A model generated the notes under the pieces. The model was not told where the DNA came from, made no database searches, and worked only from the letters and a program-made list of their open reading frames with translations. Below are positions 1 to 64,000 of a stretch of 64,000 nucleotides of DNA, piece after piece. The stretch is from Burkholderiaceae bacterium (lineage in GTDB: Bacteria; Pseudomonadota; Gammaproteobacteria; Burkholderiales; Burkholderiaceae_C): positions 62,001 through 126,000 of the forward strand of contig JAIRVR010000055.1 of assembly GCA_031253795.1 (NCBI GenBank), read 5' to 3'. Within the stretch, counting starts at the first letter, position 1. Each line of letters begins with the position of its first letter. Made by a program: the position numbers and the translations under genes.

Positions 1-2078
1 TCAAGACGGACAACGCCTCCTCGGCCAAGTTCACAGCCCCCCTGGTGGACACGCCCAAGACGGTGCAGGTCATCAACGAGGAAATCCTCAAGCAGACCGG
101 CGCCACCAGCCTGCAGGATGCGCTGCGCTCCACCCCCGGTATCACCTTCGGCAACGGCGAAGGCGGCAACCCCTCGGGCGACCAGCCCTTCATCCGCGGC
201 ATGGACGCCCAGGCCAGCACCTTCGTGGACGGCATGCGCGACATTGCCGCCGGCACGCGCGAGGTCTTCAATCTGGAAGCCGTGGAAGTCATCAAGGGCG
301 CCGACTCGGCCTATGCCGGCCGTGGCGGCGCGGGCGGCTCCATCAATCTGGTGACCAAGAAGGCCAAGAACGAGAACTTCATTTCGGGCGACGTGGGCCT
401 GGGCACGGACAGCTACAAGCGCGCCACCATCGACGCCAACCGCGTGCTGGGCGAAGGCGTGGGCCTGCGCCTGAATGCCATGGTGCATGACGCCGACGTG
501 CCGGGCCGCAGCGGCCCCGAGAACAAGCGCTGGGGCATCGCCCCCACCGTGACCTTCGGCATGGGCACACCCACCGAGGTTTCGCTGTCCTGGCAGCATC
601 TGCAGACCGACAACATCCCCGACGGCGGCGTGCCCTACCTGTACAGCAGCACGGCCGCCGCAGGCCTGCGCGGCGGCAGCGTGGTGCGCCCCACCTACGG
701 CAACAACCGCGACAACTGGTACGGCCTGACCAGCCGCGACTACGAAAAGGAAAAGAGCGACCTTTTCACGGCCACGGTGGAGCACAAGTTCACCGATACC
801 AACAAGTTCCGCAACAGCCTGCGCTACAGCAAGTCCGAGCAGGACTACCTGTGGACCCAGCCCGACGACAGCAAGGGCAACGTGGTCAACGGCTACGTGT
901 TCCGCCGCGGCAATGCCCGCGTGGCCGACATCAAGACGCTGCAGAACCTGTCCGAGTTCACGGGCAAGGCCCAGACCGGCAGCGTGGGCCACAGCTATGC
1001 CTTCGGCCTGGAACTGTCCAAGGAAAAGGCCGAGTCGCGCACCGCCGCCCTGCAGGCCACCAACACCACCTGCACGGCCGCCAGCCTGTGGTGCGCCTCG
1101 CTCAACAACCCGGACAGCAGCCCGCTGTGGAACCTGCCCGTGACGCTGGGCGACCCCAGCCACAACCAGATCGACACTGTCGCCCTGTACGGCTTCGACA
1201 CGCTCAAGCTCAACGAGCAGTGGCTGGTCAATGCCGGCCTGCGCATGGACCATTACAAGGTCAGCTCCTCCGGCCCCGCCGCGCGCACCACGCCAGCCTA
1301 TGACGTCAGCCGCTCGGACACGCTGTTCAACTACCAGCTGGGCCTGGTCTACAAGCCGGCCAGCAACGGCAGCATCTACACCAGCATCGGCACGTCCTCG
1401 CGTCCCGGCGGCTCCATGCTGGGCAACGGCAACGAAGACCTGGGCATCACCACGGACCAGCTGGCCAATCTGGCCCCCGAAAAAACCCGTTCGCTGGAAC
1501 TGGGCACCAAGTGGGACCTGATGCAAAAGCGCCTGGCGCTGACGGCCGCCCTGTTCCGCAACGAGGTGACCAATGCCCGCATCACGGACAACGGCGTCAC
1601 CTACATGGCCGGCAACAAGGTGGTCAACGGCGTGGAGCTGGGCTTTTCGGGCAGCGTGCTGCCGGGCCTGAGCGTCTTCGGCGGCTACACCTACATGGAC
1701 AGCGAGCAAAAGAACATGGGCACGGGCAACATCGCCAACGGCCAGCCGTTCCCGAACACGCCCAAGCACAGCTTCAGCCTGTGGACCAGCTACAAGCCCA
1801 TGGCCAAGCTGACCGTCGGCCTGGGCATCTACGCCCAGAGCAGCGTCAACCAGAGCTACATCCGCTCCACCGTGGACGGCGGCATCGTCACCAAGGGCGC
1901 CAGCGGCTATGCCCGCTACGATGCCATGGTGGCCTACCAGATCGACCGCAACCTGACCGTGCAGCTGAATCTGTACAACCTGGGCGACAAGGTCTACTAC
2001 AGCGGCATCCGTTCGCCGCACTACGCCACCATGGCGGCAGGCCGTTCGGCCGTGGCCTCGCTCAAGTGGACCTACTGA
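1..2078 (+). CDS. TonB-dependent catecholate-type siderophore receptor, 5'-truncated by the window edge
   Basis: Outer-membrane receptor expected to import a ferric siderophore using TonB energy. The frame is open from base 3 with no credible start in the window, so the signal peptide and extreme N-terminus are missing; the GTG at 45 used by the ORF track is internal. The visible part begins in the plug (TPKTVQVINEEIL, then LQDALRSTPGITFG) and runs through a full 22-strand-type barrel to a C-terminal aromatic residue (SLKWTY), as outer-membrane proteins require. Absence of an adjacent sigma/FecR pair and the plug sequence resemble the Fiu/CirA class, often Fur-controlled and paired with PiuC, the gene that follows. 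The exact ligand cannot be read from sequence. Confidence 0.93.
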   Translation, partial: KTDNASSAKFTAPLVDTPKTVQVINEEILKQTGATSLQDALRSTPGITFGNGEGGNPSGDQPFIRGMDAQASTFVDGMRDIAAGTREVFNLEAVEVIKGADSAYAGRGGAGGSINLVTKKAKNENFISGDVGLGTDSYKRATIDANRVLGEGVGLRLNAMVHDADVPGRSGPENKRWGIAPTVTFGMGTPTEVSLSWQHLQTDNIPDGGVPYLYSSTAAAGLRGGSVVRPTYGNNRDNWYGLTSRDYEKEKSDLFTATVEHKFTDTNKFRNSLRYSKSEQDYLWTQPDDSKGNVVNGYVFRRGNARVADIKTLQNLSEFTGKAQTGSVGHSYAFGLELSKEKAESRTAALQATNTTCTAASLWCASLNNPDSSPLWNLPVTLGDPSHNQIDTVALYGFDTLKLNEQWLVNAGLRMDHYKVSSSGPAARTTPAYDVSRSDTLFNYQLGLVYKPASNGSIYTSIGTSSRPGGSMLGNGNEDLGITTDQLANLAPEKTRSLELGTKWDLMQKRLALTAALFRNEVTNARITDNGVTYMAGNKVVNGVELGFSGSVLPGLSVFGGYTYMDSEQKNMGTGNIANGQPFPNTPKHSFSLWTSYKPMAKLTVGLGIYAQSSVNQSYIRSTVDGGIVTKGASGYARYDAMVAYQIDRNLTVQLNLYNLGDKVYYSGIRSPHYATMAAGRSAVASLKWTY

Positions 2079-2084
2079 TCCACG

Positions 2085-2103
2085 GCCGGGGCGGCGCCCC
2101 GGC
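2085..2103 (+). other. GC-rich hairpin after the siderophore receptor
   Basis: GCCGGGGC and GCCCCGGC form an 8-bp stem seven bases after the receptor stop codon. There is no T-run, so alone it is more likely a 3'-end stabiliser than a terminator. A proper terminator follows 25 bases later. Confidence 0.45.
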
Positions 2104-2128
2104 ATGATCCAGCGCAGACAAGCGCCCG

Positions 2129-2161
2129 GGCCCCGCAGGTTTTGCGATCTGCGGGGCCTTT
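2129..2161 (+). terminator. Rho-independent terminator of the siderophore receptor gene
   Basis: A 10-bp perfect stem (GGCCCCGCAG / CTGCGGGGCC) with a 10-base loop is followed by TTT. It separates the receptor from the PiuC gene, so PiuC probably has its own promoter or depends on read-through. Confidence 0.75.
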
Positions 2162-2209
2162 GACGCTGCACACTTGCACAATCCGCGTTCAGCTCCCAGG
2201 ACCCCCGCC

Positions 2210-2890
2210 ATGATGCTCCGCATACCTGCCCTGCTCAGCCCCGACGAAGTGCGCCAGTGCCGCCAGGCCCTGGAGCAGGCCGCGTGGCAGGATGGCCGTG
2301 CCACGGCCGGCCACCTCGCGGCCCAGGTCAAGGCCAACCTGCAGCTGCCGCTGGACAGCCCCGCGGGCCAGGCCATGGGCAACCTCATTCTCGACAGGCT
2401 GGGCGCCAGCCCGCTGTTCATGTCGGCGGCCCTGCCGCTGAAGGTGCTGCCGCCGCGCTTCAACCGCTACGAGGGCGGCGGCACCTATGGCAACCACATC
2501 GACAACGCCATCTTCACCATCCCGGGCACGGCCATCAAGGTGCGCAGCGACGTCTCGACCACGGTGTTCTTCAGCGAGCCCGAGGAATACGAGGGCGGCG
2601 AGCTGGTGGTGGAGGACAGCTTCGGCCACCAGAGCGTCAAGCTGGCCGCGGGCGACGCCATCGTCTACCCCGGCACCAGCCTGCACCGCGTCAATCCCGT
2701 GACGCGTGGCACACGCTATGCCAGCTTCTTCTGGACCCACAGCCTGGTGGCCTCGGACGAGAAGCGCCGCCTGCTGTTCGACCTGGACCAGCAGATCCAG
2801 CAGCTGACCGCGCGCCACCCGGGCGACCCCAGCCTGGCAGCCCTGTCGGGCACCTACCACAACCTCCTGAGGATGTGGTCCCAGGCCTGA
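2210..2890 (+). CDS. piuC: PiuC/YbiX-family Fe(II)/2-oxoglutarate PKHD-type hydroxylase
   Basis: Non-haem iron, 2-oxoglutarate-dependent dioxygenase of the PiuC/YbiX family, typically encoded next to a TonB siderophore receptor and induced by iron starvation. The translated 226 residues match the usual family length (about 225). The iron triad is visible as H96-x-D98 (GNHIDN) and H159 (TSLHR), with R169 for 2-oxoglutarate. I chose the ATG at 2210 ([10 protein letters not shown]) over the TTG at 2174 in the ORF track because family members begin at this point, with the conserved IPxLLS motif. Its substrate is not established; a role in siderophore or receptor modification is commonly proposed. 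It converges on the next receptor gene. Confidence 0.92.
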
Positions 2891-2891
2891 T

Positions 2892-2910
2892 CCCCGGCGC
2901 GCGGCCGGGG
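2892..2910. other. Hairpin between convergent genes
   Basis: CCCCGGC-GCGCG-GCCGGGG forms a 7-bp perfect stem in the 27-base gap between the piuC stop and the stop of the leftward TonB receptor. It could help end both transcripts but has no T-run on either strand. Confidence 0.45.
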
Positions 2911-2917
2911 CGCCGCG

Positions 2918-5404
2918 TCAGAACCTGTACCGTGCGGTCAGCAGTACGTTCCGGGGATCGCCGTACACGCCCGTTCCATAGGAGCCCAGGCCCGGCATAT
3001 AGGTTTTGTCGAACAGGTTGTTGATGTTCAGCGTCACCGACCACTGGCGGTCCACGTCGTAGCGCGCCATCAGGCCAACGAGCGCGTAGGCATGCTGGTC
3101 GGCCCGGTAATACGGTGCCGAGGGCTGCTGGTAGTAGGTCAGGCTCTGCCAGGCCAGCGATCCGCCCACGGTCCACTGCGGGTTGATCCGGTAGCTGGTG
3201 CTGAGCTTGAACAGGTGGCGCGGCTGGTTGGTGTTGACGGCACTGAGAATGACATCGGGCTGGGCTGGCGCGCGCGAGCTGCGGTAGGTGTAGCCACCAT
3301 AGATGCTCCAGGCCGGCGTGATGCTGCCCGAGACCTCCAGCTCCACGCCCTTGCTGGTCACGCCATCGATGGGCGCATAGACTTCCTCGCCGGTTTCCGG
3401 GTTGGCGCTGACATATTGCGCAGCGTTCTTCTGCTGGATGTGGAACAGGGCCAGCGAGGCATTGAGCCGGCCGTCCAGGAACTCGCCCTTGACGCCGACC
3501 TCCTTGCTCTTGCCCGTCAGCGGCGGCAGGGGACTGCCGGCCTGGTCCTTGTAGTAGGTCTGGGGATTGAAGATGTCGGTGTAACTGGCGTACAGCGAAA
3601 ACTGGCGGTTCAGGTCATAGACCACGCCCGCATAGGGAACGGTCTTGTGGGCCACACGCAGCTGGTTGCCCACGCTGTAGCTGCCGTCCAGGCCCGTGGT
3701 GTCGTCCAGCATGTCGTACCAGCTCACACGGGCGCCGAGGATGACCGACAGGTCGTCCGTGGGGCGCAGGCGCGTGGCGCCGAAGGCCCCCTTCTCCACG
3801 ATGCGCGTCATGCGGTGGTTGCGCAACTGGAAATCCGGTCGCGGCACCAGGCCATCCCACTCGAAGTAGTTGCCCACGGGGCCATAGGCGTTGGTATAGC
3901 CGGGTGCATTGCGGCGCTGGCGCGACCAGCTGGCGCCCAGCGTCAGCTCGTGTTCGCGCCCCAGCCACTGGAACGGTCCCGACAGCACGGCGTTCACCGA
4001 CTGGGTGGTGGCGTCGGTGGGAATCTTGTTGGACAGCATGTTGATCCCCAGGCCCGTGACCGGGTTCACCGTGCCGTGGGCCGCCACGCCGACCTCCACG
4101 TCGCGCGACTGGCGCAGCCGGCTGGCGGACAGGTCCAGCTTCCAGCCATTGCCGAAGTGGTGCTTGAGGTCGGCGAACAGATTGGTGCTGTCGTTGTCCC
4201 AGTAGGACCAGCGCGCCGCGGGATTGAGCGAGGTGGGGAAGTTCGTGCGGCGGCCATCGCTGAAGAACAGCGGGATGTGGCCGAAGCTGGCACCGTTGGC
4301 ACGGGTCTGCATGTGGTCTATCCCCAGGCTGGCCACCGTGGACGACCCCAGGTCCGCCTCGACGATGCCGTACAGGCTGCGCACGTTGCGGCTGTAGTCG
4401 TCCACCTGGGACTTCGCGTTCTGCGCCACGGCCACCACGCGCGCGCGCACGCGGCCGTCCTCCGTCAGCGGCGTGGAAATATCGCCCACGCTGCGCAGCC
4501 GGTCATGGCTGCCTATGGCCGCCTCGGCCGAGGCCTGGAATGTCTTGGTGGGCCGCTTGCGCACCAGGTTGACCACGGCCGACGGATAGCCCGCGCCCGT
4601 CAGCAGGCCGGTCGCACCCTTGACCACCTCCACGCGGTCGTAGATGGCGCTGTCGGCCAGCGAGGTCGTGTACTGGTTGGCCGAATCCATGGTGTTGGGC
4701 ACGCCGTCGAACTGGAAGTTCTCGATGGCATAGCCGCGCGAATAAAAGGTGGTGCGCTCGCTGTCGTTGCGGCCCACGGTGATGCCCGTGGTCTTTTCCA
4801 GCACCTCGGGCAGGCTGGTCAGGCCCTGGTCGTCCATCTGCTGGCGCGTGATCACGCTGACCGACTGCGGCGTCTCGCGCAGCGACAGGCCAAGGCGCGT
4901 AGCGGTGCTGGTCTGGCGCGTGGTGTAGGAGCCCGTGCCCTCGGAGGTGGCGCTGCGCTCGCTGGCCGCCGTGACGGTCACCGTGGCCAGCGCCGCGCCC
5001 TCGGCAGCGGACACCGGCAACGCCGGCGCCACCGGTGCGCGGCGCAGCACATAGCCGCCGCCCTGGGCCACGGCCTCCAGCCCGCTGCCGGCCAGCAGGG
5101 CCGCCAGGCCTTCACGCACCGAATAGCTGCCGCGCAGCGCCGGGCCCGACTTGCCGGCCGTCAGGCTGCCATCGGCCGTCAGCAGGATGCCGGCCTGGGT
5201 GGCAAAGGCGTTGAGGGCGCGGTCCAGCGGGGCAGCGGGCAGATCAAAGCGCTGCGCGGCCGCAGACGCCGGCACTTGCTGGGCCTGGACGGCCGTGGTG
5301 GCCAGGCAGCCCCCGAGGCCGGCCTGCAGGGCCAGGGCCCAGACGGTTTTGGCAAAGGCCGGGGAGGCCGGCGTCGGTCGCGCGCCGTGCACGGGGTGCG
5401 GCAT
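2918..5404 (-). CDS. STN-domain TonB-dependent siderophore receptor (FpvA/FoxA type), unit 1
   Basis: Outer-membrane transducer and ferric-siderophore importer of 828 residues. After a signal peptide ending near AVQAQ comes an STN signalling domain (FDLPAAPLDRALNAFATQAG) that would contact FecR. A linker with TVTVTA, a plug (LRETPQSVSVITRQQMDDQG) and a barrel ending in YRF follow. I start at the ATG at 5404, 12 codons inside the ORF-track start, because GAAAGGAA sits 6-7 bases upstream. It is the last gene of a leftward unit: ECF sigma factor, FecR, receptor. The STN domain plus neighbours show it both signals and transports. The same SATSEGTGSY linker and SVSVxTRQxMDDQG plug motif occur in the second receptor, so the two units are paralogous. 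Confidence 0.95.
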   Translation of the reverse strand: MPHPVHGARPTPASPAFAKTVWALALQAGLGGCLATTAVQAQQVPASAAAQRFDLPAAPLDRALNAFATQAGILLTADGSLTAGKSGPALRGSYSVREGLAALLAGSGLEAVAQGGGYVLRRAPVAPALPVSAAEGAALATVTVTAASERSATSEGTGSYTTRQTSTATRLGLSLRETPQSVSVITRQQMDDQGLTSLPEVLEKTTGITVGRNDSERTTFYSRGYAIENFQFDGVPNTMDSANQYTTSLADSAIYDRVEVVKGATGLLTGAGYPSAVVNLVRKRPTKTFQASAEAAIGSHDRLRSVGDISTPLTEDGRVRARVVAVAQNAKSQVDDYSRNVRSLYGIVEADLGSSTVASLGIDHMQTRANGASFGHIPLFFSDGRRTNFPTSLNPAARWSYWDNDSTNLFADLKHHFGNGWKLDLSASRLRQSRDVEVGVAAHGTVNPVTGLGINMLSNKIPTDATTQSVNAVLSGPFQWLGREHELTLGASWSRQRRNAPGYTNAYGPVGNYFEWDGLVPRPDFQLRNHRMTRIVEKGAFGATRLRPTDDLSVILGARVSWYDMLDDTTGLDGSYSVGNQLRVAHKTVPYAGVVYDLNRQFSLYASYTDIFNPQTYYKDQAGSPLPPLTGKSKEVGVKGEFLDGRLNASLALFHIQQKNAAQYVSANPETGEEVYAPIDGVTSKGVELEVSGSITPAWSIYGGYTYRSSRAPAQPDVILSAVNTNQPRHLFKLSTSYRINPQWTVGGSLAWQSLTYYQQPSAPYYRADQHAYALVGLMARYDVDRQWSVTLNINNLFDKTYMPGLGSYGTGVYGDPRNVLLTARYRF

Positions 5405-5507
5405 GAAAAATTCCTTTCGATGGATGGAGGACGAGGCCATTCAGGGATGGCTGTTGTCTCTATCCCGAACGAGATTCCCAAAGCGGCACGGCCTGGCGAA
5501 AAAAAGT

Positions 5508-6470
5508 TCAGATGGATCCCACGGTGACCCACCACCGCGTGCGCCGGTGCACGCGCACGGGCAGCGCACCCTGCAGCGACGCCAGCGTGGCATCCGTGTC
5601 GTCCAGCGAAAACACGCCCGAGACGATCTGCCCGGCCACGGCCGGATCGCAGCGCAGTACGCCACGGCGGTAGCGCGAAAGCTCGGCGACGAAGTCGTCC
5701 AGGCGCATGCGCTCGGCCACCAGCAGGCCACGGACCCAGGCGGCGTCGGCCTGTGGCGCCAGCGCGCCGGCCTGCGCGGATGCCTGCCCCCAATCCGCCC
5801 ATTGCCCGGCCTGCACGCGCACGGACGGGCCCTGCAGCGGCGCCACGGCCACCGCCCCCTCATACACCTCGACCCGGTCGCGGCCCTGGCCGCCGCCGTC
5901 CAGCCGCACGGAAAACCGCGTGCCCAGGGCCTGGAGCCTGCCCTGCGGCGTCTCCACGATGAAGGGCCGGTGGGCAGCGGCGGGGTCGGGCGCCGTGCGC
6001 ACGTGGATGGCGCCTGCGCGCAGCACAAGCCGGCGCTCCGTGTCCGTGTAGTGCAGGTCCACGGCGCTGTGCGTGTCCAGCGTGACCCGCGAACCATCGG
6101 CCAGAACCTGCTCGCGCCGCTCGCCCGTGTCCGTGCGCAGCGCCGCCAGCCGGCCGCTGTGCTGCAGCGCACCATGTCCGGCATACAGCGCCACCCCCAT
6201 CCCCGCGCCCCAGGCCAGCACACGCAATGCCTTGCGCCTGGCTGCGACCGGCGCGCGGGCCGTGCGCAGGGTGTGCGATGCCAGACCCGGCGGCACGGCC
6301 TGCAGGCGCTGCTGCATCTGCATGAGCTGCTGCCAGGCCTGTTCATGGCGGGCATCGGCCGCACGCCAGGCGGCCAGAGCCTGCTGCTCGGTCTCCGTGG
6401 CACTGCCCGAAAGCACCGTGGCCAGCCAGTCGAAGGCCTGATCCATGGCCTGGTCGGCAACCTGCGTCAT
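5508..6470 (-). CDS. FecR-family anti-sigma/signal transducer, unit 1
   Basis: Inner-membrane regulator (320 residues) relaying siderophore binding from the receptor STN domain to the ECF sigma factor. The N-terminal DUF4880 segment (AFDWLATVLSGSATETE...WRAADARHEQAW) is followed by one hydrophobic segment near residues 85-105 (ALRVLAWGAGMGVALYAGHG). The periplasmic FecR domain then carries LADGSRVTLDTHSAV and PFIVETPQGRLQALGTRFSV. The ORF track merges it with an upstream out-of-frame stretch; the true start is the ATG at 6470, which overlaps the sigma-factor stop by four bases (ATGA), implying translational coupling. A 103-base gap separates it from the receptor gene downstream. Confidence 0.92.
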   Translation of the reverse strand: MTQVADQAMDQAFDWLATVLSGSATETEQQALAAWRAADARHEQAWQQLMQMQQRLQAVPPGLASHTLRTARAPVAARRKALRVLAWGAGMGVALYAGHGALQHSGRLAALRTDTGERREQVLADGSRVTLDTHSAVDLHYTDTERRLVLRAGAIHVRTAPDPAAAHRPFIVETPQGRLQALGTRFSVRLDGGGQGRDRVEVYEGAVAVAPLQGPSVRVQAGQWADWGQASAQAGALAPQADAAWVRGLLVAERMRLDDFVAELSRYRRGVLRCDPAVAGQIVSGVFSLDDTDATLASLQGALPVRVHRRTRWWVTVGSI

Positions 6471-6976
6471 TCCATCAGCGCCTGGAAACAGGCCTGCAGC
6501 GCATCGCGCATGTGCTTGCGCACCGTGCGCTCGGCCGCGCCCACGCGCGGCGCGATCTCGGCATAGGTCAGTCCCTCGAACTGCGACAGCATGAAGACCT
6601 CGCGCACGCGCGGCGGCAGGGCGTCCAGCATGGCATCGATGCGCACCAGGGTCTGCAGCGCAATGGCACGGTCCTGGGGCGAAGGCATCTGGGGCTCGGG
6701 CAACAGGGCCAGAGCCTCCAGGTAGGCGGCCTCTAGCCGGCGCCGGCGCAGCAGGTCCACCACCAGCCCCTTGGCGATCTGCACCAGGTAGGCGCGCGGC
6801 TCCTCGCCCTGCGGCAGGCGGCGCGAGACGATGAGGCGCACCCAGGTGTCCTGCGACAGGTCCGCCGCATCGAAGGCATTGCCCATGCGCCGGCGCAGCC
6901 AGCCCAGCAGCCAGGGCTGGTGCGCCTGGTACAGGGCGTGGATGGGGTCTGTAGCGGAAGGTTCGGAGTACGGCAT
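6467..6976 (-). CDS. ECF RNA polymerase sigma factor (FecI-like), unit 1
   Basis: Extracytoplasmic-function sigma factor of 169 residues. Region 2 is seen in HQPWLLGWLRRRMGNAFDAADLSQDTWVRL and region 4 in VREVFMLSQFEGLTYAEIAPRVGAAERTVRKHMRDAL. In the FecI family it directs transcription of the cognate receptor when FecR is triggered. The start chosen is ATG 6976 (MPYSEPSATDPIHALY), which matches where FecI proteins begin; the ORF-track start 24 codons upstream adds sequence not typical of the family. A Fur-like box lies 75-93 bases upstream, consistent with iron repression. Confidence 0.93.
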   Translation of the reverse strand: MPYSEPSATDPIHALYQAHQPWLLGWLRRRMGNAFDAADLSQDTWVRLIVSRRLPQGEEPRAYLVQIAKGLVVDLLRRRRLEAAYLEALALLPEPQMPSPQDRAIALQTLVRIDAMLDALPPRVREVFMLSQFEGLTYAEIAPRVGAAERTVRKHMRDALQACFQALME

Positions 6977-7050
6977 CGGAACGGGGGTGCACTGGAGCAC
7001 CACGAAGCGCAATCCCGCGCCACGGCGCAAAGAGGCCATGGCACGCAAAA

Positions 7051-7069
7051 GCGAATGGTTCTTATTATC
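7051..7069 (-). promoter_or_regulatory. Probable Fur box ahead of sigma/FecR unit 1
   Basis: GCGAATGGTTCTTATTATC matches the 19-base Fur consensus GATAATGATAATCATTATC at 13 positions by direct comparison. It lies in the short gap between the sigma gene and the end of the unit-2 receptor gene. The surrounding stretch is AT-rich, unlike neighbouring DNA. A footprint or Fur ChIP would settle it. Confidence 0.6.
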
Positions 7070-7089
7070 TCGTTATTCCGCCAGCCGTC

Positions 7090-9537
7090 TCAGAAACGGT
7101 ACTTGAGGTTCAGCGTCACATTGCGCGTGGCCGCGTAGTAGCCCGTGTAGAACGTGGTGTCCAGGCCCTGCAGGTACTGCTTATTGAAGAGGTTGTTGAG
7201 GTTCAGCGTGGCCGACCACTGGCGGTCGAACTCGTAGCGCGCCATCAGATTGACCACGGCATAGGCCTTTTGCTCGGCGGTGACGGCCTTGCCCAGTTGC
7301 CAGGGCGTGGCCGTGAAATAGATGCGGTCCTGCCAGTTCACACCGCCACCCAGCGTCAGGCCGGTGAAGGCGCCGCCGAAGCGGTAGCTGGTCCACAGCC
7401 TGGCCATCTGGCGCGGGAATACCGTGCGTATGCGCTGGCCGCCTGCGTCTTCGGTGGTGTTGTAGTTGTAGCTGGCGCCGACCTGCCAGCCAGGCGCGAT
7501 TTCGCCGTTGACCTCGAAGTCCAGGCCCTGGGTCCGCGCGCCCTTGACGGCACGGTAGGCCGCCAGCGCCGGCGAGGTGCCCGGCACGGTCTGGCCCGTG
7601 TCGACTTCGGCCAGGTTGTCCTGGCGCACCCAGTACAGCGCCGCCGAGCTGGCCAGGCGGCCGCCGAGGAATTCGCTCTTGATGCCCAGCTCGTAGTTGT
7701 CGCCCTCGCGTGGATCGAGCACGGCGCCGTTGCGGTCGCGCTGGCTCTGGGGCTTGAAGATGCTGGTGTAGCTGGCGTACAGGGAGTGGGTGTCGTTCAG
7801 ATCGTAGACGATGCCGCCGTAGGGCGTGACGGCGGCGCTCTCGCGCATGCTGACCACGCTGCTGCGCGGCGCCAGCGCGGCCGAGGCATAGAGCGTGGAC
7901 AGCCGGTAACGATAGTTGCTGACGCGCGCCCCCAGGATCACCGACAGGTCGTCACGCGGCTTCAGGCGCAGCACGCCGTAGGCACCGTACTGCTTTTGCC
8001 AGGTGTCGTAGTCCATGAGCTTGTCGGCGGCCGCCACGGGCAGGCCCGTTTCATTGTTCCAGCGGTAGATGTTGACCTCACGGCCCTCGATGTCGTCGTC
8101 GGCAGGCTCGTGCTGGTTGTCGTACTCGGCCCAGTTCAGCCCCAGTACCGCCTCATGGCGACGGCCCCATAGCTGCAGCGGCCCCTGCACCGAGGCGTCC
8201 AGGCCGGTCTGGCGCTGCCAGGCGCGGCTGTAGCCGCCGTACAGCATCACCCCCTCACCGGTCTCACGGTCCGGGAAACCCCAGCTGGCATCGGCCGAGG
8301 CGCCGCTGCGCTTGCCGCGCAGGTGGTTGGCCGAGAGCTTGAGCGTCCAGTCCCCGGGCAAGGGCTTTTCCAGCGTGGCGAACAGGTTGTAGGCCTCGAT
8401 GCGGTTGGTATTCCAGCGCGCGCCGGCGTTCATCGAGGGACTGAAATGCGTGGGCGATCCATCGCTGTAGAACAGCGGCAGCCCGCTGCCCGAGCCACCA
8501 CGCGGATTGCTGTTCTGGTAGTGCAGGCCGGCGGTCAGCAAAGAGCCGTCCGGCAGGTCCGCTTCCGCCACGCCGTACAGCGTCTGCTTTTTCTCCTCGT
8601 AGTACTGGACATGGGTTCCCCCCTGTTCGGCGGCAGCCACGAAGCGGCCGCGGCCGCGGCCATCCTCGGCGAGCGGCCCGGACACATCGATCTCGCCGCG
8701 GCGACGCCCCCAGGAGCCCAGGCCCACGCCGGCATGGCCCTGGAATGCGCGCGTGGGTTTCTTGCGCACCAGGTTGATGGTGCCCGAGGGATCGCCCGCG
8801 CCCACCAGCAGCCCGGCCGCGCCGCGCAGCACCTCCACCCGGTCGTAGATCACCAGGTCGGACTGCGTCTGTGGGATGTTCTGCGTCACCACGTCGGTGG
8901 CCGTGGCAATTCCGTCGTACTGGTAGTTGTCGATGGCATAGCCACGCGAATAGATGGTGTAGCGGCTGGCCCCGATGTTCTGCACCGACAGGCCGGGCGT
9001 CTGCTCCAGCACTTCGGCCAGGCTGTCCATGCCCTGGTCGTCCATGCGCTGGCGCGTGACCACGCTCACCGACTGCGGTGTCTCGCGCAGCGACAGTGCC
9101 AGCCGCGTGGCCGTGCCGCTGGGTCCCCTGGCCGCGTAGCTGCCCGTGCCCTCGGAGGTGGCGCTGCCTTCGGCCTCGGCGGTCACGGTGACCGTGGCCA
9201 GCATCGTGCCCGTGCATGGCGCCGGCAAGGCCTGCTCCACCCGCCGCAGCGCATAACCGCTGCCCTGGCGCACGGCCTGCCAGGACGTGCCGGCCAGCAA
9301 GGCCTCGAAAGCGCCCTCCACGGTGTGGTTGCCTTGCAGGCCGGGGCTGCGCAGGCCCGCCGTCTGCCCGGCCGTGAAGATCAGGGCCACGCCCGCCTGG
9401 GCGGCGGCGCTGCGCAGTGCGGCATCCAGGGGACCGGCAGCGATGTCGTAGCGGTGCTGGGCCTGGGCCAGCACGGCGGCAGGCATCACGACGATGGCCA
9501 GCGCCAGTGCATGGCGGGACATGAAAAGGGTTTGCAT
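7090..9537 (-). CDS. STN-domain TonB-dependent siderophore receptor, unit 2
   Basis: Paralogue of the unit 1 receptor, 815 residues from the chosen start. A signal peptide (ALALAIVVMPAAVLAQA) precedes the STN domain (YDIAAGPLDAALRSAAAQAG), the SATSEGTGSY linker, the plug (LRETPQSVSVVTRQRMDDQG) and a barrel ending LNLKYRF. I prefer ATG 9537 (MQTLFMSRH), with AGGA about eight bases upstream, over the ATG 11 codons earlier. It is last in the order sigma, FecR, receptor, with a 98-base gap after FecR. An extra cysteine (PAPCTGTM) lies between the STN domain and the linker. The siderophore is unknown. Confidence 0.95.
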   Translation of the reverse strand: MQTLFMSRHALALAIVVMPAAVLAQAQHRYDIAAGPLDAALRSAAAQAGVALIFTAGQTAGLRSPGLQGNHTVEGAFEALLAGTSWQAVRQGSGYALRRVEQALPAPCTGTMLATVTVTAEAEGSATSEGTGSYAARGPSGTATRLALSLRETPQSVSVVTRQRMDDQGMDSLAEVLEQTPGLSVQNIGASRYTIYSRGYAIDNYQYDGIATATDVVTQNIPQTQSDLVIYDRVEVLRGAAGLLVGAGDPSGTINLVRKKPTRAFQGHAGVGLGSWGRRRGEIDVSGPLAEDGRGRGRFVAAAEQGGTHVQYYEEKKQTLYGVAEADLPDGSLLTAGLHYQNSNPRGGSGSGLPLFYSDGSPTHFSPSMNAGARWNTNRIEAYNLFATLEKPLPGDWTLKLSANHLRGKRSGASADASWGFPDRETGEGVMLYGGYSRAWQRQTGLDASVQGPLQLWGRRHEAVLGLNWAEYDNQHEPADDDIEGREVNIYRWNNETGLPVAAADKLMDYDTWQKQYGAYGVLRLKPRDDLSVILGARVSNYRYRLSTLYASAALAPRSSVVSMRESAAVTPYGGIVYDLNDTHSLYASYTSIFKPQSQRDRNGAVLDPREGDNYELGIKSEFLGGRLASSAALYWVRQDNLAEVDTGQTVPGTSPALAAYRAVKGARTQGLDFEVNGEIAPGWQVGASYNYNTTEDAGGQRIRTVFPRQMARLWTSYRFGGAFTGLTLGGGVNWQDRIYFTATPWQLGKAVTAEQKAYAVVNLMARYEFDRQWSATLNLNNLFNKQYLQGLDTTFYTGYYAATRNVTLNLKYRF

Positions 9538-9635
9538 GGAGAGGTCCTGTGTTCCGAGGTCGAAAATCAAAGTGCTCGAAAACCAGGAAGCGCGAGACGC
9601 GCAATCGGGTCACCCCCGGCGCAAAAAAATCCGCG

Positions 9636-10691
9636 TCAGCGCCCGGCGGCCTCCACCACCACCCACCAGCGCGTGCGCCAGCGCACCTGCACGGGCAGTG
9701 CTCCGGGCAGCATGGCCAGCACGGCATCCGTGCCGTCGGTGCCGCCTTCGTCCAACGGAAATACGCCCGAGAACCGCAGCCCGGCCACGGCCGGCTCGGC
9801 ACGCAGCCAGCCGGGGCGATAGCGGCCCAGCTCGGCCAGAAAGTCGTCCAGGCGCTGGTCGTCCACCCACAGCCGCCCGTGGGTCCAGGCATCGTCACCC
9901 GCTCCCGCGGGCGCGGGCGCGCCCCAGGCCGCGGGCCCGAAGTCCACGGCCTGCCCCGCCTCCAGCCGCAGCACCGACGCACCGGCACGCGGGCGCAATT
10001 CCACGGCGCCCTCGAACACAGCCACGCGCGCGCCAGCCTCGCCGCTGCGCACCACGAAGCGGGTGCCCAGCGCCCGCACCCGGCCATGGTCCGTCTCGAC
10101 CACGAAAGGCTGTGCGCCCAGCTGACCCGGCGGGTGGGCGGTGGTGAACAGCGCCTGGCCGGCCACCAGGCGCAGCCGGCGCTGCGTGCCGTCGAAATGC
10201 AGGGCCACGGCGCTGCCCGGGCCCAGCAGCATGTCCGTGCCGTCGGGCAGGGTCCAGCGGCGGCGCTGCGTGCCCGTCGAATAATCGGCGGCCATCTGCT
10301 GCCACTGCGGCGTGCCGCTGGCCAGCCAGGTCGCGCCAGCGGCCGTGCCCAGGCCGGCCAGCAGGCCCAGCAGGCGCCTGCGTGCGGCCCTGGGTGCCGC
10401 CGAGAGCCCCTGGTAGCCCGCGCCCCCGGCATTGAGCCCCGGCAGCGCGCCGGTGACGGCCTGCAGGTGGGCCCAGGCGCGGCCGTGGGCTGCATCTTCA
10501 TCAAGCCAGCGCTGCCAGCGCGCGCGGTCGGCATCCGAGGCCTGGCCCGACTGCAGCAGCGCGAACCAGCCGGCCGCCGCACGCGCCACGGCCGGCGCCA
10601 GGGGCTGGCCCAGGGCCTGTAGCGCCCTGCCTGCGGACGGCGGCAGGCCGCCGGACAGGTGCAGGGACTCGGTGGGCGGTACCCGGTCCAT
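9636..10691 (-). CDS. FecR-family anti-sigma/signal transducer, unit 2
   Basis: Second FecR protein, 351 residues. A DUF4880-type N-terminus (AAAGWFALLQSGQASDADRARWQRWL...HGRAWAHLQ) precedes a hydrophobic span around residues 100-118 (RRRLLGLLAGLGTAAGATWLAS). The periplasmic domain has LPDGTDMLLGPGSAVALHF and PFVVETDHGRVRALGTRFVV. It ends in RWRTRWWVVVEAAGR, close to the unit 1 tail (HRRTRWWVTVGSI), supporting a common origin. Its ATG overlaps the sigma-factor stop by one base (TGATG). Confidence 0.93.
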   Translation of the reverse strand: MDRVPPTESLHLSGGLPPSAGRALQALGQPLAPAVARAAAGWFALLQSGQASDADRARWQRWLDEDAAHGRAWAHLQAVTGALPGLNAGGAGYQGLSAAPRAARRRLLGLLAGLGTAAGATWLASGTPQWQQMAADYSTGTQRRRWTLPDGTDMLLGPGSAVALHFDGTQRRLRLVAGQALFTTAHPPGQLGAQPFVVETDHGRVRALGTRFVVRSGEAGARVAVFEGAVELRPRAGASVLRLEAGQAVDFGPAAWGAPAPAGAGDDAWTHGRLWVDDQRLDDFLAELGRYRPGWLRAEPAVAGLRFSGVFPLDEGGTDGTDAVLAMLPGALPVQVRWRTRWWVVVEAAGR

Positions 10692-11188
10692 CAGGACAGC
10701 GCCAGCAGGAAGCAGCGCTCGTAGCCCTGGGCCAGGTAGCGCTTGACACTGGTCATGGACACGCCCAGGCGCGCGGCGATGTCCGCATAGCTCAGGCCTT
10801 CGAGATGGGCCAGCAAAAAGGCTTCGCGCACCTTGGGAGCCAGGGCGTCCAGCGCCTGGTCCAGGGCCTGCAACGATTGCAGGGCCATCAGCCGCTCCTC
10901 TGGCGAGGGCGCGAGATCGGGCGGCAGCAGGGCCAGGGTATCGAGGTAGGCACGCTCCAGCAGCCGGCGCCGGTGCTGGCGGATCACCAGATGGCGGGCC
11001 ACGGTGGCCAGAAAGGGGCGCGGCTGCTCGATGCGGCCGGCCATGCCCGAGGTGATCACGTTGACGAAGGTGTCATGCGCGATGTCGGAGGCCTCGAACA
11101 CATTGCCGAGCTTGTGGCGCAGCCACGACTGCAGCCAGCCATGGTGTTCGACGTAGAGGGTGTGTACGGGATCGGCCGGTGCGGACAT
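10691..11188 (-). CDS. ECF RNA polymerase sigma factor (FecI-like), unit 2
   Basis: ECF sigma factor of 165 residues. Region 2 is visible as HHGWLQSWLRHKLGNVFEASDIAHDTFVNV and region 4 as VREAFLLAHLEGLSYADIAARLGVSMTSVKRYLAQGY. It differs enough from the unit 1 sigma in region 4 recognition residues (MTSVKRY versus ERTVRKH) that the two units could use separate promoters. The ATG at 11188 is 61 bases downstream of a strong Fur-like palindrome. Order and overlaps with FecR and receptor define a complete surface-signalling system. Confidence 0.95.
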   Translation of the reverse strand: MSAPADPVHTLYVEHHGWLQSWLRHKLGNVFEASDIAHDTFVNVITSGMAGRIEQPRPFLATVARHLVIRQHRRRLLERAYLDTLALLPPDLAPSPEERLMALQSLQALDQALDALAPKVREAFLLAHLEGLSYADIAARLGVSMTSVKRYLAQGYERCFLLALS

Positions 11189-11248
11189 GGGGGCGGTTGC
11201 CGCCCTGGCCGGCCTGTGCGGCGGGCTCCGGGCGGGCAGGCTCGGTTG

Positions 11249-11265
11249 AGAATGGTTCGCATTCT
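11249..11265 (-). promoter_or_regulatory. Fur-box-like palindrome ahead of sigma/FecR unit 2
   Basis: AGAATG-GTTCG-CATTCT is a perfect 6-5-6 inverted repeat in the 123-base gap between the sigma gene and the pseudouridine synthase gene. The arms match the core of Fur operators (GAGAATG...CATTCT). Confidence 0.7.
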
Positions 11266-11311
11266 AAACAGGAGCCGCCCCGCTCAACGGAGCCGCCGAT
11301 GGAAAGCCGCT

Positions 11312-12751
11312 TCAGAAGCTTTCGTGGGCGCCCAGATAGCGCCACTGTCCCGCAGGCAGATTGCCCAGCGTCACACGGCCGATGCGGATGCGCTTGAGCC
11401 CCACGACACGCAGGCCCACCAGCTCGCACATGCGGCGGATCTGGCGCTTCTTGCCTTCCGTCAGCACGAAGCGCAGCTGCTCGGGGTTCTGCCAGTCCAC
11501 CTGGGCGGGCTTGAGCGCCTCGCCGTCCAGCGACAGGCCATGGCGCAGGCGCTCCAGCTGATCGGCCGGGAACACCGTCTGCACGTCGACATCGCGATCG
11601 CCATAGGTCACGCGCACCAGGTATTCCTTGTCCACCTCCGAGTCCTCGCCGATGATCTGGCGCGCGACACGGCCGTCCTGGGTCATGACCAGCAGGCCCA
11701 CGGAATCGATGTCCAGGCGGCCGCAGGGCGCCAGGCCCTTGAGCTGCGAGAAGTTGAAGCGCGTGCGGCTGCCGTCCTGGTTCCAGTGGTTCTGGGGCGT
11801 GATCAGGGTCACGGCCGGCTCGTGGCCATCCTCGGCCTGGCCGCTGACATAGCCCACGGGCTTGTGGATCAGGATGGTGACCTGCTGGTCCTGGCGCTCG
11901 CGCGCCTCGCGTTCGACCGTGATGCGGTCGCTGGCCACCACGTTCTGGCCCATGACGGCGACTTCGCCGTTCACGCGCACCCAGCCCTTGTCCACCCATT
12001 CGTCGGCCTCGCGGCGAGAGCACAGGCCCATGTCGGCCAGGCGCTTGTTGATGCGCACGGCACCAGGCACCTGTTCCTGGACGGGCGCAGGGGCACGCTT
12101 GACGGGAATCTCGGGGCTGGCCGTGCCAGCGCCGGGCCGGTAGGTGCGGATGCCGCTGAGCGGGCGATAGGCGGGCTCCGCCGCCGGCGCATCGCGGCGC
12201 GGACCGCGGGCGTCGTCACGGCGCGGGCCGCGCGCATCCTCGCGGGGGCGGTCACGAAAGCCGTCGCGCGGGCCGCCGCGCTGCGCGTCGCGCGGACGGT
12301 CGTCGGACCGGCCATGGCTGCGCTCGGCGCGCTCGGGACGGTCAAAGCGCTCGGAACGCTCGGGGCGGTCGCGCCGGTCGTCCTGGCGCGCGGGACGCGG
12401 CGGCCTGGCGTCGCGCTGTTCGCGGCCTTCGCCACCATCACGCTCACGCCATTCGCCACGCGGGCGCGAGCGGTCCAGGTCTTCGGCACGGCCAAAGCCG
12501 CTCGAACGCGGGCGGGCATCGCCGCCGCCACGCGGACCTGCAGGGCCGCGCGCATCGCGCCGGTCGCCGCGGTCATTGCGCTCGCCACGCGCAGGGCGTG
12601 CGCCCTGGGATTTGCCGGCGGCAGGGCGGCGGGAATCGGCCGGCGCCTCGGCGGCCGGCTTGGCGGGCCGCCGCAGCACGGGGCGCGCGGACGGAGCGTC
12701 CGCCTCATCGGCCTCGGGCCGGGACGGTGGGGGGGAAGAAGGGGATGACAT
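11312..12751 (-). CDS. RluF-like large-subunit rRNA pseudouridine synthase with a long charged N-terminal tail
   Basis: RsuA/RluB/E/F-family pseudouridine synthase, most like RluF (23S rRNA U2604). From the chosen ATG the protein is 479 residues. About the first 240 are low-complexity and rich in Arg, Asp, Gly and Pro (RGERNDRGDRRDARG, many RD/RP repeats), probably disordered and RNA-binding. An S4 domain (INKRLADMGLCSRREADEWVDKG) and the catalytic domain (CGRLDIDSVGLLVMTQDG, with the catalytic Asp in GRLD) follow, then EGKKRQIRRMCE and IRIGRVTLGNLPAGQWRYL. An in-frame GTG at 12775 would add eight residues; neither start has a strong ribosome site. Distinguishing RluF from RluB would need alignment. 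Typical RluF is about 290 residues, so the tail is an unusual extension. Confidence 0.88.
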   Translation of the reverse strand: MSSPSSPPPSRPEADEADAPSARPVLRRPAKPAAEAPADSRRPAAGKSQGARPARGERNDRGDRRDARGPAGPRGGGDARPRSSGFGRAEDLDRSRPRGEWRERDGGEGREQRDARPPRPARQDDRRDRPERSERFDRPERAERSHGRSDDRPRDAQRGGPRDGFRDRPREDARGPRRDDARGPRRDAPAAEPAYRPLSGIRTYRPGAGTASPEIPVKRAPAPVQEQVPGAVRINKRLADMGLCSRREADEWVDKGWVRVNGEVAVMGQNVVASDRITVEREARERQDQQVTILIHKPVGYVSGQAEDGHEPAVTLITPQNHWNQDGSRTRFNFSQLKGLAPCGRLDIDSVGLLVMTQDGRVARQIIGEDSEVDKEYLVRVTYGDRDVDVQTVFPADQLERLRHGLSLDGEALKPAQVDWQNPEQLRFVLTEGKKRQIRRMCELVGLRVVGLKRIRIGRVTLGNLPAGQWRYLGAHESF

Positions 12752-13226
12752 TTGGCCGCCATTGTCGCCCGCCACGCCGTCGCGCGGTGCCGCCCTGCCT
12801 CCAATACGGGCTTTGCGCTCGGCTATCGGGGCGGGGCGGCGGGGTCGCGGGCCCAGGTGGCGGCCGCCGCCGCCGGCACCTCGCCTGCGCTGTATTCCTT
12901 CGTATATGCATCACTTCATGGCATTTTCATGAAATCAAATCCCGTGGGATTATCAAATGGCGTCATCCATGCCATTTGCAGTTCATTGCATGGGTTTCGG
13001 CCATTTACTTTTTGAACACCATGTAAAAAACTGTTTTATTCACCTCACCACTCCATTGGGGGGCATGGCTGCAATGGCCAATGGACCGGCATTGCCTGCG
13101 CCGTCCCATCCTAGAATGGCCCGCGTCAAAGAACCAGGGGGCCAATCTGCACAATGGCCCGGGCGGCCGCCTCGCCGGCACATGGGGACGATGACACGGT
13201 CTCACTCCCATTCAACAAGGAAAATC
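12752..13226. other. Intergenic region with an AT-rich island
   Basis: Between the leftward pseudouridine synthase and the rightward DUF2628 gene. About 12890-13060 is clearly AT-richer than its surroundings and contains a 7-bp perfect inverted repeat (AAATGGC at 12955-12961, GCCATTT at 12971-12977). The ORFs here (e.g. 12598-13026) are short, cross the base shift and resemble nothing, so I call no gene. The promoters of both flanking genes should lie here. Confidence 0.5.
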
Positions 13227-13766
13227 ATGAGCGATACATCCAGGCTATCCGATCCCATGCCGTTGAAAGAACAATTCAAGGCCTTGTTCACCACCCGGCA
13301 GGATTTCTCGCAAATTCAATGGTCCGATATGGAAACCGCCATTGGTGCCAACGCCGACAAATACCGTCCGCTATGGGAGCGCATGGCCAGCGGCCAGAAA
13401 GGATTTTTCGCCTCTCTGAGCCCCTGCTGGACGGCCATCCCCTTCATGGGCGTATCGTGGGCCATTGCGCGCCGGATCTACGCCTATGCCGCGGTCGCCT
13501 TCTTGACCTTGATGGTCATCAACCTGCTGATGCCCGATCGCGGCGCCACGGCCCGCGTACTGGGCATCGCCCTGTTCATCTCCTTCACGGTCAAGCGCAC
13601 CTACCTGCAATGGCTGGTCACCCACATACAGCGCATCGACCAGATGGGACTGAGCGGCCCGGCCCGCGACGATGCATTGCGCCAGGTGGGTGGCCTGGAC
13701 CAGAAGAACGGCTGGATTTCCTTTGCCGTCCTGCTGGCCCTCGGTCTCGTGCTGTCGGTCTTCTGA
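13227..13766 (+). CDS. DUF2628-type small inner-membrane protein
   Basis: Protein of 179 residues. The first 75 or so are soluble (WSDMETAIGANADKYRPLWERM), followed by the DUF2628-like segment (FFASLSPCWTAIPFMGVSWAIARRIYAYA). Hydrophobic spans follow near residues 95-112, 116-134 and 160-178. The ORF track extends to 12957 in frame, but ATG 13227 has AAGGA directly upstream and opens the recognisable protein. The function of the family is unknown. Confidence 0.75.
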   Translation: MSDTSRLSDPMPLKEQFKALFTTRQDFSQIQWSDMETAIGANADKYRPLWERMASGQKGFFASLSPCWTAIPFMGVSWAIARRIYAYAAVAFLTLMVINLLMPDRGATARVLGIALFISFTVKRTYLQWLVTHIQRIDQMGLSGPARDDALRQVGGLDQKNGWISFAVLLALGLVLSVF

Positions 13767-13782
13767 GGCCGGCACCCGCCGT

Positions 13783-14607
13783 TCAGCGCTCCGCAGGCAG
13801 CCGGTCGCACAGGGCCACCAGTTGCGCGAGCTGGGGCCCCACATCCCGGATCAGCGCCCGGCCCGGCATGCGCAGGCCGGGCACGGCGCAATTGAACAGC
13901 AGGCGGCGCGTGCCATAGCGGATGCGCGAGGCCGCGCCCACGGCGCAGACGCCCAGGCCGGAGTCCCCCAGATTCACCGCGAAGCCACGCGCCGCATAGT
14001 GGTCGAGGCTCTCCCTGGCGTTGTGCAGGCAGCGCGCATATTCGTCGGGCCGCTGGCTGCGCACCCGCTGCAGGAACCGTTGCTGCTCGCCGGCCCCGAG
14101 CTGGGCCAGGCCCGCCCGGCCCATGGCGGTTTCCAGCACGCCGCGCACCGCACCCACGCCCGGCCGCTTGAGCGTGCCGCCCTCCCAGGCGCAGGTTTCC
14201 AGGTAGACCACGTCCAGATCCATGGCCACGCCCACCGACACCGCCCCCTTCACACGGTCGGCCAGGGCCTGCATGGGCAGGCGCAGCTGGGCCAGTTGCG
14301 GGGTGTTGATCACATACGGATAGCCCAGGGCCACGGCGGCCGGACCGACGAAGTAGCGGTCCAGCCGCTCATCGTGGTCCAGGTAGCCCATGGTCTGCAG
14401 GCTGCGGCACAGGCGCGACACCGTGGGCCGGGGCAGGCCCAGGCGCCGGGCCAGCTCGCTGTTGGCATGTGGCCGCGGGTCGCTGACGAAGCATTGCAAA
14501 ATCATCAGCCCCTTGGCCAGCGTGCCCGCGAAATAAGGGTCCTGCTCGCGGATGCGGCAGACATCCTGCGAGTCCCTGGGCTGGTGGGCGATCGGTGCTT
14601 GGGTCAC
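13783..14607 (-). CDS. IclR-family transcriptional regulator (divergent from acyl-CoA operon)
   Basis: Regulator of 274 residues with an N-terminal winged helix (FAGTLAKGLMILQCFVSDPRP then NSELARRLGLPRPTVSRLCRSL). The C-terminal IclR effector domain contains YAARGFAVNLGDSGLGVCAVGA. It closely resembles the aromatic-acid IclR branch (PcaR/PobR-like). The ORF track joins it to 1.2 kb of antisense sequence; the likely start is GTG 14607 (VTQAPIAHQ). It is divergent from the acyl-CoA dehydrogenase operon, with a perfect 19-base palindrome between them, so it probably controls that operon and itself, with a pathway intermediate as effector. Confidence 0.9.
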   Translation of the reverse strand: MTQAPIAHQPRDSQDVCRIREQDPYFAGTLAKGLMILQCFVSDPRPHANSELARRLGLPRPTVSRLCRSLQTMGYLDHDERLDRYFVGPAAVALGYPYVINTPQLAQLRLPMQALADRVKGAVSVGVAMDLDVVYLETCAWEGGTLKRPGVGAVRGVLETAMGRAGLAQLGAGEQQRFLQRVRSQRPDEYARCLHNARESLDHYAARGFAVNLGDSGLGVCAVGAASRIRYGTRRLLFNCAVPGLRMPGRALIRDVGPQLAQLVALCDRLPAER

Positions 14608-14646
14608 GCAGCGATTGTGCGGATGCCAGGCGCCGCCGCGCAACTG

Positions 14647-14665
14647 CGTTTCAATAATTGAAACG
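14647..14665. promoter_or_regulatory. 19-bp palindromic operator, probable IclR site
   Basis: CGTTTCAAT-A-ATTGAAACG is a perfect inverted repeat with an odd central base, the form of IclR-family operators (9-1-9; IclR consensus TGGAAATNATTTCCA). It lies 40 bases upstream of the IclR start and 42 bases upstream of the acyl-CoA dehydrogenase start. Confidence 0.75.
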
Positions 14666-14706
14666 GCATTGCAGCCTTCGCCGCCGCGCTTTCTACAGTG
14701 CGGCCC

Positions 14707-15858
14707 ATGATCCAAGACGACGCCCGCCTGCAGGCCCTGATTGCAGACATCCGCCATTTCGTCCGCCACCGCTGGCATCCGCTGGAAGCGCAGATCGAGC
14801 GCGATGACGAGATCCCGCTCTCCGTGGTCCAGGAACTGCGTGACAAGGGCTACTTCGGCTGGAGCATTCCCCAGGCCTACGGCGGCCTGGGCCTGAGCAC
14901 CGAAGAACTGGTGCTGTGCGCCTTCGAGCTGTCCCAGGCCTCGGTGGCGCTGCGTGCCCGCGTGGGCACCAACACGGGCATCGGCTCCGAGGCCCTGGTG
15001 GCCGATGGCACCGAGGCGCAAAAACAGCGCTGGCTGCCGCGCATGGCGCGTGGCGAACTCACGGCCTGCCTGGCGCTGACCGAGCCCGAGGCCGGATCCG
15101 AAGCCAGCAACATCCAGACCACGGCACGCCGCGAGGGCGACCACTACGTGCTCAACGGCACGAAGCGCTTCATCACCAACGCGCCGCTGGCCGATGTCTT
15201 CACCGTCATCGCCCGAACGCAGGAGGGCAGCACGGGCAGCGAGGGGCTCACGGCCTTTTTCGTGGAGCGTTCGCAGGGCCTGTCCACCGGACAGCCCTAC
15301 CGCAAGATGGGCCAGGCCGGCTCCCCCGTGTCGGATGTGCACTTCAGGGACTGCCGCGTGCCGGCCGACCAGATCATCGGCGAGCGCGAAGGCCAGGGCT
15401 TCAGGACGGTGATGAAGGTGCTCAACAAGCAGCGCCTGCACCTGGCCGCCCTGTGCACGGGCCCGGCCATGCGCATGCTCGACCTGGCCCTGGAGCATGT
15501 GGTCCGGCGCCGCCAGTTCGGCCAGCCGGTGGCGAACTTCCAGCTGGTGCAGGCCCTGCTGGCCGACAGCCGCACCGAGATCTTCGCGGCCCGCTCGATG
15601 GTCCTGGAAGCCGCCCGTGCCCGCGACCGCGGCGAGGACGTGGCCCTGACGGCCTCCATGTGCAAGTACTTCGCCTCCGAGATGTGCGGCCGCGTGGCCG
15701 ACCGCGCCGTGCAGATGTTCGGCGGTGCCGGCTACGTGGCCGACTTCAGCCCCATCGAGCGCTACTTCCGCGATGTGCGCCTGTTCCGCCTGTACGAGGG
15801 CACCAGCCAGATCCACCAGCTCAACATTGCCAAGCGCATGCTGCAGGAAGGGGCCTGA
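14707..15858 (+). CDS. Acyl-CoA dehydrogenase, first of pair
   Basis: FAD-dependent acyl-CoA dehydrogenase of 383 residues, full family length, introducing the alpha-beta double bond into an acyl-CoA. FAD/substrate-binding motifs are visible: CLALTEPEAGSEASN, FITNAPLADVFTV, and QMFGGAGYVADFSPIERYFRDVR. The catalytic Glu lies in RLYEGTSQIHQLNIAKRML. ATG 14707 is preferred to GTG 14698; neither has a clear ribosome site. It is first of four tightly spaced genes. The acyl chain is not readable from sequence. Confidence 0.93.
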   Translation: MIQDDARLQALIADIRHFVRHRWHPLEAQIERDDEIPLSVVQELRDKGYFGWSIPQAYGGLGLSTEELVLCAFELSQASVALRARVGTNTGIGSEALVADGTEAQKQRWLPRMARGELTACLALTEPEAGSEASNIQTTARREGDHYVLNGTKRFITNAPLADVFTVIARTQEGSTGSEGLTAFFVERSQGLSTGQPYRKMGQAGSPVSDVHFRDCRVPADQIIGEREGQGFRTVMKVLNKQRLHLAALCTGPAMRMLDLALEHVVRRRQFGQPVANFQLVQALLADSRTEIFAARSMVLEAARARDRGEDVALTASMCKYFASEMCGRVADRAVQMFGGAGYVADFSPIERYFRDVRLFRLYEGTSQIHQLNIAKRMLQEGA

Positions 15859-15860
15859 TC

Positions 15861-17024
15861 ATGGCCGCACCGACCCGCGAGCAGGTACGCGACTTCGTCC
15901 AGGCATGCTGCCTCCCCCGCGAAAGCCGTGCGCATGTGCACGACCCGCTGGCCCTGGACGCCACGCTGGCCGAGCTGCGGCCGCTGGCGCGCGAGCGCGG
16001 CCTGTATCTGCCCACCCTGCCGCAGCGCTTCGGTGGACTGGGGCTGGGCTGGGTCGAACGCGCGCCCCTGCTGGAAGAAGCGGGCCGCAGCTACCTGGGA
16101 CCGGCCGCCATGAACTGCGCCGCGCCCGACCAGCCCAACATGATCAGCCTGCTGCAGCAAGGCCGGCCCGACCAGCACCAGCGCTACCTGCAGCCCCTGG
16201 CCGACGGCCGGTTGCGTTCCTGCTTCGCGATGACGGAGCCGGCACCCGGTGCGGGCTCCGACCCGTCCATGCTGATGACGCAGGCCCGGCGCGTGGCCAA
16301 CGGCTGGGAGCTGGAAGGGCGCAAGTGGTTCATCACGGGCGCCGTCGGAGCCGCCTTCGCCATCGTGCTCGCACAGACGGAGGAAGGCCCCACGCAGTTC
16401 ATCGTGGACATGGACACTCCGGGCATGGGGCTGGTTCGCAGCATTCGCTCCAGCGACCCCTTTGCCGTCGGCGGCCACGGCGAACTGCGCCTGCAGGCCT
16501 GCCGCGTGCCCGACGACGCCGTTCTCGGCGAGCCGGGACTGGGCCTGCAGTACGCGCAGCAGCGGCTGGAGCCGGCGCGTCTGTCCCACTGCATGCGCCT
16601 GGCGGGGCGCGCGCGCCGCGCGCTGGAACTGGCCCAGGACCATGTGCTGCGGCGGCACTCCTTCGGCAGCCCGCTGGCCGATCTGCAGCAGATCCAGGCG
16701 ATGGTGGCCGATGCACACATCGACCTCTACGCCAGCCGGTTGATGGTGGCGGACTGCGCCGCCCGCATGGATGCGGGCCAGCCTGTCAAGACCGAGTCCG
16801 CCATGGCCAAGGTTTTCGTTTCCGAGGCCCTGAACCGCGTCGCGGACCGGGCCGCGCAGATGGCCGGTGCCCACGGCATGGACGAGGAAGCCCCCATCGC
16901 CCTGATTCAGCGCGAACTGCGGCCGTTTCGCATCTACGACGGTGCCTCAGAACTGCATCGCGCAACGCTGGGGCGTCGATTTCTCAAGCGCCGCCAGGCA
17001 CCCGACCCCCGAGGAGACAGATGA
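15861..17024 (+). CDS. Acyl-CoA dehydrogenase, second of pair (ACAD10/11-like)
   Basis: Second acyl-CoA dehydrogenase, 387 residues, starting two bases after the stop of the first; the ORF track extends it far upstream through the first gene. Motifs include CFAMTEPAPGAGSDPSMLMT, KWFITGAVG and RVADRAAQMAGAHGMDEEAPI. At the usual catalytic Glu position it has IYDGASELHRATLG, so an Asp-Gly of the ACAD10/11 kind replaces YEGT. The pair may act on different chain lengths or steps, or as a heteromer; I cannot tell which. Confidence 0.92.
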   Translation: MAAPTREQVRDFVQACCLPRESRAHVHDPLALDATLAELRPLARERGLYLPTLPQRFGGLGLGWVERAPLLEEAGRSYLGPAAMNCAAPDQPNMISLLQQGRPDQHQRYLQPLADGRLRSCFAMTEPAPGAGSDPSMLMTQARRVANGWELEGRKWFITGAVGAAFAIVLAQTEEGPTQFIVDMDTPGMGLVRSIRSSDPFAVGGHGELRLQACRVPDDAVLGEPGLGLQYAQQRLEPARLSHCMRLAGRARRALELAQDHVLRRHSFGSPLADLQQIQAMVADAHIDLYASRLMVADCAARMDAGQPVKTESAMAKVFVSEALNRVADRAAQMAGAHGMDEEAPIALIQRELRPFRIYDGASELHRATLGRRFLKRRQAPDPRGDR

Positions 17025-17989
17025 TGACCATCCCCGCCACGCACCCCCTGGTGCTGTTGACCGCGCTGTGGGCCGCCGCCCCGGCCCATGCCGCCTTTCC
17101 GGATCGGCCCGTGCGCGTGATCGTGCCCTTCCCGGCCGGAGGCAGCACCGACCTGGTCGCCCGTGCCCTGTCCGTCGAACTGGGCCAATCCCTGGGGCAG
17201 CCCGTCGTGGTGGAAAACAGGCCCGGCGCCGGCAGCCTGGTCGGCTCCGAGTTGGTCGCACGCGCCGCGCCCGACGGCTACACCCTGCTGATGGCGGGCC
17301 TGAGCAATGTCTTCCTGCCCGACGTGCACACCAACCTCAAATGGAACCCGCTGGCCGACTACGAGTACATCGGCCTGGTGGCCGATCTGCCCAACGTCAT
17401 CGCCGTCAATGCCCAGACACCCTACAGGACGCTGGCCGACCTGGTGGCCGCCGACAGGGCCCGGCCCGGCGCCCTGTCCTTCGGCTCGGCCGGCACGGCC
17501 ACGCCCTCGCACCTGGTCTGCGAGATGGTCAACCACCGCATGGGCACGAAGATGCAGCACCTGCCCTACAAGGGCAACGCGCCAGCGGTCAACGACCTCA
17601 TGGCCGGCCACATCCCCGTGATGTGCAACAACCTGGGTGGCACCCTGCCCTACATGCAGGCAGGGCAGATCCGCATCCTGGCCCAGACCGGCAAGAGCCG
17701 TTCGGCGGCAGCCCCCGACATCCCCACCTTCGGCGAGCTGGGCATGGCCGGCCTGGAGGCCGGCCTGTGGATGGGCCTGGCCGCGCCCAAGGGCACGCCC
17801 GAGCAGGTCATCGCCCGCATCAACCAGGCGCTGGCCAGGACCATGGCCTTGCCCGGGACACGCGACAAGCTGGCGCGGCTGGGTGCAACGCCCCTGCCCA
17901 CCTCGGCCGCCGCCTTCCACCAGCGCGTGGCCGACGATCGCCGGGCCTGGGAACCCGTCCTGAAGAACCTGGACCTGAAAGGCAACTGA
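17021..17989 (+). CDS. Tripartite tricarboxylate transporter (Bug) solute-binding protein in acyl-CoA operon
   Basis: Periplasmic binding protein of 322 residues. The signal peptide (LVLLTALWAAAPAHA) is followed by the Bug signature (FPDRPVRVIVPFPAGGSTDLVARALS...VVVENRPGAGSLVGSELVARAAPDGYTLLM). GAGGAG lies just upstream; ATG 17021 and ATG 17024 are both possible, and the former overlaps the preceding stop. No TctA/TctB membrane genes are nearby, as is common for betaproteobacterial Bug proteins. It may capture the organic acid that the operon degrades. Confidence 0.93.
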   Translation: MMTIPATHPLVLLTALWAAAPAHAAFPDRPVRVIVPFPAGGSTDLVARALSVELGQSLGQPVVVENRPGAGSLVGSELVARAAPDGYTLLMAGLSNVFLPDVHTNLKWNPLADYEYIGLVADLPNVIAVNAQTPYRTLADLVAADRARPGALSFGSAGTATPSHLVCEMVNHRMGTKMQHLPYKGNAPAVNDLMAGHIPVMCNNLGGTLPYMQAGQIRILAQTGKSRSAAAPDIPTFGELGMAGLEAGLWMGLAAPKGTPEQVIARINQALARTMALPGTRDKLARLGATPLPTSAAAFHQRVADDRRAWEPVLKNLDLKGN

Positions 17990-19197
17990 TGGAACGCCAT
18001 GGCTATCCCCTCGAGGGCGTGCGCATCCTGGACATGGCCACCGTGCTGGCCGCGCCGTTCTCGGCCACGCTGTGCGGCGACCTCGGCGCCGAGGTGGTCA
18101 AGCTGGAGCTGCCCGGCGGCGGTGACACCCTGCGCAGCCTGGCGCCCGTGCACCAGGGCCATGCCATCTTCTGGAAAACGGCCAACCGGGGCAAGCAGGG
18201 CATCTCGCTGGACGTGCGCAAGGCCGAAGGCCGTGCGCTGTTCCTGCGGCTGATCGCGGATTTCGACGTGCTCGTGGAGAACTTCCGCACCGGCACCCTG
18301 GACCGCTGGGGCCTGGACCTGGCCACGCTGCATGCGCACAACCCGCGCCTGATCGTGCTGCGCGTGACGGGCTTCGGCCAGACCGGCCCCTACGCCCGCC
18401 GCCCCGGCTTTGCGCGCATCTTCGAGGCCATGAGCGGCTTCGCCCATCTGACGGGAGAAGCCGATGGCCCGCCACAGCACATGAATTACCCGTTGGGCGA
18501 CGTGGTGGCAGGCCTGTTCGGCGCCTTCGCCATCGCGGCGGCCCTGGCCGAGCGCAACGCCCTGCCCGCAAGCGAACAGCGCGGCCTGGAAATCGACCTG
18601 TCCGCCTCCGAGGCCCTGCTGCGCCTGCTGGATCCGCTGGCGGCCGAATACGAACTCGGCGGCCTGGCGCGCGGGCGCATGGGCTCGCGCGCCGGCTACA
18701 CGGCGCCATCCAACGTCTACCAGACCCGTGACGGCGCCTGGCTGACCGTGGTGGCCACGGGCGACGCCATCTTCGCGCGGCTGTGCCAGGCCATGGGCCA
18801 GGCCCCGCTGGCCTCGGATCCGCGATTCGCCGACAACGCTGCGCGCATACGCCATCTGGAGGACCTCGACGCCATCGTCGCCCGCTGGTGCCGCGGAAAC
18901 GACCTGGACCAGGCCGCCCAGGCGCTGTCTGCCCAGGAGATTCCGTTCAGCAAGATCCACTCGGCCCGGGACGCGCTGGCAGACCCGCATTTCGCGGCGC
19001 GCGGCAGCTTCATCGCGCTGGCGGACCCCGATCTGGGCACGCTCACGGCACCGGCGCCCGTGCCCCGCTTCACCGGCCGCATGGCGCCCTCGCCCCGCAC
19101 GGGTCCGGCCACAGGCCAGGACAACGCGGCCATCTACACCACGCTGGGACTGGATGCGCAGCAGCAGGAGAGATTGCGTCTGGATGGCGTGATCTGA
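17989..19197 (+). CDS. CaiB/BaiF-family (class III) CoA-transferase
   Basis: Formyl-CoA transferase-like enzyme, 402 residues, expected to activate a carboxylic acid by moving CoA from a donor CoA ester. The fold start (LEGVRILDMATVLAAPFSATLCGDLGAEVVKLE), the ENFRTGTLDRWGL motif and the conserved Asp at 171 (YPLGDVVAGL) are all present. Its ATG overlaps the Bug gene stop by one base (TGATG). Together the operon makes a coherent uptake, CoA activation and dehydrogenation route under IclR control. Confidence 0.92.
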   Translation: MERHGYPLEGVRILDMATVLAAPFSATLCGDLGAEVVKLELPGGGDTLRSLAPVHQGHAIFWKTANRGKQGISLDVRKAEGRALFLRLIADFDVLVENFRTGTLDRWGLDLATLHAHNPRLIVLRVTGFGQTGPYARRPGFARIFEAMSGFAHLTGEADGPPQHMNYPLGDVVAGLFGAFAIAAALAERNALPASEQRGLEIDLSASEALLRLLDPLAAEYELGGLARGRMGSRAGYTAPSNVYQTRDGAWLTVVATGDAIFARLCQAMGQAPLASDPRFADNAARIRHLEDLDAIVARWCRGNDLDQAAQALSAQEIPFSKIHSARDALADPHFAARGSFIALADPDLGTLTAPAPVPRFTGRMAPSPRTGPATGQDNAAIYTTLGLDAQQQERLRLDGVI

Positions 19198-19207
19198 GAT
19201 CCGGCCC

Positions 19208-19936
19208 TCAGGCCGCCCGGCGTGGGGCGCTGAACTGGCCGCTGCGCAGGGCCTCGAGGTCGATGACGCGCAGGCCGCCGTACTCGACCACGATGGCTTT
19301 CTCGCGCTGCAGCACGGCCAGGGCCTCGTTGACGCGCTGGCGCGACAGGCCCACGAGGTAGGCCAGCTCCTGCTGGGTGATGCGCAGCACATCGCCCACG
19401 CCCGGGTACAGCAGCGGATGGAACAGGGCCGCCAGGCTGCGCGCCACGCGCAGGTCGGGATTGGTCAGGCGGTCGATTTCACGCGCCGCGATGAACTGGC
19501 CCAGGCGCTCGTTGAGCTGGCTCATGACGAAGCGGTTGAAGCCGATGGAGTGGTCCAGCAGCCAGTGGAAGGTGTCGATGGGCAGGCCGCCCACCACGCT
19601 CTTGCGTATCGCCTGCACGTTGTAGCGATAGGGCTCGCGCTTGACGGCCGTGCCCTCGCCAAACCAGCCTCCGGGCGGCAGGCCGGCCAGGGTCATGCTG
19701 GCACCGTCCACGCCGTCCGTGTTCATCTTGAGCAGGCCTTCGACCACGCCGAACCAGTAGGTGGGAGCCCGGCCCGTGCGGCAGACATAGTCGCCAGGCT
19801 GGGCGTCACCGACGACCAGCATCTTGATGGCGCGCTCGCGCTCGGCCGGCTGCAGCACGGCGAGCCAGGGAATGCCCTGCAGTTCCTCGGGCCGGGGAAC
19901 GCGGCGGCGCTGGTGCAGCGACAGTTCCTGGCTCAT
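19208..19936 (-). CDS. Crp/Fnr-family transcriptional regulator
   Basis: Regulator of 242 residues. The N-terminal half is a cyclic-nucleotide-binding-type beta barrel (LQPAERERAIKMLVVGDAQPGDYVCRTGRAPTYWFGVVEG) and the C-terminus a Crp winged helix (ITQQELAYLVGLSRQRVNEALAVLQ). There is no N-terminal cysteine cluster, so it is not an oxygen-sensing Fnr. ATG 19936 (MSQELSLHQRRR) is preferred over the ORF-track start 318 bases further out, since it begins the recognisable protein. It is divergent from the acyl-CoA ligase gene; control of that cluster is possible but unproven. Confidence 0.85.
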   Translation of the reverse strand: MSQELSLHQRRRVPRPEELQGIPWLAVLQPAERERAIKMLVVGDAQPGDYVCRTGRAPTYWFGVVEGLLKMNTDGVDGASMTLAGLPPGGWFGEGTAVKREPYRYNVQAIRKSVVGGLPIDTFHWLLDHSIGFNRFVMSQLNERLGQFIAAREIDRLTNPDLRVARSLAALFHPLLYPGVGDVLRITQQELAYLVGLSRQRVNEALAVLQREKAIVVEYGGLRVIDLEALRSGQFSAPRRAA

Positions 19937-20362
19937 GGACAAGGGCCTGGTTCGCGGGCCGGCCGGGCGGCGATGCAGAAAGCGCAGGCGACACAGGCCG
20001 CGCGGCCGAGGCGGCGGCAGGGACAACGGTTTGATGGCGACGGCCTGGCTGCCATGCGCACCCCATGAGCGATTGTGGACACGCCACAAGCATTGCCCGA
20101 GCCCGGCGGCTCGCGTGAGCGGGATTTCCACGATGGCGCAGGCCCGGTGCGCACGGCGGACAACGCAAGCCCCGCCACGGGGTGTGCGACCGTTTTGGCA
20201 CCTTTTGCACCGGCGCGTTTTCCCGATGATGACTTTCCCGCGGATTGTCGTCAAACAGACACCACGACGTCAAAGCTAGTCCTAGCATCCATGTCCAGTT
20301 GAGTCGCCGCCGGGACTGCCATGGCCTGCGGCGTCCATTCACCGAACTTCCAAGGACCTGGA
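19937..20362. other. Divergent regulatory region between Crp-like gene and acyl-CoA ligase gene
   Basis: This 426-base gap holds no gene I can support. Close to the ligase start are two direct copies of CGTCAAA (20249-20255 and 20268-20274) and a 5-2-5 palindrome GCTAG-TC-CTAGC (20275-20286). Any could be an operator. No convincing -35/-10 pair was found. Confidence 0.35.
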
Positions 20363-22297
20363 ATGACGACCACGTTCCCGCACCTGCTGCTCAAGCATGC
20401 CGCCGAGCGCCCGCAGGCACCGGCGCTGCGCGAGAAGGAATACGGCATCTGGCAGACCTGGAGCTGGAGCGAGGCCGCCGCGACCGTGCGCCACATGGCC
20501 TGCGGCCTGGCCGCCCTGGGCATGGTGCGCGGCCAGAACCTGGCCTTCGTCAGCGACAACCGTCCCCATGTCTACATGGGCTTCATCGCCGTGCAGGCCC
20601 TGGGCGCCGTGCCCATTCCGCTGTACCAGGATGCCGTGGCGGCCGAGATGCGCTTTGTCATCGAGGACGCCGAGATCGCCTTCGCCTTCGCCGAAAACCA
20701 GGAGCAGGTGGACAAGCTGCTGGAGGTTCGCGAGAACCTGCCCGGCATACGCCACATCATCTATGACGACCCGCGCGGCATGCGCCACTACGACCAGCCG
20801 GGCCTGATCAGCACCGAAGCCCTGCTGCAGAAGGGCCGGGAATGGGATGCGGCCCATCCGGGTGCCTGGGATGCCATGCTGGCCGCGCTGTCGCCCGACG
20901 ATGTCTCGGTCATCCTCTACACCTCGGGCACCACGGGCAAGCCCAAGGGCGTGTGCCAGACGCACCGCAGCTTCGGCGATTCGGCGCGCGGCGGCATCGA
21001 GGTGGACCGCCTGGGGCCGGGCGACAACGTGATCTCCTACCTGCCGCCCGCCTGGGTCGGCGACCATCTGTTCTCGTTCGCGCAGTGGCTGGCTGCCGGC
21101 TTCACCATCAACTGCCCCGAGTCGGCATCCACCGTGTCCATCGATCTGCGCGAGATCGGGCCCAGCTACTACTTCGCCCCGCCGCGCATTTTCGAGGGCA
21201 TGCTGACCTCGGTGTCCATACGCATGGAGGACGCGGCCCCGTTCAAGCAGTGGATGTACGGCCGTGCCATGCAGGTCGCCCGCCGCGTGGGCGCGGACAT
21301 CCTGGATGGCAAGGCCGTGGGCCTGCTGGACCGCATGAAGTACGCGCTGGGCGATCTGTGCGTCTATGGCCCGCTGCGCAATGCCATGGGCCTGTCGCGC
21401 ATCCGCGTGGCCTATACAGCCGGCGCGGCCATCGGCCCCGAACTGTTCCGCTTCTTCCGCTCCATCGGGATCAATCTCAAGCAGCTGTATGGCCAGACCG
21501 AGACCTGCGCCTATGTCTGCATACAGCGCGACGGCCAGGTGGAGCTCAGCAGCGTGGGACAGGCCGCGCCCGGCATCGAGCTGCGCATCGCCGACAACGG
21601 CGAGGTGCTGCTCAAGGGCGTTTCCGTGCTCAAGGAATACTACAAGCGTCCCGACGCCACGGCCGAGGTCATCGACGCGCAGGGCTGGTTCCACACGGGC
21701 GACGCGGGCCTGATCGACGCCAGCGGCCAGCTGCGCATCATCGACCGCGCCAAGGACGTGGGCAAGACCAGCCGCGGCGCCATGTTCGCGCCCAACTACA
21801 TCGAGAACAAGCTCAAGTTCTTCCCCCAGATCAAGGAGGCCGTGTGCTTCGGCCATGGCCGCGACCAGGTCTGCGCCTTCATCAACATCGACTACGAGGC
21901 CGTGGGCAACTGGGCCGAGCGCCAGGGCCTGCCCTATGGCGGCTATGTGGACCTGGCATCCAAGGCCAGGGTGCTGGACATGGTGGCCGACTGCGTGGCC
22001 CAGGTCAACGCCGACCTGGCCGCCGAGGCCGGCATGGCCGACACCCAGGTGGCCCGCTTCCTGGTGCTGCACAAGGAGCTGGACCCCGACGACGACGAAC
22101 TGACCCGCACGCGCAAGGTGCGCCGCGGCTTCATCGCCGACAAGTACGGCGTGCTGGTCGATGCGCTGTACACGGGGCGGCGCGAGCAGTTCATCGAGAC
22201 CCAGGTGAAGTTCGAGGACGGCCGCACGGGCAGCGTCAGCGCCACGCTGTCCATCATCGACGCCAGGACGCATCCCGCGTCCGCGGCCCGGGCCTGA
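20363..22297 (+). CDS. AMP-dependent acyl-CoA synthetase (long-chain type)
   Basis: ATP/AMP-forming ligase of 644 residues that would activate a fatty or aryl acid to its CoA ester. Adenylation motifs are visible: the P-loop (VILYTSGTTGKPKGVCQTH), YGQTETCAYVC, and GWFHTGDAGLIDASGQLRIIDRAKD. Start ATG 20363 has AAGGA upstream; the ORF-track extension of 14 codons is unneeded. It lies 14 bases before the LivG-type gene, so ligase and ABC transporter are co-transcribed, pointing to import followed by activation of the same acid. Confidence 0.93.
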   Translation: MTTTFPHLLLKHAAERPQAPALREKEYGIWQTWSWSEAAATVRHMACGLAALGMVRGQNLAFVSDNRPHVYMGFIAVQALGAVPIPLYQDAVAAEMRFVIEDAEIAFAFAENQEQVDKLLEVRENLPGIRHIIYDDPRGMRHYDQPGLISTEALLQKGREWDAAHPGAWDAMLAALSPDDVSVILYTSGTTGKPKGVCQTHRSFGDSARGGIEVDRLGPGDNVISYLPPAWVGDHLFSFAQWLAAGFTINCPESASTVSIDLREIGPSYYFAPPRIFEGMLTSVSIRMEDAAPFKQWMYGRAMQVARRVGADILDGKAVGLLDRMKYALGDLCVYGPLRNAMGLSRIRVAYTAGAAIGPELFRFFRSIGINLKQLYGQTETCAYVCIQRDGQVELSSVGQAAPGIELRIADNGEVLLKGVSVLKEYYKRPDATAEVIDAQGWFHTGDAGLIDASGQLRIIDRAKDVGKTSRGAMFAPNYIENKLKFFPQIKEAVCFGHGRDQVCAFINIDYEAVGNWAERQGLPYGGYVDLASKARVLDMVADCVAQVNADLAAEAGMADTQVARFLVLHKELDPDDDELTRTRKVRRGFIADKYGVLVDALYTGRREQFIETQVKFEDGRTGSVSATLSIIDARTHPASAARA

Positions 22298-22311
22298 GGG
22301 GAGACGCTGAA

Positions 22312-23097
22312 ATGGCACACAAGAAGATCGGCGATGTCATCCTGGACATCCAGAACATCAGCCTGCGCTTCGGCGGCGTCAAGGCGCTGACCGACATCTC
22401 GTTCAATGTGCGCGAGCACGAGATCCGCTCCATCATCGGACCCAACGGCGCGGGCAAGAGCTCCATGCTCAACTGCATCAACGGCGTGTACACGCCGTCC
22501 GAGGGTTCCATCACCTTCCGCGGCAGGACCTTCGGCCACATGAACAGCCGCCAGGTCGCCGAAATGGGCGTGGCGCGCACCTTCCAGAACCTGGCGCTGT
22601 TCAAGGGCATGAGCGTGATCGACAACATCATGTCGGGCCGCAATCTCAAGATCAAAAGCGGCATCCTGATGCAGGCGCTGCGCCTGGGCCCGGCCCAGCG
22701 CGAAGAGATCCGCCACCGCGAGTTCGTCGAGCACATCATCGACTTCCTCGAAATCCAGGCCTATCGCAAGACACCCGTGGGCCAGTTGCCCTACGGCCTG
22801 CAAAAGCGCGTGGACCTGGGCCGTGCCCTGGCCATGGAGCCCCAGGTGCTGCTGCTGGACGAGCCCATGGCCGGCATGAACGTGGAGGAAAAGCAGGACA
22901 TGTGCCGCTTCATCCTCGACGTCAACGACGAGTTCGGCACCACCATCGTGCTCATCGAGCACGACATGGGCGTGGTCATGGACATCAGCGACCGTGTCGT
23001 GGTGCTGGACTACGGCAAGAAGATCGGCGACGGTGCACCCGACGAGGTACGCCAGAACGAAGACGTGATCCGTGCCTATCTCGGCACCAGCCACTGA
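22312..23097 (+). CDS. LivG-type branched-chain/organic-acid ABC transporter ATPase
   Basis: ATP-binding subunit of 261 residues for a HAAT-family ABC importer. The Walker A (GPNGAGKS, 43-50), the LivG-style signature (LPYGLQKR, 159-166) and Walker B (VLLLDEP, about 179-185) are intact. It starts 14 bases after the acyl-CoA ligase gene. Context with two CoA ligases suggests a carboxylic or aromatic acid rather than leucine as substrate; this is inference. A copy of the dispersed GC-rich repeat follows its stop. Confidence 0.93.
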   Translation: MAHKKIGDVILDIQNISLRFGGVKALTDISFNVREHEIRSIIGPNGAGKSSMLNCINGVYTPSEGSITFRGRTFGHMNSRQVAEMGVARTFQNLALFKGMSVIDNIMSGRNLKIKSGILMQALRLGPAQREEIRHREFVEHIIDFLEIQAYRKTPVGQLPYGLQKRVDLGRALAMEPQVLLLDEPMAGMNVEEKQDMCRFILDVNDEFGTTIVLIEHDMGVVMDISDRVVVLDYGKKIGDGAPDEVRQNEDVIRAYLGTSH

Positions 23098-23106
23098 AAT
23101 GGCATA

Positions 23107-23225
23107 CCCCCTGAGTCGCTGCGCTCCTTCCCCCTGGAAGGGGGGCACGCGGGAAACCGGCGACACCCTCGGTACGAGGCGGCTCTTCCTCGGTGTCTCC
23201 GGCTTTTGGCCGCGACAGTTTCATG
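23107..23225 (+). repeat. Dispersed intergenic repeat, copy A
   Basis: Begins CCCCCTGAGTCGCTGCGC and continues through a C/G-rich inverted segment (TTCCCCCTGGAAGGGGGGCA) to CGACACCCTCGG and CCTCGGTGTC. It starts ten bases after the LivG stop and fills most of the LivG-LivH gap. The other copies are at 25297, 26783, 27804, 43851 and, inverted, near 52350. Confidence 0.8.
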
Positions 23226-23269
23226 CGATATCGGTGTCCCGCAGCACTATGGAGAACTGAGAGGTCATC

Positions 23270-24199
23270 ATGGGATTTTTTCTGGAAACGCTGTTCGGCG
23301 GCCTCATGGTGGGCACGCTGTACGCGCTGATCGCCATCGGCTTCGTGCTGATCTTCAAGGCCTCGGGCGTGTTCAATTTCGCCCAGGGTGCCATGGTGCT
23401 GTTCTCGGCCCTGGCCATGGCGCGGTTTTCCGAGTGGATACCGAAATGGACCGGCATGGAGGCCGGCTGGTTCACCAACCTGCTGGCCATCGGCGTGGCC
23501 CTGGCCATCATGGTGGTTGTGGCCTGGGTGATCGAGCGCCTGGCACTGCGCCACCTGGTCAACCAGGAGCCCATCACGCTGCTGATGGCCACGCTGGGTA
23601 TCGCCTACCTGCTCGACGGGCTGGGCCCCATGATCTTCGGCAGCGCCGTCTACAGCATCAACGTGGGCATGCCCAAGGACCCCATGTTCATCCTCGACGG
23701 CCTGTTCGAGGGTGGGGTGCTGCTGAGCCAGGAAGACCTGTACGCGGCCTGCATCGCAGCCCTGCTGGTGGCCGCGCTCAGCGTGTTCTTCCAGAAGACC
23801 AAGACCGGCCGCGCGCTGCGCGCCGTGGCCGACGACCACCAGGCGGCCCAGTCCATCGGCATCCCGCTGTCGCGCATCTGGGTCATCGTCTGGTCGGTGG
23901 CCGGCGGCGTGGCCCTGGTGGTGGGCATCATCTGGGGCTCCAAGCTGGGTGTGCAGTACTCGCTGTCCCTGGTGGCTCTCAAGGCCCTGCCCGTGGTCAT
24001 CCTGGGCGGCCTGACCTCGCTGCCCGGAGCCATCATCGGCGGCCTGATCATCGGCGTGGGCGAAAAGCTCTCCGAGGTCTACCTGGGCCCCATGGTCGGC
24101 GGCGGCATCGAAACCTGGTTCGCCTACGGCCTGGCACTGTGCTTCCTGCTCGTGCGGCCCCAGGGATTGTTTGGTGACAAGATCATCGACCGTGTTTGA
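23270..24199 (+). CDS. LivH-type ABC transporter permease
   Basis: Inner-membrane permease of 309 residues with about eight hydrophobic spans. The LivH hallmark is present at the start (LFGGLMVGTLYALIAIGFVLIFKASGVFNFAQG), and LKALPVVILGGLTSLPGAIIGGLIIGVGEKL near the end forms the coupling region. GAGAGG lies upstream of ATG 23270. It pairs with the LivM-type gene 23 bases downstream. Confidence 0.94.
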   Translation: MGFFLETLFGGLMVGTLYALIAIGFVLIFKASGVFNFAQGAMVLFSALAMARFSEWIPKWTGMEAGWFTNLLAIGVALAIMVVVAWVIERLALRHLVNQEPITLLMATLGIAYLLDGLGPMIFGSAVYSINVGMPKDPMFILDGLFEGGVLLSQEDLYAACIAALLVAALSVFFQKTKTGRALRAVADDHQAAQSIGIPLSRIWVIVWSVAGGVALVVGIIWGSKLGVQYSLSLVALKALPVVILGGLTSLPGAIIGGLIIGVGEKLSEVYLGPMVGGGIETWFAYGLALCFLLVRPQGLFGDKIIDRV

Positions 24200-24222
24200 C
24201 CGACATTCCGGAGAACCTGCAC

Positions 24223-25287
24223 ATGTTTTATCGTGAGAACGGTCAATTCAAGACGAGCTACGCATCCGACCAGCAGATCTTCGGCGTGGCCCAGGACCGC
24301 TGGGCCATCCTCGCCCTGCTGGCCATCGCCTTCCTGGTCATTCCCTTCAGCGTCAGCGACTACACCTTCCAGGCGGTGCTGATCCCGTTTCTGATCATGT
24401 CGCTGGCCGCCCTGGGCCTGAACATCCTCGTGGGCTATTGCGGGCAGATCTCGCTGGGCACGGGCGCCTTCATGGCCGTGGGCGCCTACGCGGCCTACAA
24501 CCTGCAGGCGCGCTTCGACGGCATGCCCTTGCTGGTGGCCCTGATCGGCGGCGGCGTGCTGGCCATGGTCTTCGGTGTGATCTTCGGCCTGCCCAGCCTG
24601 CGCATCCGCGGCCTGTACCTGGCCGTGGCCACCCTGGCCGCCCAGTTCTTCATGGACTGGCTGACCAGCCGCGCCGCGTGGGTGACCAACAATTCTTCCT
24701 CGGGCTCGGTCAGCGCGGGACCGCTGTCCATCGCGGGCTGGAAGATCGACACGCCCATGGAGAAATACCTGCTGTGCCTGGGCATTCTGTGCGTGCTGGG
24801 CCTGGCTGCCAAGAACCTGGTGCGCAGCGCCATCGGCCGCGAATGGATGGCCATGCGCGACATGGACGTGGCCGCCGCCGTGATCGGCATACGCCCGACC
24901 TACGCCAAGCTCAGCGCCTTCGCCGTCAGCAGCTTCATCGTCGGCGTGGCCGGCGCGCTCTGGGGCTTCGTGCACCTGGGCGCATGGGAACCCGCAGCCT
25001 TCAGCCTGGACCGTTCGCTGCAGCTGCTATTCATGATCATCATCGGCGGCCTGGGCTCGGTGGTGGGCAGCATCTTCGGCGCGGCCTTCTTCGTGCTGCT
25101 GCCCCTGCTGCTCAACCAGGTGCCGCACTGGCTGGGCCTGCCGCTGTCCACGGCCACGGCCACCTATCTGGAGCACATGATCTTCGGCGCGCTGATCGTG
25201 TTCTTCCTGATCGTGGAACCGCATGGACTTGCCAAGCTTTGGGCAACGGCCCGACAAAAACTCCGTGTCTGGCCATTTCCTCACTGA
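24223..25287 (+). CDS. LivM-type ABC transporter permease
   Basis: Second permease, 354 residues, with a hydrophilic N-terminus (MFYRENGQFKTSYASDQQIF) then multiple membrane spans. Family motifs include LNILVGYCGQISLGTGAFMAVGAYAAY and MIIIGGLGSVVGSIFGAAFF. ATG 24223, with GGAGA upstream, replaces the ORF-track start nine codons earlier. It forms a heterodimer with the LivH-type protein. Confidence 0.94.
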   Translation: MFYRENGQFKTSYASDQQIFGVAQDRWAILALLAIAFLVIPFSVSDYTFQAVLIPFLIMSLAALGLNILVGYCGQISLGTGAFMAVGAYAAYNLQARFDGMPLLVALIGGGVLAMVFGVIFGLPSLRIRGLYLAVATLAAQFFMDWLTSRAAWVTNNSSSGSVSAGPLSIAGWKIDTPMEKYLLCLGILCVLGLAAKNLVRSAIGREWMAMRDMDVAAAVIGIRPTYAKLSAFAVSSFIVGVAGALWGFVHLGAWEPAAFSLDRSLQLLFMIIIGGLGSVVGSIFGAAFFVLLPLLLNQVPHWLGLPLSTATATYLEHMIFGALIVFFLIVEPHGLAKLWATARQKLRVWPFPH

Positions 25288-25296
25288 GATGGGACA

Positions 25297-25371
25297 CCCC
25301 CCGAGTCGCTTCGCGGCCGGCACAGGCCCTTCCCCGGTGTCCCGGATCCCGGCCTCGCCAGCTCCCGGCAT
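25297..25371 (+). repeat. Dispersed intergenic repeat, copy B (internally deleted)
   Basis: Starts CCCCCCGAGTCGCTTCGCGGCCGGCACAGGCCCTTCCCCGGTGTCCCGG. The central GGGAGGGGGACGACACCCTCGG block present in copies C and D is missing, but the ends match. It begins nine bases after the LivM stop. Confidence 0.7.
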
Positions 25372-25473
25372 GGCGCCGGGAAATATGGGATGTTTGATTC
25401 TGATCGACGCAAGGCGCCACAGAGTGCCGGATAACCGGGGAATCCTCCCCTGCAACCTCTAGGAGACAACGTC

Positions 25474-26790
25474 ATGATGTTCAAGAAAGTCGCCATCGCC
25501 GCAGCCACCGTCGCCGCTGGAATCGGCGGCCTCGTGGCGGCCCCTGCCGCCCAGGCCCAGGAGCAGTTCGTACCGCTGCTGGTCTACCGCACGGGCCAGT
25601 TCGCGCCCCTGGGCATTCCATGGGCCGACGGCAAGCAGGACTACATCAAGCTGGTCAACGCCAAGGGCGGCATCAACGGCGTGAAGATCGCCTACGAGGA
25701 ATGCGAAACGGCCTACGACACGGCCAAGGGCGTGGAATGCTATGAGCGCCTGAAGGCCAAGGGCGGTGGCGCCGCGGGCTTCGACCCGCAGTCCACGGGC
25801 ATCACCTTCGCCGTGACCGACAAGGCGCCCGGCGACAAGATGCCCATCATCACCACGGGCTACGGCCTGTCGCAGTCGGCCGACGGCAAGGTGTTCGAGT
25901 GGAACTTCCCGCTGCTGGGCAATTACTGGACGGCGGCGGACTCCATCATCCAGGACATTCTCAAGAAGGAAAAGGGCAGCCTCAAGGGCAAGAAGATCGC
26001 CCTGGTCTACCATGACTCGCCCTACGGCAAGGAGCCCATCCCGCTGCTGCAGAAACGCGCGGCCAAGGAAGGCTTCGATCTGACCCTGCTGCCCGTGACC
26101 GCTCCCGGCGTGGAGCAGAAATCCACCTGGCTGCAGATCCGCCAGCAGCGCCCCGACTATGTGCTGCTGTGGTCGGCCGGCGTGATGACGCCCACGGCCG
26201 TGCGCGAGGCCCAGGCCACGGGCTACCCCCGCGAGAAGATGTACGCCATCTGGTGGGCAGGCTCGGACCATGACGTCAAGGACATCGGCGCGGGCGCCAA
26301 GGGCTACAACACCGTGACCATCCACAACACGGCCGAATACGACAAGGTGCACGACGAAGTCAAGGGCATGGTCTATGACAAGGGCCAGGGCACGGCCACC
26401 GATCCCAAGGAACTGGGCGCCATGGCCCATACGCGCGGCATGGTGATCTCCATGCTGCAGGTCGAGGCCATCCGCACGGCGCAGGAGAAATTCGGCAAGG
26501 GCAAGGTCATGACCTCCGAGCAGGTGCGCTGGGGCCTGGAGAACCTGAACCTGACGCAGGAACGCCTCAACGAACTGGGCTTCGGCAAGATCATCCGCCC
26601 CATCAAGACCAGCTGCGACAACCACCTGGGCACCGATTGGTCGCGCATCGCCCAGTGGGACGGTGCCAAGTGGAAGGTGGTCTCCGACTGGTACCAGGCC
26701 GACAAGTCCATGGTCGATCCGCTGGTCAAGGAGTACGCCGACAAGTACGCCAAGGAAAAGAACGTGAAAACACGGACCTGCACCCCCTGA
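25474..26790 (+). CDS. Periplasmic ABC-transporter substrate-binding protein (LivK-like)
   Basis: Binding protein of 438 residues with a signal peptide (VAIAAATVAAGIGGLVAAPAAQAQ) and a type I periplasmic-binding fold (FVPLLVYRTGQFAPLGIPWADGKQDYIKLVNAKGGINGVKI). It is longer than LivK (about 370) and belongs to the subgroup seen with CoA ligases in betaproteobacteria. AGGAGAC lies upstream of the start. Its stop codon falls inside repeat copy C (the TGA of CCCCCTGA), so the last residues (RTCTP) are partly encoded by the repeat. It is the specificity determinant of the transporter. Confidence 0.93.
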   Translation: MMFKKVAIAAATVAAGIGGLVAAPAAQAQEQFVPLLVYRTGQFAPLGIPWADGKQDYIKLVNAKGGINGVKIAYEECETAYDTAKGVECYERLKAKGGGAAGFDPQSTGITFAVTDKAPGDKMPIITTGYGLSQSADGKVFEWNFPLLGNYWTAADSIIQDILKKEKGSLKGKKIALVYHDSPYGKEPIPLLQKRAAKEGFDLTLLPVTAPGVEQKSTWLQIRQQRPDYVLLWSAGVMTPTAVREAQATGYPREKMYAIWWAGSDHDVKDIGAGAKGYNTVTIHNTAEYDKVHDEVKGMVYDKGQGTATDPKELGAMAHTRGMVISMLQVEAIRTAQEKFGKGKVMTSEQVRWGLENLNLTQERLNELGFGKIIRPIKTSCDNHLGTDWSRIAQWDGAKWKVVSDWYQADKSMVDPLVKEYADKYAKEKNVKTRTCTP

Positions 26791-26890
26791 GGCGCTGGCG
26801 CGCCTTCCCCCTCTCTACTTGCTTCGCAAGGGAGGGGGACGACACCCTCGCGGCGGGGCGGCCCTTGCTCGGTGTCCCTGAGCTGGGATG
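26783..26890 (+). repeat. Dispersed intergenic repeat, copy C, supplies a stop codon
   Basis: CCCCCTGAGGCGCTGGCGCGCCTTCCCCCTCTC, then an inverted pair (CTTGCTTCGCAAG), GGGAGGGGGACGACACCCTCG and GCTCGGTGTCCCTG. Closest to copy D. The first five bases of the repeat are codons of the binding-protein gene and bases 26788-26790 are its TGA. Confidence 0.8.
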
Positions 26891-26953
26891 CGCCCCCTGC
26901 GCAGACTGTTCCGAGAGTTGCGGCCGCCGCACTCCGCTTTCGTTTCAACGCCC

Positions 26954-27799
26954 ATGGACGACGCCATGACCACCGAATCCCATCCTGCCCCGGCCGCCAG
27001 CGCTCCGCTGCTCGTGGTCAACGGCATCGAAGTCATTTACAACCATGTGATCCTGGTGCTCAAGGGCGTGTCGCTCCAGGTGCCGCGCGAGAGCATCGTG
27101 GCCATCCTCGGCGGCAATGGCGCGGGCAAGACCACGACGCTGCGCGCCATCTCCAACCTGCTCAAGGGCGAGCGCGGCGAAGTGACCAAGGGCACGATCG
27201 AGCTGGAAGGCGAGCGCATCGAAAGCCTCAGCCCCTCCGACCTGGTGCAGCGCGGCGTGGTCCAGGTCATGGAGGGGCGCCATTGCTTCGCCCACCTGAC
27301 CATCGAGGAAAACCTCATGACCGGCAGCTATACGCGCACCGACAGGGGCGAGATCGCCGCCAACCTCGAAAAGGTCTACAACTATTTCCCGCGCCTGAAG
27401 ACGCGCCGCACCTCGCAGGCCGCCTACACCTCGGGCGGCGAGCAGCAGATGTGCGCCATCGGCCGTGCGCTGATGGCCAATCCGCGCATGGTGCTGCTGG
27501 ACGAGCCCTCCATGGGCCTGGCGCCGCAGATCGTCGAAGAGGTGTTCAACATCGTGCGTGACCTCAACAGCAAGGAAAAGGTCACCTTCCTGCTGGCCGA
27601 GCAAAACACCAACATGGCCCTGAAGTATTCGGACTATGGCTACATCATGGAAAGCGGCCGCATCGTCATGGACGGGGCCGCATCGGAGCTGGCCAGCAAC
27701 GAAGACGTCAAGGAGTTCTACCTGGGCGTGGGCGGCGGCGAGCGCAAGAGTTTCAAGGATGTCAAAAGCTACAAGCGGCGCAAGCGCTGGCTGGCTTGA
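26954..27799 (+). CDS. LivF-type ABC transporter ATPase
   Basis: Second ATP-binding subunit, 281 residues. Walker A is GGNGAGKT (53-60), the signature is TSGGEQQ, and Walker B is MVLLDEPS. A basic tail (KSYKRRKRWLA) extends past the usual LivF end near 240 residues. The ORF-track start at 26888 would read out of the repeat; ATG 26954 or 26966 fits family starts. It completes the LivFGHM set. Confidence 0.92.
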   Translation: MDDAMTTESHPAPAASAPLLVVNGIEVIYNHVILVLKGVSLQVPRESIVAILGGNGAGKTTTLRAISNLLKGERGEVTKGTIELEGERIESLSPSDLVQRGVVQVMEGRHCFAHLTIEENLMTGSYTRTDRGEIAANLEKVYNYFPRLKTRRTSQAAYTSGGEQQMCAIGRALMANPRMVLLDEPSMGLAPQIVEEVFNIVRDLNSKEKVTFLLAEQNTNMALKYSDYGYIMESGRIVMDGAASELASNEDVKEFYLGVGGGERKSFKDVKSYKRRKRWLA

Positions 27800-27803
27800 T
27801 GCT

Positions 27804-27940
27804 CCCCCTGAGTCGCTTCGCGCCTTCCCCCTCTCTCACTCGCTTCGCGAGGGAGGGGGACGACACCCTCGGTGCGGGGCGGCGCGGCCGGCCCAGGCCC
27901 TTCCTCGGTGTCCCCCGGGTCGGGCCGCGCCAGTCTCATG
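27804..27940 (+). repeat. Dispersed intergenic repeat, copy D (longest)
   Basis: CCCCCTGAGTCGCTTCGCGCCTTCCCCCTCTCTCACTCGCTTCGCGAGGGAGGGGGACGACACCCTCGGTG. The TCGCTTCGCGA and CCCCCTCTC...GAGGGAGGGGG parts can fold into a strong hairpin. It begins five bases after the LivF stop and ends in CAGTCTCATG, like copy A. Confidence 0.82.
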
Positions 27941-28024
27941 GACTGGTCGTGATGTGCGAAGGACTGCTGGGTTTTTCAATGAAATGGTCGCGACCCGTCT
28001 GAAACTCCATCCACAGGAATTGCC

Positions 28025-29272
28025 ATGAGTGCCTTCTACGACGCGCTGGAGACGCGCACCCCCGACGAACGCGAGGCGGCGCTGATGGCCGCACTGCCCC
28101 GGCAGGTCGCCCATGCGCAGCAGCGCTCGGCCGCCTTCGCCGAGATCCTGGCAGGCGTCGATGCCTCGCAGGTGAACAGCCGCGAGGCCCTGGCTCGGCT
28201 GCCCGTGACGCGCAAGCACGAGCTGCTGCAGCGCCAGGCCGCACAGCGGCCGGCGCGCATCTTCGGCGGCTTCAATGCCATCGGCCTGGGCCAGGACATG
28301 CCTCGGCTGTTCGGCAGCCCGGGCCCCATCTACGAGCCGGAGAGCCGCCGCCCCGACTACTGGCGCATGGCGCGTGCGCTGTACGCCTCGGGTTTTCGGC
28401 CCGGTGAGCTGGTCCACAACTGTTTCAGCTACCACTTCGTGCCCGCGGGTTCGATGATGGAAAGCGGTGCCCATGCGCTGGGCTGCACGGTGTTCGCCGG
28501 GGGCACGGGCCAGACCGAGCAGCAGGTGCAGGCCATGGCCGACCTGCAGCCCGCAGGCTATGTGGGCACGCCCAGCTTTCTGAAGATCATCGTGGAGAAA
28601 TCCCTGGAGATGGGCCTGCCCATCGCATCCGTGACCAAGGCCATGGTCTCGGGCGAGGCCTTCCCGCCTTCGCTGCGCGACTGGCTGGCCGAGCGCGGCA
28701 TCGCGGGCTACCAGTGCTATGCCACGGCCGATCTGGGCCTGATCGCCTATGAAACCGAGGCGCGCGAAGGCCTGGTGCTGGACGAACAGGTCATCGTGGA
28801 GATCGTGCGCCCCGGCACGGGCGACCCCGTGGCCCCTGGCGAAGTGGGCGAGCTGGTGGTCACCACGCTCAACCCCGACTATCCGCTGGTGCGCTTCGGC
28901 ACGGGCGATCTGTCGGCCGTGCTGCCCGGCGCCTGCCCCACGGGCCGCACCAATGCCCGCATCAAGGGCTGGATGGGCCGCGCCGACCAGACCACCAAGG
29001 TGCGCGGCATGTTCGTGCACCCGGGCCAGATCGCCGAGGTCGTGCGCCGCTTCCCCCAGGTGGGGCGTGCGCGACTCGTGGTGTCGGGCGAAATGGCCAA
29101 CGACCAGATGCAATTGCTGGTGGAAACGCGCGAAACCTCGCCGGGCCTGGCCCAGCAGTTGTCGGATGCCGTGCGCGAAGTCACCAAACTGCGCGGCGAT
29201 GTGCAAATGGTGCTGCCCGGAACCCTGCCCAATGACGGCAAGGTGATCGAAGACGCAAGATCCTATCGATAG
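28025..29272 (+). CDS. Phenylacetate-CoA ligase-like (PaaK family) adenylate-forming enzyme
   Basis: PaaK-family ligase of 415 residues, activating an aromatic or other acid to its CoA ester. The PaaK core is seen in ALGCTVFAGGTGQTEQQVQAM, YVGTPSFLKIIVEKSLEMG, and FGTGDLSAVLPG. The C-terminal domain has GRADQTTKVRGMFVHPGQIAEVVRRFP. The usual glycine-rich SSGTTG loop is replaced by FGSPGPIYEPE, so nucleotide binding may be altered. It is the last gene of the Liv cluster, separated from LivF by repeat copy D. Confidence 0.88.
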   Translation: MSAFYDALETRTPDEREAALMAALPRQVAHAQQRSAAFAEILAGVDASQVNSREALARLPVTRKHELLQRQAAQRPARIFGGFNAIGLGQDMPRLFGSPGPIYEPESRRPDYWRMARALYASGFRPGELVHNCFSYHFVPAGSMMESGAHALGCTVFAGGTGQTEQQVQAMADLQPAGYVGTPSFLKIIVEKSLEMGLPIASVTKAMVSGEAFPPSLRDWLAERGIAGYQCYATADLGLIAYETEAREGLVLDEQVIVEIVRPGTGDPVAPGEVGELVVTTLNPDYPLVRFGTGDLSAVLPGACPTGRTNARIKGWMGRADQTTKVRGMFVHPGQIAEVVRRFPQVGRARLVVSGEMANDQMQLLVETRETSPGLAQQLSDAVREVTKLRGDVQMVLPGTLPNDGKVIEDARSYR

Positions 29273-29503
29273 CCCCGGGCGGCTGGGCCGCTTCCCGGGA
29301 GGGTGGCGCGCCCGGGAAAATCTGACATCTGTCAAGACCCCAAGGGTTTGCACTAGATCAATCGCAAGGGAATCTGCTGCGGCGCAATAGAAACAATTCT
29401 TAAAATCCGTCTCCTCGTGCATTCGGTTTCATTTGCGTGTTTGCCCTGTCGGGCAAACGGGCAGCCCCCCCTATCATTTGCACGCTATTTACTTGGAGAC
29501 ACT

Positions 29504-30493
29504 ATGAAAGCATTGTTCAAGATCGCAGCGATTGCGCTGGCCGCCGGTGCGGCTGTCGGCGCCCACGCCCAGGACTATCCTGCCGCTGGCAAGACGATCA
29601 CCCTCATCGTGCCGTTCACCGCAGGTGGCCCCACCGACAAGGTGGCCCGCGATCTGGCCGAGTCCATGCGCAAGCAACTGAACAATGCGACCATCGTGGT
29701 GGACAACGCCGACGGCGCCGGCAGCACCATCGGCACGGCCAAGGCTGCGCGCGCCCGTCCTGACGGCTACACCCTGCTGATCAACCACATCGGCATGTCC
29801 ACGATCCCTTCGCTGTACCGCAAGCTGTCGTTCAACGTGCTCAACGACTTCGAGTACGCCGGCATCATCAACGATGTGCCCATGACCGTGATCGGCCGCC
29901 CCTCGCTGCCGGCCAAGAACTTCGCCGAAGTCAAGGACTGGATCGCCAAGAACCAGGGCAAGGTCAACCTGGCCAATGCCGGCATCGGTTCCGCCTCCCA
30001 CCTCTGCGGCCTGATGCTGCAGGCGTCCATGAAGACCGAAATGACGCCCGTTCCCTACAAGGGCGCGGCACCCGCCATCGCCGACCTGATCGGCAATCAG
30101 GTCGACCTGCTGTGCGACCAGACCACCAACACCACGGGCCAGATCACGGCCAAGAAGGTCCAGGCCTATGCCGTGACCACGCCCAAGCGCCTGGCCATGC
30201 CCGCGCTCAAGGACCTGCCGACCCTGGCCGAAGTGGGCGTGCCCGACTTCCAGGTCACCATCTGGCACGGCCTGTACGCGCCCAAGGGCACGCCGGCCGA
30301 TATCGTCAAGAAGGTCAACGAAGCCATGAAGGCCGCGCTCAAGGACCCCGAGTTCATCAAGCGCCAGGAAGCCCTGGGCGCCGTGATTGCCAGCGATGGC
30401 CGCATCGAGCCCGAAGGCCACAAGAAGTTCGTCCAGGCCGAGATCGAAAAATGGGGCAAGGTCATCAAGGCCGCCGGCACCTACGCCGACTGA
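29504..30493 (+). CDS. Tripartite tricarboxylate transporter (Bug) solute-binding protein
   Basis: Periplasmic binding protein of 329 residues with a signal peptide (IAAIALAAGAAVGAHAQ). Its Bug motifs are KTITLIVPFTAGGPTDKVARDLA and IVVDNADGAGSTIGTAKAARARPDGYTLL. GGAGAC precedes ATG 29504; the ORF-track start 29 codons upstream is less likely. It is monocistronic, with a 231-base upstream gap and a strong terminator after it. TctA/TctB partners are absent locally. Confidence 0.93.
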   Translation: MKALFKIAAIALAAGAAVGAHAQDYPAAGKTITLIVPFTAGGPTDKVARDLAESMRKQLNNATIVVDNADGAGSTIGTAKAARARPDGYTLLINHIGMSTIPSLYRKLSFNVLNDFEYAGIINDVPMTVIGRPSLPAKNFAEVKDWIAKNQGKVNLANAGIGSASHLCGLMLQASMKTEMTPVPYKGAAPAIADLIGNQVDLLCDQTTNTTGQITAKKVQAYAVTTPKRLAMPALKDLPTLAEVGVPDFQVTIWHGLYAPKGTPADIVKKVNEAMKAALKDPEFIKRQEALGAVIASDGRIEPEGHKKFVQAEIEKWGKVIKAAGTYAD

Positions 30494-30524
30494 GTCCGGA
30501 CTCCTCCAGTCGAAGGATCGCGTG

Positions 30525-30555
30525 AAAAAGCCCGGCTCCGGCCGGGCTTTTTTTC
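30525..30555 (+). terminator. Rho-independent terminator after Bug gene
   Basis: AGCCCGGC-TCCG-GCCGGGCT forms an 8-bp perfect stem with a tetraloop, preceded by an A-run and followed by seven or more T. It sits between convergent genes and may work both ways. Confidence 0.88.
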
Positions 30556-30571
30556 GTCCGGGAGCAGGCCC

Positions 30572-31072
30572 TCAGGGTCCGGGGCCCCGCAAGGCCATGG
30601 ATGCCTGCCAGCCTTCGCGCCGCTGGCGCAGGGTGTACAGATTGCTCTGCGCGTTCTGCGGCCCTTCGTAATAGCCTCCACGGACCAGGCATTCGGTGAG
30701 GCTGGCATTGCAGTGCACCACCTCGGCCCCGAACATCAGGGCAGGCCGCCCGCTGGCACGGTCCACCACGCGTTCGCCGCGCTGGCCCGTATCGCAGGCC
30801 GAGGCCGGTTTGACCAGCACCTGGTGGCGCAGCTCCGCCAGGGTCTGGGCATCGGGGTCCATCAGCGCCCAGCCACGTCCCTGGCCCACGCAATAGGCGG
30901 CGGCCTTCTCGCCCAGGTTGGAGGCGTTGTCGATGAACAGCCTTTCGTAGACCGCGGCGGCCGCGCCCGGGGGGGCGGGAGTCGCCGGCAGGGTCGGCGC
31001 GCTGGTGGAGCAGGCCGACAGCAGGCACAAGGCGGCGAGCCCGGCCAGCGCGTGCGGGAAAGAGGAACGCAT
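30572..31072 (-). CDS. Putative lipoprotein of unknown function
   Basis: Protein of 166 residues with a clear lipoprotein signal (ALAGLAALCLLSAC, lipobox LSAC, then Ser/Thr/Pro-rich linker). The mature part has several cysteines (AAAYCVGQ, SACDTGQ, VVHCNAS, TECLVRG) that could pair in the periplasm. I do not recognise the family. It is separated from the DUF1840 gene by 50 bases and may share its transcript. Confidence 0.75.
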   Translation of the reverse strand: MRSSFPHALAGLAALCLLSACSTSAPTLPATPAPPGAAAAVYERLFIDNASNLGEKAAAYCVGQGRGWALMDPDAQTLAELRHQVLVKPASACDTGQRGERVVDRASGRPALMFGAEVVHCNASLTECLVRGGYYEGPQNAQSNLYTLRQRREGWQASMALRGPGP

Positions 31073-31122
31073 GGAAATCCTTGTTGCGGCGGGCCGCGGC
31101 GCGGCCCGCCCCTGTCTGTGCC

Positions 31123-31449
31123 TTACCAGGTCACGTCGCTGTCTTCGGCCGCACTGCGGCGCAGCATGTCGATCAGCGGCATGGCGCGCTGGCGCAGGCT
31201 GACCGCGTCGGCGGCGCCACCGGCCTCATCGCCGCCGTCGTCCTGCGCACCGTCCTCGGGCTGGGCGCGGCGGCGCGCCTCGTCGTCGGCCACGGCTGCT
31301 TCCAGCGCCGCGATGGCGGCAGGAATCTGTTCGGCCGTGATGATGCCGCTGCCATCGGGCGTCTTGCCGATGATCTCGAGCAGCCGGCGCCCGTTGGACT
31401 CCAGCATGATGACATCGGCCGTGGCCCGGGATTTGAATTTGTAGAGCAT
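31123..31449 (-). CDS. DUF1840 family protein
   Basis: Small cytoplasmic protein of 108 residues starting MLYKFKSRATADVIMLESNG and RRLLEIIGKTPDGSGIIT, the DUF1840 signature known from betaproteobacteria. A glutamate/aspartate-rich linker separates this from a C-terminal helix (QRAMPLIDMLRRSAAED). It is hidden within a longer ORF-track entry; ATG 31449 is chosen because AAAGGA lies five bases upstream. Function unknown. Confidence 0.85.
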   Translation of the reverse strand: MLYKFKSRATADVIMLESNGRRLLEIIGKTPDGSGIITAEQIPAAIAALEAAVADDEARRRAQPEDGAQDDGGDEAGGAADAVSLRQRAMPLIDMLRRSAAEDSDVTW

Positions 31450-31501
31450 CGCCATCCTTTCCGTGGCCGGCGGCGGACCGCTTCGCGGCGGCTGTCGCCG
31501 C

Positions 31502-32773
31502 TCAGGATCCACCCCGGTACATGTATTCGCGGTTGAAAGCATAGCCGGACTGGGCACCCACCATGGGTCCTGAGCGCATTTGCCCGTCGGGGCGTATGCA
31601 CAGGATCTGATGCAGTGCCGTCCAGCCGCGCTCGAAGCCCATGGCGCACCCCGCCAGATAGAGCCGGTAGGCCCTGAGCACCTTGGCGGCGCCATCGGCA
31701 TCGATGTGCCGCTCCAGTATGCGCTGGGCCTCGGGCAGCCGGTTCTCCAGAGCGTCGGACCAATTCCACAGAGTGCGTGCGTAATGGGGACGCAGATTCT
31801 CCGTGTCCACCATCTCCAGACCGCTCTTGCCCGCATCGTGCAGCACACGGCTGATGTGCATGAGCTCGCCGCCCGGGAAGATGTAGCGGTCGATGAAGTC
31901 CCCCATGCCGGCGCCGACCTGGGTGTTGTCCACCCCGCCGGCCGTGATGCCATGGATCAGGGCCTGGCCGCCGGGCCGCAGCAGCTGGTGTACGGTCTCG
32001 AAGTACTCGGGCAGTTTGGCCTGGCCCACATGCTCGAACATGCCCACCGAGGCGATCTTGTCGAAGGGCTGGTCCTTGGGCAGCTGGCGGTAGTCGAGCA
32101 GCTGCATGTCCACGCGCCCTTCCAGGCCCTTGTCGCGGATGAGCTGCTGCACATGGCGGTGCTGGTTGTGCGACAGCGTGATGCCCGTGGCATGCACGCC
32201 ATGGTGCTCGGCGGCCCACAGCAGCAACCCTCCCCAACCTGCGCCGATGTCCAGAAAGCGCTCGCCGGGCTTGAGGTCCAGCTTGCGGCAGATGTGCTCG
32301 AGCTTGGCCTCCTGGGCCTCGGCCAGGCCCATCTGCGGATCACGGAAGTAGGCGCAGGAATAGACGCGGCGCGGATCCAGCCACAGCCCGTAGAAGTCGT
32401 CGGAAATGTCGTAGTGGAACTGGATCTGCTGTGCATCGCGCGCCAGCGTGTGCGCTGCCATGGAACGCATGCGCGCCATGGCCTGCACCCACCAGCGCGA
32501 GGTGCCGCGCACAGGGTCGGCCTGCAGCAGGCTGGCCGCCGCACCCATCACGTCGCGCATGTGCCCTTCCACGAGCACCTGGCCCTCGACGACGGCACTG
32601 CCCAGGGTGCCGATCTGCCCGGCCGCGAGATTGGCCATGGCCGCGAGCGACTGGAAATGCAGCACGACCGGGGCATCCGCAGGACCGGCGCGCTTGCCCG
32701 AGGGCAGGACCACGGCCACGGAAACGGGAAGAGACGCCAGCCGCGCCTCGATGGAGCTCAGCACTTGTGTCAT
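31502..32773 (-). CDS. cfa: Cyclopropane-fatty-acyl-phospholipid synthase family protein
   Basis: SAM-dependent methyltransferase of 423 residues acting on unsaturated acyl chains of membrane phospholipids. The SAM loop (RFLDIGAGWGGLLLWAAEHHG) and family motifs (QFHYDISDDFYGLWLDPRRVYSCAYF, FDKIASVGMFEHVG, FIDRYIFPGGEL) are intact. The N-terminal lipid-binding region is somewhat divergent from E. coli Cfa. It is transcribed leftwards, 53 bases ahead of the DUF1840 gene. Confidence 0.93.
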   Translation of the reverse strand: MTQVLSSIEARLASLPVSVAVVLPSGKRAGPADAPVVLHFQSLAAMANLAAGQIGTLGSAVVEGQVLVEGHMRDVMGAAASLLQADPVRGTSRWWVQAMARMRSMAAHTLARDAQQIQFHYDISDDFYGLWLDPRRVYSCAYFRDPQMGLAEAQEAKLEHICRKLDLKPGERFLDIGAGWGGLLLWAAEHHGVHATGITLSHNQHRHVQQLIRDKGLEGRVDMQLLDYRQLPKDQPFDKIASVGMFEHVGQAKLPEYFETVHQLLRPGGQALIHGITAGGVDNTQVGAGMGDFIDRYIFPGGELMHISRVLHDAGKSGLEMVDTENLRPHYARTLWNWSDALENRLPEAQRILERHIDADGAAKVLRAYRLYLAGCAMGFERGWTALHQILCIRPDGQMRSGPMVGAQSGYAFNREYMYRGGS

Positions 32774-32861
32774 GGCTGTCCATTCTTGACAGCATCCCGC
32801 ACTGCGTCAACCGCCTGTGTGACGAGTGCGCAGCCGACTGGAGCCCACCCTGCGCAGCCGC

Positions 32862-33470
32862 TCAGGCGATCAGTTTCTGGTAGGCCACGCGCGTTGCCGG
32901 CGACACGGAAGCAAGCACTTGCTCATGGGGGGTTTTGTGGCGTGCCACCAGGCGTACCGAGGCAATGGCGCGGGACTTGCAATACCAGTGGCAGGTGTAC
33001 TGCATGAGCAACAGTTCGGCCGTCATCATGAAGGCGCGAGCCCGGCGTTCCTCCTCGCTGGCGCTGTCGCACACGCGCACGGAGGCAATGCCTCGCGCAT
33101 GCAGCTGCATGGCCTCGCGCATGTCGAAGCCGGCCTGGGGGAACCAGCGGTCCAGGTAAGGCAGGGCCAGGGGCAAGGTGCTCACACGCGTGAGCTCGGG
33201 CTCGGCCTGGGCGAACTCCTTGGCGAAGCGCTGCAGCTGCTCGACCAGGCTGGCCTCGGTGTTGTCCAGCACGGTCCAGACCTGGGCCCGGCGCTGCCCG
33301 TCGGTCTCGCCCAGGGCGCGCATATAGCCTTCGATCAGGCCGCCCATGAGCTTCTCGATCTGGAAACGGCCCAGGTACTGGGCCAGCAGCACGGTATGGC
33401 GGCGCTGCTGCTGGGCCTTGAGCAGGTAGATTCCGGTGAAGACAATGATTGCCAGCGTGAAGATGTCCAT
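32862..33470 (-). CDS. Membrane-anchored protein of unknown function
   Basis: Protein of 202 residues with one N-terminal hydrophobic segment (DIFTLAIIVFTGIYLLKA) followed by a helical, soluble region (LGRFQIEKLMGGLIEGYMRALGE). No family recognised. The ORF-track entry extends it far upstream across the aminopeptidase gene; the start ATG 33470 is 21 bases from the divergent aminopeptidase start, so the two share a promoter region. Confidence 0.7.
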   Translation of the reverse strand: MDIFTLAIIVFTGIYLLKAQQQRRHTVLLAQYLGRFQIEKLMGGLIEGYMRALGETDGQRRAQVWTVLDNTEASLVEQLQRFAKEFAQAEPELTRVSTLPLALPYLDRWFPQAGFDMREAMQLHARGIASVRVCDSASEEERRARAFMMTAELLLMQYTCHWYCKSRAIASVRLVARHKTPHEQVLASVSPATRVAYQKLIA

Positions 33471-33491
33471 GAAACAGCGAAGGAGGCTCGG

Positions 33492-34787
33492 GTGCGTGAA
33501 ACCACGAGTGTAGTCAGGCGCGCCTTGTCCGCGTTTTTGCCGGTCATCACCCTGGCGCTGGCGGGCTGCGCCTCCACGGGCGCGGGCGACGGCCTGGGCT
33601 ACTACTGGCAAAGCCTGCGCGGCCAGTGGCACATCCTCCAGGCCAGCCGCCCCATCGACGTCTGGCTGCAAGACGAAGGCCTGCCCCCGGCCCTGCGCCA
33701 GCGCCTGGAGGGCGCGCAGCGCATGCGGGCCTTTGCCAGCGAAACTCTGGGCCTGCCCGACAACGCCAGCTACCGCCGCTATGCCGATCTGGGCCGGCCT
33801 TTCGCCGTATGGAACGTGGTCGCCGCACCACACGACAGCCTGGAGTTGCAGCGCTGGTGCTTTCCTGTGGCCGGCTGCGTGGGCTATCGCGGCTACTTCG
33901 CCGAAGCCGATGCCCGCACCCAGGCCACCAGGCTCCAGGGCCAGGGCCAGGGCCTGGAAGTCAGCGTCTACGGCGTGCCCGCGTATTCCACGCTGGGCTA
34001 TCTGAACTGGCTGGGCGGCGACCCCCTGCTCAACACCTTCGTCACCTGGGGTGAAGGGGAGTTCGCCGGCCTGCTGTTCCACGAACTGGCGCACCAGGTG
34101 GTCTACGTGGCGGGGGACACGGCGTTCAACGAGTCCTTTGCGACCACGGTGGAACGCCTGGGCACCCAGCACTGGCTGGCCCTGGACGCCTCCACCGCCG
34201 CGCGCACGCGCTGGGATGCCGGTCAGTTGCGCCGCAATCAGTGGCGCGCGCTGACCGGTCGCACGCGGCAGGCCCTGCAGCAGCTGTATCAGGCGCATGG
34301 CCAGGACGGCGCCACGGCGGACGGTCCGGACCTGGAGGTGGCCAAGGCGGCCATCTATGGCCAGCTGCGCGCCGACTACGCCGTGTTGCGCGCGCAGTGG
34401 CAGGCCCAGGACGGCCCCCTGCTCACCACCGAAGCCCTGCGCGAGCTCCACGCGCGCAACCAGTCACGGCTTGACCAGTGGGTGATCGAGGCCAACAACG
34501 CCAGCTTCGGCGCCCTGGCGGCCTACGACGACTGGGTGCCAGCCTTCACCGCGCTATGGCAGGAGCAGCAACGCGAAGCCAGCGCTGCGGGCCAGCCAGC
34601 CGAAATCCAGGTCTGGCAGCGCTTTTATGCCGAGGTCCGGCACTGGGCCGCCCTGCCGGCCGAGCAGCGCACGGCCCGGTTGTGCGAGCGCATGCCGGCC
34701 CATGCGCCGCTGCCGCCGGCCTGCACCCCCCATCAGGGCAGCGCGTCGGCATCGGCGTCGGAAAATACCTCGCGCCTGGGCAGCTGA
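33492..34787 (+). CDS. Predicted lipoprotein aminopeptidase (COG4324 type)
   Basis: Putative zinc metallopeptidase of 431 residues. A lipobox is visible (ITLALAGC, Cys 26). The HExxH motif begins at H197 (FHELAHQVVYVAGDTAFNESFATTVE), with the downstream Glu in NESFA as likely third ligand. It starts at GTG 33492, with AGGAGG exactly upstream; the ORF-track start lies 660 bases earlier in antisense sequence. The last 55 bases overlap the end of the convergent histidine kinase gene, so the C-terminal Ser/Ala-rich tail (SASASASENTSRLGS) is shared DNA. Peptide substrate unknown. Confidence 0.85.
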   Translation: MRETTSVVRRALSAFLPVITLALAGCASTGAGDGLGYYWQSLRGQWHILQASRPIDVWLQDEGLPPALRQRLEGAQRMRAFASETLGLPDNASYRRYADLGRPFAVWNVVAAPHDSLELQRWCFPVAGCVGYRGYFAEADARTQATRLQGQGQGLEVSVYGVPAYSTLGYLNWLGGDPLLNTFVTWGEGEFAGLLFHELAHQVVYVAGDTAFNESFATTVERLGTQHWLALDASTAARTRWDAGQLRRNQWRALTGRTRQALQQLYQAHGQDGATADGPDLEVAKAAIYGQLRADYAVLRAQWQAQDGPLLTTEALRELHARNQSRLDQWVIEANNASFGALAAYDDWVPAFTALWQEQQREASAAGQPAEIQVWQRFYAEVRHWAALPAEQRTARLCERMPAHAPLPPACTPHQGSASASASENTSRLGS

Positions 34788-36175
34788 ATGCGCGCCAGAA
34801 GCCCGCGGCCCTGGCCTGGCACGGGAGATTGCAGCTCCAGGTGGCCGCCATGCTGGGCCACGATCATGGAAACGATGGACAGGCCCAGGCCATAGCCCGG
34901 CGGCTCCGGTTCCGAGGCGCCATGCAGGGGTGCAAGCAGGCCGTCCACATGGCGCACATGGCGTTCACGCGCACTGACCAGGTCGGCACGGGCCATGCCG
35001 GGGCCGTCGTCGCGCACCTGGACCACATGGCTGTCGCACACTTCGAGCACCACCTCGGCTCCGCCGCTGTAGCGCAGCGCGTTCTCCACCAGGTTGCGCA
35101 AGGCGATGGCCAGGGTGTCCACATCGCCGGACACGGACTGGCAGGGCTGCTCGGGCAGCACCACATCCAGCCGCAACTGGGAGGCCTGGGACTGTTGCCA
35201 GAACTCGGCAGCCACCGTGCTGGCCAGCGCGTCCAGGCGCACGTCGTCCTGGGCCAGAGCCGATCCCGAGGCCGCGCGCGACAGCTGCAACAGCTTTTCC
35301 GTGCGCTGGCGCAACCGCTCCAGTGCCTCGTGGGCCGCGCGCACGTCGGCGTTGTCCACGCCCGTGTCCAGCGCCGTGCGCAGGCGCAGCGTGGCCACGG
35401 CCAGCGGAGTGCGCAGCTCATGGGCCGCGTTGGCGGCCACCGAGCGCTCCGTCTGCAGCGCATAGGACAGGCGCTGCATCAAGTGGTTGATGCCCCGGCC
35501 CAGCCGCCACAGCTCGCGCGGCATGGGCAGCAGGTCCAATGCCTCCAGGTTGGTGCCGCCGCGCTCGCTCAGCTGCAGCTGCATGTCGCGCAGCACACGC
35601 AGGCGCCGGCGCGCCGTCACGCGCAGCGCCCAGCCCATGAGGGCCAGCATCACCAGCATGACGGACACCAGGGTGAGCAAGGCCCGCTGCAGGGCCTGCC
35701 TGCGTTCGACCAGGGGGTCGGCCAGCGTCAGAAACACGGACTGCCGCGGATGGGCCACCACATACATGCGCCAGCCCTGGCGTTCGTAAAAGCCCTCGCG
35801 CATGGGAACGGGAAAAGCCTCGACCGGCGCAGCCTGGGTGCGCAGCAGCACGTCGCCGTACTGGTTCTGCAGCTGGTAGACAAGATCTTCGCCGCCGTCG
35901 TCCGTGTCGCCACGCATCTGGGCCATATGGGGCCGCTGAACGCCGTCCTCCGAATGGTCCTGCTGTTCGAGCTGGTGGACGGCCACTTCGAGCAGGCGGT
36001 GGGCGCTGTCCATCATTTCCTGGTCGAAATTGCGGTGCACGATGTGACTGACATACCAGGCCAGGGCCAGCACGCAGACCAGCCAGACGGCGGCGAGCGC
36101 CAGCGTCAGGTCGCGGGCCAGCTGGTCGGCCAGCCGCGGTGGCAGCACGGGGCCGCGTCGCCAGCGGTCAGCCAT
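34733..36175 (-). CDS. Sensor histidine kinase (PmrB/QseC-like)
   Basis: Inner-membrane sensor of 480 residues. Two membrane spans (about 23-46 and 165-186) bracket a periplasmic domain of about 118 residues. The H-box has H252 (AANAAHELRTPLAVATLRLR), followed by an N-box (NLVENALRYSG) and glycine boxes (VRDDGPGMARAD, GYGLGLSIVSMI). It overlaps the response-regulator gene by eight bases, so they form one operon. Divergent to it is an EptA-type transferase, the usual target of PmrAB systems. Periplasmic acidic patches (HSEDGVQ, GDTDDGGEDL) could bind metal or peptide, which is a guess. Confidence 0.92.
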   Translation of the reverse strand: MADRWRRGPVLPPRLADQLARDLTLALAAVWLVCVLALAWYVSHIVHRNFDQEMMDSAHRLLEVAVHQLEQQDHSEDGVQRPHMAQMRGDTDDGGEDLVYQLQNQYGDVLLRTQAAPVEAFPVPMREGFYERQGWRMYVVAHPRQSVFLTLADPLVERRQALQRALLTLVSVMLVMLALMGWALRVTARRRLRVLRDMQLQLSERGGTNLEALDLLPMPRELWRLGRGINHLMQRLSYALQTERSVAANAAHELRTPLAVATLRLRTALDTGVDNADVRAAHEALERLRQRTEKLLQLSRAASGSALAQDDVRLDALASTVAAEFWQQSQASQLRLDVVLPEQPCQSVSGDVDTLAIALRNLVENALRYSGGAEVVLEVCDSHVVQVRDDGPGMARADLVSARERHVRHVDGLLAPLHGASEPEPPGYGLGLSIVSMIVAQHGGHLELQSPVPGQGRGLLARIQLPRREVFSDADADALP

Positions 36176-36842
36176 GCTCGGTCACCAGCCGGTAGCCCGT
36201 GCCACGCACGGTCAGGATGCGGTCGCGGCCCAGCTTGCGGCGCAGCCGGCTGATGAAGACCTCGAGCGTATTGCTGTCGGCTTCGGCGTCGAAACCGTAC
36301 AGCGCATCCAGCAGGTGTTCGCGCGCATGCACGCGCCCCGGCTGGGCCGTGAGCACGCGCAGCAGTGCCCACTCCTTGGGCGTGAGCAGCAAAGTGCGGC
36401 CCGCATCGCGCACCATTTCACGGGCGAGGTCGATCTCCAGGGTACCCAGGCGCAGCACGGCATCCTGCCCGGCCTGCATGCCGCCGCCACGCCGGCTGAT
36501 GGCGCGCAGCCGCGCCAGCAGCTCCTCCGGGTCATAGGGTTTGACCAGATAGTCGTCGGCGCCCGCGTCGAGCCCACGGATACGGTCGCTGACCTGGTCG
36601 CGTGCCGTCAGCACGATGGTCACGGGGGGCTGCTCCAGGCGGCGCAGCGTCGGCAGCAGGGCCAGGCCATCGCCATCGGCCAGGTGCAGGTCCAGCAGCA
36701 CGGCCGCATAGCGGGCACTCGCCAGGCAGGTGCGGGCCCGCGACAGCGAGGGCACGCTGTCGATCAGAAAGGATTTGGAACGCAGATAGCCACTGACCGC
36801 CTGGGCCAGGGCCTCGTCGTCTTCGACCAGCAGGATTCGCAT
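36168..36842 (-). CDS. OmpR/PhoB-family response regulator (PmrA-like)
   Basis: Response regulator of 224 residues. The receiver domain has acidic residues ED-D at 7-9, phosphoacceptor D51 (LLDLHLADGDG), T79 (VLTARD) and K101 (YLVKPYD). The C-terminal winged helix is LTPKEWALLRVLTAQPGRVHAREHLLDALY...VFISRLRRKLGRDRILTVRGTGYRL. ATG 36842 starts the receiver cleanly. It is transcribed away from the eptA gene; direct repeats with 11-base spacing in the shared upstream region are the probable binding site. Confidence 0.94.
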   Translation of the reverse strand: MRILLVEDDEALAQAVSGYLRSKSFLIDSVPSLSRARTCLASARYAAVLLDLHLADGDGLALLPTLRRLEQPPVTIVLTARDQVSDRIRGLDAGADDYLVKPYDPEELLARLRAISRRGGGMQAGQDAVLRLGTLEIDLAREMVRDAGRTLLLTPKEWALLRVLTAQPGRVHAREHLLDALYGFDAEADSNTLEVFISRLRRKLGRDRILTVRGTGYRLVTEHG

Positions 36843-37157
36843 GGGAAAGGGGCAATGGGCGCGGCACAGCCCATCTGAATGCAGACTGCTCGCAGGGATT
36901 GGATGATATGGGCTTCTCAATTCTAGGCGGGAGCACGCCTCGGAATGCCTGCTCCCGGCCGGGCCTGTGCCGCAGCCCCCGAAGACCGCCGGCAGCCTCG
37001 CCATTGTGGCCAAAGGCTTCGGCTTCCACCTGATCAAGGCGAACTGCCGCCGGATATCGCCAGGCGCCCTATCTGCCTGCCGCGGCCGATTCAACCTGAA
37101 TGCAATATGAACGCAATATTCAGGCAATCTTAAGCTGCCAAATCTAGGCTGGCGCCC
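36843..37157. other. Divergent control region between two-component operon and eptA
   Basis: This 315-base gap has no supported gene. The only standout structure is the repeated CAANNT array close to the eptA start, annotated separately. The DNA near both ends is AT-richer than coding sequence, as expected of promoters. Confidence 0.5.
37092..37130 (+). promoter_or_regulatory. Four direct repeats at 11-bp spacing, probable response-regulator box of eptA
   Basis: CAACCT, CAATAT, CAATAT and CAATCT start at 37092, 37103, 37114 and 37125, separated by five-base spacers. Tandem hexamers at one helical turn are the binding form of OmpR/PhoB regulators (PmrA boxes use hexamers with N5). The last repeat ends 27 bases before the eptA ATG and could overlap a -35 region. 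Confidence 0.65.
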
Positions 37158-38903
37158 ATGTCAGAACGACCGTTCGCGGCCCCGCGCCTTGCCCGTCCCA
37201 ACTCCTCCGATCAGCCTGCCGACAGGATCACGCCCTCGGGCGCCCTGGCCCTGCTGCGCCATGGCTGGAGCGCCCCGCGTTCGGCGCAATCCGTAGTCCT
37301 GCTGCTGTCGCTGTGGCTGCTGGCCACCACGAACTGGGCGCTGTGGCTGCGCCTGCCCCACCTGGAAGGCTATGACGGCAGCCTGACCGCGCTCACGCTG
37401 CGCCTGCTGCCCCTGGGGCTGGGCGGCATCCTGATGCTGCTGTCGCTGACGGCATGGCCACGCGGCATGAAGCCGCTGTGGATCGCCCTGCTGGTGGTTG
37501 CCGGCTGCGCCCAGTATTTCATGATCGCCTACGGCACGGTCATGGACAGCGGCATGGTGGGCAACATCATGCAGACCGATTGGCGCGAGAGCAGCGACCT
37601 GTTCAACCCCAAGCTGCTGGTGCAGCTGCTGCTGGTCGCCGGCCTGCCCACGGTCTGGCTGGTGCAGCTGCCCATCATCCGCCCGCGCCGCACCATGCAG
37701 ACCATGCTGCGCACCGTGGCCCTGCTGGCGGCCGCATTGCTGCTGCTCGCGATTTCGGTGTTTGCCTCCTACCGGGAGCTGGCGCCCGTGGTGCGCAACA
37801 ACCTGTGGATGCGCCACATGCTCAACCCCGTCAGCCCCGTGCTGGCCACGCTGGACGCTGCGCTCAAGCCCATTTTGCGGCCCAATCGCCCCTTTGCCAG
37901 CATCGCCGCCGGCGCCACGCTGGGCGCCACCTATGCCGCCGAGCGCAAGCCCCCGCTCTTCGTGATCGTGGTCGGAGAAACGGCGCGCGCCGCCAACTGG
38001 GGCCTGAACGGCTATGGCCGCGACACCACGCCCGAACTGGCCAGGCGCAAGGTCCTGAACTGGAGCAATGTCACGTCCTGCGGCACCAGCACGCGCGAAT
38101 CCGTGCCCTGCATGTTCTCCCACCTGGGCCGTGCGGGCTTCTACAAAAGCAAGGTGGACTACGACAACCTGGTGGACGTGCTGTACAACGCAGGCCTGGC
38201 CGTGCTGTGGCTGGACAACCAGGCCGGCTGCAAGGGCGTGTGCGAACGCATTCCCAACGCCAGCACGGCGGACCGGCTGGACACGGCGGAAGGCAAGGCC
38301 CTGTGCTCGAGCGACGGTGAATGCCTGGACGGCATCATGCTCAGCGGCCTGGACAAACGCATCGCCGCCCTGCCCGCCGATCGCCGCGAACGCGGCGTGG
38401 TCCTGGTCATGCATGAAATGGGCAGCCACGGGCCGGCCTATTACAAGCGCTCCACCCCCGAGACCAAGGTCTTCCAGCCCGAGTGCCTGACCAACGCCCT
38501 GTCCAGCTGCACGCGCGAGCAGGTGGTCAACGTCTACGACAACTCCATACGCTACAACGACCATTTCCTGTCGCAGACCATCGACTGGCTGGCCGGCCAG
38601 CAATCGCACTACCAGACGGCCATGCTCTACATGTCCGACCATGGCGAGTCCCTGGGCGAGATGGGCATCTACCTGCACGGCATGCCCTATGCCATGGCGC
38701 CCGACGAGCAAAAGCACATTCCCATGGTCGCCTGGCTGGGCAATCTGGGCGACCGCACGCGTGTGTCCGAAACCTGCCTGCGCGGCCAGCTCGACCAGCC
38801 GCTGTCGCACGACAACCTCTACCACACGACCCTGGGCCTGCTCGACGTGGTCAGCCCCACCTACCAGAAATCGCAGGATGCCTTCGCGGCCTGCCGCAGC
38901 TGA
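37158..38903 (+). CDS. eptA: Lipid A phosphoethanolamine transferase (EptA/MCR family)
   Basis: Inner-membrane enzyme of 581 residues transferring phosphoethanolamine from phosphatidylethanolamine to lipid A, which lowers outer-membrane negative charge and polymyxin binding. Five hydrophobic spans occupy roughly residues 45-205. The periplasmic sulfatase-like domain carries E274 (VVGETARAANWGLNGYGRDTTP), nucleophile T310 (TSCGTSTRESVPCMFSHLG), HEMGSHGP and YMSDHGESLGE for zinc. Length is near that of EptA and MCR proteins (about 540) with an extra 35-residue N-terminal segment. Its position beside a PmrAB-like system and repeat box suggests inducible intrinsic expression. No mobile elements are nearby. 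Confidence 0.94.
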   Translation: MSERPFAAPRLARPNSSDQPADRITPSGALALLRHGWSAPRSAQSVVLLLSLWLLATTNWALWLRLPHLEGYDGSLTALTLRLLPLGLGGILMLLSLTAWPRGMKPLWIALLVVAGCAQYFMIAYGTVMDSGMVGNIMQTDWRESSDLFNPKLLVQLLLVAGLPTVWLVQLPIIRPRRTMQTMLRTVALLAAALLLLAISVFASYRELAPVVRNNLWMRHMLNPVSPVLATLDAALKPILRPNRPFASIAAGATLGATYAAERKPPLFVIVVGETARAANWGLNGYGRDTTPELARRKVLNWSNVTSCGTSTRESVPCMFSHLGRAGFYKSKVDYDNLVDVLYNAGLAVLWLDNQAGCKGVCERIPNASTADRLDTAEGKALCSSDGECLDGIMLSGLDKRIAALPADRRERGVVLVMHEMGSHGPAYYKRSTPETKVFQPECLTNALSSCTREQVVNVYDNSIRYNDHFLSQTIDWLAGQQSHYQTAMLYMSDHGESLGEMGIYLHGMPYAMAPDEQKHIPMVAWLGNLGDRTRVSETCLRGQLDQPLSHDNLYHTTLGLLDVVSPTYQKSQDAFAACRS

Positions 38904-38925
38904 GCTGCGGGGCGCACCGGGGTGA

Positions 38926-39423
38926 TCAGGGCCGTTTCCAGAAACCCTGGTGCAGGGCCAGCATCTCGTCGCGCAGGGCCGGCACCGGGCCCATGACCTG
39001 CACGGCGCGCTGGCCGCGCGCGAACACTTCGCGGCAGGGCAGGGACAGCGTGGGGTTGTCGGCATGGTCACCGGTCAGCGCCAGCAGCTCGGTCTCCTCG
39101 GCGCCGTAGAGAACCCGGCCGATGCCCGCCCAGTAGATGGTGCCCGCGCACATGGCGCAGGGCTCGAACGTGGTCACCAGGGTACAGCGGGCCAGGTAGG
39201 CGCCAGGGTAGTTGGCGGCCGCCGTGCGCGCCAGCGTGGACTCCGCGTGGTTGACGGTGTCGATATTGCCCTGCTCGGCCAGCACGGTCTCGCCATCGGG
39301 TGCCACCAGCAGCGCGCCGAAGGGGTGGCGGCCCATGGACAGGGCGCGCCCGGCCACGGCCGCGGCGCGCCGCAGCAGCAGCGCGGCCTGGTCGGGGGAC
39401 AGTGCCTGCATGGCCGACCTCAT
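38926..39423 (-). CDS. CDA-fold nucleobase/nucleoside deaminase, copy 1
   Basis: Zinc-dependent deaminase of 165 residues with the catalytic signatures HAE (VNHAESTLAR) and PCxxC (TTFEPCAMCAGTIYWAGIGRVLYG). Size and motifs match small CDA-fold guanine/cytosine-type deaminases (Bacillus GuaD is 156 residues). I start at ATG 39423, overlapping the permease stop by four bases (ATGA); ATG 39411 is possible. It is the last gene of the six-gene purine-type operon. Given the riboswitch upstream, guanine to xanthine is a reasonable guess but not shown. Confidence 0.85.
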   Translation of the reverse strand: MRSAMQALSPDQAALLLRRAAAVAGRALSMGRHPFGALLVAPDGETVLAEQGNIDTVNHAESTLARTAAANYPGAYLARCTLVTTFEPCAMCAGTIYWAGIGRVLYGAEETELLALTGDHADNPTLSLPCREVFARGQRAVQVMGPVPALRDEMLALHQGFWKRP

Positions 39424-40187
39424 TCGCCCTGCGACCCGCGGTGCGCCCAGCCCGTGGTGCGCTTTTCGATGACGCTGAACAGCTCGTACATGGCCATGGC
39501 CATGGCGCCCACCACGATGAGGCCGGCAAAGGCCAGGCCCATCTGCATGGACGATCCCGCCGAGACCAGCAGATAGCCGATGCCCTCGTTGGCGGCCGTC
39601 ATCTCGCTGACCGTGGTGCCCACGAAGGCCAGGGTGATGGCCACCTTGAGCGAGCCGTAGAAATACGGCATGGAGCGCGGCAGGCCGACCTTGATCAGCA
39701 CGTCCCAGCGCCGCGCGCCCAGCACGCGCAGCACGTCCTCGAGCTCGGGCTCCAGCGTGGCCAGGCCCGTGGCGATGTTGACCATGATGGGGAAAAAACT
39801 GATCAGAAAGGCCGTCAGGATGGCCGGCCCCGCGCCGATGCCGAACCACACCACCAGAATGGGCACGAAGGCCGCCTTGGGCAGGGCGTTGAAGGCCGTC
39901 ATCAGCGGATAGAAGGCCGCATAGGCCAGGCGCGACGAGCCGATGAGAAAGCCCAGCAGCACGCCCACGACAATGGCCAGGCCGAAGCCTGCCATGGTCA
40001 CCCAGTAGGTGCGCCAGGCATGGGCGGCGATGATGCCGCTGAACTCGGCCAGCTGCTTGCCGATGGCCCAGGGGCTGGGAAAGATGAACTCCGAGACCTC
40101 GAAGGCCGAGCAGATGAGCTGCCACAGCAGGATGACCGCCAGCAGCAGCACCCAGGGGGCCCAGCGTTCCGCGTATTTCTTGTGCAT
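39420..40187 (-). CDS. ABC transporter permease (SsuC/TauC/ThiX type)
   Basis: Inner-membrane permease of 255 residues with about six spans. The EAA-type cytoplasmic loop is visible as LEDVLRVLGARRWDVLIKVGLPRSMPYFYGSLKVAI. It pairs with the ATPase gene 19 bases upstream and the NMT1-like binding proteins. Family members import sulfonates, nitrate or pyrimidine/purine compounds; context favours a purine here. Confidence 0.92.
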   Translation of the reverse strand: MHKKYAERWAPWVLLLAVILLWQLICSAFEVSEFIFPSPWAIGKQLAEFSGIIAAHAWRTYWVTMAGFGLAIVVGVLLGFLIGSSRLAYAAFYPLMTAFNALPKAAFVPILVVWFGIGAGPAILTAFLISFFPIMVNIATGLATLEPELEDVLRVLGARRWDVLIKVGLPRSMPYFYGSLKVAITLAFVGTTVSEMTAANEGIGYLLVSAGSSMQMGLAFAGLIVVGAMAMAMYELFSVIEKRTTGWAHRGSQGE

Positions 40188-40206
40188 GGGAAAGATCCGA
40201 TTCGCT

Positions 40207-41043
40207 TTACTGGTGGATGGCCGTGCCGGTCTTGCGCATGGCGCCGATATGGCCTCGCAGCTCGTGCACGATGTCGGTGAACTCGCGCGTATAGGTCAGC
40301 TCCAGGTCGCGCGGGCGCGGCAGGGTGATGTCGCGGCGCACGACGAAGCGGCCCGGGCCCTTGCTCATGACGTAGACGGTATCGGCCAGGAACACGCTTT
40401 CGCGCAGGTCGTGGGTGACCAGAATGACGTTGAAGCCCTGCTCGGCCTGCAGGTCGCGCAGCACGCACCACAGCTCCTCGCGCGTGAAGGCATCGAGCGC
40501 GCCGAAAGGCTCGTCCAGCAGCAGCATCTGGGGTTCATGGATGAGGGCGCGGCAGATGCTGGCGCGCTGCTGCATGCCGCCCGACAGCTGCCACGGGTAT
40601 TTGTCCTCGAAGCCGCCCAGGCCCACCTTCTGCAGCAGGGCACGCGCGCGGGCCTCGTATTCCTTGCGCTTGTGGCGGAACTGGGAACGGTGCGGCTCCA
40701 CGATTTCCAGCGGCAGCAGCACGTTGTCCACCGTGGTGCGCCAAGGCAGAAGCGACGGGGCCTGGAAGGCCATGCCCGAGATCTTGAGCGGGCCGGTCAC
40801 GCGCTGGCCATCGACCAGCACCCGGCCCATGGAAGGCATTTTCAGCCCCGTGGTCAGCTTCATGAAGGTGGACTTGCCGCAGCCCGAGGGGCCGACGATG
40901 GCGATGAACTCGCCGCGCCGCACCTGCAGGTCGATGGCCTCGACCGCGAAATGGTTGGCGCGCAGCAGCTCCTCGTTGTAGGCAAGCCAGACATCGCGGA
41001 ACTCGACGAAGAATTCGCCGGAATCGGAGTGGGGTTTGTTCAT
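40207..41043 (-). CDS. ABC transporter ATP-binding protein (SsuB/TauB type)
   Basis: ATPase of 278 residues. Walker A is GPSGCGKS (51-58), the signature LSGGMQQR near 155-162, Walker B MLLLDEPFGALD, and the H-loop VTHDLRES. It lies 55 bases after the first NMT1-like binding protein and energises the permease encoded next. Confidence 0.93.
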   Translation of the reverse strand: MNKPHSDSGEFFVEFRDVWLAYNEELLRANHFAVEAIDLQVRRGEFIAIVGPSGCGKSTFMKLTTGLKMPSMGRVLVDGQRVTGPLKISGMAFQAPSLLPWRTTVDNVLLPLEIVEPHRSQFRHKRKEYEARARALLQKVGLGGFEDKYPWQLSGGMQQRASICRALIHEPQMLLLDEPFGALDAFTREELWCVLRDLQAEQGFNVILVTHDLRESVFLADTVYVMSKGPGRFVVRRDITLPRPRDLELTYTREFTDIVHELRGHIGAMRKTGTAIHQ

Positions 41044-41098
41044 AGCAGACAGGGGTTGGCCCGCGGCGCGGCAGGGGCGGTGGCGCGCCGCGTGCGGA

Positions 41099-42124
41099 TC
41101 ATTTCTTGGGCAGGATGTTCAGCTCGGCCGCCGACGGCAGGAAGCTGCCGTTCCAGACCTCGGCCGGGTTGACGCGCGTCTTGGTCGCGTACACGTCCGA
41201 AACCTGGGAGGCCATCAGCGACAGGCGTGTGGGAACGACCTGGCCGAAGCCTTCGGCACGCGCATCGGCGCTGTTGACCACGGTGTCGATGGCCAGCTGC
41301 AGGCGGCGTGTCTCCAGCTGGGTGTTGACGATCCCGTCGCGCTCCTTCACGTAGGCGATGGCGGCACCCGGGTTGGCGATGACCTCCCTGGCACCCTTGG
41401 TGAAGGCCTGCAGGAAGGCCTTGATGGCTGCCGGGTTCTCCTTGATGAGCCTGGGGCTGGCGATGATGGCGTTGCCGTAGAGCTTCACGCCGTGCTCGGC
41501 ATAGGGCATGACGACCACGTCGGCGGGCTTGATGCCGCGCGCTTCCAGGTTCAGCAGCGAGGTGAAGGTAAATCCCGTGATGGCGTCCACGTCGCCGCGC
41601 ACCAGCATGGTTTCACGCAGCGGCGGGTCCATGGCCGTCCACTGCACGCCGCCGACCTGGTTGGCCTTGGCGAACAGCGGGAAGGCGCGCCGGCCCGCAT
41701 CGAACACGGGTGCGCCCAGCTTCTTGCCCGTCAGGTCCGCGGCCTTGGCGATACCGCTTTTCTTGAGCGCCATGACCGAGGCCGGCGTGTTGTTGTAGAC
41801 CATCATGATGGCCACGGGCTTGCCCGGCATGTCGGGGTTGTTGGCCTGGAACTCCATCAGCGCCGCAATGTCGGCAAAGCCCAGGTCATAGGCGCCCGAG
41901 GCCACGCGCTGCACCACGCCGCCCGAGCCGCTGCCGGCATCGATGCTCACGTCCAGGCCTGCGTCCTTGAAGTAGCCCTTGGCAGCCGGCTGCAGGAAGA
42001 AGGCGGCCGGACCCTCGAAGCGCCAGTCGAGCTGGAACTTCAGCGGCGTGGCGGCCTGGGCAGGGGCCAGGGCGGCGCTGGCGGACAAGGCCAGGACGGT
42101 GTGCAGGAACAGTCGTTTTTGCAT
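41099..42124 (-). CDS. NMT1/THI5-like ABC substrate-binding protein, copy 1
   Basis: Periplasmic binding protein of 341 residues with a signal peptide (FLHTVLALSASAALAPAQA). The NMT1 fold is seen in LKFQLDWRFEGPAAFFLQPAAKGYFKDAGLDVSIDAGSGS and VASGAYDLGFADIAALMEFQA. It is paralogous to copy 2 upstream, sharing GLDVSID-GSGS, RVASGAY and EFQA-NP. NMT1-like proteins bind pyrimidine precursors or other heterocycles; the upstream xanthine-type riboswitch suggests purines. Confidence 0.93.
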   Translation of the reverse strand: MQKRLFLHTVLALSASAALAPAQAATPLKFQLDWRFEGPAAFFLQPAAKGYFKDAGLDVSIDAGSGSGGVVQRVASGAYDLGFADIAALMEFQANNPDMPGKPVAIMMVYNNTPASVMALKKSGIAKAADLTGKKLGAPVFDAGRRAFPLFAKANQVGGVQWTAMDPPLRETMLVRGDVDAITGFTFTSLLNLEARGIKPADVVVMPYAEHGVKLYGNAIIASPRLIKENPAAIKAFLQAFTKGAREVIANPGAAIAYVKERDGIVNTQLETRRLQLAIDTVVNSADARAEGFGQVVPTRLSLMASQVSDVYATKTRVNPAEVWNGSFLPSAAELNILPKK

Positions 42125-42160
42125 GGTGGCTTCCTCTCTGATGGCAATGAAAAAAAGGGC

Positions 42161-42673
42161 TCAGCTTTTCCAGGCGCCTTGGTGCGATGCCGAGGCCTCG
42201 GCGATCAGCGCCGGTCCTATGCACTCGATGGCGTGGGACGCGGTGTCGAACACATCGCGGCAGGACAGCTCGGCATCCTTCTGGTCCAGGCGCTCGCCGC
42301 GGAATGCGCGCAGGCGCACGGCATCGATGCCATAGACCACGCGGCCTATGGCCGACCAGAAAATGGCACCCGCGCACATCACGCAGGGCTCGGCCGAGGA
42401 GTACAGGGTGGCGCCGGCCAGGGCCTGGCGGTCATGGAGCGGGCTGGCCAGGCGGATGGCCGACAGCTCGGCATGGGCCGTGCAGTCGCCGCTTTCGCCG
42501 TTGGCGTTGCAGGCCTCGGCAATGACCTGGCCGCCCGCATCCACGATGAGGGCACCGAAGGGGCGGTTGCCACGCGCGCGGGCCCGGTCGGCCAGGGCGA
42601 TGGCACGGCGCAGGTACATGCCGTCGGGTTCGGCGAGCCGGGCCTCGGCGGGCAGGCAGACGGTGCTGTCCAT
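42161..42673 (-). CDS. CDA-fold nucleobase/nucleoside deaminase, copy 2
   Basis: Second small deaminase, 170 residues, with HAE (CTAHAELSAIRLAS) and PCxxC (YSSAEPCVMCAGAIFWSAIGRVVYG). It shares the PFGAL core and C-terminal layout with copy 1 but is clearly diverged, so the two may prefer different bases. ATG 42673 lies 10 bases after the copy 2 binding-protein stop. Each deaminase is matched with transport genes in one operon, which implies deamination on entry. Confidence 0.87.
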   Translation of the reverse strand: MDSTVCLPAEARLAEPDGMYLRRAIALADRARARGNRPFGALIVDAGGQVIAEACNANGESGDCTAHAELSAIRLASPLHDRQALAGATLYSSAEPCVMCAGAIFWSAIGRVVYGIDAVRLRAFRGERLDQKDAELSCRDVFDTASHAIECIGPALIAEASASHQGAWKS

Positions 42674-42683
42674 GTCCGCCTCC

Positions 42684-43700
42684 TCAGGCCTTGGCCATGC
42701 GCGCAGCCAGCGGCGGCAGCAGGCCACGATGGAACAGCGCATCGGGCGCGGGCACGGACTTGAGGTCGAAGGCATGGCCGACCTGCTCCACCTGGCGGGC
42801 CAGCAGCTGGGGATCGATATCGCCCAGGCCATGGCGGCGCGTATCGGGCGCGGCCAGGTACTGGGAGGTGATGGCCCAGCGCGCGGCCTCCAGCTTCTCG
42901 TCCAGGATGGGCTCGCGCTGGCGCACGGCCGCCACGGCCAGCGCGGGCTGGGCCAGGCATTCGACGATGGCGCGGTTGCTGGCGCGCAGAAAGGCCGCCA
43001 CCACCGCCGGCTGCTCGGCCAGCAGCGCGCTGGAGGCCAGGATGGCATTGCCGTACAGCTGCACGCCCGCATCGGTATAGCGCAGCACCGACAGCTCCTC
43101 GGGCTTGATGCGCGCGAACAGCGACACGGCCGAATCGTGGAAATAGGTGGCCGCGTCCACATCGCCGCGCACCACGACGTTGTCGCGCGCCGAGAACTCG
43201 GTGGTGGACCACGAGAACAGGTCGGCCGGCAGGTTCTGGCGCTGCGCCACCAGAGGCCAGACGCGGCGCGTGGACTCCACGGCCGCGGCCGCCACCTTCT
43301 TGCCCTTGAGACTGGCGAAGTCCGCCGTGATGCCGCGGTCCTTGCGGCCGATGATGGCGAAGGGCGCGCGGTTGTAGTACTGGTAGACGGCCTGCACGCG
43401 CGCCGCTCCCGGATTCTGTGCCTGGAACTCGATCAGGGCGCTGATGTCGCCCAGGCCCAGCTGGTACGCCCCGCTGGCCACGCGCGTGATCGATGCCACC
43501 GAGCCCGATCCCACGTCGATGGACACATCCAGTCCCTCGTCGCGGTAGTAGCCTTTTTGCAGCGCCAGAAAGAAGGGCGCGGTCTGCGAAGTCACGCGGA
43601 AGTCCAGCGTGAATTTCAGGGCGACGGGGGGCTTGCCCTGGGCCAGGGCGGCCCCGGCACAGGCGGCGGGCAGGGCGGCGAGGAAATGACGGCGTTGCAT
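42684..43700 (-). CDS. NMT1/THI5-like ABC substrate-binding protein, copy 2
   Basis: Binding protein of 338 residues, first gene of the leftward operon. A twin-Arg-like start (MQRRHFLAALPAACAGAALAQ) is followed by LKFTLDFRVTSQTAPFFLALQKGYYRDEGLDVSIDVGSGS. No second ATPase/permease pair is present, so both binding proteins probably share one membrane complex. Its 5' leader carries the NMT1-type riboswitch, 70 bases upstream of the ATG. Confidence 0.93.
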   Translation of the reverse strand: MQRRHFLAALPAACAGAALAQGKPPVALKFTLDFRVTSQTAPFFLALQKGYYRDEGLDVSIDVGSGSVASITRVASGAYQLGLGDISALIEFQAQNPGAARVQAVYQYYNRAPFAIIGRKDRGITADFASLKGKKVAAAAVESTRRVWPLVAQRQNLPADLFSWSTTEFSARDNVVVRGDVDAATYFHDSAVSLFARIKPEELSVLRYTDAGVQLYGNAILASSALLAEQPAVVAAFLRASNRAIVECLAQPALAVAAVRQREPILDEKLEAARWAITSQYLAAPDTRRHGLGDIDPQLLARQVEQVGHAFDLKSVPAPDALFHRGLLPPLAARMAKA

Positions 43701-43770
43701 GGTGGGGAACTCTCAGGCCTCGATCAAACGATGGGACCGGCCGGAGCCAGGGCCCCCGCCGATGCGACAT

Positions 43771-43821
43771 GAGCAATTTCCGGGCAACGCGCCCGGGGGC
43801 ACGTGCTGAACGCTTCTACTC
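43771..43821 (-). ncRNA. Probable NMT1-motif (xanthine/urate) riboswitch ahead of the leftward transporter operon
   Basis: The RNA reads GAGTAGAAGCGTTCAGCA, then a hairpin (GCACGUG...CGCGUUGC), then CCCGGAAATTGCTC. GAGUA pairs with UUGCUC as P1, enclosing the conserved GAAGCGUUCA strand. This matches the conserved core I remember for the NMT1 motif, a riboswitch class reported to sense xanthine and uric acid and named for NMT1-like genes such as the one directly downstream. The match is from memory, not a search; an Rfam covariance scan would decide. Confidence 0.78.
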
Positions 43822-43850
43822 GTTGGGTCTTGTATGCAAATGGCGTACCA

Positions 43851-43982
43851 CCCCCTGAGCCGCTGCGCGGCTTCCCCTTCTCCGCGCGCTGCGCGAGGCA
43901 GGGGGAGGACAGGCGCGCCGCGGGGCGGGGCGCCCGGCACAGGCCCTTGCCCGGTGCACCTCGCCCAGGGCCGCGCCCGTTT
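43851..43982 (+). repeat. Dispersed intergenic repeat, copy E
   Basis: CCCCCTGAGCCGCTGCGCGGCTTCCCCTTCTCCGCGCGCTGCGCGAGGCAGGGGGAGGACAGG followed by GCGGGGCG and CACAGGCCCTTGCCCGGTG. Unlike the other copies it is not next to a stop codon; it lies between the two divergent riboswitches, in or beside their promoters. Confidence 0.75.
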
Positions 43983-44132
43983 CCAGCGCTCCGGCATGCA
44001 TCAGCCTGGTGCATAGCCCGCCAGATGCGGGCAAGACGCCAGGCGCTGGCGCCGAACTGCACCACGATGGAACCTGGCGGAGGGATTCAGGCCGGCGCGG
44101 GCTGGCGCGCTGTTTGCTTGGGAAGTCGGCAA

Positions 44133-44180
44133 GAGTAGAAGCGTTCAGCATGCCGGCCCTGCCGGTGCGGGTCATTGCTC
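44133..44180 (+). ncRNA. Probable NMT1-motif (xanthine/urate) riboswitch ahead of the 2OG oxygenase gene
   Basis: The first 18 bases (GAGTAGAAGCGTTCAGCA) are identical to the leftward copy and it ends in the same ATTGCTC. The middle hairpin differs (GCATGCCGGCCCTGCCGGTGC). P1 here is longer: CAAGAGUA (44130-44137) pairs with UGCUCUUG (44176-44183). Sequence between the two copies is unrelated to each strand's own core, so the shared bases reflect RNA conservation, not recent duplication of the whole region. Confidence 0.76.
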
Positions 44181-44242
44181 TTGAAGCGGGTGGGAAGGTG
44201 CCTGGTGGCCCGCCCTGCCCTGTTCACCACTTCAAGAGCGAT
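44174..44242 (+). promoter_or_regulatory. Candidate expression platform: alternative stem competing with riboswitch P1
   Basis: ATTGCTCTTGAAG (44174-44186) can pair with CTTCAAGAGCGAT (44230-44242) at 12 of 13 positions. The first strand includes the 3' half of P1, so P1 and this stem exclude each other. A further imperfect hairpin (GCGGACCGCCC...GGGCGTGCGGTCCGT) follows before the ribosome site AAGGA near 44306. Confidence 0.55.
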
Positions 44243-44318
44243 GCGCGGACCGCCCTGCCACTGGGCGTGCGGTCCGTCGCGTCCCTTGTCATGGCCGTCG
44301 CGGCCAAGGAAACCGACC

Positions 44319-45329
44319 ATGAACACGCTTGCCAACCCCGTACTGCCATCCGGATACGCCCTGGACGAACTCGCCAAGGAGGCCCGCATGGGCGGCCAGG
44401 GGCAGGAAACACGCTCGCGCGAGGTGCGCGTCATCGACATCTCCGACTTCGAACGGCGCAAGGCCGAGATCGCCGAGGCGATCTGGCAGGCTTCGGTGGA
44501 GATCGGCTTTTTCCAGGTGTCCGGCCATGGCATCGCACAGGCCGACATCGATGCCGCCTTCGGGCGCGCCGAGCAGTTGTTCGCCCTCCCGCGCGAGGTC
44601 AAGGCCCAGTGGCCCCTGTCGCGCAATGCGGGCTGGGAACACAAGGCCCAGATACGCCCGTCCACACGCACGCCCGACCAGAAGGAGTCCTACCAGGTCA
44701 CGCGGCCGCGCATGGCCGGCCTGTGGCCTACCGAGCAGGAACTGCCGGGTTTTCAGCAAGCCACCCTGGCCTTCGAGCGCCAGTGCTGGCAGGTGGGCAT
44801 GCGCCTGCTGTCCTGCTTTGCCCACCAGCTCGGCTTTGACGCCGATTTCTTCACGCGTGCCCACGACCCCGCGGTGCCGGCCTACCAGAGCACGCTGCGC
44901 ATGCTGCACTACTTTGCGGCCGACCCCGCCCTCAAGGACGAGCTGGGCCTGTGGCGCGCGGGCGCCCATACCGACTTCGACTGCCTGACCCTGCTCTTTC
45001 AGCGCGCGGGCCAGGGTGGCCTGCAGGTGCTGCCGGGCAAGGAAATGGAAGGCCAGCAATGGACGCCCGTGGACCCCGTGCCGGGCGTCATCACCTGCAA
45101 TATCGGCGACATGCTCACCCGCTGGAGCGACGACCAGCTGCCCAGCAACTTCCACCGCGTGCGCAACCCGCTGCCCCACGAATACCAGGGTGCGCGCTAC
45201 AGCCTGGCCTTCTTCTGCCAGGCCAACGAGGACGCCGTGATCGAGGGACCGGGAAAAAAGTACCCGCCCATCACGGGCGCCGAATACCTGCGCCAGCGCA
45301 TCAGCGCCAATTTCAGCAATCGGTACTGA
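44319..45329 (+). CDS. Isopenicillin-N-synthase-family 2OG-Fe(II) oxygenase
   Basis: Non-haem iron oxygenase of 336 residues. The DIOX_N part contains VRVIDISDFERRKAEIAEAIWQASVEIGFFQVSGHGI. The catalytic core has H217-x-D219 (GAHTDFDCLTLLFQ), H279 (NFHRVRNPL) and the 2OG-binding R293-x-S295 (ARYSLAFF). ATG 44319 has AAGGA upstream; the ORF-track start lies inside the riboswitch leader. Plant oxidases and fungal thymine-7-hydroxylase share this fold. A riboswitch leader matching that of the purine-transport operon suggests oxidation of a purine or related base. Reaction not established. Confidence 0.88.
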   Translation: MNTLANPVLPSGYALDELAKEARMGGQGQETRSREVRVIDISDFERRKAEIAEAIWQASVEIGFFQVSGHGIAQADIDAAFGRAEQLFALPREVKAQWPLSRNAGWEHKAQIRPSTRTPDQKESYQVTRPRMAGLWPTEQELPGFQQATLAFERQCWQVGMRLLSCFAHQLGFDADFFTRAHDPAVPAYQSTLRMLHYFAADPALKDELGLWRAGAHTDFDCLTLLFQRAGQGGLQVLPGKEMEGQQWTPVDPVPGVITCNIGDMLTRWSDDQLPSNFHRVRNPLPHEYQGARYSLAFFCQANEDAVIEGPGKKYPPITGAEYLRQRISANFSNRY

Positions 45330-45364
45330 GCTCCGGGGCAGCGGTGCTGCCCCAGAAACGGCAA

Positions 45365-45383
45365 GGCCCCGGGGTCCGGGGCC
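45365..45383. other. Hairpin between convergent oxygenase and acyl-CoA-binding protein genes
   Basis: GGCCCCGG-GGT-CCGGGGCC is an 8-bp perfect stem in the 78-base gap between convergent stops. It has no T-run, so its role in termination is uncertain. Confidence 0.45.
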
Positions 45384-45407
45384 TGGTCCGCGATCGGTGC
45401 TGGCGAT

Positions 45408-45662
45408 TCAGCGCAGCGAGTCGATCAGGGCGATGTACTGCTGTTTGGCCTCGTCGGGCGTGGTGTCCTTGAGCTTTTCCCAGGCATCCCACTTGGCGCG
45501 GCCCACCATGTCGGTGAAGCTGGGCTTCTTGGCCTCGTTGTCGCCCTCGGTGGCCTGCTTGTACAGGGCGTAGATCCTCAGCAGGGTGGCGTTGTCGGGG
45601 CGCTCGCTGATCGAGGTGGAGTTCTTGACGGCGGCCTCGAAGGCGGCGTTGAGATCGGACAT
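45408..45662 (-). CDS. Acyl-CoA-binding protein
   Basis: Small cytosolic protein of 84 residues with the complete ACBP four-helix signature: LNAAFEAAVKNSTS, LRIYALYKQATEGDN, and KWDAWEKLKDTTPDEAKQQYIALI. It binds long-chain acyl-CoA esters and buffers their pool. A GGAG ribosome site lies upstream. A 14-base palindrome and a TATACG -10-like hexamer lie in the 123-base gap upstream, suggesting its own regulated promoter. Confidence 0.95.
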   Translation of the reverse strand: MSDLNAAFEAAVKNSTSISERPDNATLLRIYALYKQATEGDNEAKKPSFTDMVGRAKWDAWEKLKDTTPDEAKQQYIALIDSLR

Positions 45663-45721
45663 GGGAGGTCTCCTGGTTGGCTTTCGTATAGCGGCACAGT
45701 GTAGCCAAAAAAACGCGATTT

Positions 45722-45735
45722 AGCACGATCGTGCT
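45722..45735 (-). promoter_or_regulatory. 14-bp palindromic operator upstream of acyl-CoA-binding protein gene
   Basis: AGCACGATCGTGCT is a perfect palindrome flanked by A/T-runs. On the minus strand it lies 60 bases ahead of the ATG and upstream of the -10-like TATACG. Form and context suggest a TetR-type repressor site; the regulator is unknown. Confidence 0.5.
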
Positions 45736-45785
45736 TTTTTGTTCCATCCTTCCCGGTCCCATGGCACCCGGCGCCGCCGCGCCGG

Positions 45786-46994
45786 TCAGCGCGTGGGCTC
45801 GGCCAGCCAGCGCTGGGCCAGCAGGACCCAGAAGCTGGCGCCCTGGGGAATGAGGGCGTCGTTGAAGTCGTAGCTGGGGTTGTGCAGGGTGCAGGGACCG
45901 CCGCCATGGCCCAGGGACCGGTGGTCGCCGTCCCCGTTGGCGATGAAGCAGTAGGCGCCGGGCTTTTCCAGCAGCATGAAGGCGAAGTCCTCGGCGCCCA
46001 TGGAGGCCTCCTGGGGCAGCACATGCTCCTCGCCCACCACCTCGGCCATCACACGGCGCGCGAACTCGGCTTCGGGGGCAGCGTTGATGGTGGGCGGGTA
46101 GTTGCGGTGGAACTCGAATTCGCAGCGCGTGTCGTGGGCCGTGCAAATGCTCTCGGCCAGGGCCTTCATGCGCTTTTCGATCAGATCCAGCACCTCCAGG
46201 CTGAAGGTGCGCACCGTGCCCTGCAGTTCCACGCTGTCGGGCACGACATTGGTGGCCTCGCCCGCATGCACCATGGTGACGGAGACCACGCCGGCCTCGA
46301 TGGGCTTGACGTTGCGGCTGACGATGGTCTGCAGGCCCAGGATGAGCTGGGCCGCCACGGGCACGGGATCGACCACCATGTGCGGCATGGCCGCGTGGCC
46401 GCCCTTGCCGCGCACGACGATGCGGAACTCGTTGCTGGAGGCCATGGCCGGACCCGGCCCCACGGCCATGGTGCCGGCCGGCATGCCGGGCCAGTTGTGC
46501 ATGCCGAAGACGGCCTGCATGGGGAACCGGGTGAACAGGCCGTCCTCGACCATTTCGCGCGCACCGCCACCGCCTTCCTCGGCGGGCTGGAAGATCAGGT
46601 GGACCGTGCCCTCGAAGCTGTCGCGGTGGGCCGCCAGATACTGGGCCGCAGCGAGCAGCATGGCCACATGGCCGTCATGGCCACAGGCGTGCATCTTGCC
46701 CGCATGGCGGCTGGCGTGCTCGAAGCGGTTGAACTCCTGCATGGGCAGGGCGTCCATGTCGGCGCGCAGGCCGAGGGCGCGGCCGCAGGCGCCGCCGTCG
46801 CGGCCATGGACGGTGCCGACCACGCCGGTGCGGCCCAGGCCACGGTGCACCGCAATGCCCCATTCCTGCAGCTGGTGCGCCACCAGGTCGGCGGTGCGCA
46901 CTTCCTCGAAGCACAGTTCGGGATGGGCATGGATGTCGCGGCGCAACGCGGTGATGGCGGGTGCCGTGTCCAGCAGTTCCTGCAGCAGGGCCAT
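45786..46994 (-). CDS. M20-family amidohydrolase (hippurate hydrolase-like)
   Basis: Zinc/manganese amidohydrolase of 402 residues that cleaves N-acyl amino acids. Metal-binding motifs are present: KMHACGHDGHVAMLLAAA, FQPAEEGGGG with the catalytic Glu, and MGAEDFAFML near the end. The dimerisation domain (VVRGKGGHAAMPHMVVDPV) sits in the middle. The start is ATG 46994. A leucine-type ABC binding protein lies 25 bases upstream on the same strand, so it may supply the substrate. Confidence 0.92.
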   Translation of the reverse strand: MALLQELLDTAPAITALRRDIHAHPELCFEEVRTADLVAHQLQEWGIAVHRGLGRTGVVGTVHGRDGGACGRALGLRADMDALPMQEFNRFEHASRHAGKMHACGHDGHVAMLLAAAQYLAAHRDSFEGTVHLIFQPAEEGGGGAREMVEDGLFTRFPMQAVFGMHNWPGMPAGTMAVGPGPAMASSNEFRIVVRGKGGHAAMPHMVVDPVPVAAQLILGLQTIVSRNVKPIEAGVVSVTMVHAGEATNVVPDSVELQGTVRTFSLEVLDLIEKRMKALAESICTAHDTRCEFEFHRNYPPTINAAPEAEFARRVMAEVVGEEHVLPQEASMGAEDFAFMLLEKPGAYCFIANGDGDHRSLGHGGGPCTLHNPSYDFNDALIPQGASFWVLLAQRWLAEPTR

Positions 46995-47019
46995 ATCATT
47001 CTCCTTGTGATGCGCTACC

Positions 47020-48168
47020 TTACACCCTGACCTTGCCGTCGCCGGTCAGCATGGACAACTCCACGAAGCGTGCCTTGGCCTGGGGCTTGAAGGCCACCGG
47101 GAACCCGGCCACCTGCTGGCCATTCATGGCTTCCAGGGCCGACACCAGGGCGTCGCGCTGGGGCTTGCCCGAGGACGAGGCCTGGCGCAGCGCGTCGCTG
47201 AAGACGCGCGCCGCCAGATAGCCTTCCATGCTGGCGTAATTGGCCTGGACCTTGCTGCCGCCTTTCTGGATGGCCGCCAGGAACTCGCGCGTGAGCGGGC
47301 GCGAGGTCTGGAAGGGCGAGGGCACGACCTGGGTGACCACCACGCCTTCGGCCTCCTTGCCCAGGGCCTCGGCCAGGGCCTGGGTGCCCACGAAGGACAC
47401 GTTGAAGAACTGGCCGCCGAAGCCGGCCTGGCGTGCGGCGCGCACAAAGGCCGCGCTGGCGCCATAGGTCGTGATCTGGATGACGGCGTCGGCGCCCAGC
47501 GGCACCAGGGCCTTGACGGCCCGGGCTACGTCCGAGGAGTTGCGCTCCACCGTGGCCGCGCCCACGGGCTCCAGCCCCTTGGCCGCCAGCGCCGCCTTGA
47601 CGCCTTCGAAACCGGCCTGGCCATAGGCATCGTTCTGGTGGAAGACGGCAATCTTTTTAAGGCCCAGGCCCGTGAGCTGGCGCACCATCAGGGCGGTCTC
47701 GTCGGCATAGGAAGCGCGCAGGTTGAACACCAGGCCCGAAAGCGTGCTCTGGCGCAGCGATTCCGCCCCGGTCATGGGGGCGAACAGCGGCACGCGCGCC
47801 TTTTGCAGCAGGGGCAGCGCCGCCATGCTGGTGGCCGTGCCCACATAGCCGAAGAGGGCAAACACATCGTCGGACAGAAAGCGCTGGGTGTTGGCCGCAC
47901 AGCGCTCGGGCTCGTAGCCGTCGTCCAGCACGCGCAGCTCGATGGAGCGCCGCCCCACGCCGCCCTGGGCATTGAGCTGGTCGAAGAAAAGCCTGGCGCC
48001 CTCATGGAAGGGCTGGCCCAGTTGGGCCGAAGGGCCGGTCATGGCACAGGACTGGCCCAGCACGATGGTGCCCTCCTGCGCCTGCGCGGCGGCTGCCCAT
48101 CCCAGGGCCGCCGCGCCCGTTGCCGCCATGAATTGCCTGCGGCTGAAAGCCGCCTCTGGTCTGTGCAT
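47020..48168 (-). CDS. LivK-type ABC substrate-binding protein with Tat-like signal
   Basis: Periplasmic binding protein of 382 residues. The N-terminus (AFSRRQFMAATGAAALGWAAAAQAQ) carries a twin-arginine-like motif. The type I binding fold follows (TIVLGQSCAMTGPSAQLGQPFHEGARLFFDQLNAQGG). ATG 48168 is chosen over the track start 26 codons upstream since it starts just before the signal. No permease or ATPase genes are nearby, so it must use a transporter encoded elsewhere. It is likely cotranscribed with the amidohydrolase. Confidence 0.9.
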   Translation of the reverse strand: MHRPEAAFSRRQFMAATGAAALGWAAAAQAQEGTIVLGQSCAMTGPSAQLGQPFHEGARLFFDQLNAQGGVGRRSIELRVLDDGYEPERCAANTQRFLSDDVFALFGYVGTATSMAALPLLQKARVPLFAPMTGAESLRQSTLSGLVFNLRASYADETALMVRQLTGLGLKKIAVFHQNDAYGQAGFEGVKAALAAKGLEPVGAATVERNSSDVARAVKALVPLGADAVIQITTYGASAAFVRAARQAGFGGQFFNVSFVGTQALAEALGKEAEGVVVTQVVPSPFQTSRPLTREFLAAIQKGGSKVQANYASMEGYLAARVFSDALRQASSSGKPQRDALVSALEAMNGQQVAGFPVAFKPQAKARFVELSMLTGDGKVRV

Positions 48169-48353
48169 GAAATACCCGTGTTGATCGCTGTTGCCGGTGC
48201 CTGCCCCCTCGGCAGCCCGCCGCAAGGGTCCGCATAATAAAGACAAGCGATCACCACCGCGTGCCGGCCCGGGGCCACCCCTGGACCTTGACGGCCTTTC
48301 ATGGTTTTCACGGCATTTTCGCGGTTCCCTCTCCCAAAAACAGAAGCTGCCCC

Positions 48354-50429
48354 ATGTCCACCGCCTCGCAATCCACCAAGGTCCTGGGCGCCTGCCCCCA
48401 CGACTGCCCCGACACCTGCTCCCTGGTCACCACGGTGGAGAACGGCGTCGCCACCCGGGTCCAGGGCAACCCCGCCCATGGCCACACGGGCGGCGTGCTC
48501 TGCGCCAAGGTCAGCAAGTACGCCGAACGCAGCTACCACCCCGAGCGCGTGCTCACGCCGCTGAAGCGCAGCGGACCCAAGGGCAGCGGCCAGTTCACGC
48601 CCGTGTCCTGGGACGAGGCCCTGGCCGACATCGCGGCGCGGCTGTCGGCCATGGCCTGCCGCGACCCCGAAGCCATCCTGCCCTACAGCTATGCGGGCAC
48701 CATGGGCCTGGTGCAGGGCGAGAGCATGGACCGGCGCTTTTTCCACCAACTGGGCGCCTCGCTGCTGGACCGCACCATCTGCTCCAGCGCGGGCGGCGAG
48801 GCCCTGGCCCTGACCTATGGCGGCAAGCTGGGCATGCGCGTGGAGCATTTCGCCGACAGCCCGCTGATCCTGATCTGGGGCAGCAACAGCATAGGCAGCA
48901 GCCTGCATTTCTGGCGCTACGCGCAGGAGGCCAAGCGCAAGGGCGCACGCCTGGTCTGCATCGACCCGCGCAAGACCGAGACCGCCGACAAATGCCACGA
49001 GCATCTGCAGCTGCTGCCCGGCACGGACGCGGCACTGGCCCTGGCCCTGATGCACGAGCTCATCGCCAACGACTGGCTGGACCACGACTACATCGCCCGC
49101 CACACCCTGGGTTGGGAGGAGCTCCGGGCCCGCGCCCTGCAATGGCCGCCCGAACGCGCCGCCCAGGTCTGCGGCCTGCCCGTGGAGCAGATCCGCCAGC
49201 TGGCACGCGACTACGGCACGACGGCACCCGCGGCCATACGCCTGAACTACGGCGTGCAGCGCGCGCGCGGCGGCGGCAATGCGGTGCGCGCCATCGCCTG
49301 CCTGCCGGCCCTGGTCGGCGCCTGGCGCCACCGCGCTGGCGGCCTGCTGCTGTCGAGCTCGGGCGCCTTGCCGGCCCTGCGCGCCCACCTGCAAATGCCC
49401 GGGCTGCTGGGCGACCGCCGGCCGCGCACCATCAACATGAGCACCATCGGCGACGCCCTGCTTCATCCTGGCGGCACGGATTTCGGCACGCAGGTACAGG
49501 CCATCGTGGTCTACAACAGCAACCCCGTGTCCGTGGCCCCCGAGTCGGCCAAGGTGGTGGCAGGCTTCGCGCGCGAGGACCTGTTCACCGTGGTGCTGGA
49601 GCAGTTCATGACCGACACGGCCGACCTGGCCGACTATGTGCTGCCCGCCACCACCCAGCTCGAGCACTGGGACATCCACGGCAGCTACGGCCACACCGAT
49701 GTGCTGCTCAACCGCCCGGCCATCGCCCCCCTGGGCCAGTCGCGCAGCAATGCCCGCATCTTCCGCGACCTGGCCGCCCACATGGCGCGCCACGACCCGG
49801 CCTTCGGCGCCGCCCATTTCCACACCGACGACGAGCAGCTGTGCCGCGAGGCCGTGGACCCCGGCAAGGTCGATTTCGCCCGGTTGCTGGAGCAGGGCCA
49901 CGCGCGCCTGGACCTGCCCGAGGCCCCGTTTGCCGAGGGCGGCTTCGCCACCGCCTCGGGCCGCTGCGAATTCGCCAGCGCCGAGCTGGCGCGGCGCGGC
50001 CTGGACCCGCTGCCCGATTACCTGCCCAACTACGAAACCGCCGACACCGACGCCCGCTACCCGCTGGCCATGATTTCGCCGCCTGCCCGCAACTTCCTCA
50101 ACAGCAGCTTCGTCAATGTCACCAGCCTGCGCAATATGGAAGGCCGCCCCCTGGTCGAGCTGCACCCCGACGACGCGGCCGCGCGCGGCGTGGCCGAGGG
50201 CGACCGGGTGCGCGTCTTCAATGACCGCGGCAGCTACGAATGCCATGCCACGCTCAACGGCCGTGCGCGCAAGGGCGTGGTCAACGGCCTGGGCATCTGG
50301 TGGCGCAAGCACGGCGACAACGGCACCAATGTCAATGAGCTGACCCACCAGCGCCTGACCGACCTGGGCCGTGCACCCAGCTTCTACGACTGCGCCGTTC
50401 AGGTGCAGCGCATGGCCGTGCCGGCCTGA
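48354..50429 (+). CDS. Molybdopterin oxidoreductase (formate dehydrogenase alpha-like), stand-alone
   Basis: Mo/W-bis-MGD enzyme of 691 residues, DMSO-reductase superfamily. An N-terminal 4Fe-4S motif is seen (GACPHDCPDTCSL...GGVLCAKVSKY). Cofactor-binding regions include PYSYAGTMGLVQGESMDRRFF, ICSSAGGEAL, LIWGSNSIGSSLHFW, and a C-terminal MopB domain (ARNFLNSSFVNVTSL). There is no Tat signal, so it is probably cytoplasmic. No electron-transfer or membrane subunit genes flank it. The ORF-track start is 31 codons too long. Substrate unknown; some such proteins are annotated as dehydrogenases without evidence. Confidence 0.9.
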   Translation: MSTASQSTKVLGACPHDCPDTCSLVTTVENGVATRVQGNPAHGHTGGVLCAKVSKYAERSYHPERVLTPLKRSGPKGSGQFTPVSWDEALADIAARLSAMACRDPEAILPYSYAGTMGLVQGESMDRRFFHQLGASLLDRTICSSAGGEALALTYGGKLGMRVEHFADSPLILIWGSNSIGSSLHFWRYAQEAKRKGARLVCIDPRKTETADKCHEHLQLLPGTDAALALALMHELIANDWLDHDYIARHTLGWEELRARALQWPPERAAQVCGLPVEQIRQLARDYGTTAPAAIRLNYGVQRARGGGNAVRAIACLPALVGAWRHRAGGLLLSSSGALPALRAHLQMPGLLGDRRPRTINMSTIGDALLHPGGTDFGTQVQAIVVYNSNPVSVAPESAKVVAGFAREDLFTVVLEQFMTDTADLADYVLPATTQLEHWDIHGSYGHTDVLLNRPAIAPLGQSRSNARIFRDLAAHMARHDPAFGAAHFHTDDEQLCREAVDPGKVDFARLLEQGHARLDLPEAPFAEGGFATASGRCEFASAELARRGLDPLPDYLPNYETADTDARYPLAMISPPARNFLNSSFVNVTSLRNMEGRPLVELHPDDAAARGVAEGDRVRVFNDRGSYECHATLNGRARKGVVNGLGIWWRKHGDNGTNVNELTHQRLTDLGRAPSFYDCAVQVQRMAVPA

Positions 50430-50493
50430 GCGCGGGCATGCCGGCCGCGCCCGGCACAATGGACTGCATCGCCACCACCGACAGGAGATGCCC

Positions 50494-52191
50494 ATGCTGC
50501 AAACCGCCATGGTCGCCGTCCGCGACCGGGCCCGGCTGCAGGAGATCGTCGGCGTGCTGCTGCGCTTCGGGCTCGCCGACCTGGTCGATACCCTGGGCCT
50601 GGGCCGCTTCGCCGCGCAGGCCGTGCGCTCCGAGGGGCCGCCGGACACCAGCCGGCCCGAACGCCTGCGCATGGCGCTGGAGCACCTGGGCCCCAGCTTC
50701 GTCAAGCTGGGCCAGATCCTGGCCACGCGCTCGGACCTGCTCGCCCCCGAATGGACCACGGCCCTGCAGCGCCTGCACAGCCATGCGGCCGCCCTGCCCT
50801 GGGACACGGTTCAACCGCTGATCGAGCAATCGCTGGGCCTGCCCGTGGACGAAGTGTTCACGCAGTTCGAGCGCGAGCCCCTGGCCTCGGCCTCCATGGC
50901 CCAGGTCTACCGCGCGCTCCTGCCCGCCACCGAGGCCGGCGAGGAAGCCGCCGAGGTGGTGGTCAAGGTCCAGCGCCCCGGCCTGCGCCCGCGCATCGAA
51001 GCCGACCTGCGCCTGCTGGAGCACCTGGCGCGCCTGGCCCAGGCCCAGTGGCCGCACTGGGCACGCTACCGCCCGCGCGAACTCACGCGCCAGTTGGGCC
51101 AGGCGCTGCGCGAAGAGCTGGACTTCAGCATCGAGGCCCACAACGGCGATGCCGTGGCACGGCATTTCGCCGGCCAGCCCGAGATCGCCGTGCCGCGCGT
51201 GCACTGGGCCTTGAGCGGCCCGCGCCTGCTGGTACAGGACTATCTGCCGGGCGTGCCGGCCTCGGCCGTGGCCGCCGACCCGCTGCTCGACGGCCCCTTG
51301 CTGGCACGGCGTGGCGCCCAGGCCTTTTTGCAGATGGTGCTGCGCGACGGCCTGTTCCACGCCGACCCCCATCCCGGCAACCTGCTGGCCCTGGCCGGCA
51401 ACCGCGTGGGCTTCATCGACTTCGGCATGGTGGGCCGGCTGTCACCCCAGCGCCGGCGCCAGGTGCTGGGACTGGTGCACGCCCTGGTCGAAGGCCAGGG
51501 CCGCAGCCTCAGCGGCGTCCTGCTGGACTGGAGCGCCGAAGGCGAGCAGCTGGGCCGGGCGCCCCCGCCCTCGGCCGCGCGCATCGAGGCGGCCGTCGAG
51601 GGATTTGTCACGCGCCATGGTCCCGGCGGCAGCGGCGGACGGCTGGTGCTGTCGCGGGCACTGCCGGACTTCATGGCCCTGGCCCGCGAAACCGGCGTGG
51701 CCCTGCCGGCCGACATGGCCCTGCTGCTCAAGGCCCTGGTCACGGCCGACCAGGTGCTGCTGCAGCTCGATCCGCAGTTCGACGTGGTGGCCACGGCCAC
51801 CCCCCTGGTGCGCGCCCAGCTGCTGCAGCGCTACTCGCTGCGCAACCTGGTACGCCAGCGCCGGGCGGCCACGCTGCAATGGATGGAGCTGGCTGACGAT
51901 GCGCCGCACACGCTGCGCCTGCTCATGCAGCGGCTGCGCTCGGGCCGGCTGCAGGCCGACCTGGACATACGCCACATCGACCGCCTGTCCCTGGCGCTGG
52001 AGCGCGCCGCCACGCGCATGGCCCTGGCCGTGGTGGCCGGCGCCTTCATCCTGGGACTGGCCCCCGGCCTGCTGACCATGGGGCCGCGCCTGTGGGGCGT
52101 CCCCCTGTTCGCAGCCCTGGGCGTGGCCGGCGCGGCCGCCAGCCTGGCCGTGCTGTTCATCACCATGCGCAGGCAAAAGGCGCTGGACTGA
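50494..52191 (+). CDS. UbiB/ABC1-family atypical kinase-like protein
   Basis: ABC1/ADCK/UbiB protein of 565 residues. The KxGQ signature is seen (LGPSFVKLGQILATRSDLLA). Kinase-like motifs are ASASMAQVYRA, VVVKVQRPG, FHADPHPGNLL and FIDFGMVG. Two membrane spans end the protein (RMALAVVAGAFILGLAPGLL and LFAALGVAGAAASLAVLFI). CAGGAG six bases before ATG 50494 supports that start; ATG 50488 is also in frame. UbiB proteins assist ubiquinone synthesis or lipid handling; no ubi genes are nearby, so this may be a second paralogue. Confidence 0.9.
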   Translation: MLQTAMVAVRDRARLQEIVGVLLRFGLADLVDTLGLGRFAAQAVRSEGPPDTSRPERLRMALEHLGPSFVKLGQILATRSDLLAPEWTTALQRLHSHAAALPWDTVQPLIEQSLGLPVDEVFTQFEREPLASASMAQVYRALLPATEAGEEAAEVVVKVQRPGLRPRIEADLRLLEHLARLAQAQWPHWARYRPRELTRQLGQALREELDFSIEAHNGDAVARHFAGQPEIAVPRVHWALSGPRLLVQDYLPGVPASAVAADPLLDGPLLARRGAQAFLQMVLRDGLFHADPHPGNLLALAGNRVGFIDFGMVGRLSPQRRRQVLGLVHALVEGQGRSLSGVLLDWSAEGEQLGRAPPPSAARIEAAVEGFVTRHGPGGSGGRLVLSRALPDFMALARETGVALPADMALLLKALVTADQVLLQLDPQFDVVATATPLVRAQLLQRYSLRNLVRQRRAATLQWMELADDAPHTLRLLMQRLRSGRLQADLDIRHIDRLSLALERAATRMALAVVAGAFILGLAPGLLTMGPRLWGVPLFAALGVAGAAASLAVLFITMRRQKALD

Positions 52192-52214
52192 TGCTCGGAA
52201 ACACCGAGAAAGCA

Positions 52215-52350
52215 GGACCAGCACTCCAGCACGAAAGCCGGGCGCAGCGCCCAGAACTGGCGTGCCCCCAGACCAGGGGCAGCGAGCAAGGGCCGCCCCG
52301 CAGCGGGGCTGCCGTCCACCTTGGGGGAAGGCGTGCAGCGCCTCAGGGAG
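52215..52350 (-). repeat. Dispersed intergenic repeat, copy F (inverted)
   Basis: On the minus strand it reads CCCTGAGGCGCTGCACGCCTTCCCCCAAGG then GCAGCCCCGCTGCGGGGCGGCCCTTGCTCG. It begins directly after the Bug gene stop and fills the gap to the UbiB gene stop. It is the most diverged copy. Confidence 0.65.
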
Positions 52351-53325
52351 TCAATCCAACTTCACGCCCGCGCTTTTGATGATGGCGCCCCAGCGCTTGG
52401 ACTCGGCGCGCGACATGGCCAGGAACTGCTCGGGCGTGCCGGGCAGGGCCTCCATGCCGAAATCCTGCATGCGTTTGACCACAGGCGGGCTGGCCAGGGC
52501 CTTGTTGAGTTCGGCATTCAGGCGCTGGACGACGGCCGCCGGCATATGGGCCGGTCCCAGAATGCCCTGGAAGGCATAGACCTCGGTATCGGGCACACCC
52601 ACCTCGGCCAGCGTGGGCAGCTCGGGCAGGCCCGGCACACGCCTGGCCGTGCCTATGGCCAGCGCCCTGACCTTGCCCGACTGGATGACGGGAAGGCCCG
52701 AGGCCAGGTCCAGGAACATGCAGGGCACCTGGCCGCCCATGACGTCGGCCAGGGCAGGCGCCGCGCCACGGTAGGGGATGTGGGTGAGGAAGGTGCCCGT
52801 ACGCTTCTTGAACATCTCCATGGCCAGGTGGTGGGGCGAGCCATTGCCGGGCGAGGCATAGTTGACCTGGCCCGGATGTGCCTTCACATAGGCCAGGAAT
52901 TCCTTGAAGCTCCTGGCCTCGAAGTTCGGGTTGACCACGAGGGCCATGGGGAAGCGGCTGATGCCTCCGATGTAGGTGAAATCCTTTTCGGGATGGAAGG
53001 CCAGCTTGCTGAACAGATGCTCGTTGTAGGCCAGCACGGCGTTGTCGGCCGACATGATGGTGTAGCCATCGGGCTTGGCCGTGGCCACGATCTGGGCACC
53101 GATATTGGTCGAGGCGCCCGGGCGGTTGTCCACCACGATGGTCTGGTTCAGCGTCTGGCGCATGGCTTCGGCCACGGTGCGCGCCAGCACGTCGGTGCCG
53201 CCGCCCGGCGGATAGGGCACGACCCAGCGGATGGTGCTGGAAGGCCAGTCCTGCGCCCGGGCAAGGGGCGCGGCCAGGCCGGCCGATGTGGCCGCCATGG
53301 CGGCCAGAAGTTGTCTGCGGTCCAT
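52351..53325 (-). CDS. Tripartite tricarboxylate transporter (Bug) solute-binding protein
   Basis: Third Bug protein in the window, 324 residues. The signal is MDRRQLLAAMAATSAGLAAPLARAQ, with a twin-arginine-like start. The fold follows (IRWVVPYPPGGGTDVLARTVAEAMRQ...IVVDNRPGASTNIGAQIVATAKPDGYTIM). ATG 53325 starts the protein; the longer ORF track entry is not needed. It lies downstream of TraB/GumN and fumarylacetoacetase-type genes on the same strand, 89 bases on, and may take up the acid cleaved by the hydrolase. Confidence 0.92.
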   Translation of the reverse strand: MDRRQLLAAMAATSAGLAAPLARAQDWPSSTIRWVVPYPPGGGTDVLARTVAEAMRQTLNQTIVVDNRPGASTNIGAQIVATAKPDGYTIMSADNAVLAYNEHLFSKLAFHPEKDFTYIGGISRFPMALVVNPNFEARSFKEFLAYVKAHPGQVNYASPGNGSPHHLAMEMFKKRTGTFLTHIPYRGAAPALADVMGGQVPCMFLDLASGLPVIQSGKVRALAIGTARRVPGLPELPTLAEVGVPDTEVYAFQGILGPAHMPAAVVQRLNAELNKALASPPVVKRMQDFGMEALPGTPEQFLAMSRAESKRWGAIIKSAGVKLD

Positions 53326-53414
53326 TGTTGTCTCCTGTGTGGGTAAGGTGGATGGGATGTCTGCCGCGCCTTGTGGTGGGCTTCGCCTGGTTGTGGCGGC
53401 GCGGCAGCTGTGGG

Positions 53415-54413
53415 TCAGGGCCTGTCCGGCGGCGGGAACTGCACGCGCTGCGGCTGGAATCCCTGTGCCGCCAGCAGGGCCGGCAGGCCCTGGGGGCCGA
53501 CCATGTGCAGGGCCCCCACGGCCACGAAGACGCTGCGGCCCGCGCGCATCTCGCGCACCATGGCCTCGGCCATGGCCGGATTGCGGCCATCGATGGCGCG
53601 CGCGTACTGCTCGCGTTCCGCGGCGCTGTCCATGCAGTGGCACCAGTCGGGCAGGCTTTCGAGCAACTGCAGCCGCCCGTCGGCCCAGGCCTGGGCAATG
53701 GTGGACAGCTTGCTGCCGGCGCCACCGCCTTCCAGCTGCTCCAGGCCCGATCGCACGCTGTCGGTGGCGCGCACGGGGTCGTCGGACAGCAGCTCGCGCA
53801 ACTGGCGCTCGGGCGTTTCCAGCCCCAGCACGGGCTTGCCCAGGGCCTTGGCCGTACCGGCCAGCGCGGCATCGATGCCATAGGCCGGATCCAGCCCTTC
53901 GCGCCTTCCGGCCAGGGCCAGCAGGGCCATGACCTGGGCTTCAGGACGCAGACCGGTCAGTTCGGGGCCGGCACAGGCGGCCTGCCGCTGTGCAGCCAGA
54001 CGGCGCTCCAGGTCCTCGGGCAGGGGCGGGGCGTCGGGCCGCGCGCGCAGGCCCTGCTGCAGGGCCTGCAAAACGGCCGGGTCCAGCAGGTCCAGTTCCA
54101 GCGCCAGCCGGTCAGAACCGCGCAGGGCCGAAAGCACCGTGGGGCCGGGCACGCTCCAGTCCAGGCGTGCCGTGTGCACCGTGCCATAGAGCCAGCTGCT
54201 GCGCCCGCCATGCTCGACGCGCCACAGCAGGCCGCGGTCCCGCGCCCCGCGCAGCAGGGTGCGCAGCTGCTCCGGTCCCGGCATGGCGGCGGCGGGCGGG
54301 CAGTCCGCCGCCTGGGCCCAGGCCATGCCGCCCGGCACCAGCAGGGCCGCGGCCAGGCCGCGGCGCAGCCACCGGCCCATGGCCGGCATCCAGCGCACAA
54401 GGGTGCCTGTCAT
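53415..54413 (-). CDS. TraB/PrgY/GumN-family protein
   Basis: Secreted or periplasmic protein of 332 residues with an N-terminal signal (RGLAAALLVPGGMAWAQAA). TraB/GumN motifs are LLWRVEHGGRSSWLYGTVHTARLDW near the start and MAEAMVREMRAGRSVFVAVGALHMVGPQGLPALL at the end (GxxH in both). Related proteins (Tiki-like) are putative metalloproteases. Its ATG overlaps the hydrolase stop by four bases (ATGA), an odd coupling of two unrelated functions. Confidence 0.86.
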   Translation of the reverse strand: MTGTLVRWMPAMGRWLRRGLAAALLVPGGMAWAQAADCPPAAAMPGPEQLRTLLRGARDRGLLWRVEHGGRSSWLYGTVHTARLDWSVPGPTVLSALRGSDRLALELDLLDPAVLQALQQGLRARPDAPPLPEDLERRLAAQRQAACAGPELTGLRPEAQVMALLALAGRREGLDPAYGIDAALAGTAKALGKPVLGLETPERQLRELLSDDPVRATDSVRSGLEQLEGGGAGSKLSTIAQAWADGRLQLLESLPDWCHCMDSAAEREQYARAIDGRNPAMAEAMVREMRAGRSVFVAVGALHMVGPQGLPALLAAQGFQPQRVQFPPPDRP

Positions 54414-55432
54414 GGGGTGGGCTCGGAAATGGCCTGGTCGATGGCGCCGAACACGCTCTGTCCGTCCTTGCCCTTCATCTCTATGCGGATGGAGTCGCCA
54501 AAGCGCATGAACTCGGTCTTGGGTGCGCCGTCCTGGAGGATCTCCATGCAGCGCTTTTCGGCGATGCAGCTGTAGCCCCGGGGCCACTCCATGCGCCTGT
54601 CCTTGCCCTTGCCGGCTTCCACGCCCCTGTTGCTCACCGTGCCGCTGCCCACGATGGAGCCCGCACGCATATTGCGCGTCTTGCAGACGTGGGCGATGAG
54701 CTGGCCGAAGTGAAAGGCCATGTCCTCGCCCGCATCGCACATGCCCACCTTGCGTCCGTTCCAGGTGGACTGCAGGGTCAGGTGCAGGCGGCCGCCTTTC
54801 CAGGCATCACCCAGCTCGTCCAGCGTCACGGCGACGGGACTGAAGGCCGTGGCGGGCTTGGACTGCAGGAAGCCGAAACCTTTTTCCAGCTCGGCCGGGA
54901 TCAGGTTGCGCAGGCTGACATCGTTGGCCAGCATCACCAGGCGGATGGCCGACAGCGCCTGCTCGGGCGTGCTGCCCATGTCCACATCGCCCGTGACGAC
55001 GGCGATCTCGGCCTCGAAATCGATGCCCATGGCCATGCTGGGCACGACCACGTCGTCGCAGGGCCCCAGGAAATCGTCGCTGCCGCCCTGGTACATCAGG
55101 GGGTCGGTATAGAAGTTGGCGGGCACTTCGGCGCCGCGCGCCTTGCGCACCAGCTCCACATGGTTGATATAGGCCGATCCATCGGCCCACTGGTAGGCGC
55201 GGGGCAGCGGCGCCATGCACTGGCGCGGATCGAAGGCGAAGGCATGCGGCGCCTTGCCGCTGTTGAGCAGATGGGACAGGTCCTGCAACTGGGGTGCCAT
55301 ATAGGCCCAGTCGTCCAGCACCTGCTGCAGGCGGCTCGCGATGCCGGTCGCATAATGGGCCTGGCTCAGGTCGCGTGACACCACGACCAGTTGCCCATCC
55401 CGCGATCCATCCTTGTAAGTGGCAAGTTTCAT
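54410..55432 (-). CDS. Fumarylacetoacetate hydrolase-family enzyme
   Basis: Protein of 340 residues. The N-terminal part (MKLATYKDGSRDGQLVVVSRDLS) resembles fumarylacetoacetase-type hydrolases. The catalytic domain has the metal ligands in GIDFEAEIAVVTGDVDMG and ANDVSLRNLIP, and the core GSIVGSGTVSNRG. Such enzymes hydrolyse C-C bonds of beta-diketo acids or decarboxylate and isomerise aromatic-pathway intermediates. GGGAGC precedes ATG 55432. It is divergent from an IclR regulator with a palindrome between, suggesting control by that regulator. Confidence 0.9.
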   Translation of the reverse strand: MKLATYKDGSRDGQLVVVSRDLSQAHYATGIASRLQQVLDDWAYMAPQLQDLSHLLNSGKAPHAFAFDPRQCMAPLPRAYQWADGSAYINHVELVRKARGAEVPANFYTDPLMYQGGSDDFLGPCDDVVVPSMAMGIDFEAEIAVVTGDVDMGSTPEQALSAIRLVMLANDVSLRNLIPAELEKGFGFLQSKPATAFSPVAVTLDELGDAWKGGRLHLTLQSTWNGRKVGMCDAGEDMAFHFGQLIAHVCKTRNMRAGSIVGSGTVSNRGVEAGKGKDRRMEWPRGYSCIAEKRCMEILQDGAPKTEFMRFGDSIRIEMKGKDGQSVFGAIDQAISEPTP

Positions 55433-55502
55433 GCTGCTCCCGTTGGCCAAGGCCCGCATCCGGGCACGCGGGCCCGAGGCACCCCCGCCACGAATTACGA
55501 TA

Positions 55503-55520
55503 AGTTAAATTGATTTAACT
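55503..55520. promoter_or_regulatory. 18-bp palindrome between hydrolase and IclR genes
   Basis: AGTTAAAT-TG-ATTTAACT is a perfect inverted repeat within an AT-rich stretch of otherwise GC-rich DNA. It lies 23 bases ahead of the IclR ATG and 70 ahead of the hydrolase start. Position and symmetry fit an operator, probably of the adjacent IclR protein. Confidence 0.72.
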
Positions 55521-55543
55521 AAACAAAACCAAATTCTATTGCA

Positions 55544-56326
55544 ATGGACAAGGAACGTGCAGGGATCCAGTCGGTCGAGGTCGGCTTTGCTTTGCTGGAG
55601 GCACTGACGCGCTCGCGTGGCGCGCTGATGCTCAAGGATCTGGCCGCCGAGGCCGGCATGAGCGCGGCCAAGGCCCACCGCTACCTGGTGAGTTTTCAGC
55701 GCATAGGCCTGGTGACCCAGGATGCGCGCACCTCGCGCTATGACCTGGGCCCGGCCTCGCTGAAGCTGGGCTTGGCCTCGCTGGCCCGGCTGGAGCCGGT
55801 GCGCCTGGCGCGCGAGCGCATGCCGGACCTGATGGAGCAGATACAGCACACGGCGGCCATCGCCGTCTGGGGCAACCACGGGCCGACCATCGTGCACTGG
55901 GAAGAGTCGGCCCAGTCGGTCACGGCCAATCTGCGCCTGGGCGATGTCATGCCCATGCTGGCCTCGGCCACGGGCCGCTGCTTCGCGGCCTGGCTGCCGC
56001 GCGAGGTGACGGCACCGCTGCTGGAACCCGAGGTGGAGCGTGCGCGCCGCAGCCAGCGCCAGGACCTGCCGCTGACGCCCGAGGCCATCGATGCCATGCT
56101 GGCCGAGGTGCGAGCCCATGGCACGGCCCGGGTGGTGGACACGGTGCTGCCCGGCATCGTGGCCTTTTGCACGCCGGTCTTCGACTCCTCGGGCCACATC
56201 GTGCTGGGCCTGACCACGCTGGGCTCGGTGGCGACCTTCGACCCCGCCTATGGCGGTGCCATTGACGCGCCGCTGCGCCAGGCCTGCCAGCAGCTGTCCA
56301 GCGACCTGGGCTGGGGCATACAGTGA
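55544..56326 (+). CDS. IclR-family transcriptional regulator
   Basis: Regulator of 260 residues. The winged helix is VEVGFALLEALTRSRGALMLKDLAAEAGMSAAKAHRYLVSFQRIGLV. The effector domain includes TAAIAVWGNHGPTIVHWEES and ATGRCFAAWLP. It is divergent from the hydrolase/TraB/Bug operon, which it likely controls with itself. Its stop overlaps the GTG of the DUF3108 gene (GTGA). Confidence 0.92.
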   Translation: MDKERAGIQSVEVGFALLEALTRSRGALMLKDLAAEAGMSAAKAHRYLVSFQRIGLVTQDARTSRYDLGPASLKLGLASLARLEPVRLARERMPDLMEQIQHTAAIAVWGNHGPTIVHWEESAQSVTANLRLGDVMPMLASATGRCFAAWLPREVTAPLLEPEVERARRSQRQDLPLTPEAIDAMLAEVRAHGTARVVDTVLPGIVAFCTPVFDSSGHIVLGLTTLGSVATFDPAYGGAIDAPLRQACQQLSSDLGWGIQ

Positions 56327-57480
56327 CACGCCGCCGGGGCCTGCCCGTGGTCACGGCCGCCGTGCTGGCAGGCCATGCGCTGCTCCTGCTGGGCCTGCCC
56401 CTGTGGAATGTGGCGCCCGTGGCGCGCACCGAGGTGGCGGCGATGCAGACGCGCGCACTGGCCCTGCCCCAGCCGCCCGCGCTACCTCCTGCGGCCGAAT
56501 CCGCCCCCAGCGCCAGGCCTGCGGCACCGCCGCGGCCCCGCCGCCAGGCCGCGCCCCGGCCGGCTCCCGAGCCTGCACCGCTGGACACCCCCATCCGCGA
56601 AACCGTGGAGCCCCTGGCAGGTTCCACGGCAGCGCCCTCAGCGCCCTCAGCGCAGGAAGGCGCCACGGCCGATGCTCCGGCCCAGGCCGCGGCCGAGGCG
56701 GCCGGCAGCGCCGCCAGCCAGGAAGCGGCCCCCGTGCAGCCTGCAGCCGCTGCGGCAGCCCCGGCCGCCGAAGGCCAGGCCAGGGGCATGGAAGTGCATG
56801 CCGCCGACGGCACGCCCATGCCCTCCGGCGATGCCCTGCCCATCCAGTTGCCAGATCCGGCCCGCCTGTCCTTCTCGGTCACGGGCCAGGCCAAGCGCTT
56901 CGACTATTCGGCCAATGCCGAACTGGTGTGGCGCCATGCCAATGGCCAGTACCAGGCCAGCCAGGAGGTCAGCCTGTTCCTGCTGGGCTCGCGCTCCCAG
57001 TCCAGCGAGGGCCGCATCACCGACCAGGGCCTGGAGCCCGGCCGATTCGAGGACAAGGCACGCAAGCTGCAGACGGCCCAGCTGGATTTCGGCCAGCAGC
57101 GCGCGCATTTCAGCGCGGGCACGCCCGACGCCGTCATCGCCCCCGGCGCCCAGGACCGGCTCAGCGTCTTCCTGCAGCTGTCGGCCCTGCTGGGGGCCGC
57201 GCCCCAGCGCTATCCGCAGGGCACGCAGATCGGCTTCATCACCGTCAGCGCGCGCCGCGCCGACCGCTGGACCTTCCGCGTGGGCGCCATGGAAACCCTG
57301 GACCTGCCGGCCGGCAGCCTGCAGGCGCTGCGCCTGGACAAGGTGCGCCAGGGCGCGGACGACCAGGACGCATCGCTGTGGCTGGCGCCCTCGCTGCAGT
57401 ATCTGCCGGTGCGCATACGCCTGGCCCAGGACAACGGCGACTTCGCCGACCTGCAGCTCAAATCCCGGCAGGCACCCTGA
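56323..57480 (+). CDS. DUF3108-domain protein with Ala/Pro-rich linker
   Basis: Protein of 385 residues. An N-terminal membrane segment (LPVVTAAVLAGHALLLLGLPLW) is followed by a long Ala/Pro/Glu-rich linker (roughly 35-155), then a DUF3108-type domain (LPDPARLSFSVTGQAKRFDYSANAELVW ... LPAGSLQALRLDKVRQG). This TonB-like plan of anchor, linker and globular domain suggests it spans the periplasm. GTG 56323 overlaps the IclR stop by four bases. Function unknown. Confidence 0.85.
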   Translation: MTRRRGLPVVTAAVLAGHALLLLGLPLWNVAPVARTEVAAMQTRALALPQPPALPPAAESAPSARPAAPPRPRRQAAPRPAPEPAPLDTPIRETVEPLAGSTAAPSAPSAQEGATADAPAQAAAEAAGSAASQEAAPVQPAAAAAAPAAEGQARGMEVHAADGTPMPSGDALPIQLPDPARLSFSVTGQAKRFDYSANAELVWRHANGQYQASQEVSLFLLGSRSQSSEGRITDQGLEPGRFEDKARKLQTAQLDFGQQRAHFSAGTPDAVIAPGAQDRLSVFLQLSALLGAAPQRYPQGTQIGFITVSARRADRWTFRVGAMETLDLPAGSLQALRLDKVRQGADDQDASLWLAPSLQYLPVRIRLAQDNGDFADLQLKSRQAP

Positions 57481-57720
57481 CGAATCGGGCCTTTTTCGGC
57501 CAGGCCGCGCCCCCTGTGCGCCGGTAGTCCGCCGCTGGCAGCCCCCCCGCCGCACCGCCTACCACATCGCGGCCTGCGGCGTCCGCCACGGCGCATGGAA
57601 ATCCGTGGAATACTGTGTGCAAGCGCCCATCCAGGTCAAAAACTTCCGGGTTCTTGAAATACGGCGCTTCGCAGCCATCTTGACTGTGCAATGCCCCGCA
57701 AGGGGCAAGAAAGGAACACC

Positions 57721-58014
57721 ATGCAAATGCTTTACGACTCCGAATCCTTTGTGGTGCTCCATCTGCGTCCCGACATGGACCCGGACGCCTCCAAGGACGC
57801 GGCGGCCGCCGACGCCCCGCCCCAGCTGCCGCGCCATGGCTTCGAAATCGTGGACAAGCGCTCGGGCAAGGAGGTCTACCTGGACGGTTCCTGGGCCGAG
57901 ATGTTCCAGAAACAGATCATCGCCTGGCAGCAGGACGCACCGACCGAGGAAGAGGTCGAGGACGCGCTCGAACGCTATGCGGGCCTGGCCCAGCAACCCG
58001 TCGTGGTCCACTGA
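57721..58014 (+). CDS. DUF3567 family protein
   Basis: Small protein of 97 residues (MQMLYDSESFVVLHL ... HGFEIVDKRSGKEVYLDG), matching the DUF3567 pattern common in Burkholderiales. AAAGGA precedes ATG 57721, so the ORF-track start ten codons upstream is rejected. A 240-base gap lies upstream, giving room for its own promoter, and a strong terminator follows. Function unknown. Confidence 0.85.
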   Translation: MQMLYDSESFVVLHLRPDMDPDASKDAAAADAPPQLPRHGFEIVDKRSGKEVYLDGSWAEMFQKQIIAWQQDAPTEEEVEDALERYAGLAQQPVVVH

Positions 58015-58053
58015 CCCGGCCGTACCCTGGCACCGGCTCGCCGGGCCGCACAC

Positions 58054-58088
58054 AAGCCTGCCGCATCACGGTGCGTGGCAGGCTTTTT
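58054..58088 (+). terminator. Rho-independent terminator of DUF3567 gene
   Basis: AAGCCTGCC and GGCAGGCTT form a 9-bp stem with a 14-base loop, followed by TTTTT (58084-58088). Its 3' half lies inside the last codons of the convergent AbrB-family gene, whose tail EKACHAP it encodes. Confidence 0.8.
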
Positions 58089-59169
58089 CTTTGCCCGCAG
58101 CACGCCCTTCGAACCAGCGGTAGAACGGCGCCACCAGCAGCAGCACGGCGATCAGCCGGCAGACCTGGAAGGCCGTGACCACGGGCACGCCCAATTGCAG
58201 CACCTTGGCCGTGATGGCCATCTCCGTGATGCCGCCAGGCGAAGTGCCCAGCAGCAGGGTGACCCATGGCAGGTCCACGGCCAGGTGCAGCAGCCAGGCA
58301 AATCCCGCACAGATCACCATCAGGCCCACGGTGCCCGCGGCCACCGACCCCAGCCAGCGCGGCGCCGTGTGCAGGAATTCGCGCCTGAAGCGCACGCCCA
58401 GGCTGATGCCGATGACCAGCTGGGCCGCGTTGACCAGGCCCTGGGGCACGGCCGACAGCTCCTGCCCGCACATGGTCAGCAGCATGGACACCACCAGGGC
58501 GCCCAGGAACCATGGGTTGGCGCGCCCCAGCCGCACCATGGCCCAGGCGCCCAGGCCGGTGAGCACGGCCAGCAGGGCCAGGCCCGGCCATTCGACGATG
58601 CGTATGCTGGGCGGGGTCAGTCCTTCGAGGCCGTGCAGCCCGCTCCACTGCAGCGCGAAGGGAATGCTCACGGTGACGATGACCAGGCGCAGGCTGTGGC
58701 TGGCGGCCACCAGGTCGGTGCGGGCGTTCTCTCGCTCGGCCAGCAGGGTCATTTCCGAGGCCGCGCCGATGGCGCCCGCGAAATACGTGGTCGCGCGCAG
58801 CTCGCCGGCAGGGATCTGCGGCATGCGCGGCGCATGGATGCGGTACAGCCAGGCGCCGAAGCCCCAGCCCAGCAGCAGGGCCCAGGCGATGGCCAGGACG
58901 ATGGCCCACCACAGGCCCGCGATGAGCTGGACCACGGCCGGCGTGACGTACAGGCCCAGCGAGGCGCCGATGACCCACTGGCCCGCATTGCGCAGCCGGC
59001 CCGCGCTGGCCGTGGGTGCTCCCAGGATGGAGGCCAGCGAGACGGCGATCAGCGGCCCCAGCATCCAGGGCAGGGGCGTGCGCAGCCACAGGCACAACTG
59101 GGCGGCCGCGAAGGCGCCGAGCAGGGTCAGCGAAATACGGAGCGGGGAAACGGGCGGGCGCGCGGACAT
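58066..59169 (-). CDS. AbrB-family membrane protein (putative ammonia monooxygenase-like / transport regulator)
   Basis: Integral membrane protein of 367 residues with about ten hydrophobic spans, a duplicated AbrB fold (PF05145). Family motifs are TPLPWMLGPLIAVSLASILG, LRATTYFAGAIGAASEMTLLAE, and DLPWVTLLLGTSPGGITEMAITAKVLQLGVPVVTAFQ. ATG 59169 (MSARPPVSP) is chosen over the ORF-track extension, whose first 67 codons overlap the next gene's 3' end. Its name derives from an old annotation; transport of a small molecule is more likely than monooxygenase activity. Confidence 0.88.
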   Translation of the reverse strand: MSARPPVSPLRISLTLLGAFAAAQLCLWLRTPLPWMLGPLIAVSLASILGAPTASAGRLRNAGQWVIGASLGLYVTPAVVQLIAGLWWAIVLAIAWALLLGWGFGAWLYRIHAPRMPQIPAGELRATTYFAGAIGAASEMTLLAERENARTDLVAASHSLRLVIVTVSIPFALQWSGLHGLEGLTPPSIRIVEWPGLALLAVLTGLGAWAMVRLGRANPWFLGALVVSMLLTMCGQELSAVPQGLVNAAQLVIGISLGVRFRREFLHTAPRWLGSVAAGTVGLMVICAGFAWLLHLAVDLPWVTLLLGTSPGGITEMAITAKVLQLGVPVVTAFQVCRLIAVLLLVAPFYRWFEGRAAGKEKACHAP

Positions 59170-59245
59170 GGCAGGCGGGCATCGGGGGGCGGCGAAGCCT
59201 CCGAGTATCGCCGCAGCTCCGACTGCACGCTGGCGCCTTGGCGGC

Positions 59246-59815
59246 TCAGCGAGGCCGGGCACCGCGCCGCGCCGCCATCTCCTGCCCCATGGCAGCCTGC
59301 GCCGGCGCAGGCAAAAGGCCCCGCGTCGGCGGATAGGCCAGGCGTTCTTCCATCTCGATATGGCCGGCATAGCAGGCCGCGAAGTGCTCGAACAAGGCCT
59401 CGTCGTACCCGCCGAAGCCCGTGAGCCGCCCCTCGGCCAGGCCCATCAGCGGCAGGCGGGCCCGGGCCCAGTCCGCCGCCATCTCGCCATGCTCGCGCTG
59501 CAGGCGGTGGACCAGGGCCACCGTGGGGGCGTCGCCGCCCTCCAGCAGCGGCGGGAACACATGCCGCTCCTCGTCCTCGTGGTGTAGGGGTGCGGCCTGG
59601 TCGAAATAGCGCAGCACGTCGCGCGCGGCCTGGCGCGCATCCTCGTCGCAGCCCCGCTCGCGCAGGTGGAGGCACAGGCGCTGAAGCAGCGCCAGCGTAC
59701 GCTGCACGCGCTCATGGCAGGCTTCGAGCATTTCGAAAGGCTGCTCGAAGCCCACGGCCGGACCTCTCCACAAAGGCAGCGCGGCCGCCTTCATGGAAGA
59801 TGGTGCAATGCCCAT
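59246..59815 (-). CDS. Hemerythrin HHE-domain protein
   Basis: Protein of 189 residues with a hemerythrin-like cation-binding domain. Diiron-ligand patterns appear as EACHERVQRTLALLQRL, PLHHEDEERHVFPPLL, HRLQREHGEM and YAGHIEMEERLAYP. Such proteins bind O2 or NO or sense iron. AAAGGA six bases before ATG 59815 favours that start over ATG 59830. A thioesterase gene is divergent about 100 bases away. Confidence 0.9.
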   Translation of the reverse strand: MGIAPSSMKAAALPLWRGPAVGFEQPFEMLEACHERVQRTLALLQRLCLHLRERGCDEDARQAARDVLRYFDQAAPLHHEDEERHVFPPLLEGGDAPTVALVHRLQREHGEMAADWARARLPLMGLAEGRLTGFGGYDEALFEHFAACYAGHIEMEERLAYPPTRGLLPAPAQAAMGQEMAARRGARPR

Positions 59816-59916
59816 GGTCTGTCCTTTCATGCGATCGGCTGTCTATGATGGCCGCCGTACCGGCAAAGCGTGCGGCCGCTGCAGGCCGCGCCCGCACGGG
59901 GCACCGAGGCCTCCGC

Positions 59917-60372
59917 ATGAACAGCGACAGCGACTATCTCGAATCCATTCTCCACCACGACATCCCCCTGACCCGCGACATGGGGCTGACGGTGCTCGAC
60001 TGGCAGAACGGCAGGCTGCGGCTGGGCCTGCCACTGCAGCCCAACCTCAACCACAAGCACACCATGTTTGGCGGCAGCCTCTACTGCGGCGCCGTGCTGG
60101 CCGGCTGGGGCTGGCTGCACCTGCGCCTGCGGCAGGGGGGCGTGGACGATGGCCACATCGTGATCCAGGAGGGGCAGATCAGCTACCCGCTGGCCATCAC
60201 CACCGACGCCACGGCCATCTGCGAAGCGCCGGACCCGGCGCTGTGGCAGCGCTTTGTCGCCACCTACCGCCGCCATGGCCGGGCACGCCTGACCCTGCAG
60301 TCGCGCCTGCTGAACGCGGGCAGCGACGCCACGGCGGTGCGCTTCACCGGGCAGTACGTGCTGCACCGCTAG
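59917..60372 (+). CDS. Putative thioesterase (YiiD C-terminal domain family)
   Basis: Hot-dog-fold protein of 151 residues. The start (YLESILHHDIPLTRDMGLTVLDW) and central NHKHTMFGGSLYCGAVLAGWGWLHL match the YiiD_C thioesterase family. The conserved Asn and Gly-Gly-Ser lie at the helix start that forms the active site. ATG 59917 replaces the track start 109 codons upstream. Its stop lies 18 bases from the convergent nrdJ stop. Confidence 0.85.
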   Translation: MNSDSDYLESILHHDIPLTRDMGLTVLDWQNGRLRLGLPLQPNLNHKHTMFGGSLYCGAVLAGWGWLHLRLRQGGVDDGHIVIQEGQISYPLAITTDATAICEAPDPALWQRFVATYRRHGRARLTLQSRLLNAGSDATAVRFTGQYVLHR

Positions 60373-60389
60373 GCGCGGCCCCGCGCCCT

Positions 60390-63300
60390 TCATCCGCAGC
60401 TGCCCAGGTGGCCGCAGGCCGTGCAGTATTCGCAGCCGTCCTTGCGGATGACCGCATGGGCACCGCATTCCTCGCACTTGCGGCCGGCCATGACCATGGG
60501 GTCGCTGGCCACGGGCGGCGCCTCGGGCGAAGGCGAAGACGCAGGCGGCGCACCACCGCCACGCCGCGCGAGGATGTTCTGCACCGCGTAGGCAATGGCC
60601 GCCACCTCGGAGTCGTGCCACATGGGCACGCGCGCCCCGTCATCGCGCACATGGGTGCCCAGGCGCACGGGGCCGCGGTCCCAGGCCACCTTGCGCATGT
60701 CGCTCAGCGCGCGCTCCAGAAAGCCGCCGCGCGCGGCCAGTGACAGCAGGCGCATGCTGGATGTCACCCACTGCTGGGACTCGCCGCTCTGGCCCACGGG
60801 CATGAAGAACTCGATGGCGCGGTCCACGCTGCGGCCGTCGGCCAGGACCACGGGCAGGAAGGAGACGACCAGGTACAGGCGCTTGGGGCCTTGCTGGGTC
60901 CAGTACTCGATCTTCTCGGCCACGGCATCCAGCGCGCCCTGGGGCCGGCTTTCGATGACGCTGCGCAACGGGTCGGGGGCGGACAGGGCTGCGGCCGGTG
61001 CCGCTTCGCTCGCCGCCGGTGCCTCGGCCTGGAGCACGGCGCCCAGGATGGTGTTGGGCCGGTAGGTGGCCAGGCCCTTGAGGCCGGCGCGCCATGCCTG
61101 CAGGTACAGGTCCTTGAAATCCTCGTAGGCGTAGTCGGCCGCCACGTTCACGGTCTTGGAGATGGCCGTGTCCACGTAGGGCTGGACGGCCTGCATCATG
61201 GCGATGTGGTCGGCCGCCGCCATCTGCAGCGCGCTGACGAAGTAGTCGGGCAATTGCGCCACATCGCCGCCCAGGGCACGGAACAGCCGCCAGGCATGGT
61301 CCTCGACCGCGTACTCGGCGCTGCCGCCATCGGCCGTGCGCTTTCTGCGGGTGTACGTCCAGGAAAACGGCGGCTCTATGCCGTTGGAGGCGTTGTCGGC
61401 AAAGGCCAGGCTGACCGTTCCCGTGGGCGCGATGGACAGCAGATGGCTGTTGCGTATGCCATGCACGCGGATTCGCTCCTGCAGGGCCGCAGGCAGGCGG
61501 CTGGCAAAGCTGCCGGGCGCCAGGTATCCGTCGGCGTCGAACCGGGGGAAGGCACCCTTGTCGCGCGCCAGCTCCACCGAGGCGCCATAGGCCGCGTCAC
61601 GCATGTGTTCGGCGATGCGCGCGGCCATGGCGCGGCCTTCGGCCCGGTCATAGCGCAGGCGCAGCATGGCCAGCGCATTGCCCATGCCCGTGAAGCCCAC
61701 GCCGATGCGTCGCTTGGCCTCGCTTTCCGCACGCTGCTGGGGCAGGGGCCACCAGGTCAGGTCCAGCACATTGTCGAGCGCGCGCACCTGCACGGCCACG
61801 GCGCGGCCAAAGGCCTCGAAGTCGAAGTCCGGCGTGCCCGCAAAGCCGAAGGGGTGACGCACGAAGCGCGTGAGGATGATGGGTCCGAGGTCGCAGCAGC
61901 CATAGGGGGGCAGGGGCTGCTCGCCGCAGTTGTGCACATACAGGCCATTGGCATCGAAGGCGTGGCAGTCGGCCACGGTGACGTCATAGACCATTTCCTC
62001 GCCACCGTCTTCCAGGGCCTGCACGGTGGCGGTGAAGCGCTCGCGGTCGGGATGGCGCCGGCAATCCGCCAGCGCATGCTCCAGGCGCCCGGCCTTGTCC
62101 GTGTCGGCCAGGCCGATGCGCTCGGCAAAAATGACCAGGTTGTCGCCGCTGAGCACCAGCTCATGCTGCGCCTGGGCCGCATAGTCACGCAGGCCTGCCT
62201 TGCCGTCGGGCATGGCGCGCACCTGGGCCGGCCGCCGGTTTTCGTAGAGCGTCGACGCCATGCCCAGCCGCAGCAGCATGCGCTGCACGCAGCGAAGCAG
62301 CACCATATCGCTCTGGGACAGGCGCAGGCTCGCACCCTTGTTCTGCGCTCCCTGCATGGAACCATCGGTGTCGAACAGGCCGCGCAGCAGCCCCGTGCAA
62401 AAAGCACTGGAGCACTGTTCCATGGCCGGGGTAATGTGCTTGCGCCCCGGCTCCATGCCCATGGCCAGCGCCAGGTCGCGCAATGCCGCACTTTCCATGC
62501 GTGCCTCTGCGCGATCCGCGACGGGACGCTGGAACCCCCGGAAGTCCGCACGGTGGTGGTGGAGCGTGGCGGCCGCCGCCTCGGCGGCACGGATGATGCC
62601 TGCCGCACCCGTGGTGGCAAAGGGCTGCGCGTTGGCTCCGCCTGCGACCTGGCGCAGCGCGGGCGCCCAGACACTGATCACGGCCTTGTCCGCCCGCAGT
62701 GTTCCTTCGCCCATCAGCAGGCCCAGCAGGTAGCCCTCGGCCTCGCTGCCTCGCCCATCCCAGCCGGTGAGCGCACGATGGTTGTGCAGCAGGATCTCGT
62801 CCCCGGGCACCAATCGGGAAGCAGGTATCCATTCGGCCTGCGTGGTGTAGCGGGTACGGCGCGCGACACGGCGCACCCGGTGATCGGCCGTCAGGCGCAG
62901 CGCATGGCCTTCGCGCGTGGTCAGCCGCAGCACGGGCATGCGGCCCGTGGCAAAAAATCCGGCGCTCTCCGTGGCAAACACCTGTCCATCGACCACGGCC
63001 CCGAACGGCCGGCCGATCAGGTCGGCCACCTGGGCCGGCCCGGACTCCGTGAACACCCAGGTATCGGCGGTGACACAGGGATTCGTCGCCGCGATGTCTT
63101 CGCAGTAGCGCAGGTTGTTGTCGGTGTTGATGTGGTCCAGGAAGAGGATGCCGGGCTCGGCGAAGTCGTAGGCCGAGCGCATGATGGTGTCCCACAGCGC
63201 GCGCGCCGCCACGCTCTGGTAAACCCATTGGCCGTCACCGCGCTGGTGCGCGCCCTGCTCCAGCAGGGCCGTGCCGGGACGCGCACGGTGCACGAGCTGC

Positions 63301-63968
63301 CAGGGCCCGTCCTCGGCCACGGCCTGCATGAAGGCATCGCTGACGCCCACCGAGACGTTGAAGTTGTTCCAGCGCCCCGGCGTGCGCTTGGCCGTGATGA
63401 ACTCGAGCACATCCGGATGGTCGATGCGCAGCACACCCATCTGGGCGCCGCGCCGCGCGCCCGCGCTTTCCACCGTGGCGCAGGACTGGTCGAAGACGTT
63501 GATGTAGCTGCAGGGCCCCGAGGCCAGCGAGGCCGTGGCGCGCACCTCGGCGCCCTTGGGCCGTATGCGCGAGAAGTCATAGCCGACGCCACCGCCGCGG
63601 CGCATGGTTTCGGCAGCCTCGCGCAGTGCCTCGTAAATGCCGGGATAGCCGCCCTCGTCCATGCCCTGGATGCAGTCGCCCACGGGCTGGACGAAGCAGT
63701 TGATCAGCGTGGCCTGCAAATCCGTGCCGGCCGCGCTCATGATGCGGCCCGCGCCGATGGCCCCGGCCTGCAGGTTGGCCAGGAACAGGGCTTCGCACTC
63801 CTCGCGACGGGCCTCGGGTTCGACCGAGGCCAGGGCGCGCGCCACACGCGCATACAACTGGTCCACGCCCGTCTCGCCGTTCTTGAGGTACTTCTCGCGC
63901 AGCACATCGAGGCTGATGGGCTGCATTTCGGCCGCGTCCAGCGCACGGTCCAGCTTGTCGCGTTGCAT
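60390..63968 (-). CDS. nrdJ: Class II (adenosylcobalamin-dependent) ribonucleotide reductase, intein-containing
   Basis: Precursor of 1192 residues: exteins of 297 and 512 flank a 383-residue intein, giving a mature enzyme of 809. It reduces ribonucleotides with a B12-derived radical, oxygen-independently. Extein motifs are TLINCFVQPVGDCI, RRGGGVGYDFSRIRPKGA, NPC joined across the intein to GEQPLPPYGCCDLG, and NSHLLSIAPTGTVSLAFADNASNGIEP. The C-terminus has paired cysteines (CEECGAHAV ... CEYCTACG), a likely zinc ribbon. GGGAGAG precedes ATG 63968. Splicing is needed to restore the N-x-C-x-E active site. Confidence 0.95.
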   Translation of the reverse strand: MQRDKLDRALDAAEMQPISLDVLREKYLKNGETGVDQLYARVARALASVEPEARREECEALFLANLQAGAIGAGRIMSAAGTDLQATLINCFVQPVGDCIQGMDEGGYPGIYEALREAAETMRRGGGVGYDFSRIRPKGAEVRATASLASGPCSYINVFDQSCATVESAGARRGAQMGVLRIDHPDVLEFITAKRTPGRWNNFNVSVGVSDAFMQAVAEDGPWQLVHRARPGTALLEQGAHQRGDGQWVYQSVAARALWDTIMRSAYDFAEPGILFLDHINTDNNLRYCEDIAATNPCVTADTWVFTESGPAQVADLIGRPFGAVVDGQVFATESAGFFATGRMPVLRLTTREGHALRLTADHRVRRVARRTRYTTQAEWIPASRLVPGDEILLHNHRALTGWDGRGSEAEGYLLGLLMGEGTLRADKAVISVWAPALRQVAGGANAQPFATTGAAGIIRAAEAAAATLHHHRADFRGFQRPVADRAEARMESAALRDLALAMGMEPGRKHITPAMEQCSSAFCTGLLRGLFDTDGSMQGAQNKGASLRLSQSDMVLLRCVQRMLLRLGMASTLYENRRPAQVRAMPDGKAGLRDYAAQAQHELVLSGDNLVIFAERIGLADTDKAGRLEHALADCRRHPDRERFTATVQALEDGGEEMVYDVTVADCHAFDANGLYVHNCGEQPLPPYGCCDLGPIILTRFVRHPFGFAGTPDFDFEAFGRAVAVQVRALDNVLDLTWWPLPQQRAESEAKRRIGVGFTGMGNALAMLRLRYDRAEGRAMAARIAEHMRDAAYGASVELARDKGAFPRFDADGYLAPGSFASRLPAALQERIRVHGIRNSHLLSIAPTGTVSLAFADNASNGIEPPFSWTYTRRKRTADGGSAEYAVEDHAWRLFRALGGDVAQLPDYFVSALQMAAADHIAMMQAVQPYVDTAISKTVNVAADYAYEDFKDLYLQAWRAGLKGLATYRPNTILGAVLQAEAPAASEAAPAAALSAPDPLRSVIESRPQGALDAVAEKIEYWTQQGPKRLYLVVSFLPVVLADGRSVDRAIEFFMPVGQSGESQQWVTSSMRLLSLAARGGFLERALSDMRKVAWDRGPVRLGTHVRDDGARVPMWHDSEVAAIAYAVQNILARRGGGAPPASSPSPEAPPVASDPMVMAGRKCEECGAHAVIRKDGCEYCTACGHLGSCG
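61929..63077 (-). mobile_element. NrdJ intein with LAGLIDADG homing endonuclease
   Basis: Residues 298-680 of the precursor. Splicing blocks are complete: Cys1 (CVTADTWVF), block B TxxH (LTADHRV), block F (VYDVTVADCHAFDANGLYVHN) ending His-Asn, and Cys at +1 of the extein. Two dodecapeptides (YLLGLLMGEGTL and LLRGLFDTDGSM) retain their acidic residues, so the endonuclease may be active. The insertion is between NP and CGEQ, and the +1 Cys is the predicted thiyl-radical residue. Confidence 0.93.
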
Positions 63969-64000
63969 GCTGACTCTCCCATGGTCGGGTGGGGCCCGCC

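Follow-up and report, generated by a model that had tools for sequence, protein, structure and literature searches.

Riboswitches of the xanthine-I class, also called the NMT1 motif, are sensors of xanthine and uric acid. The class is described as OFF in the available part of the account by Yu and Breaker (2020, PMC7373994), where an E. coli reporter was used in rich and minimal medium with one leader of Hydrogenophaga intermedia, which could be either arm, and with a single core mutant; the Fig. 5 legend of that paper presents adjacent NMT1 representatives of H. intermedia S1 in opposing orientations. In the same text the authors call it notable that this OFF class is not seen activating genes for the degradation of oxidised purines, and they leave the purpose open. 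According to the sections of Xu et al. (2021, PMC8266621) drawn on here, the crystallised Ideonella RNA has a canonical P2a helix (U-A, U-A, C-G), which belongs to a second shell stacked above the ligand tier and makes no contact with the ligand. Xanthine-II, a variant of the guanine riboswitch, occurs at dioxygenase genes, and its architecture is described as ON in the portion of PMC9295807 used here.

In the window, by which we mean the whole 64-kb stretch of DNA analysed here, a covariance search of both strands against Rfam, as proposed in an earlier note on this DNA, returned two full-length matches to RF03054 (model positions 1-56 of 56), one per strand, both of which exceed the gathering score of 36 (Table 1) and bear out the NMT1-motif identity suggested in that note. 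No other Rfam family matched in the 64-kb window at gathering threshold. The two aptamers lie back to back with 301 bp between them, and the span of 43771-44180 originally given for them covers both cores and leaves off the outer five nucleotides. The exact 18-nt inverted repeat from which the note set out is present, with arms that are 100% complementary and 311 nt apart; by our own arithmetic about 0.03 exact inverted pairs of 18-mers would be expected by chance anywhere in 64 kb. As the note had argued, an RNA and not an operator explains this repeat, which is the 5' core shared by both aptamers, each arm forming the 5' part of a full-length RF03054 match. Both copies have the conserved core (J1 GAAGC, G41 and A45-U46), whose nucleotides give the pocket its shape in the crystal structure, and P1, which had been suggested to be closable on each copy, closes in both with a U-G and an A-U pair at the inner end. 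The leftward copy contains the three-pair P2a helix UUC/GAA. For the rightward copy, in the register as parsed, C19-G42 is the sole canonical pair of P2a, U17-C44 and U18-U43 being non-canonical; despite this, it outscores the leftward copy in Rfam, and its U43-C44 state is conserved in a clade. Both copies stand upstream of genes of the purine-transport or purine-oxidation type. By covariance model, core and gene context, all of them read from sequence, the two window RNAs are confirmed as genuine xanthine-I (NMT1-motif) riboswitches.

Table 1. Positions in the window of the two aptamers, their leader elements and the neighbouring genes.
Feature	Position	Strand	Remarks
Second guanine-deaminase-type deaminase	38926..39426	-	start codon approximate
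ABC transporter permease	39420..40187	-	
ABC transporter ATPase	40207..41043	-	
NMT1/THI5-like ABC substrate-binding protein 2	41099..42124	-	
TadA/guanine-deaminase-type deaminase	42161..42655	-	start codon approximate
NMT1/THI5-like ABC substrate-binding protein 1 (SBP1)	42684..43700	-	
Ribosome-binding region complementary to 3' core and P1 strand of leftward aptamer	43705..43722	-	-12.3 kcal/mol
Weak Shine-Dalgarno GAGAGTT of NMT1/THI5-like gene	43708..43714	-	
Leftward xanthine-I aptamer, transporter arm	43766..43826	-	RF03054, 47.0 bits, E 2.7e-7; canonical P2a UUC/GAA
Exact 18-nt inverted repeat, left arm	43804..43821	-	5' core of leftward aptamer
Rightward xanthine-I aptamer, oxygenase arm	44128..44185	+	RF03054, 55.8 bits, E 1e-9; U43-C44 subgroup, non-canonical P2a
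Exact 18-nt inverted repeat, right arm	44133..44150	+	5' core of rightward aptamer
Segment 1, P1 3' strand and flank	44173..44186	+	CATTGCTCTTGAAG; duplex with segment 2
Segment 2, anti-P1	44230..44243	+	CTTCAAGAGCGATG
Segment 3, putative relay	44277..44289	+	pairs segment 2 or, via CCCTTG, the Shine-Dalgarno
Shine-Dalgarno CAAGGAA of oxygenase gene	44305..44311	+	
Fe(II)/2-oxoglutarate oxygenase	44319..45329	+	336 aa, DIOX_N and 2OG-FeII_Oxy

The NMT1-like gene on which the leftward copy had been placed was found to be an NMT1/THI5-like gene, and the gene contexts of both arms agree with those reported for the class. The one transporter operon contains two different deaminases of the guanine-deaminase/TadA type (38926-39426 and 42161-42655). 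The first gene rightward of the pair encodes the oxygenase, which among solved structures is closest to thymine dioxygenase (PDB 5c3p, E 6.9e-33), likewise an oxygenase and named for a nucleobase substrate; its nearest named relatives are Delftia proteins with 93% identity, and by this identity the window is Delftia-like. A strong Shine-Dalgarno-like AAGGAGG is located a few bases 5' of an internal ATG at the motif KEARMGG (window 44376-44390, and at the same place in relatives), and a shorter oxygenase protein could start at this ATG. A role of the oxygenase as substitute for xanthine dehydrogenase was made less likely: since xanthine dehydrogenase was found in 30/30 genomes searched, 29 over the cut-off (20 of the 30 genomes have a riboswitch match, 10 have none), the oxygenase is not simply its replacement.

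For the comparison with relatives, 322 RF03054 matches were reduced to 293 by merging identical sequences; truncated matches (L144 at 1, L145 at 3009) and loci duplicating a neighbour's stretch (e.g. L124-L126) were excluded. The gene was unassigned for 29 of the 293, a candidate start codon was present for 263 of the remainder, and 256 were kept after starts more than 400 nt away had been set aside; later tests used subsets defined by start distance and redundancy. Low-identity assignments of substrate-binding proteins (SBP) and deaminases were made by BLAST to the window proteins alone. We listed 147 aptamers with E<1e-6 and parsed 144 with a regular expression, excluding the weak match L049 5346 (E 0.4).

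This comparison separates the two arms. Among the named loci, the 3' core of oxygenase-side aptamers reads GGUC (U43, C44) in 74/77 cases and GGAA in 3, and U43, which breaks stem P2a, is found in 0/67 of the aptamers on the opposite arm. In a larger comparison set of 280 distinct aptamers, P2a is paired at 17-44 in 131/131 (75 U-A, 56 G-C) and at 18-43 in 130/131 (119 U-A, 8 C-G, and G-U forms too) of the distinct transporter-linked aptamers, so that the compensatory changes in homologues to which the earlier note had tied its reading are present. Among the 77 distinct oxygenase-linked U43-C44 aptamers, 17-44 is U-C in 61 and G-C in 16, and 18-43 is U-U in 77/77, where the 5' side alone is free to vary because U43-C44 defines the subgroup; in the remaining 39 oxygenase-linked aptamers both positions are still paired. 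Positions 12-15 (J1), 45 and 46 are invariant throughout the 247 distinct aptamers linked to oxygenase or SBP genes, and the ligand-contacting nucleotides are identical in both subgroups. By sequence, the two arms are different subgroups, and the U43-C44 subgroup and the canonical aptamers probably share one kind of ligand, because the ligand-contacting core is unchanged and P2a is off the ligand.

A different reading of these data takes U43-C44 as the sign of a changed ligand preference (towards urate, say, or some other oxidised purine) or of a P2a that is weaker and depends on ligand, so that each arm would have its own response threshold. The uniform U-U at 18-43, as opposed to pairing in all but one of the transporter-linked aptamers, points in this direction, and the median cost of closing P1 is larger in U43-C44 leaders (7.9 vs 2.6 kcal/mol). 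The phylogeny bears on it in two ways: the state is carried by 81/83 rows of one oxygenase clade that extends across Comamonadaceae, Alcaligenaceae, Moraxellaceae, Enterobacteriaceae and Erwiniaceae, with three further U43-C44 rows among deep branches, but it changes only 4 times on the tree of 124 oxygenases, compared with 34.3 changes expected in shuffles, and since it is mostly inherited in one clade, common descent accounts for part of the pattern. As every ligand-contacting nucleotide is common to both subgroups and P2a is second-shell in the crystal structure as presented in PMC8266621, we regard an altered preference or threshold, which would be compatible with either sign of the switch, as a serious contender that stops somewhat short of being probable.

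Turning to the leaders, segments 1 and 2 of the rightward mRNA can form 14 pairs (-21.8 kcal/mol, z -6.9 vs shuffles). They account for a second inverted repeat (44173-44189 / 44227-44243, 17 nt, 88%), absent from the earlier note, which is the anti-P1 element of this leader. The two partners of segment 3 overlap by 7 nt, with p values of 0.33 (2:3) and 0.68 (3:4) that are non-significant for the window alone. No terminator-like sites were found between either aptamer and its own gene; intrinsic termination was rejected, the sole terminator-like site (44093-44112, + strand; 0.5 expected in shuffles) being upstream of the rightward aptamer. A sigma-70-like promoter was not found in 43650-44350.

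Among relatives, an anti-P1 helix was significant vs shuffles (p<=0.05) in 28/84 window-type oxygenase leaders, 16/40 other oxygenase leaders and 17/125 transporter leaders. We then used a permutation test in which each P1 strand was paired with the leader segment of another species instead of its own. For window-type oxygenase leaders (55 non-redundant of 79), the complementarity of the P1 3' strand to the mid leader gave z -8.3, with 0/5000 permutations as strong (reversed-strand decoy, z -2.4), and for transporter leaders (n=60) it gave z -3.3 (6/5000). For oxygenase leaders whose start is at most 60 nt from the aptamer (17 non-redundant of 18), the same strand matched the ribosome-binding region with z -6.0 (0/5000), and the decoys gave z -0.5 and +2.2 (coding stretches), -2.1 (reversed strand) and +0.9 (P1 5' strand). 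The ribosome-binding-region test gave z -2.6 (33/5000) for transporter leaders of up to 200 nt (n=81) and z -2.2 (87/5000) for all window-type oxygenase leaders (n=38). Because the reversed decoy strands were also negative, with z between -2.1 and -2.5 in three tests, part of this signal reflects composition or palindromy. Where the oxygenase gene begins no more than 60 nt away, the Shine-Dalgarno region is the direct partner of the P1 strand and the two vary together, as in L187 (GCUCUUGAGGUC with GACUUUCAGGAGC), L127 (GCUCCAAU with AUUGGAG) and L200 (GCUCUGG with CCGGAGC). Judged by these permutations, the P1 3' strand of oxygenase leaders is co-adapted to the ribosome-binding site or to an upstream relay segment. 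A third segment complementary to both anti-P1 and Shine-Dalgarno, with an overlap of at least 4 nt, was present in 25/36 long oxygenase leaders with significant anti-P1, many of the 36 being close relatives and the mean chance of any overlap being 0.32. Paracidovorax provides an example of such a relay (CAAGGGCC/GGCCCUUG/CAAGGA); in P. konjaci (L056), which is without the intervening stretch, the anti-P1 segment is itself the Shine-Dalgarno. Acinetobacter oxygenase leaders (e.g. L072, L085) carry, before the start codon, a complement and then a repeat of the aptamer's GGGTCAT core (AATGACCC or GTGACCC, then GGGTCA again), a platform that looks unlike the Comamonadaceae one. An aptamer of the oxygenase-arm kind is also present at L103, a locus of Acinetobacter baylyi.

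From these comparisons, membership of the xanthine-I class together with control of translation by competition for the P1 strand appears very probable for both arms. Each riboswitch would control translation initiation of its own outgoing mRNA: binding of xanthine or urate would close P1 and withdraw its 3' strand from a competing helix, and this closure would alter how accessible the ribosome-binding site is. Without ligand, the P1 3' strand of the oxygenase arm would pair segment 2 (44230-44243) and leave segment 3 able to cover the Shine-Dalgarno, while with ligand segment 2 would pair segment 3 and the Shine-Dalgarno would be freed. In relatives with short leaders, one direct helix between P1 strand and Shine-Dalgarno would take the place of the relay.

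The sign of the switch was approached through architecture and ensemble folding. In oxygenase leaders the ON relay is mildly enriched (z 0.34 and 0.66) and the OFF architecture is not (z -0.09, n=58; 0.06, n=25), and in transporter leaders (68 non-redundant, long) OFF and ON are equally and mildly enriched (z 0.31 vs 0.26). In the folding model, the unpaired fraction of the Shine-Dalgarno rises on binding from 0.36 to 0.51 in the window's oxygenase leader and from 0.30 to 0.35 in its transporter leader. The site opens in 11/13 short other-type oxygenase leaders (50% of shuffles), in 18/48 SBP1 leaders of close relatives (20% in shuffles) and, counted as a gain of more than 0.15, in 17/84 window-type oxygenase leaders (20% vs 14% in shuffles); among the window-type oxygenase leaders, the 5 with a short distance did not stand out from shuffles in the fold test. 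Both arms thus lean towards ON in ensemble folding, yet a forced aptamer produces an ON lean in shuffled leaders too, and the direction of the switch is therefore read mainly from the permutation and architecture tests; folding weakly supports ON for the window's own leaders. Since P1, once closed by ligand, keeps its 3' strand to itself, a Shine-Dalgarno covered by that strand should then open, and we incline, with some reserve, to the view that the oxygenase arm is a ligand-activated (ON) translation switch. The ON architecture described for xanthine-II at dioxygenase genes (PMC9295807, in the portion used here) points the same way.

The published description would instead have both copies OFF, with the ligand hiding the ribosome-binding site and xanthine or urate acting as a product feedback that represses import, deamination and oxidation. 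In the E. coli reporter, the H. intermedia representative taken from an opposing pair was expressed less as wild type than as core mutant in both media, a result that may well be right for the leader in question; as described in the available part of PMC7373994, the assay comprises one representative and one mutant and no added ligand is described. The equal enrichment of the OFF arrangement in transporter leaders is in line with it, but its lack of enrichment in oxygenase leaders is not, and neither is the finding that the P1 3' strand has co-adapted with the very ribosome-binding site that binding should free. In the folding calculations, the site becomes clearly less open on binding in 0/13 of the short other-type oxygenase leaders, 1/48 of the close SBP1 leaders and 3/84 of the window-type oxygenase leaders. 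OFF control by both copies thus seems to us possible but rather improbable. Going back to ligand activation of the oxygenase arm, we would put at about an even chance the fuller proposal that the pair is a substrate-induced catabolic switch and not a product-feedback brake, in which an oxidised purine would turn the oxygenase ON and the broken P2a would set a threshold or ligand preference different from that of the transporter arm.

Matches to RF03054 were found in 56/299 genomes of the window's family, of which 34 have a head-to-head pair (59-305 bp between the copies), 18 a single copy and 4 other layouts. The aptamer is present in 76/80 named loci fetched by oxygenase similarity (77 sources when the window is counted), and a head-to-head pair within 700 bp occurs in 61 of these 77 aptamer-bearing sources. 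A phylum sample, which shares members with the family sample, gave matches in 17/398 genomes, and further matches were obtained in 6/149 genomes of the family of G636, 2/289 of the class of G403, 30/200 of the family of G546 and 4/121 of the family of G521. The cassette occurs in Comamonadaceae, Alcaligenaceae, Moraxellaceae and Enterobacterales. The divergent layout, which the earlier note had thought unusual, is already known and common, neither unusual nor new: an opposing pair is in print (PMC7373994, Fig. 5 legend), and such pairs are present in the 34 of 56 matching family genomes mentioned above. Between divergent genes, an exact inverted repeat of 18 bp may look like a protein operator, but conservation tracks the RNA model over 56 positions per strand, with compensatory pairs, the spacing of the matches ranges over 59-305 bp in 34 genomes and 18/56 matching genomes have a single copy, so that we reject this explanation as extremely improbable. 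The large plasmid pSOD02 of Pantoea sp. SOD02 (L098) bears a divergent aptamer pair and an oxygenase gene, and this location is a possible route for spread of the cassette. Within the window's genus, the complete 4.1 Mb genome G128 has no RF03054 match and two other members have matches. In a record of Chryseobacterium sp. 18061 (L092), the oxygenase groups with that of L091, a Citrobacter record from the same series of samples, and the leaders are near-identical; by these sequences L092 looks like a mislabelled or contaminated assembly and not like a Bacteroidota riboswitch.

If the oxygenase arm is ON, the cassette would amount to a purine pathway of the ordinary, substrate-induced sort, and its riboswitch would hint at what this uncharacterised oxygenase, with a thymine dioxygenase as its closest solved relative, acts on. 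If the pair is indeed a substrate-induced switch, the published OFF description would not apply to those members of the class that are linked to oxygenases. With both subgroups of the aptamer present in a single intergenic region, the locus also offers a natural paired comparison that would reveal the role of P2a. Our literature search, which covered text chiefly from outside the subscription journals, found no P2a-defined subgroups and no ON xanthine-I switch; within this search, two things are new, namely that the arms differ in subgroup and that a comparison of leaders argues for activation of oxygenase translation by ligand.

Compared with known systems, the window RNAs are closest to the xanthine-I class itself (RF03054), with which, as far as the parts of PMC7373994 and PMC8266621 drawn on here describe it, they share the whole aptamer, the core nucleotides and the opposing orientation. 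The gene context given in PMC7373994 is also the same (an NMT1/tauA transporter, a pcbC-type oxygenase and a tadA-type deaminase), as is translational control without an intrinsic terminator, which is predicted in the window. Xanthine-II resembles the window RNAs in sensing xanthine and in its location at dioxygenase and purine-catabolic genes, but, in the portion of PMC9295807 used here, it differs in having another fold, a three-stem junction, and potential terminator stems. The rightward copy departs from the Ideonella crystal RNA (PMC8266621, in the sections cited) in having U17-C44 and U18-U43 where that RNA has U-A pairs, and whereas the xanthine-I class is reported as OFF in the available account (PMC7373994), the comparison of leaders would predict ON for the oxygenase arm.
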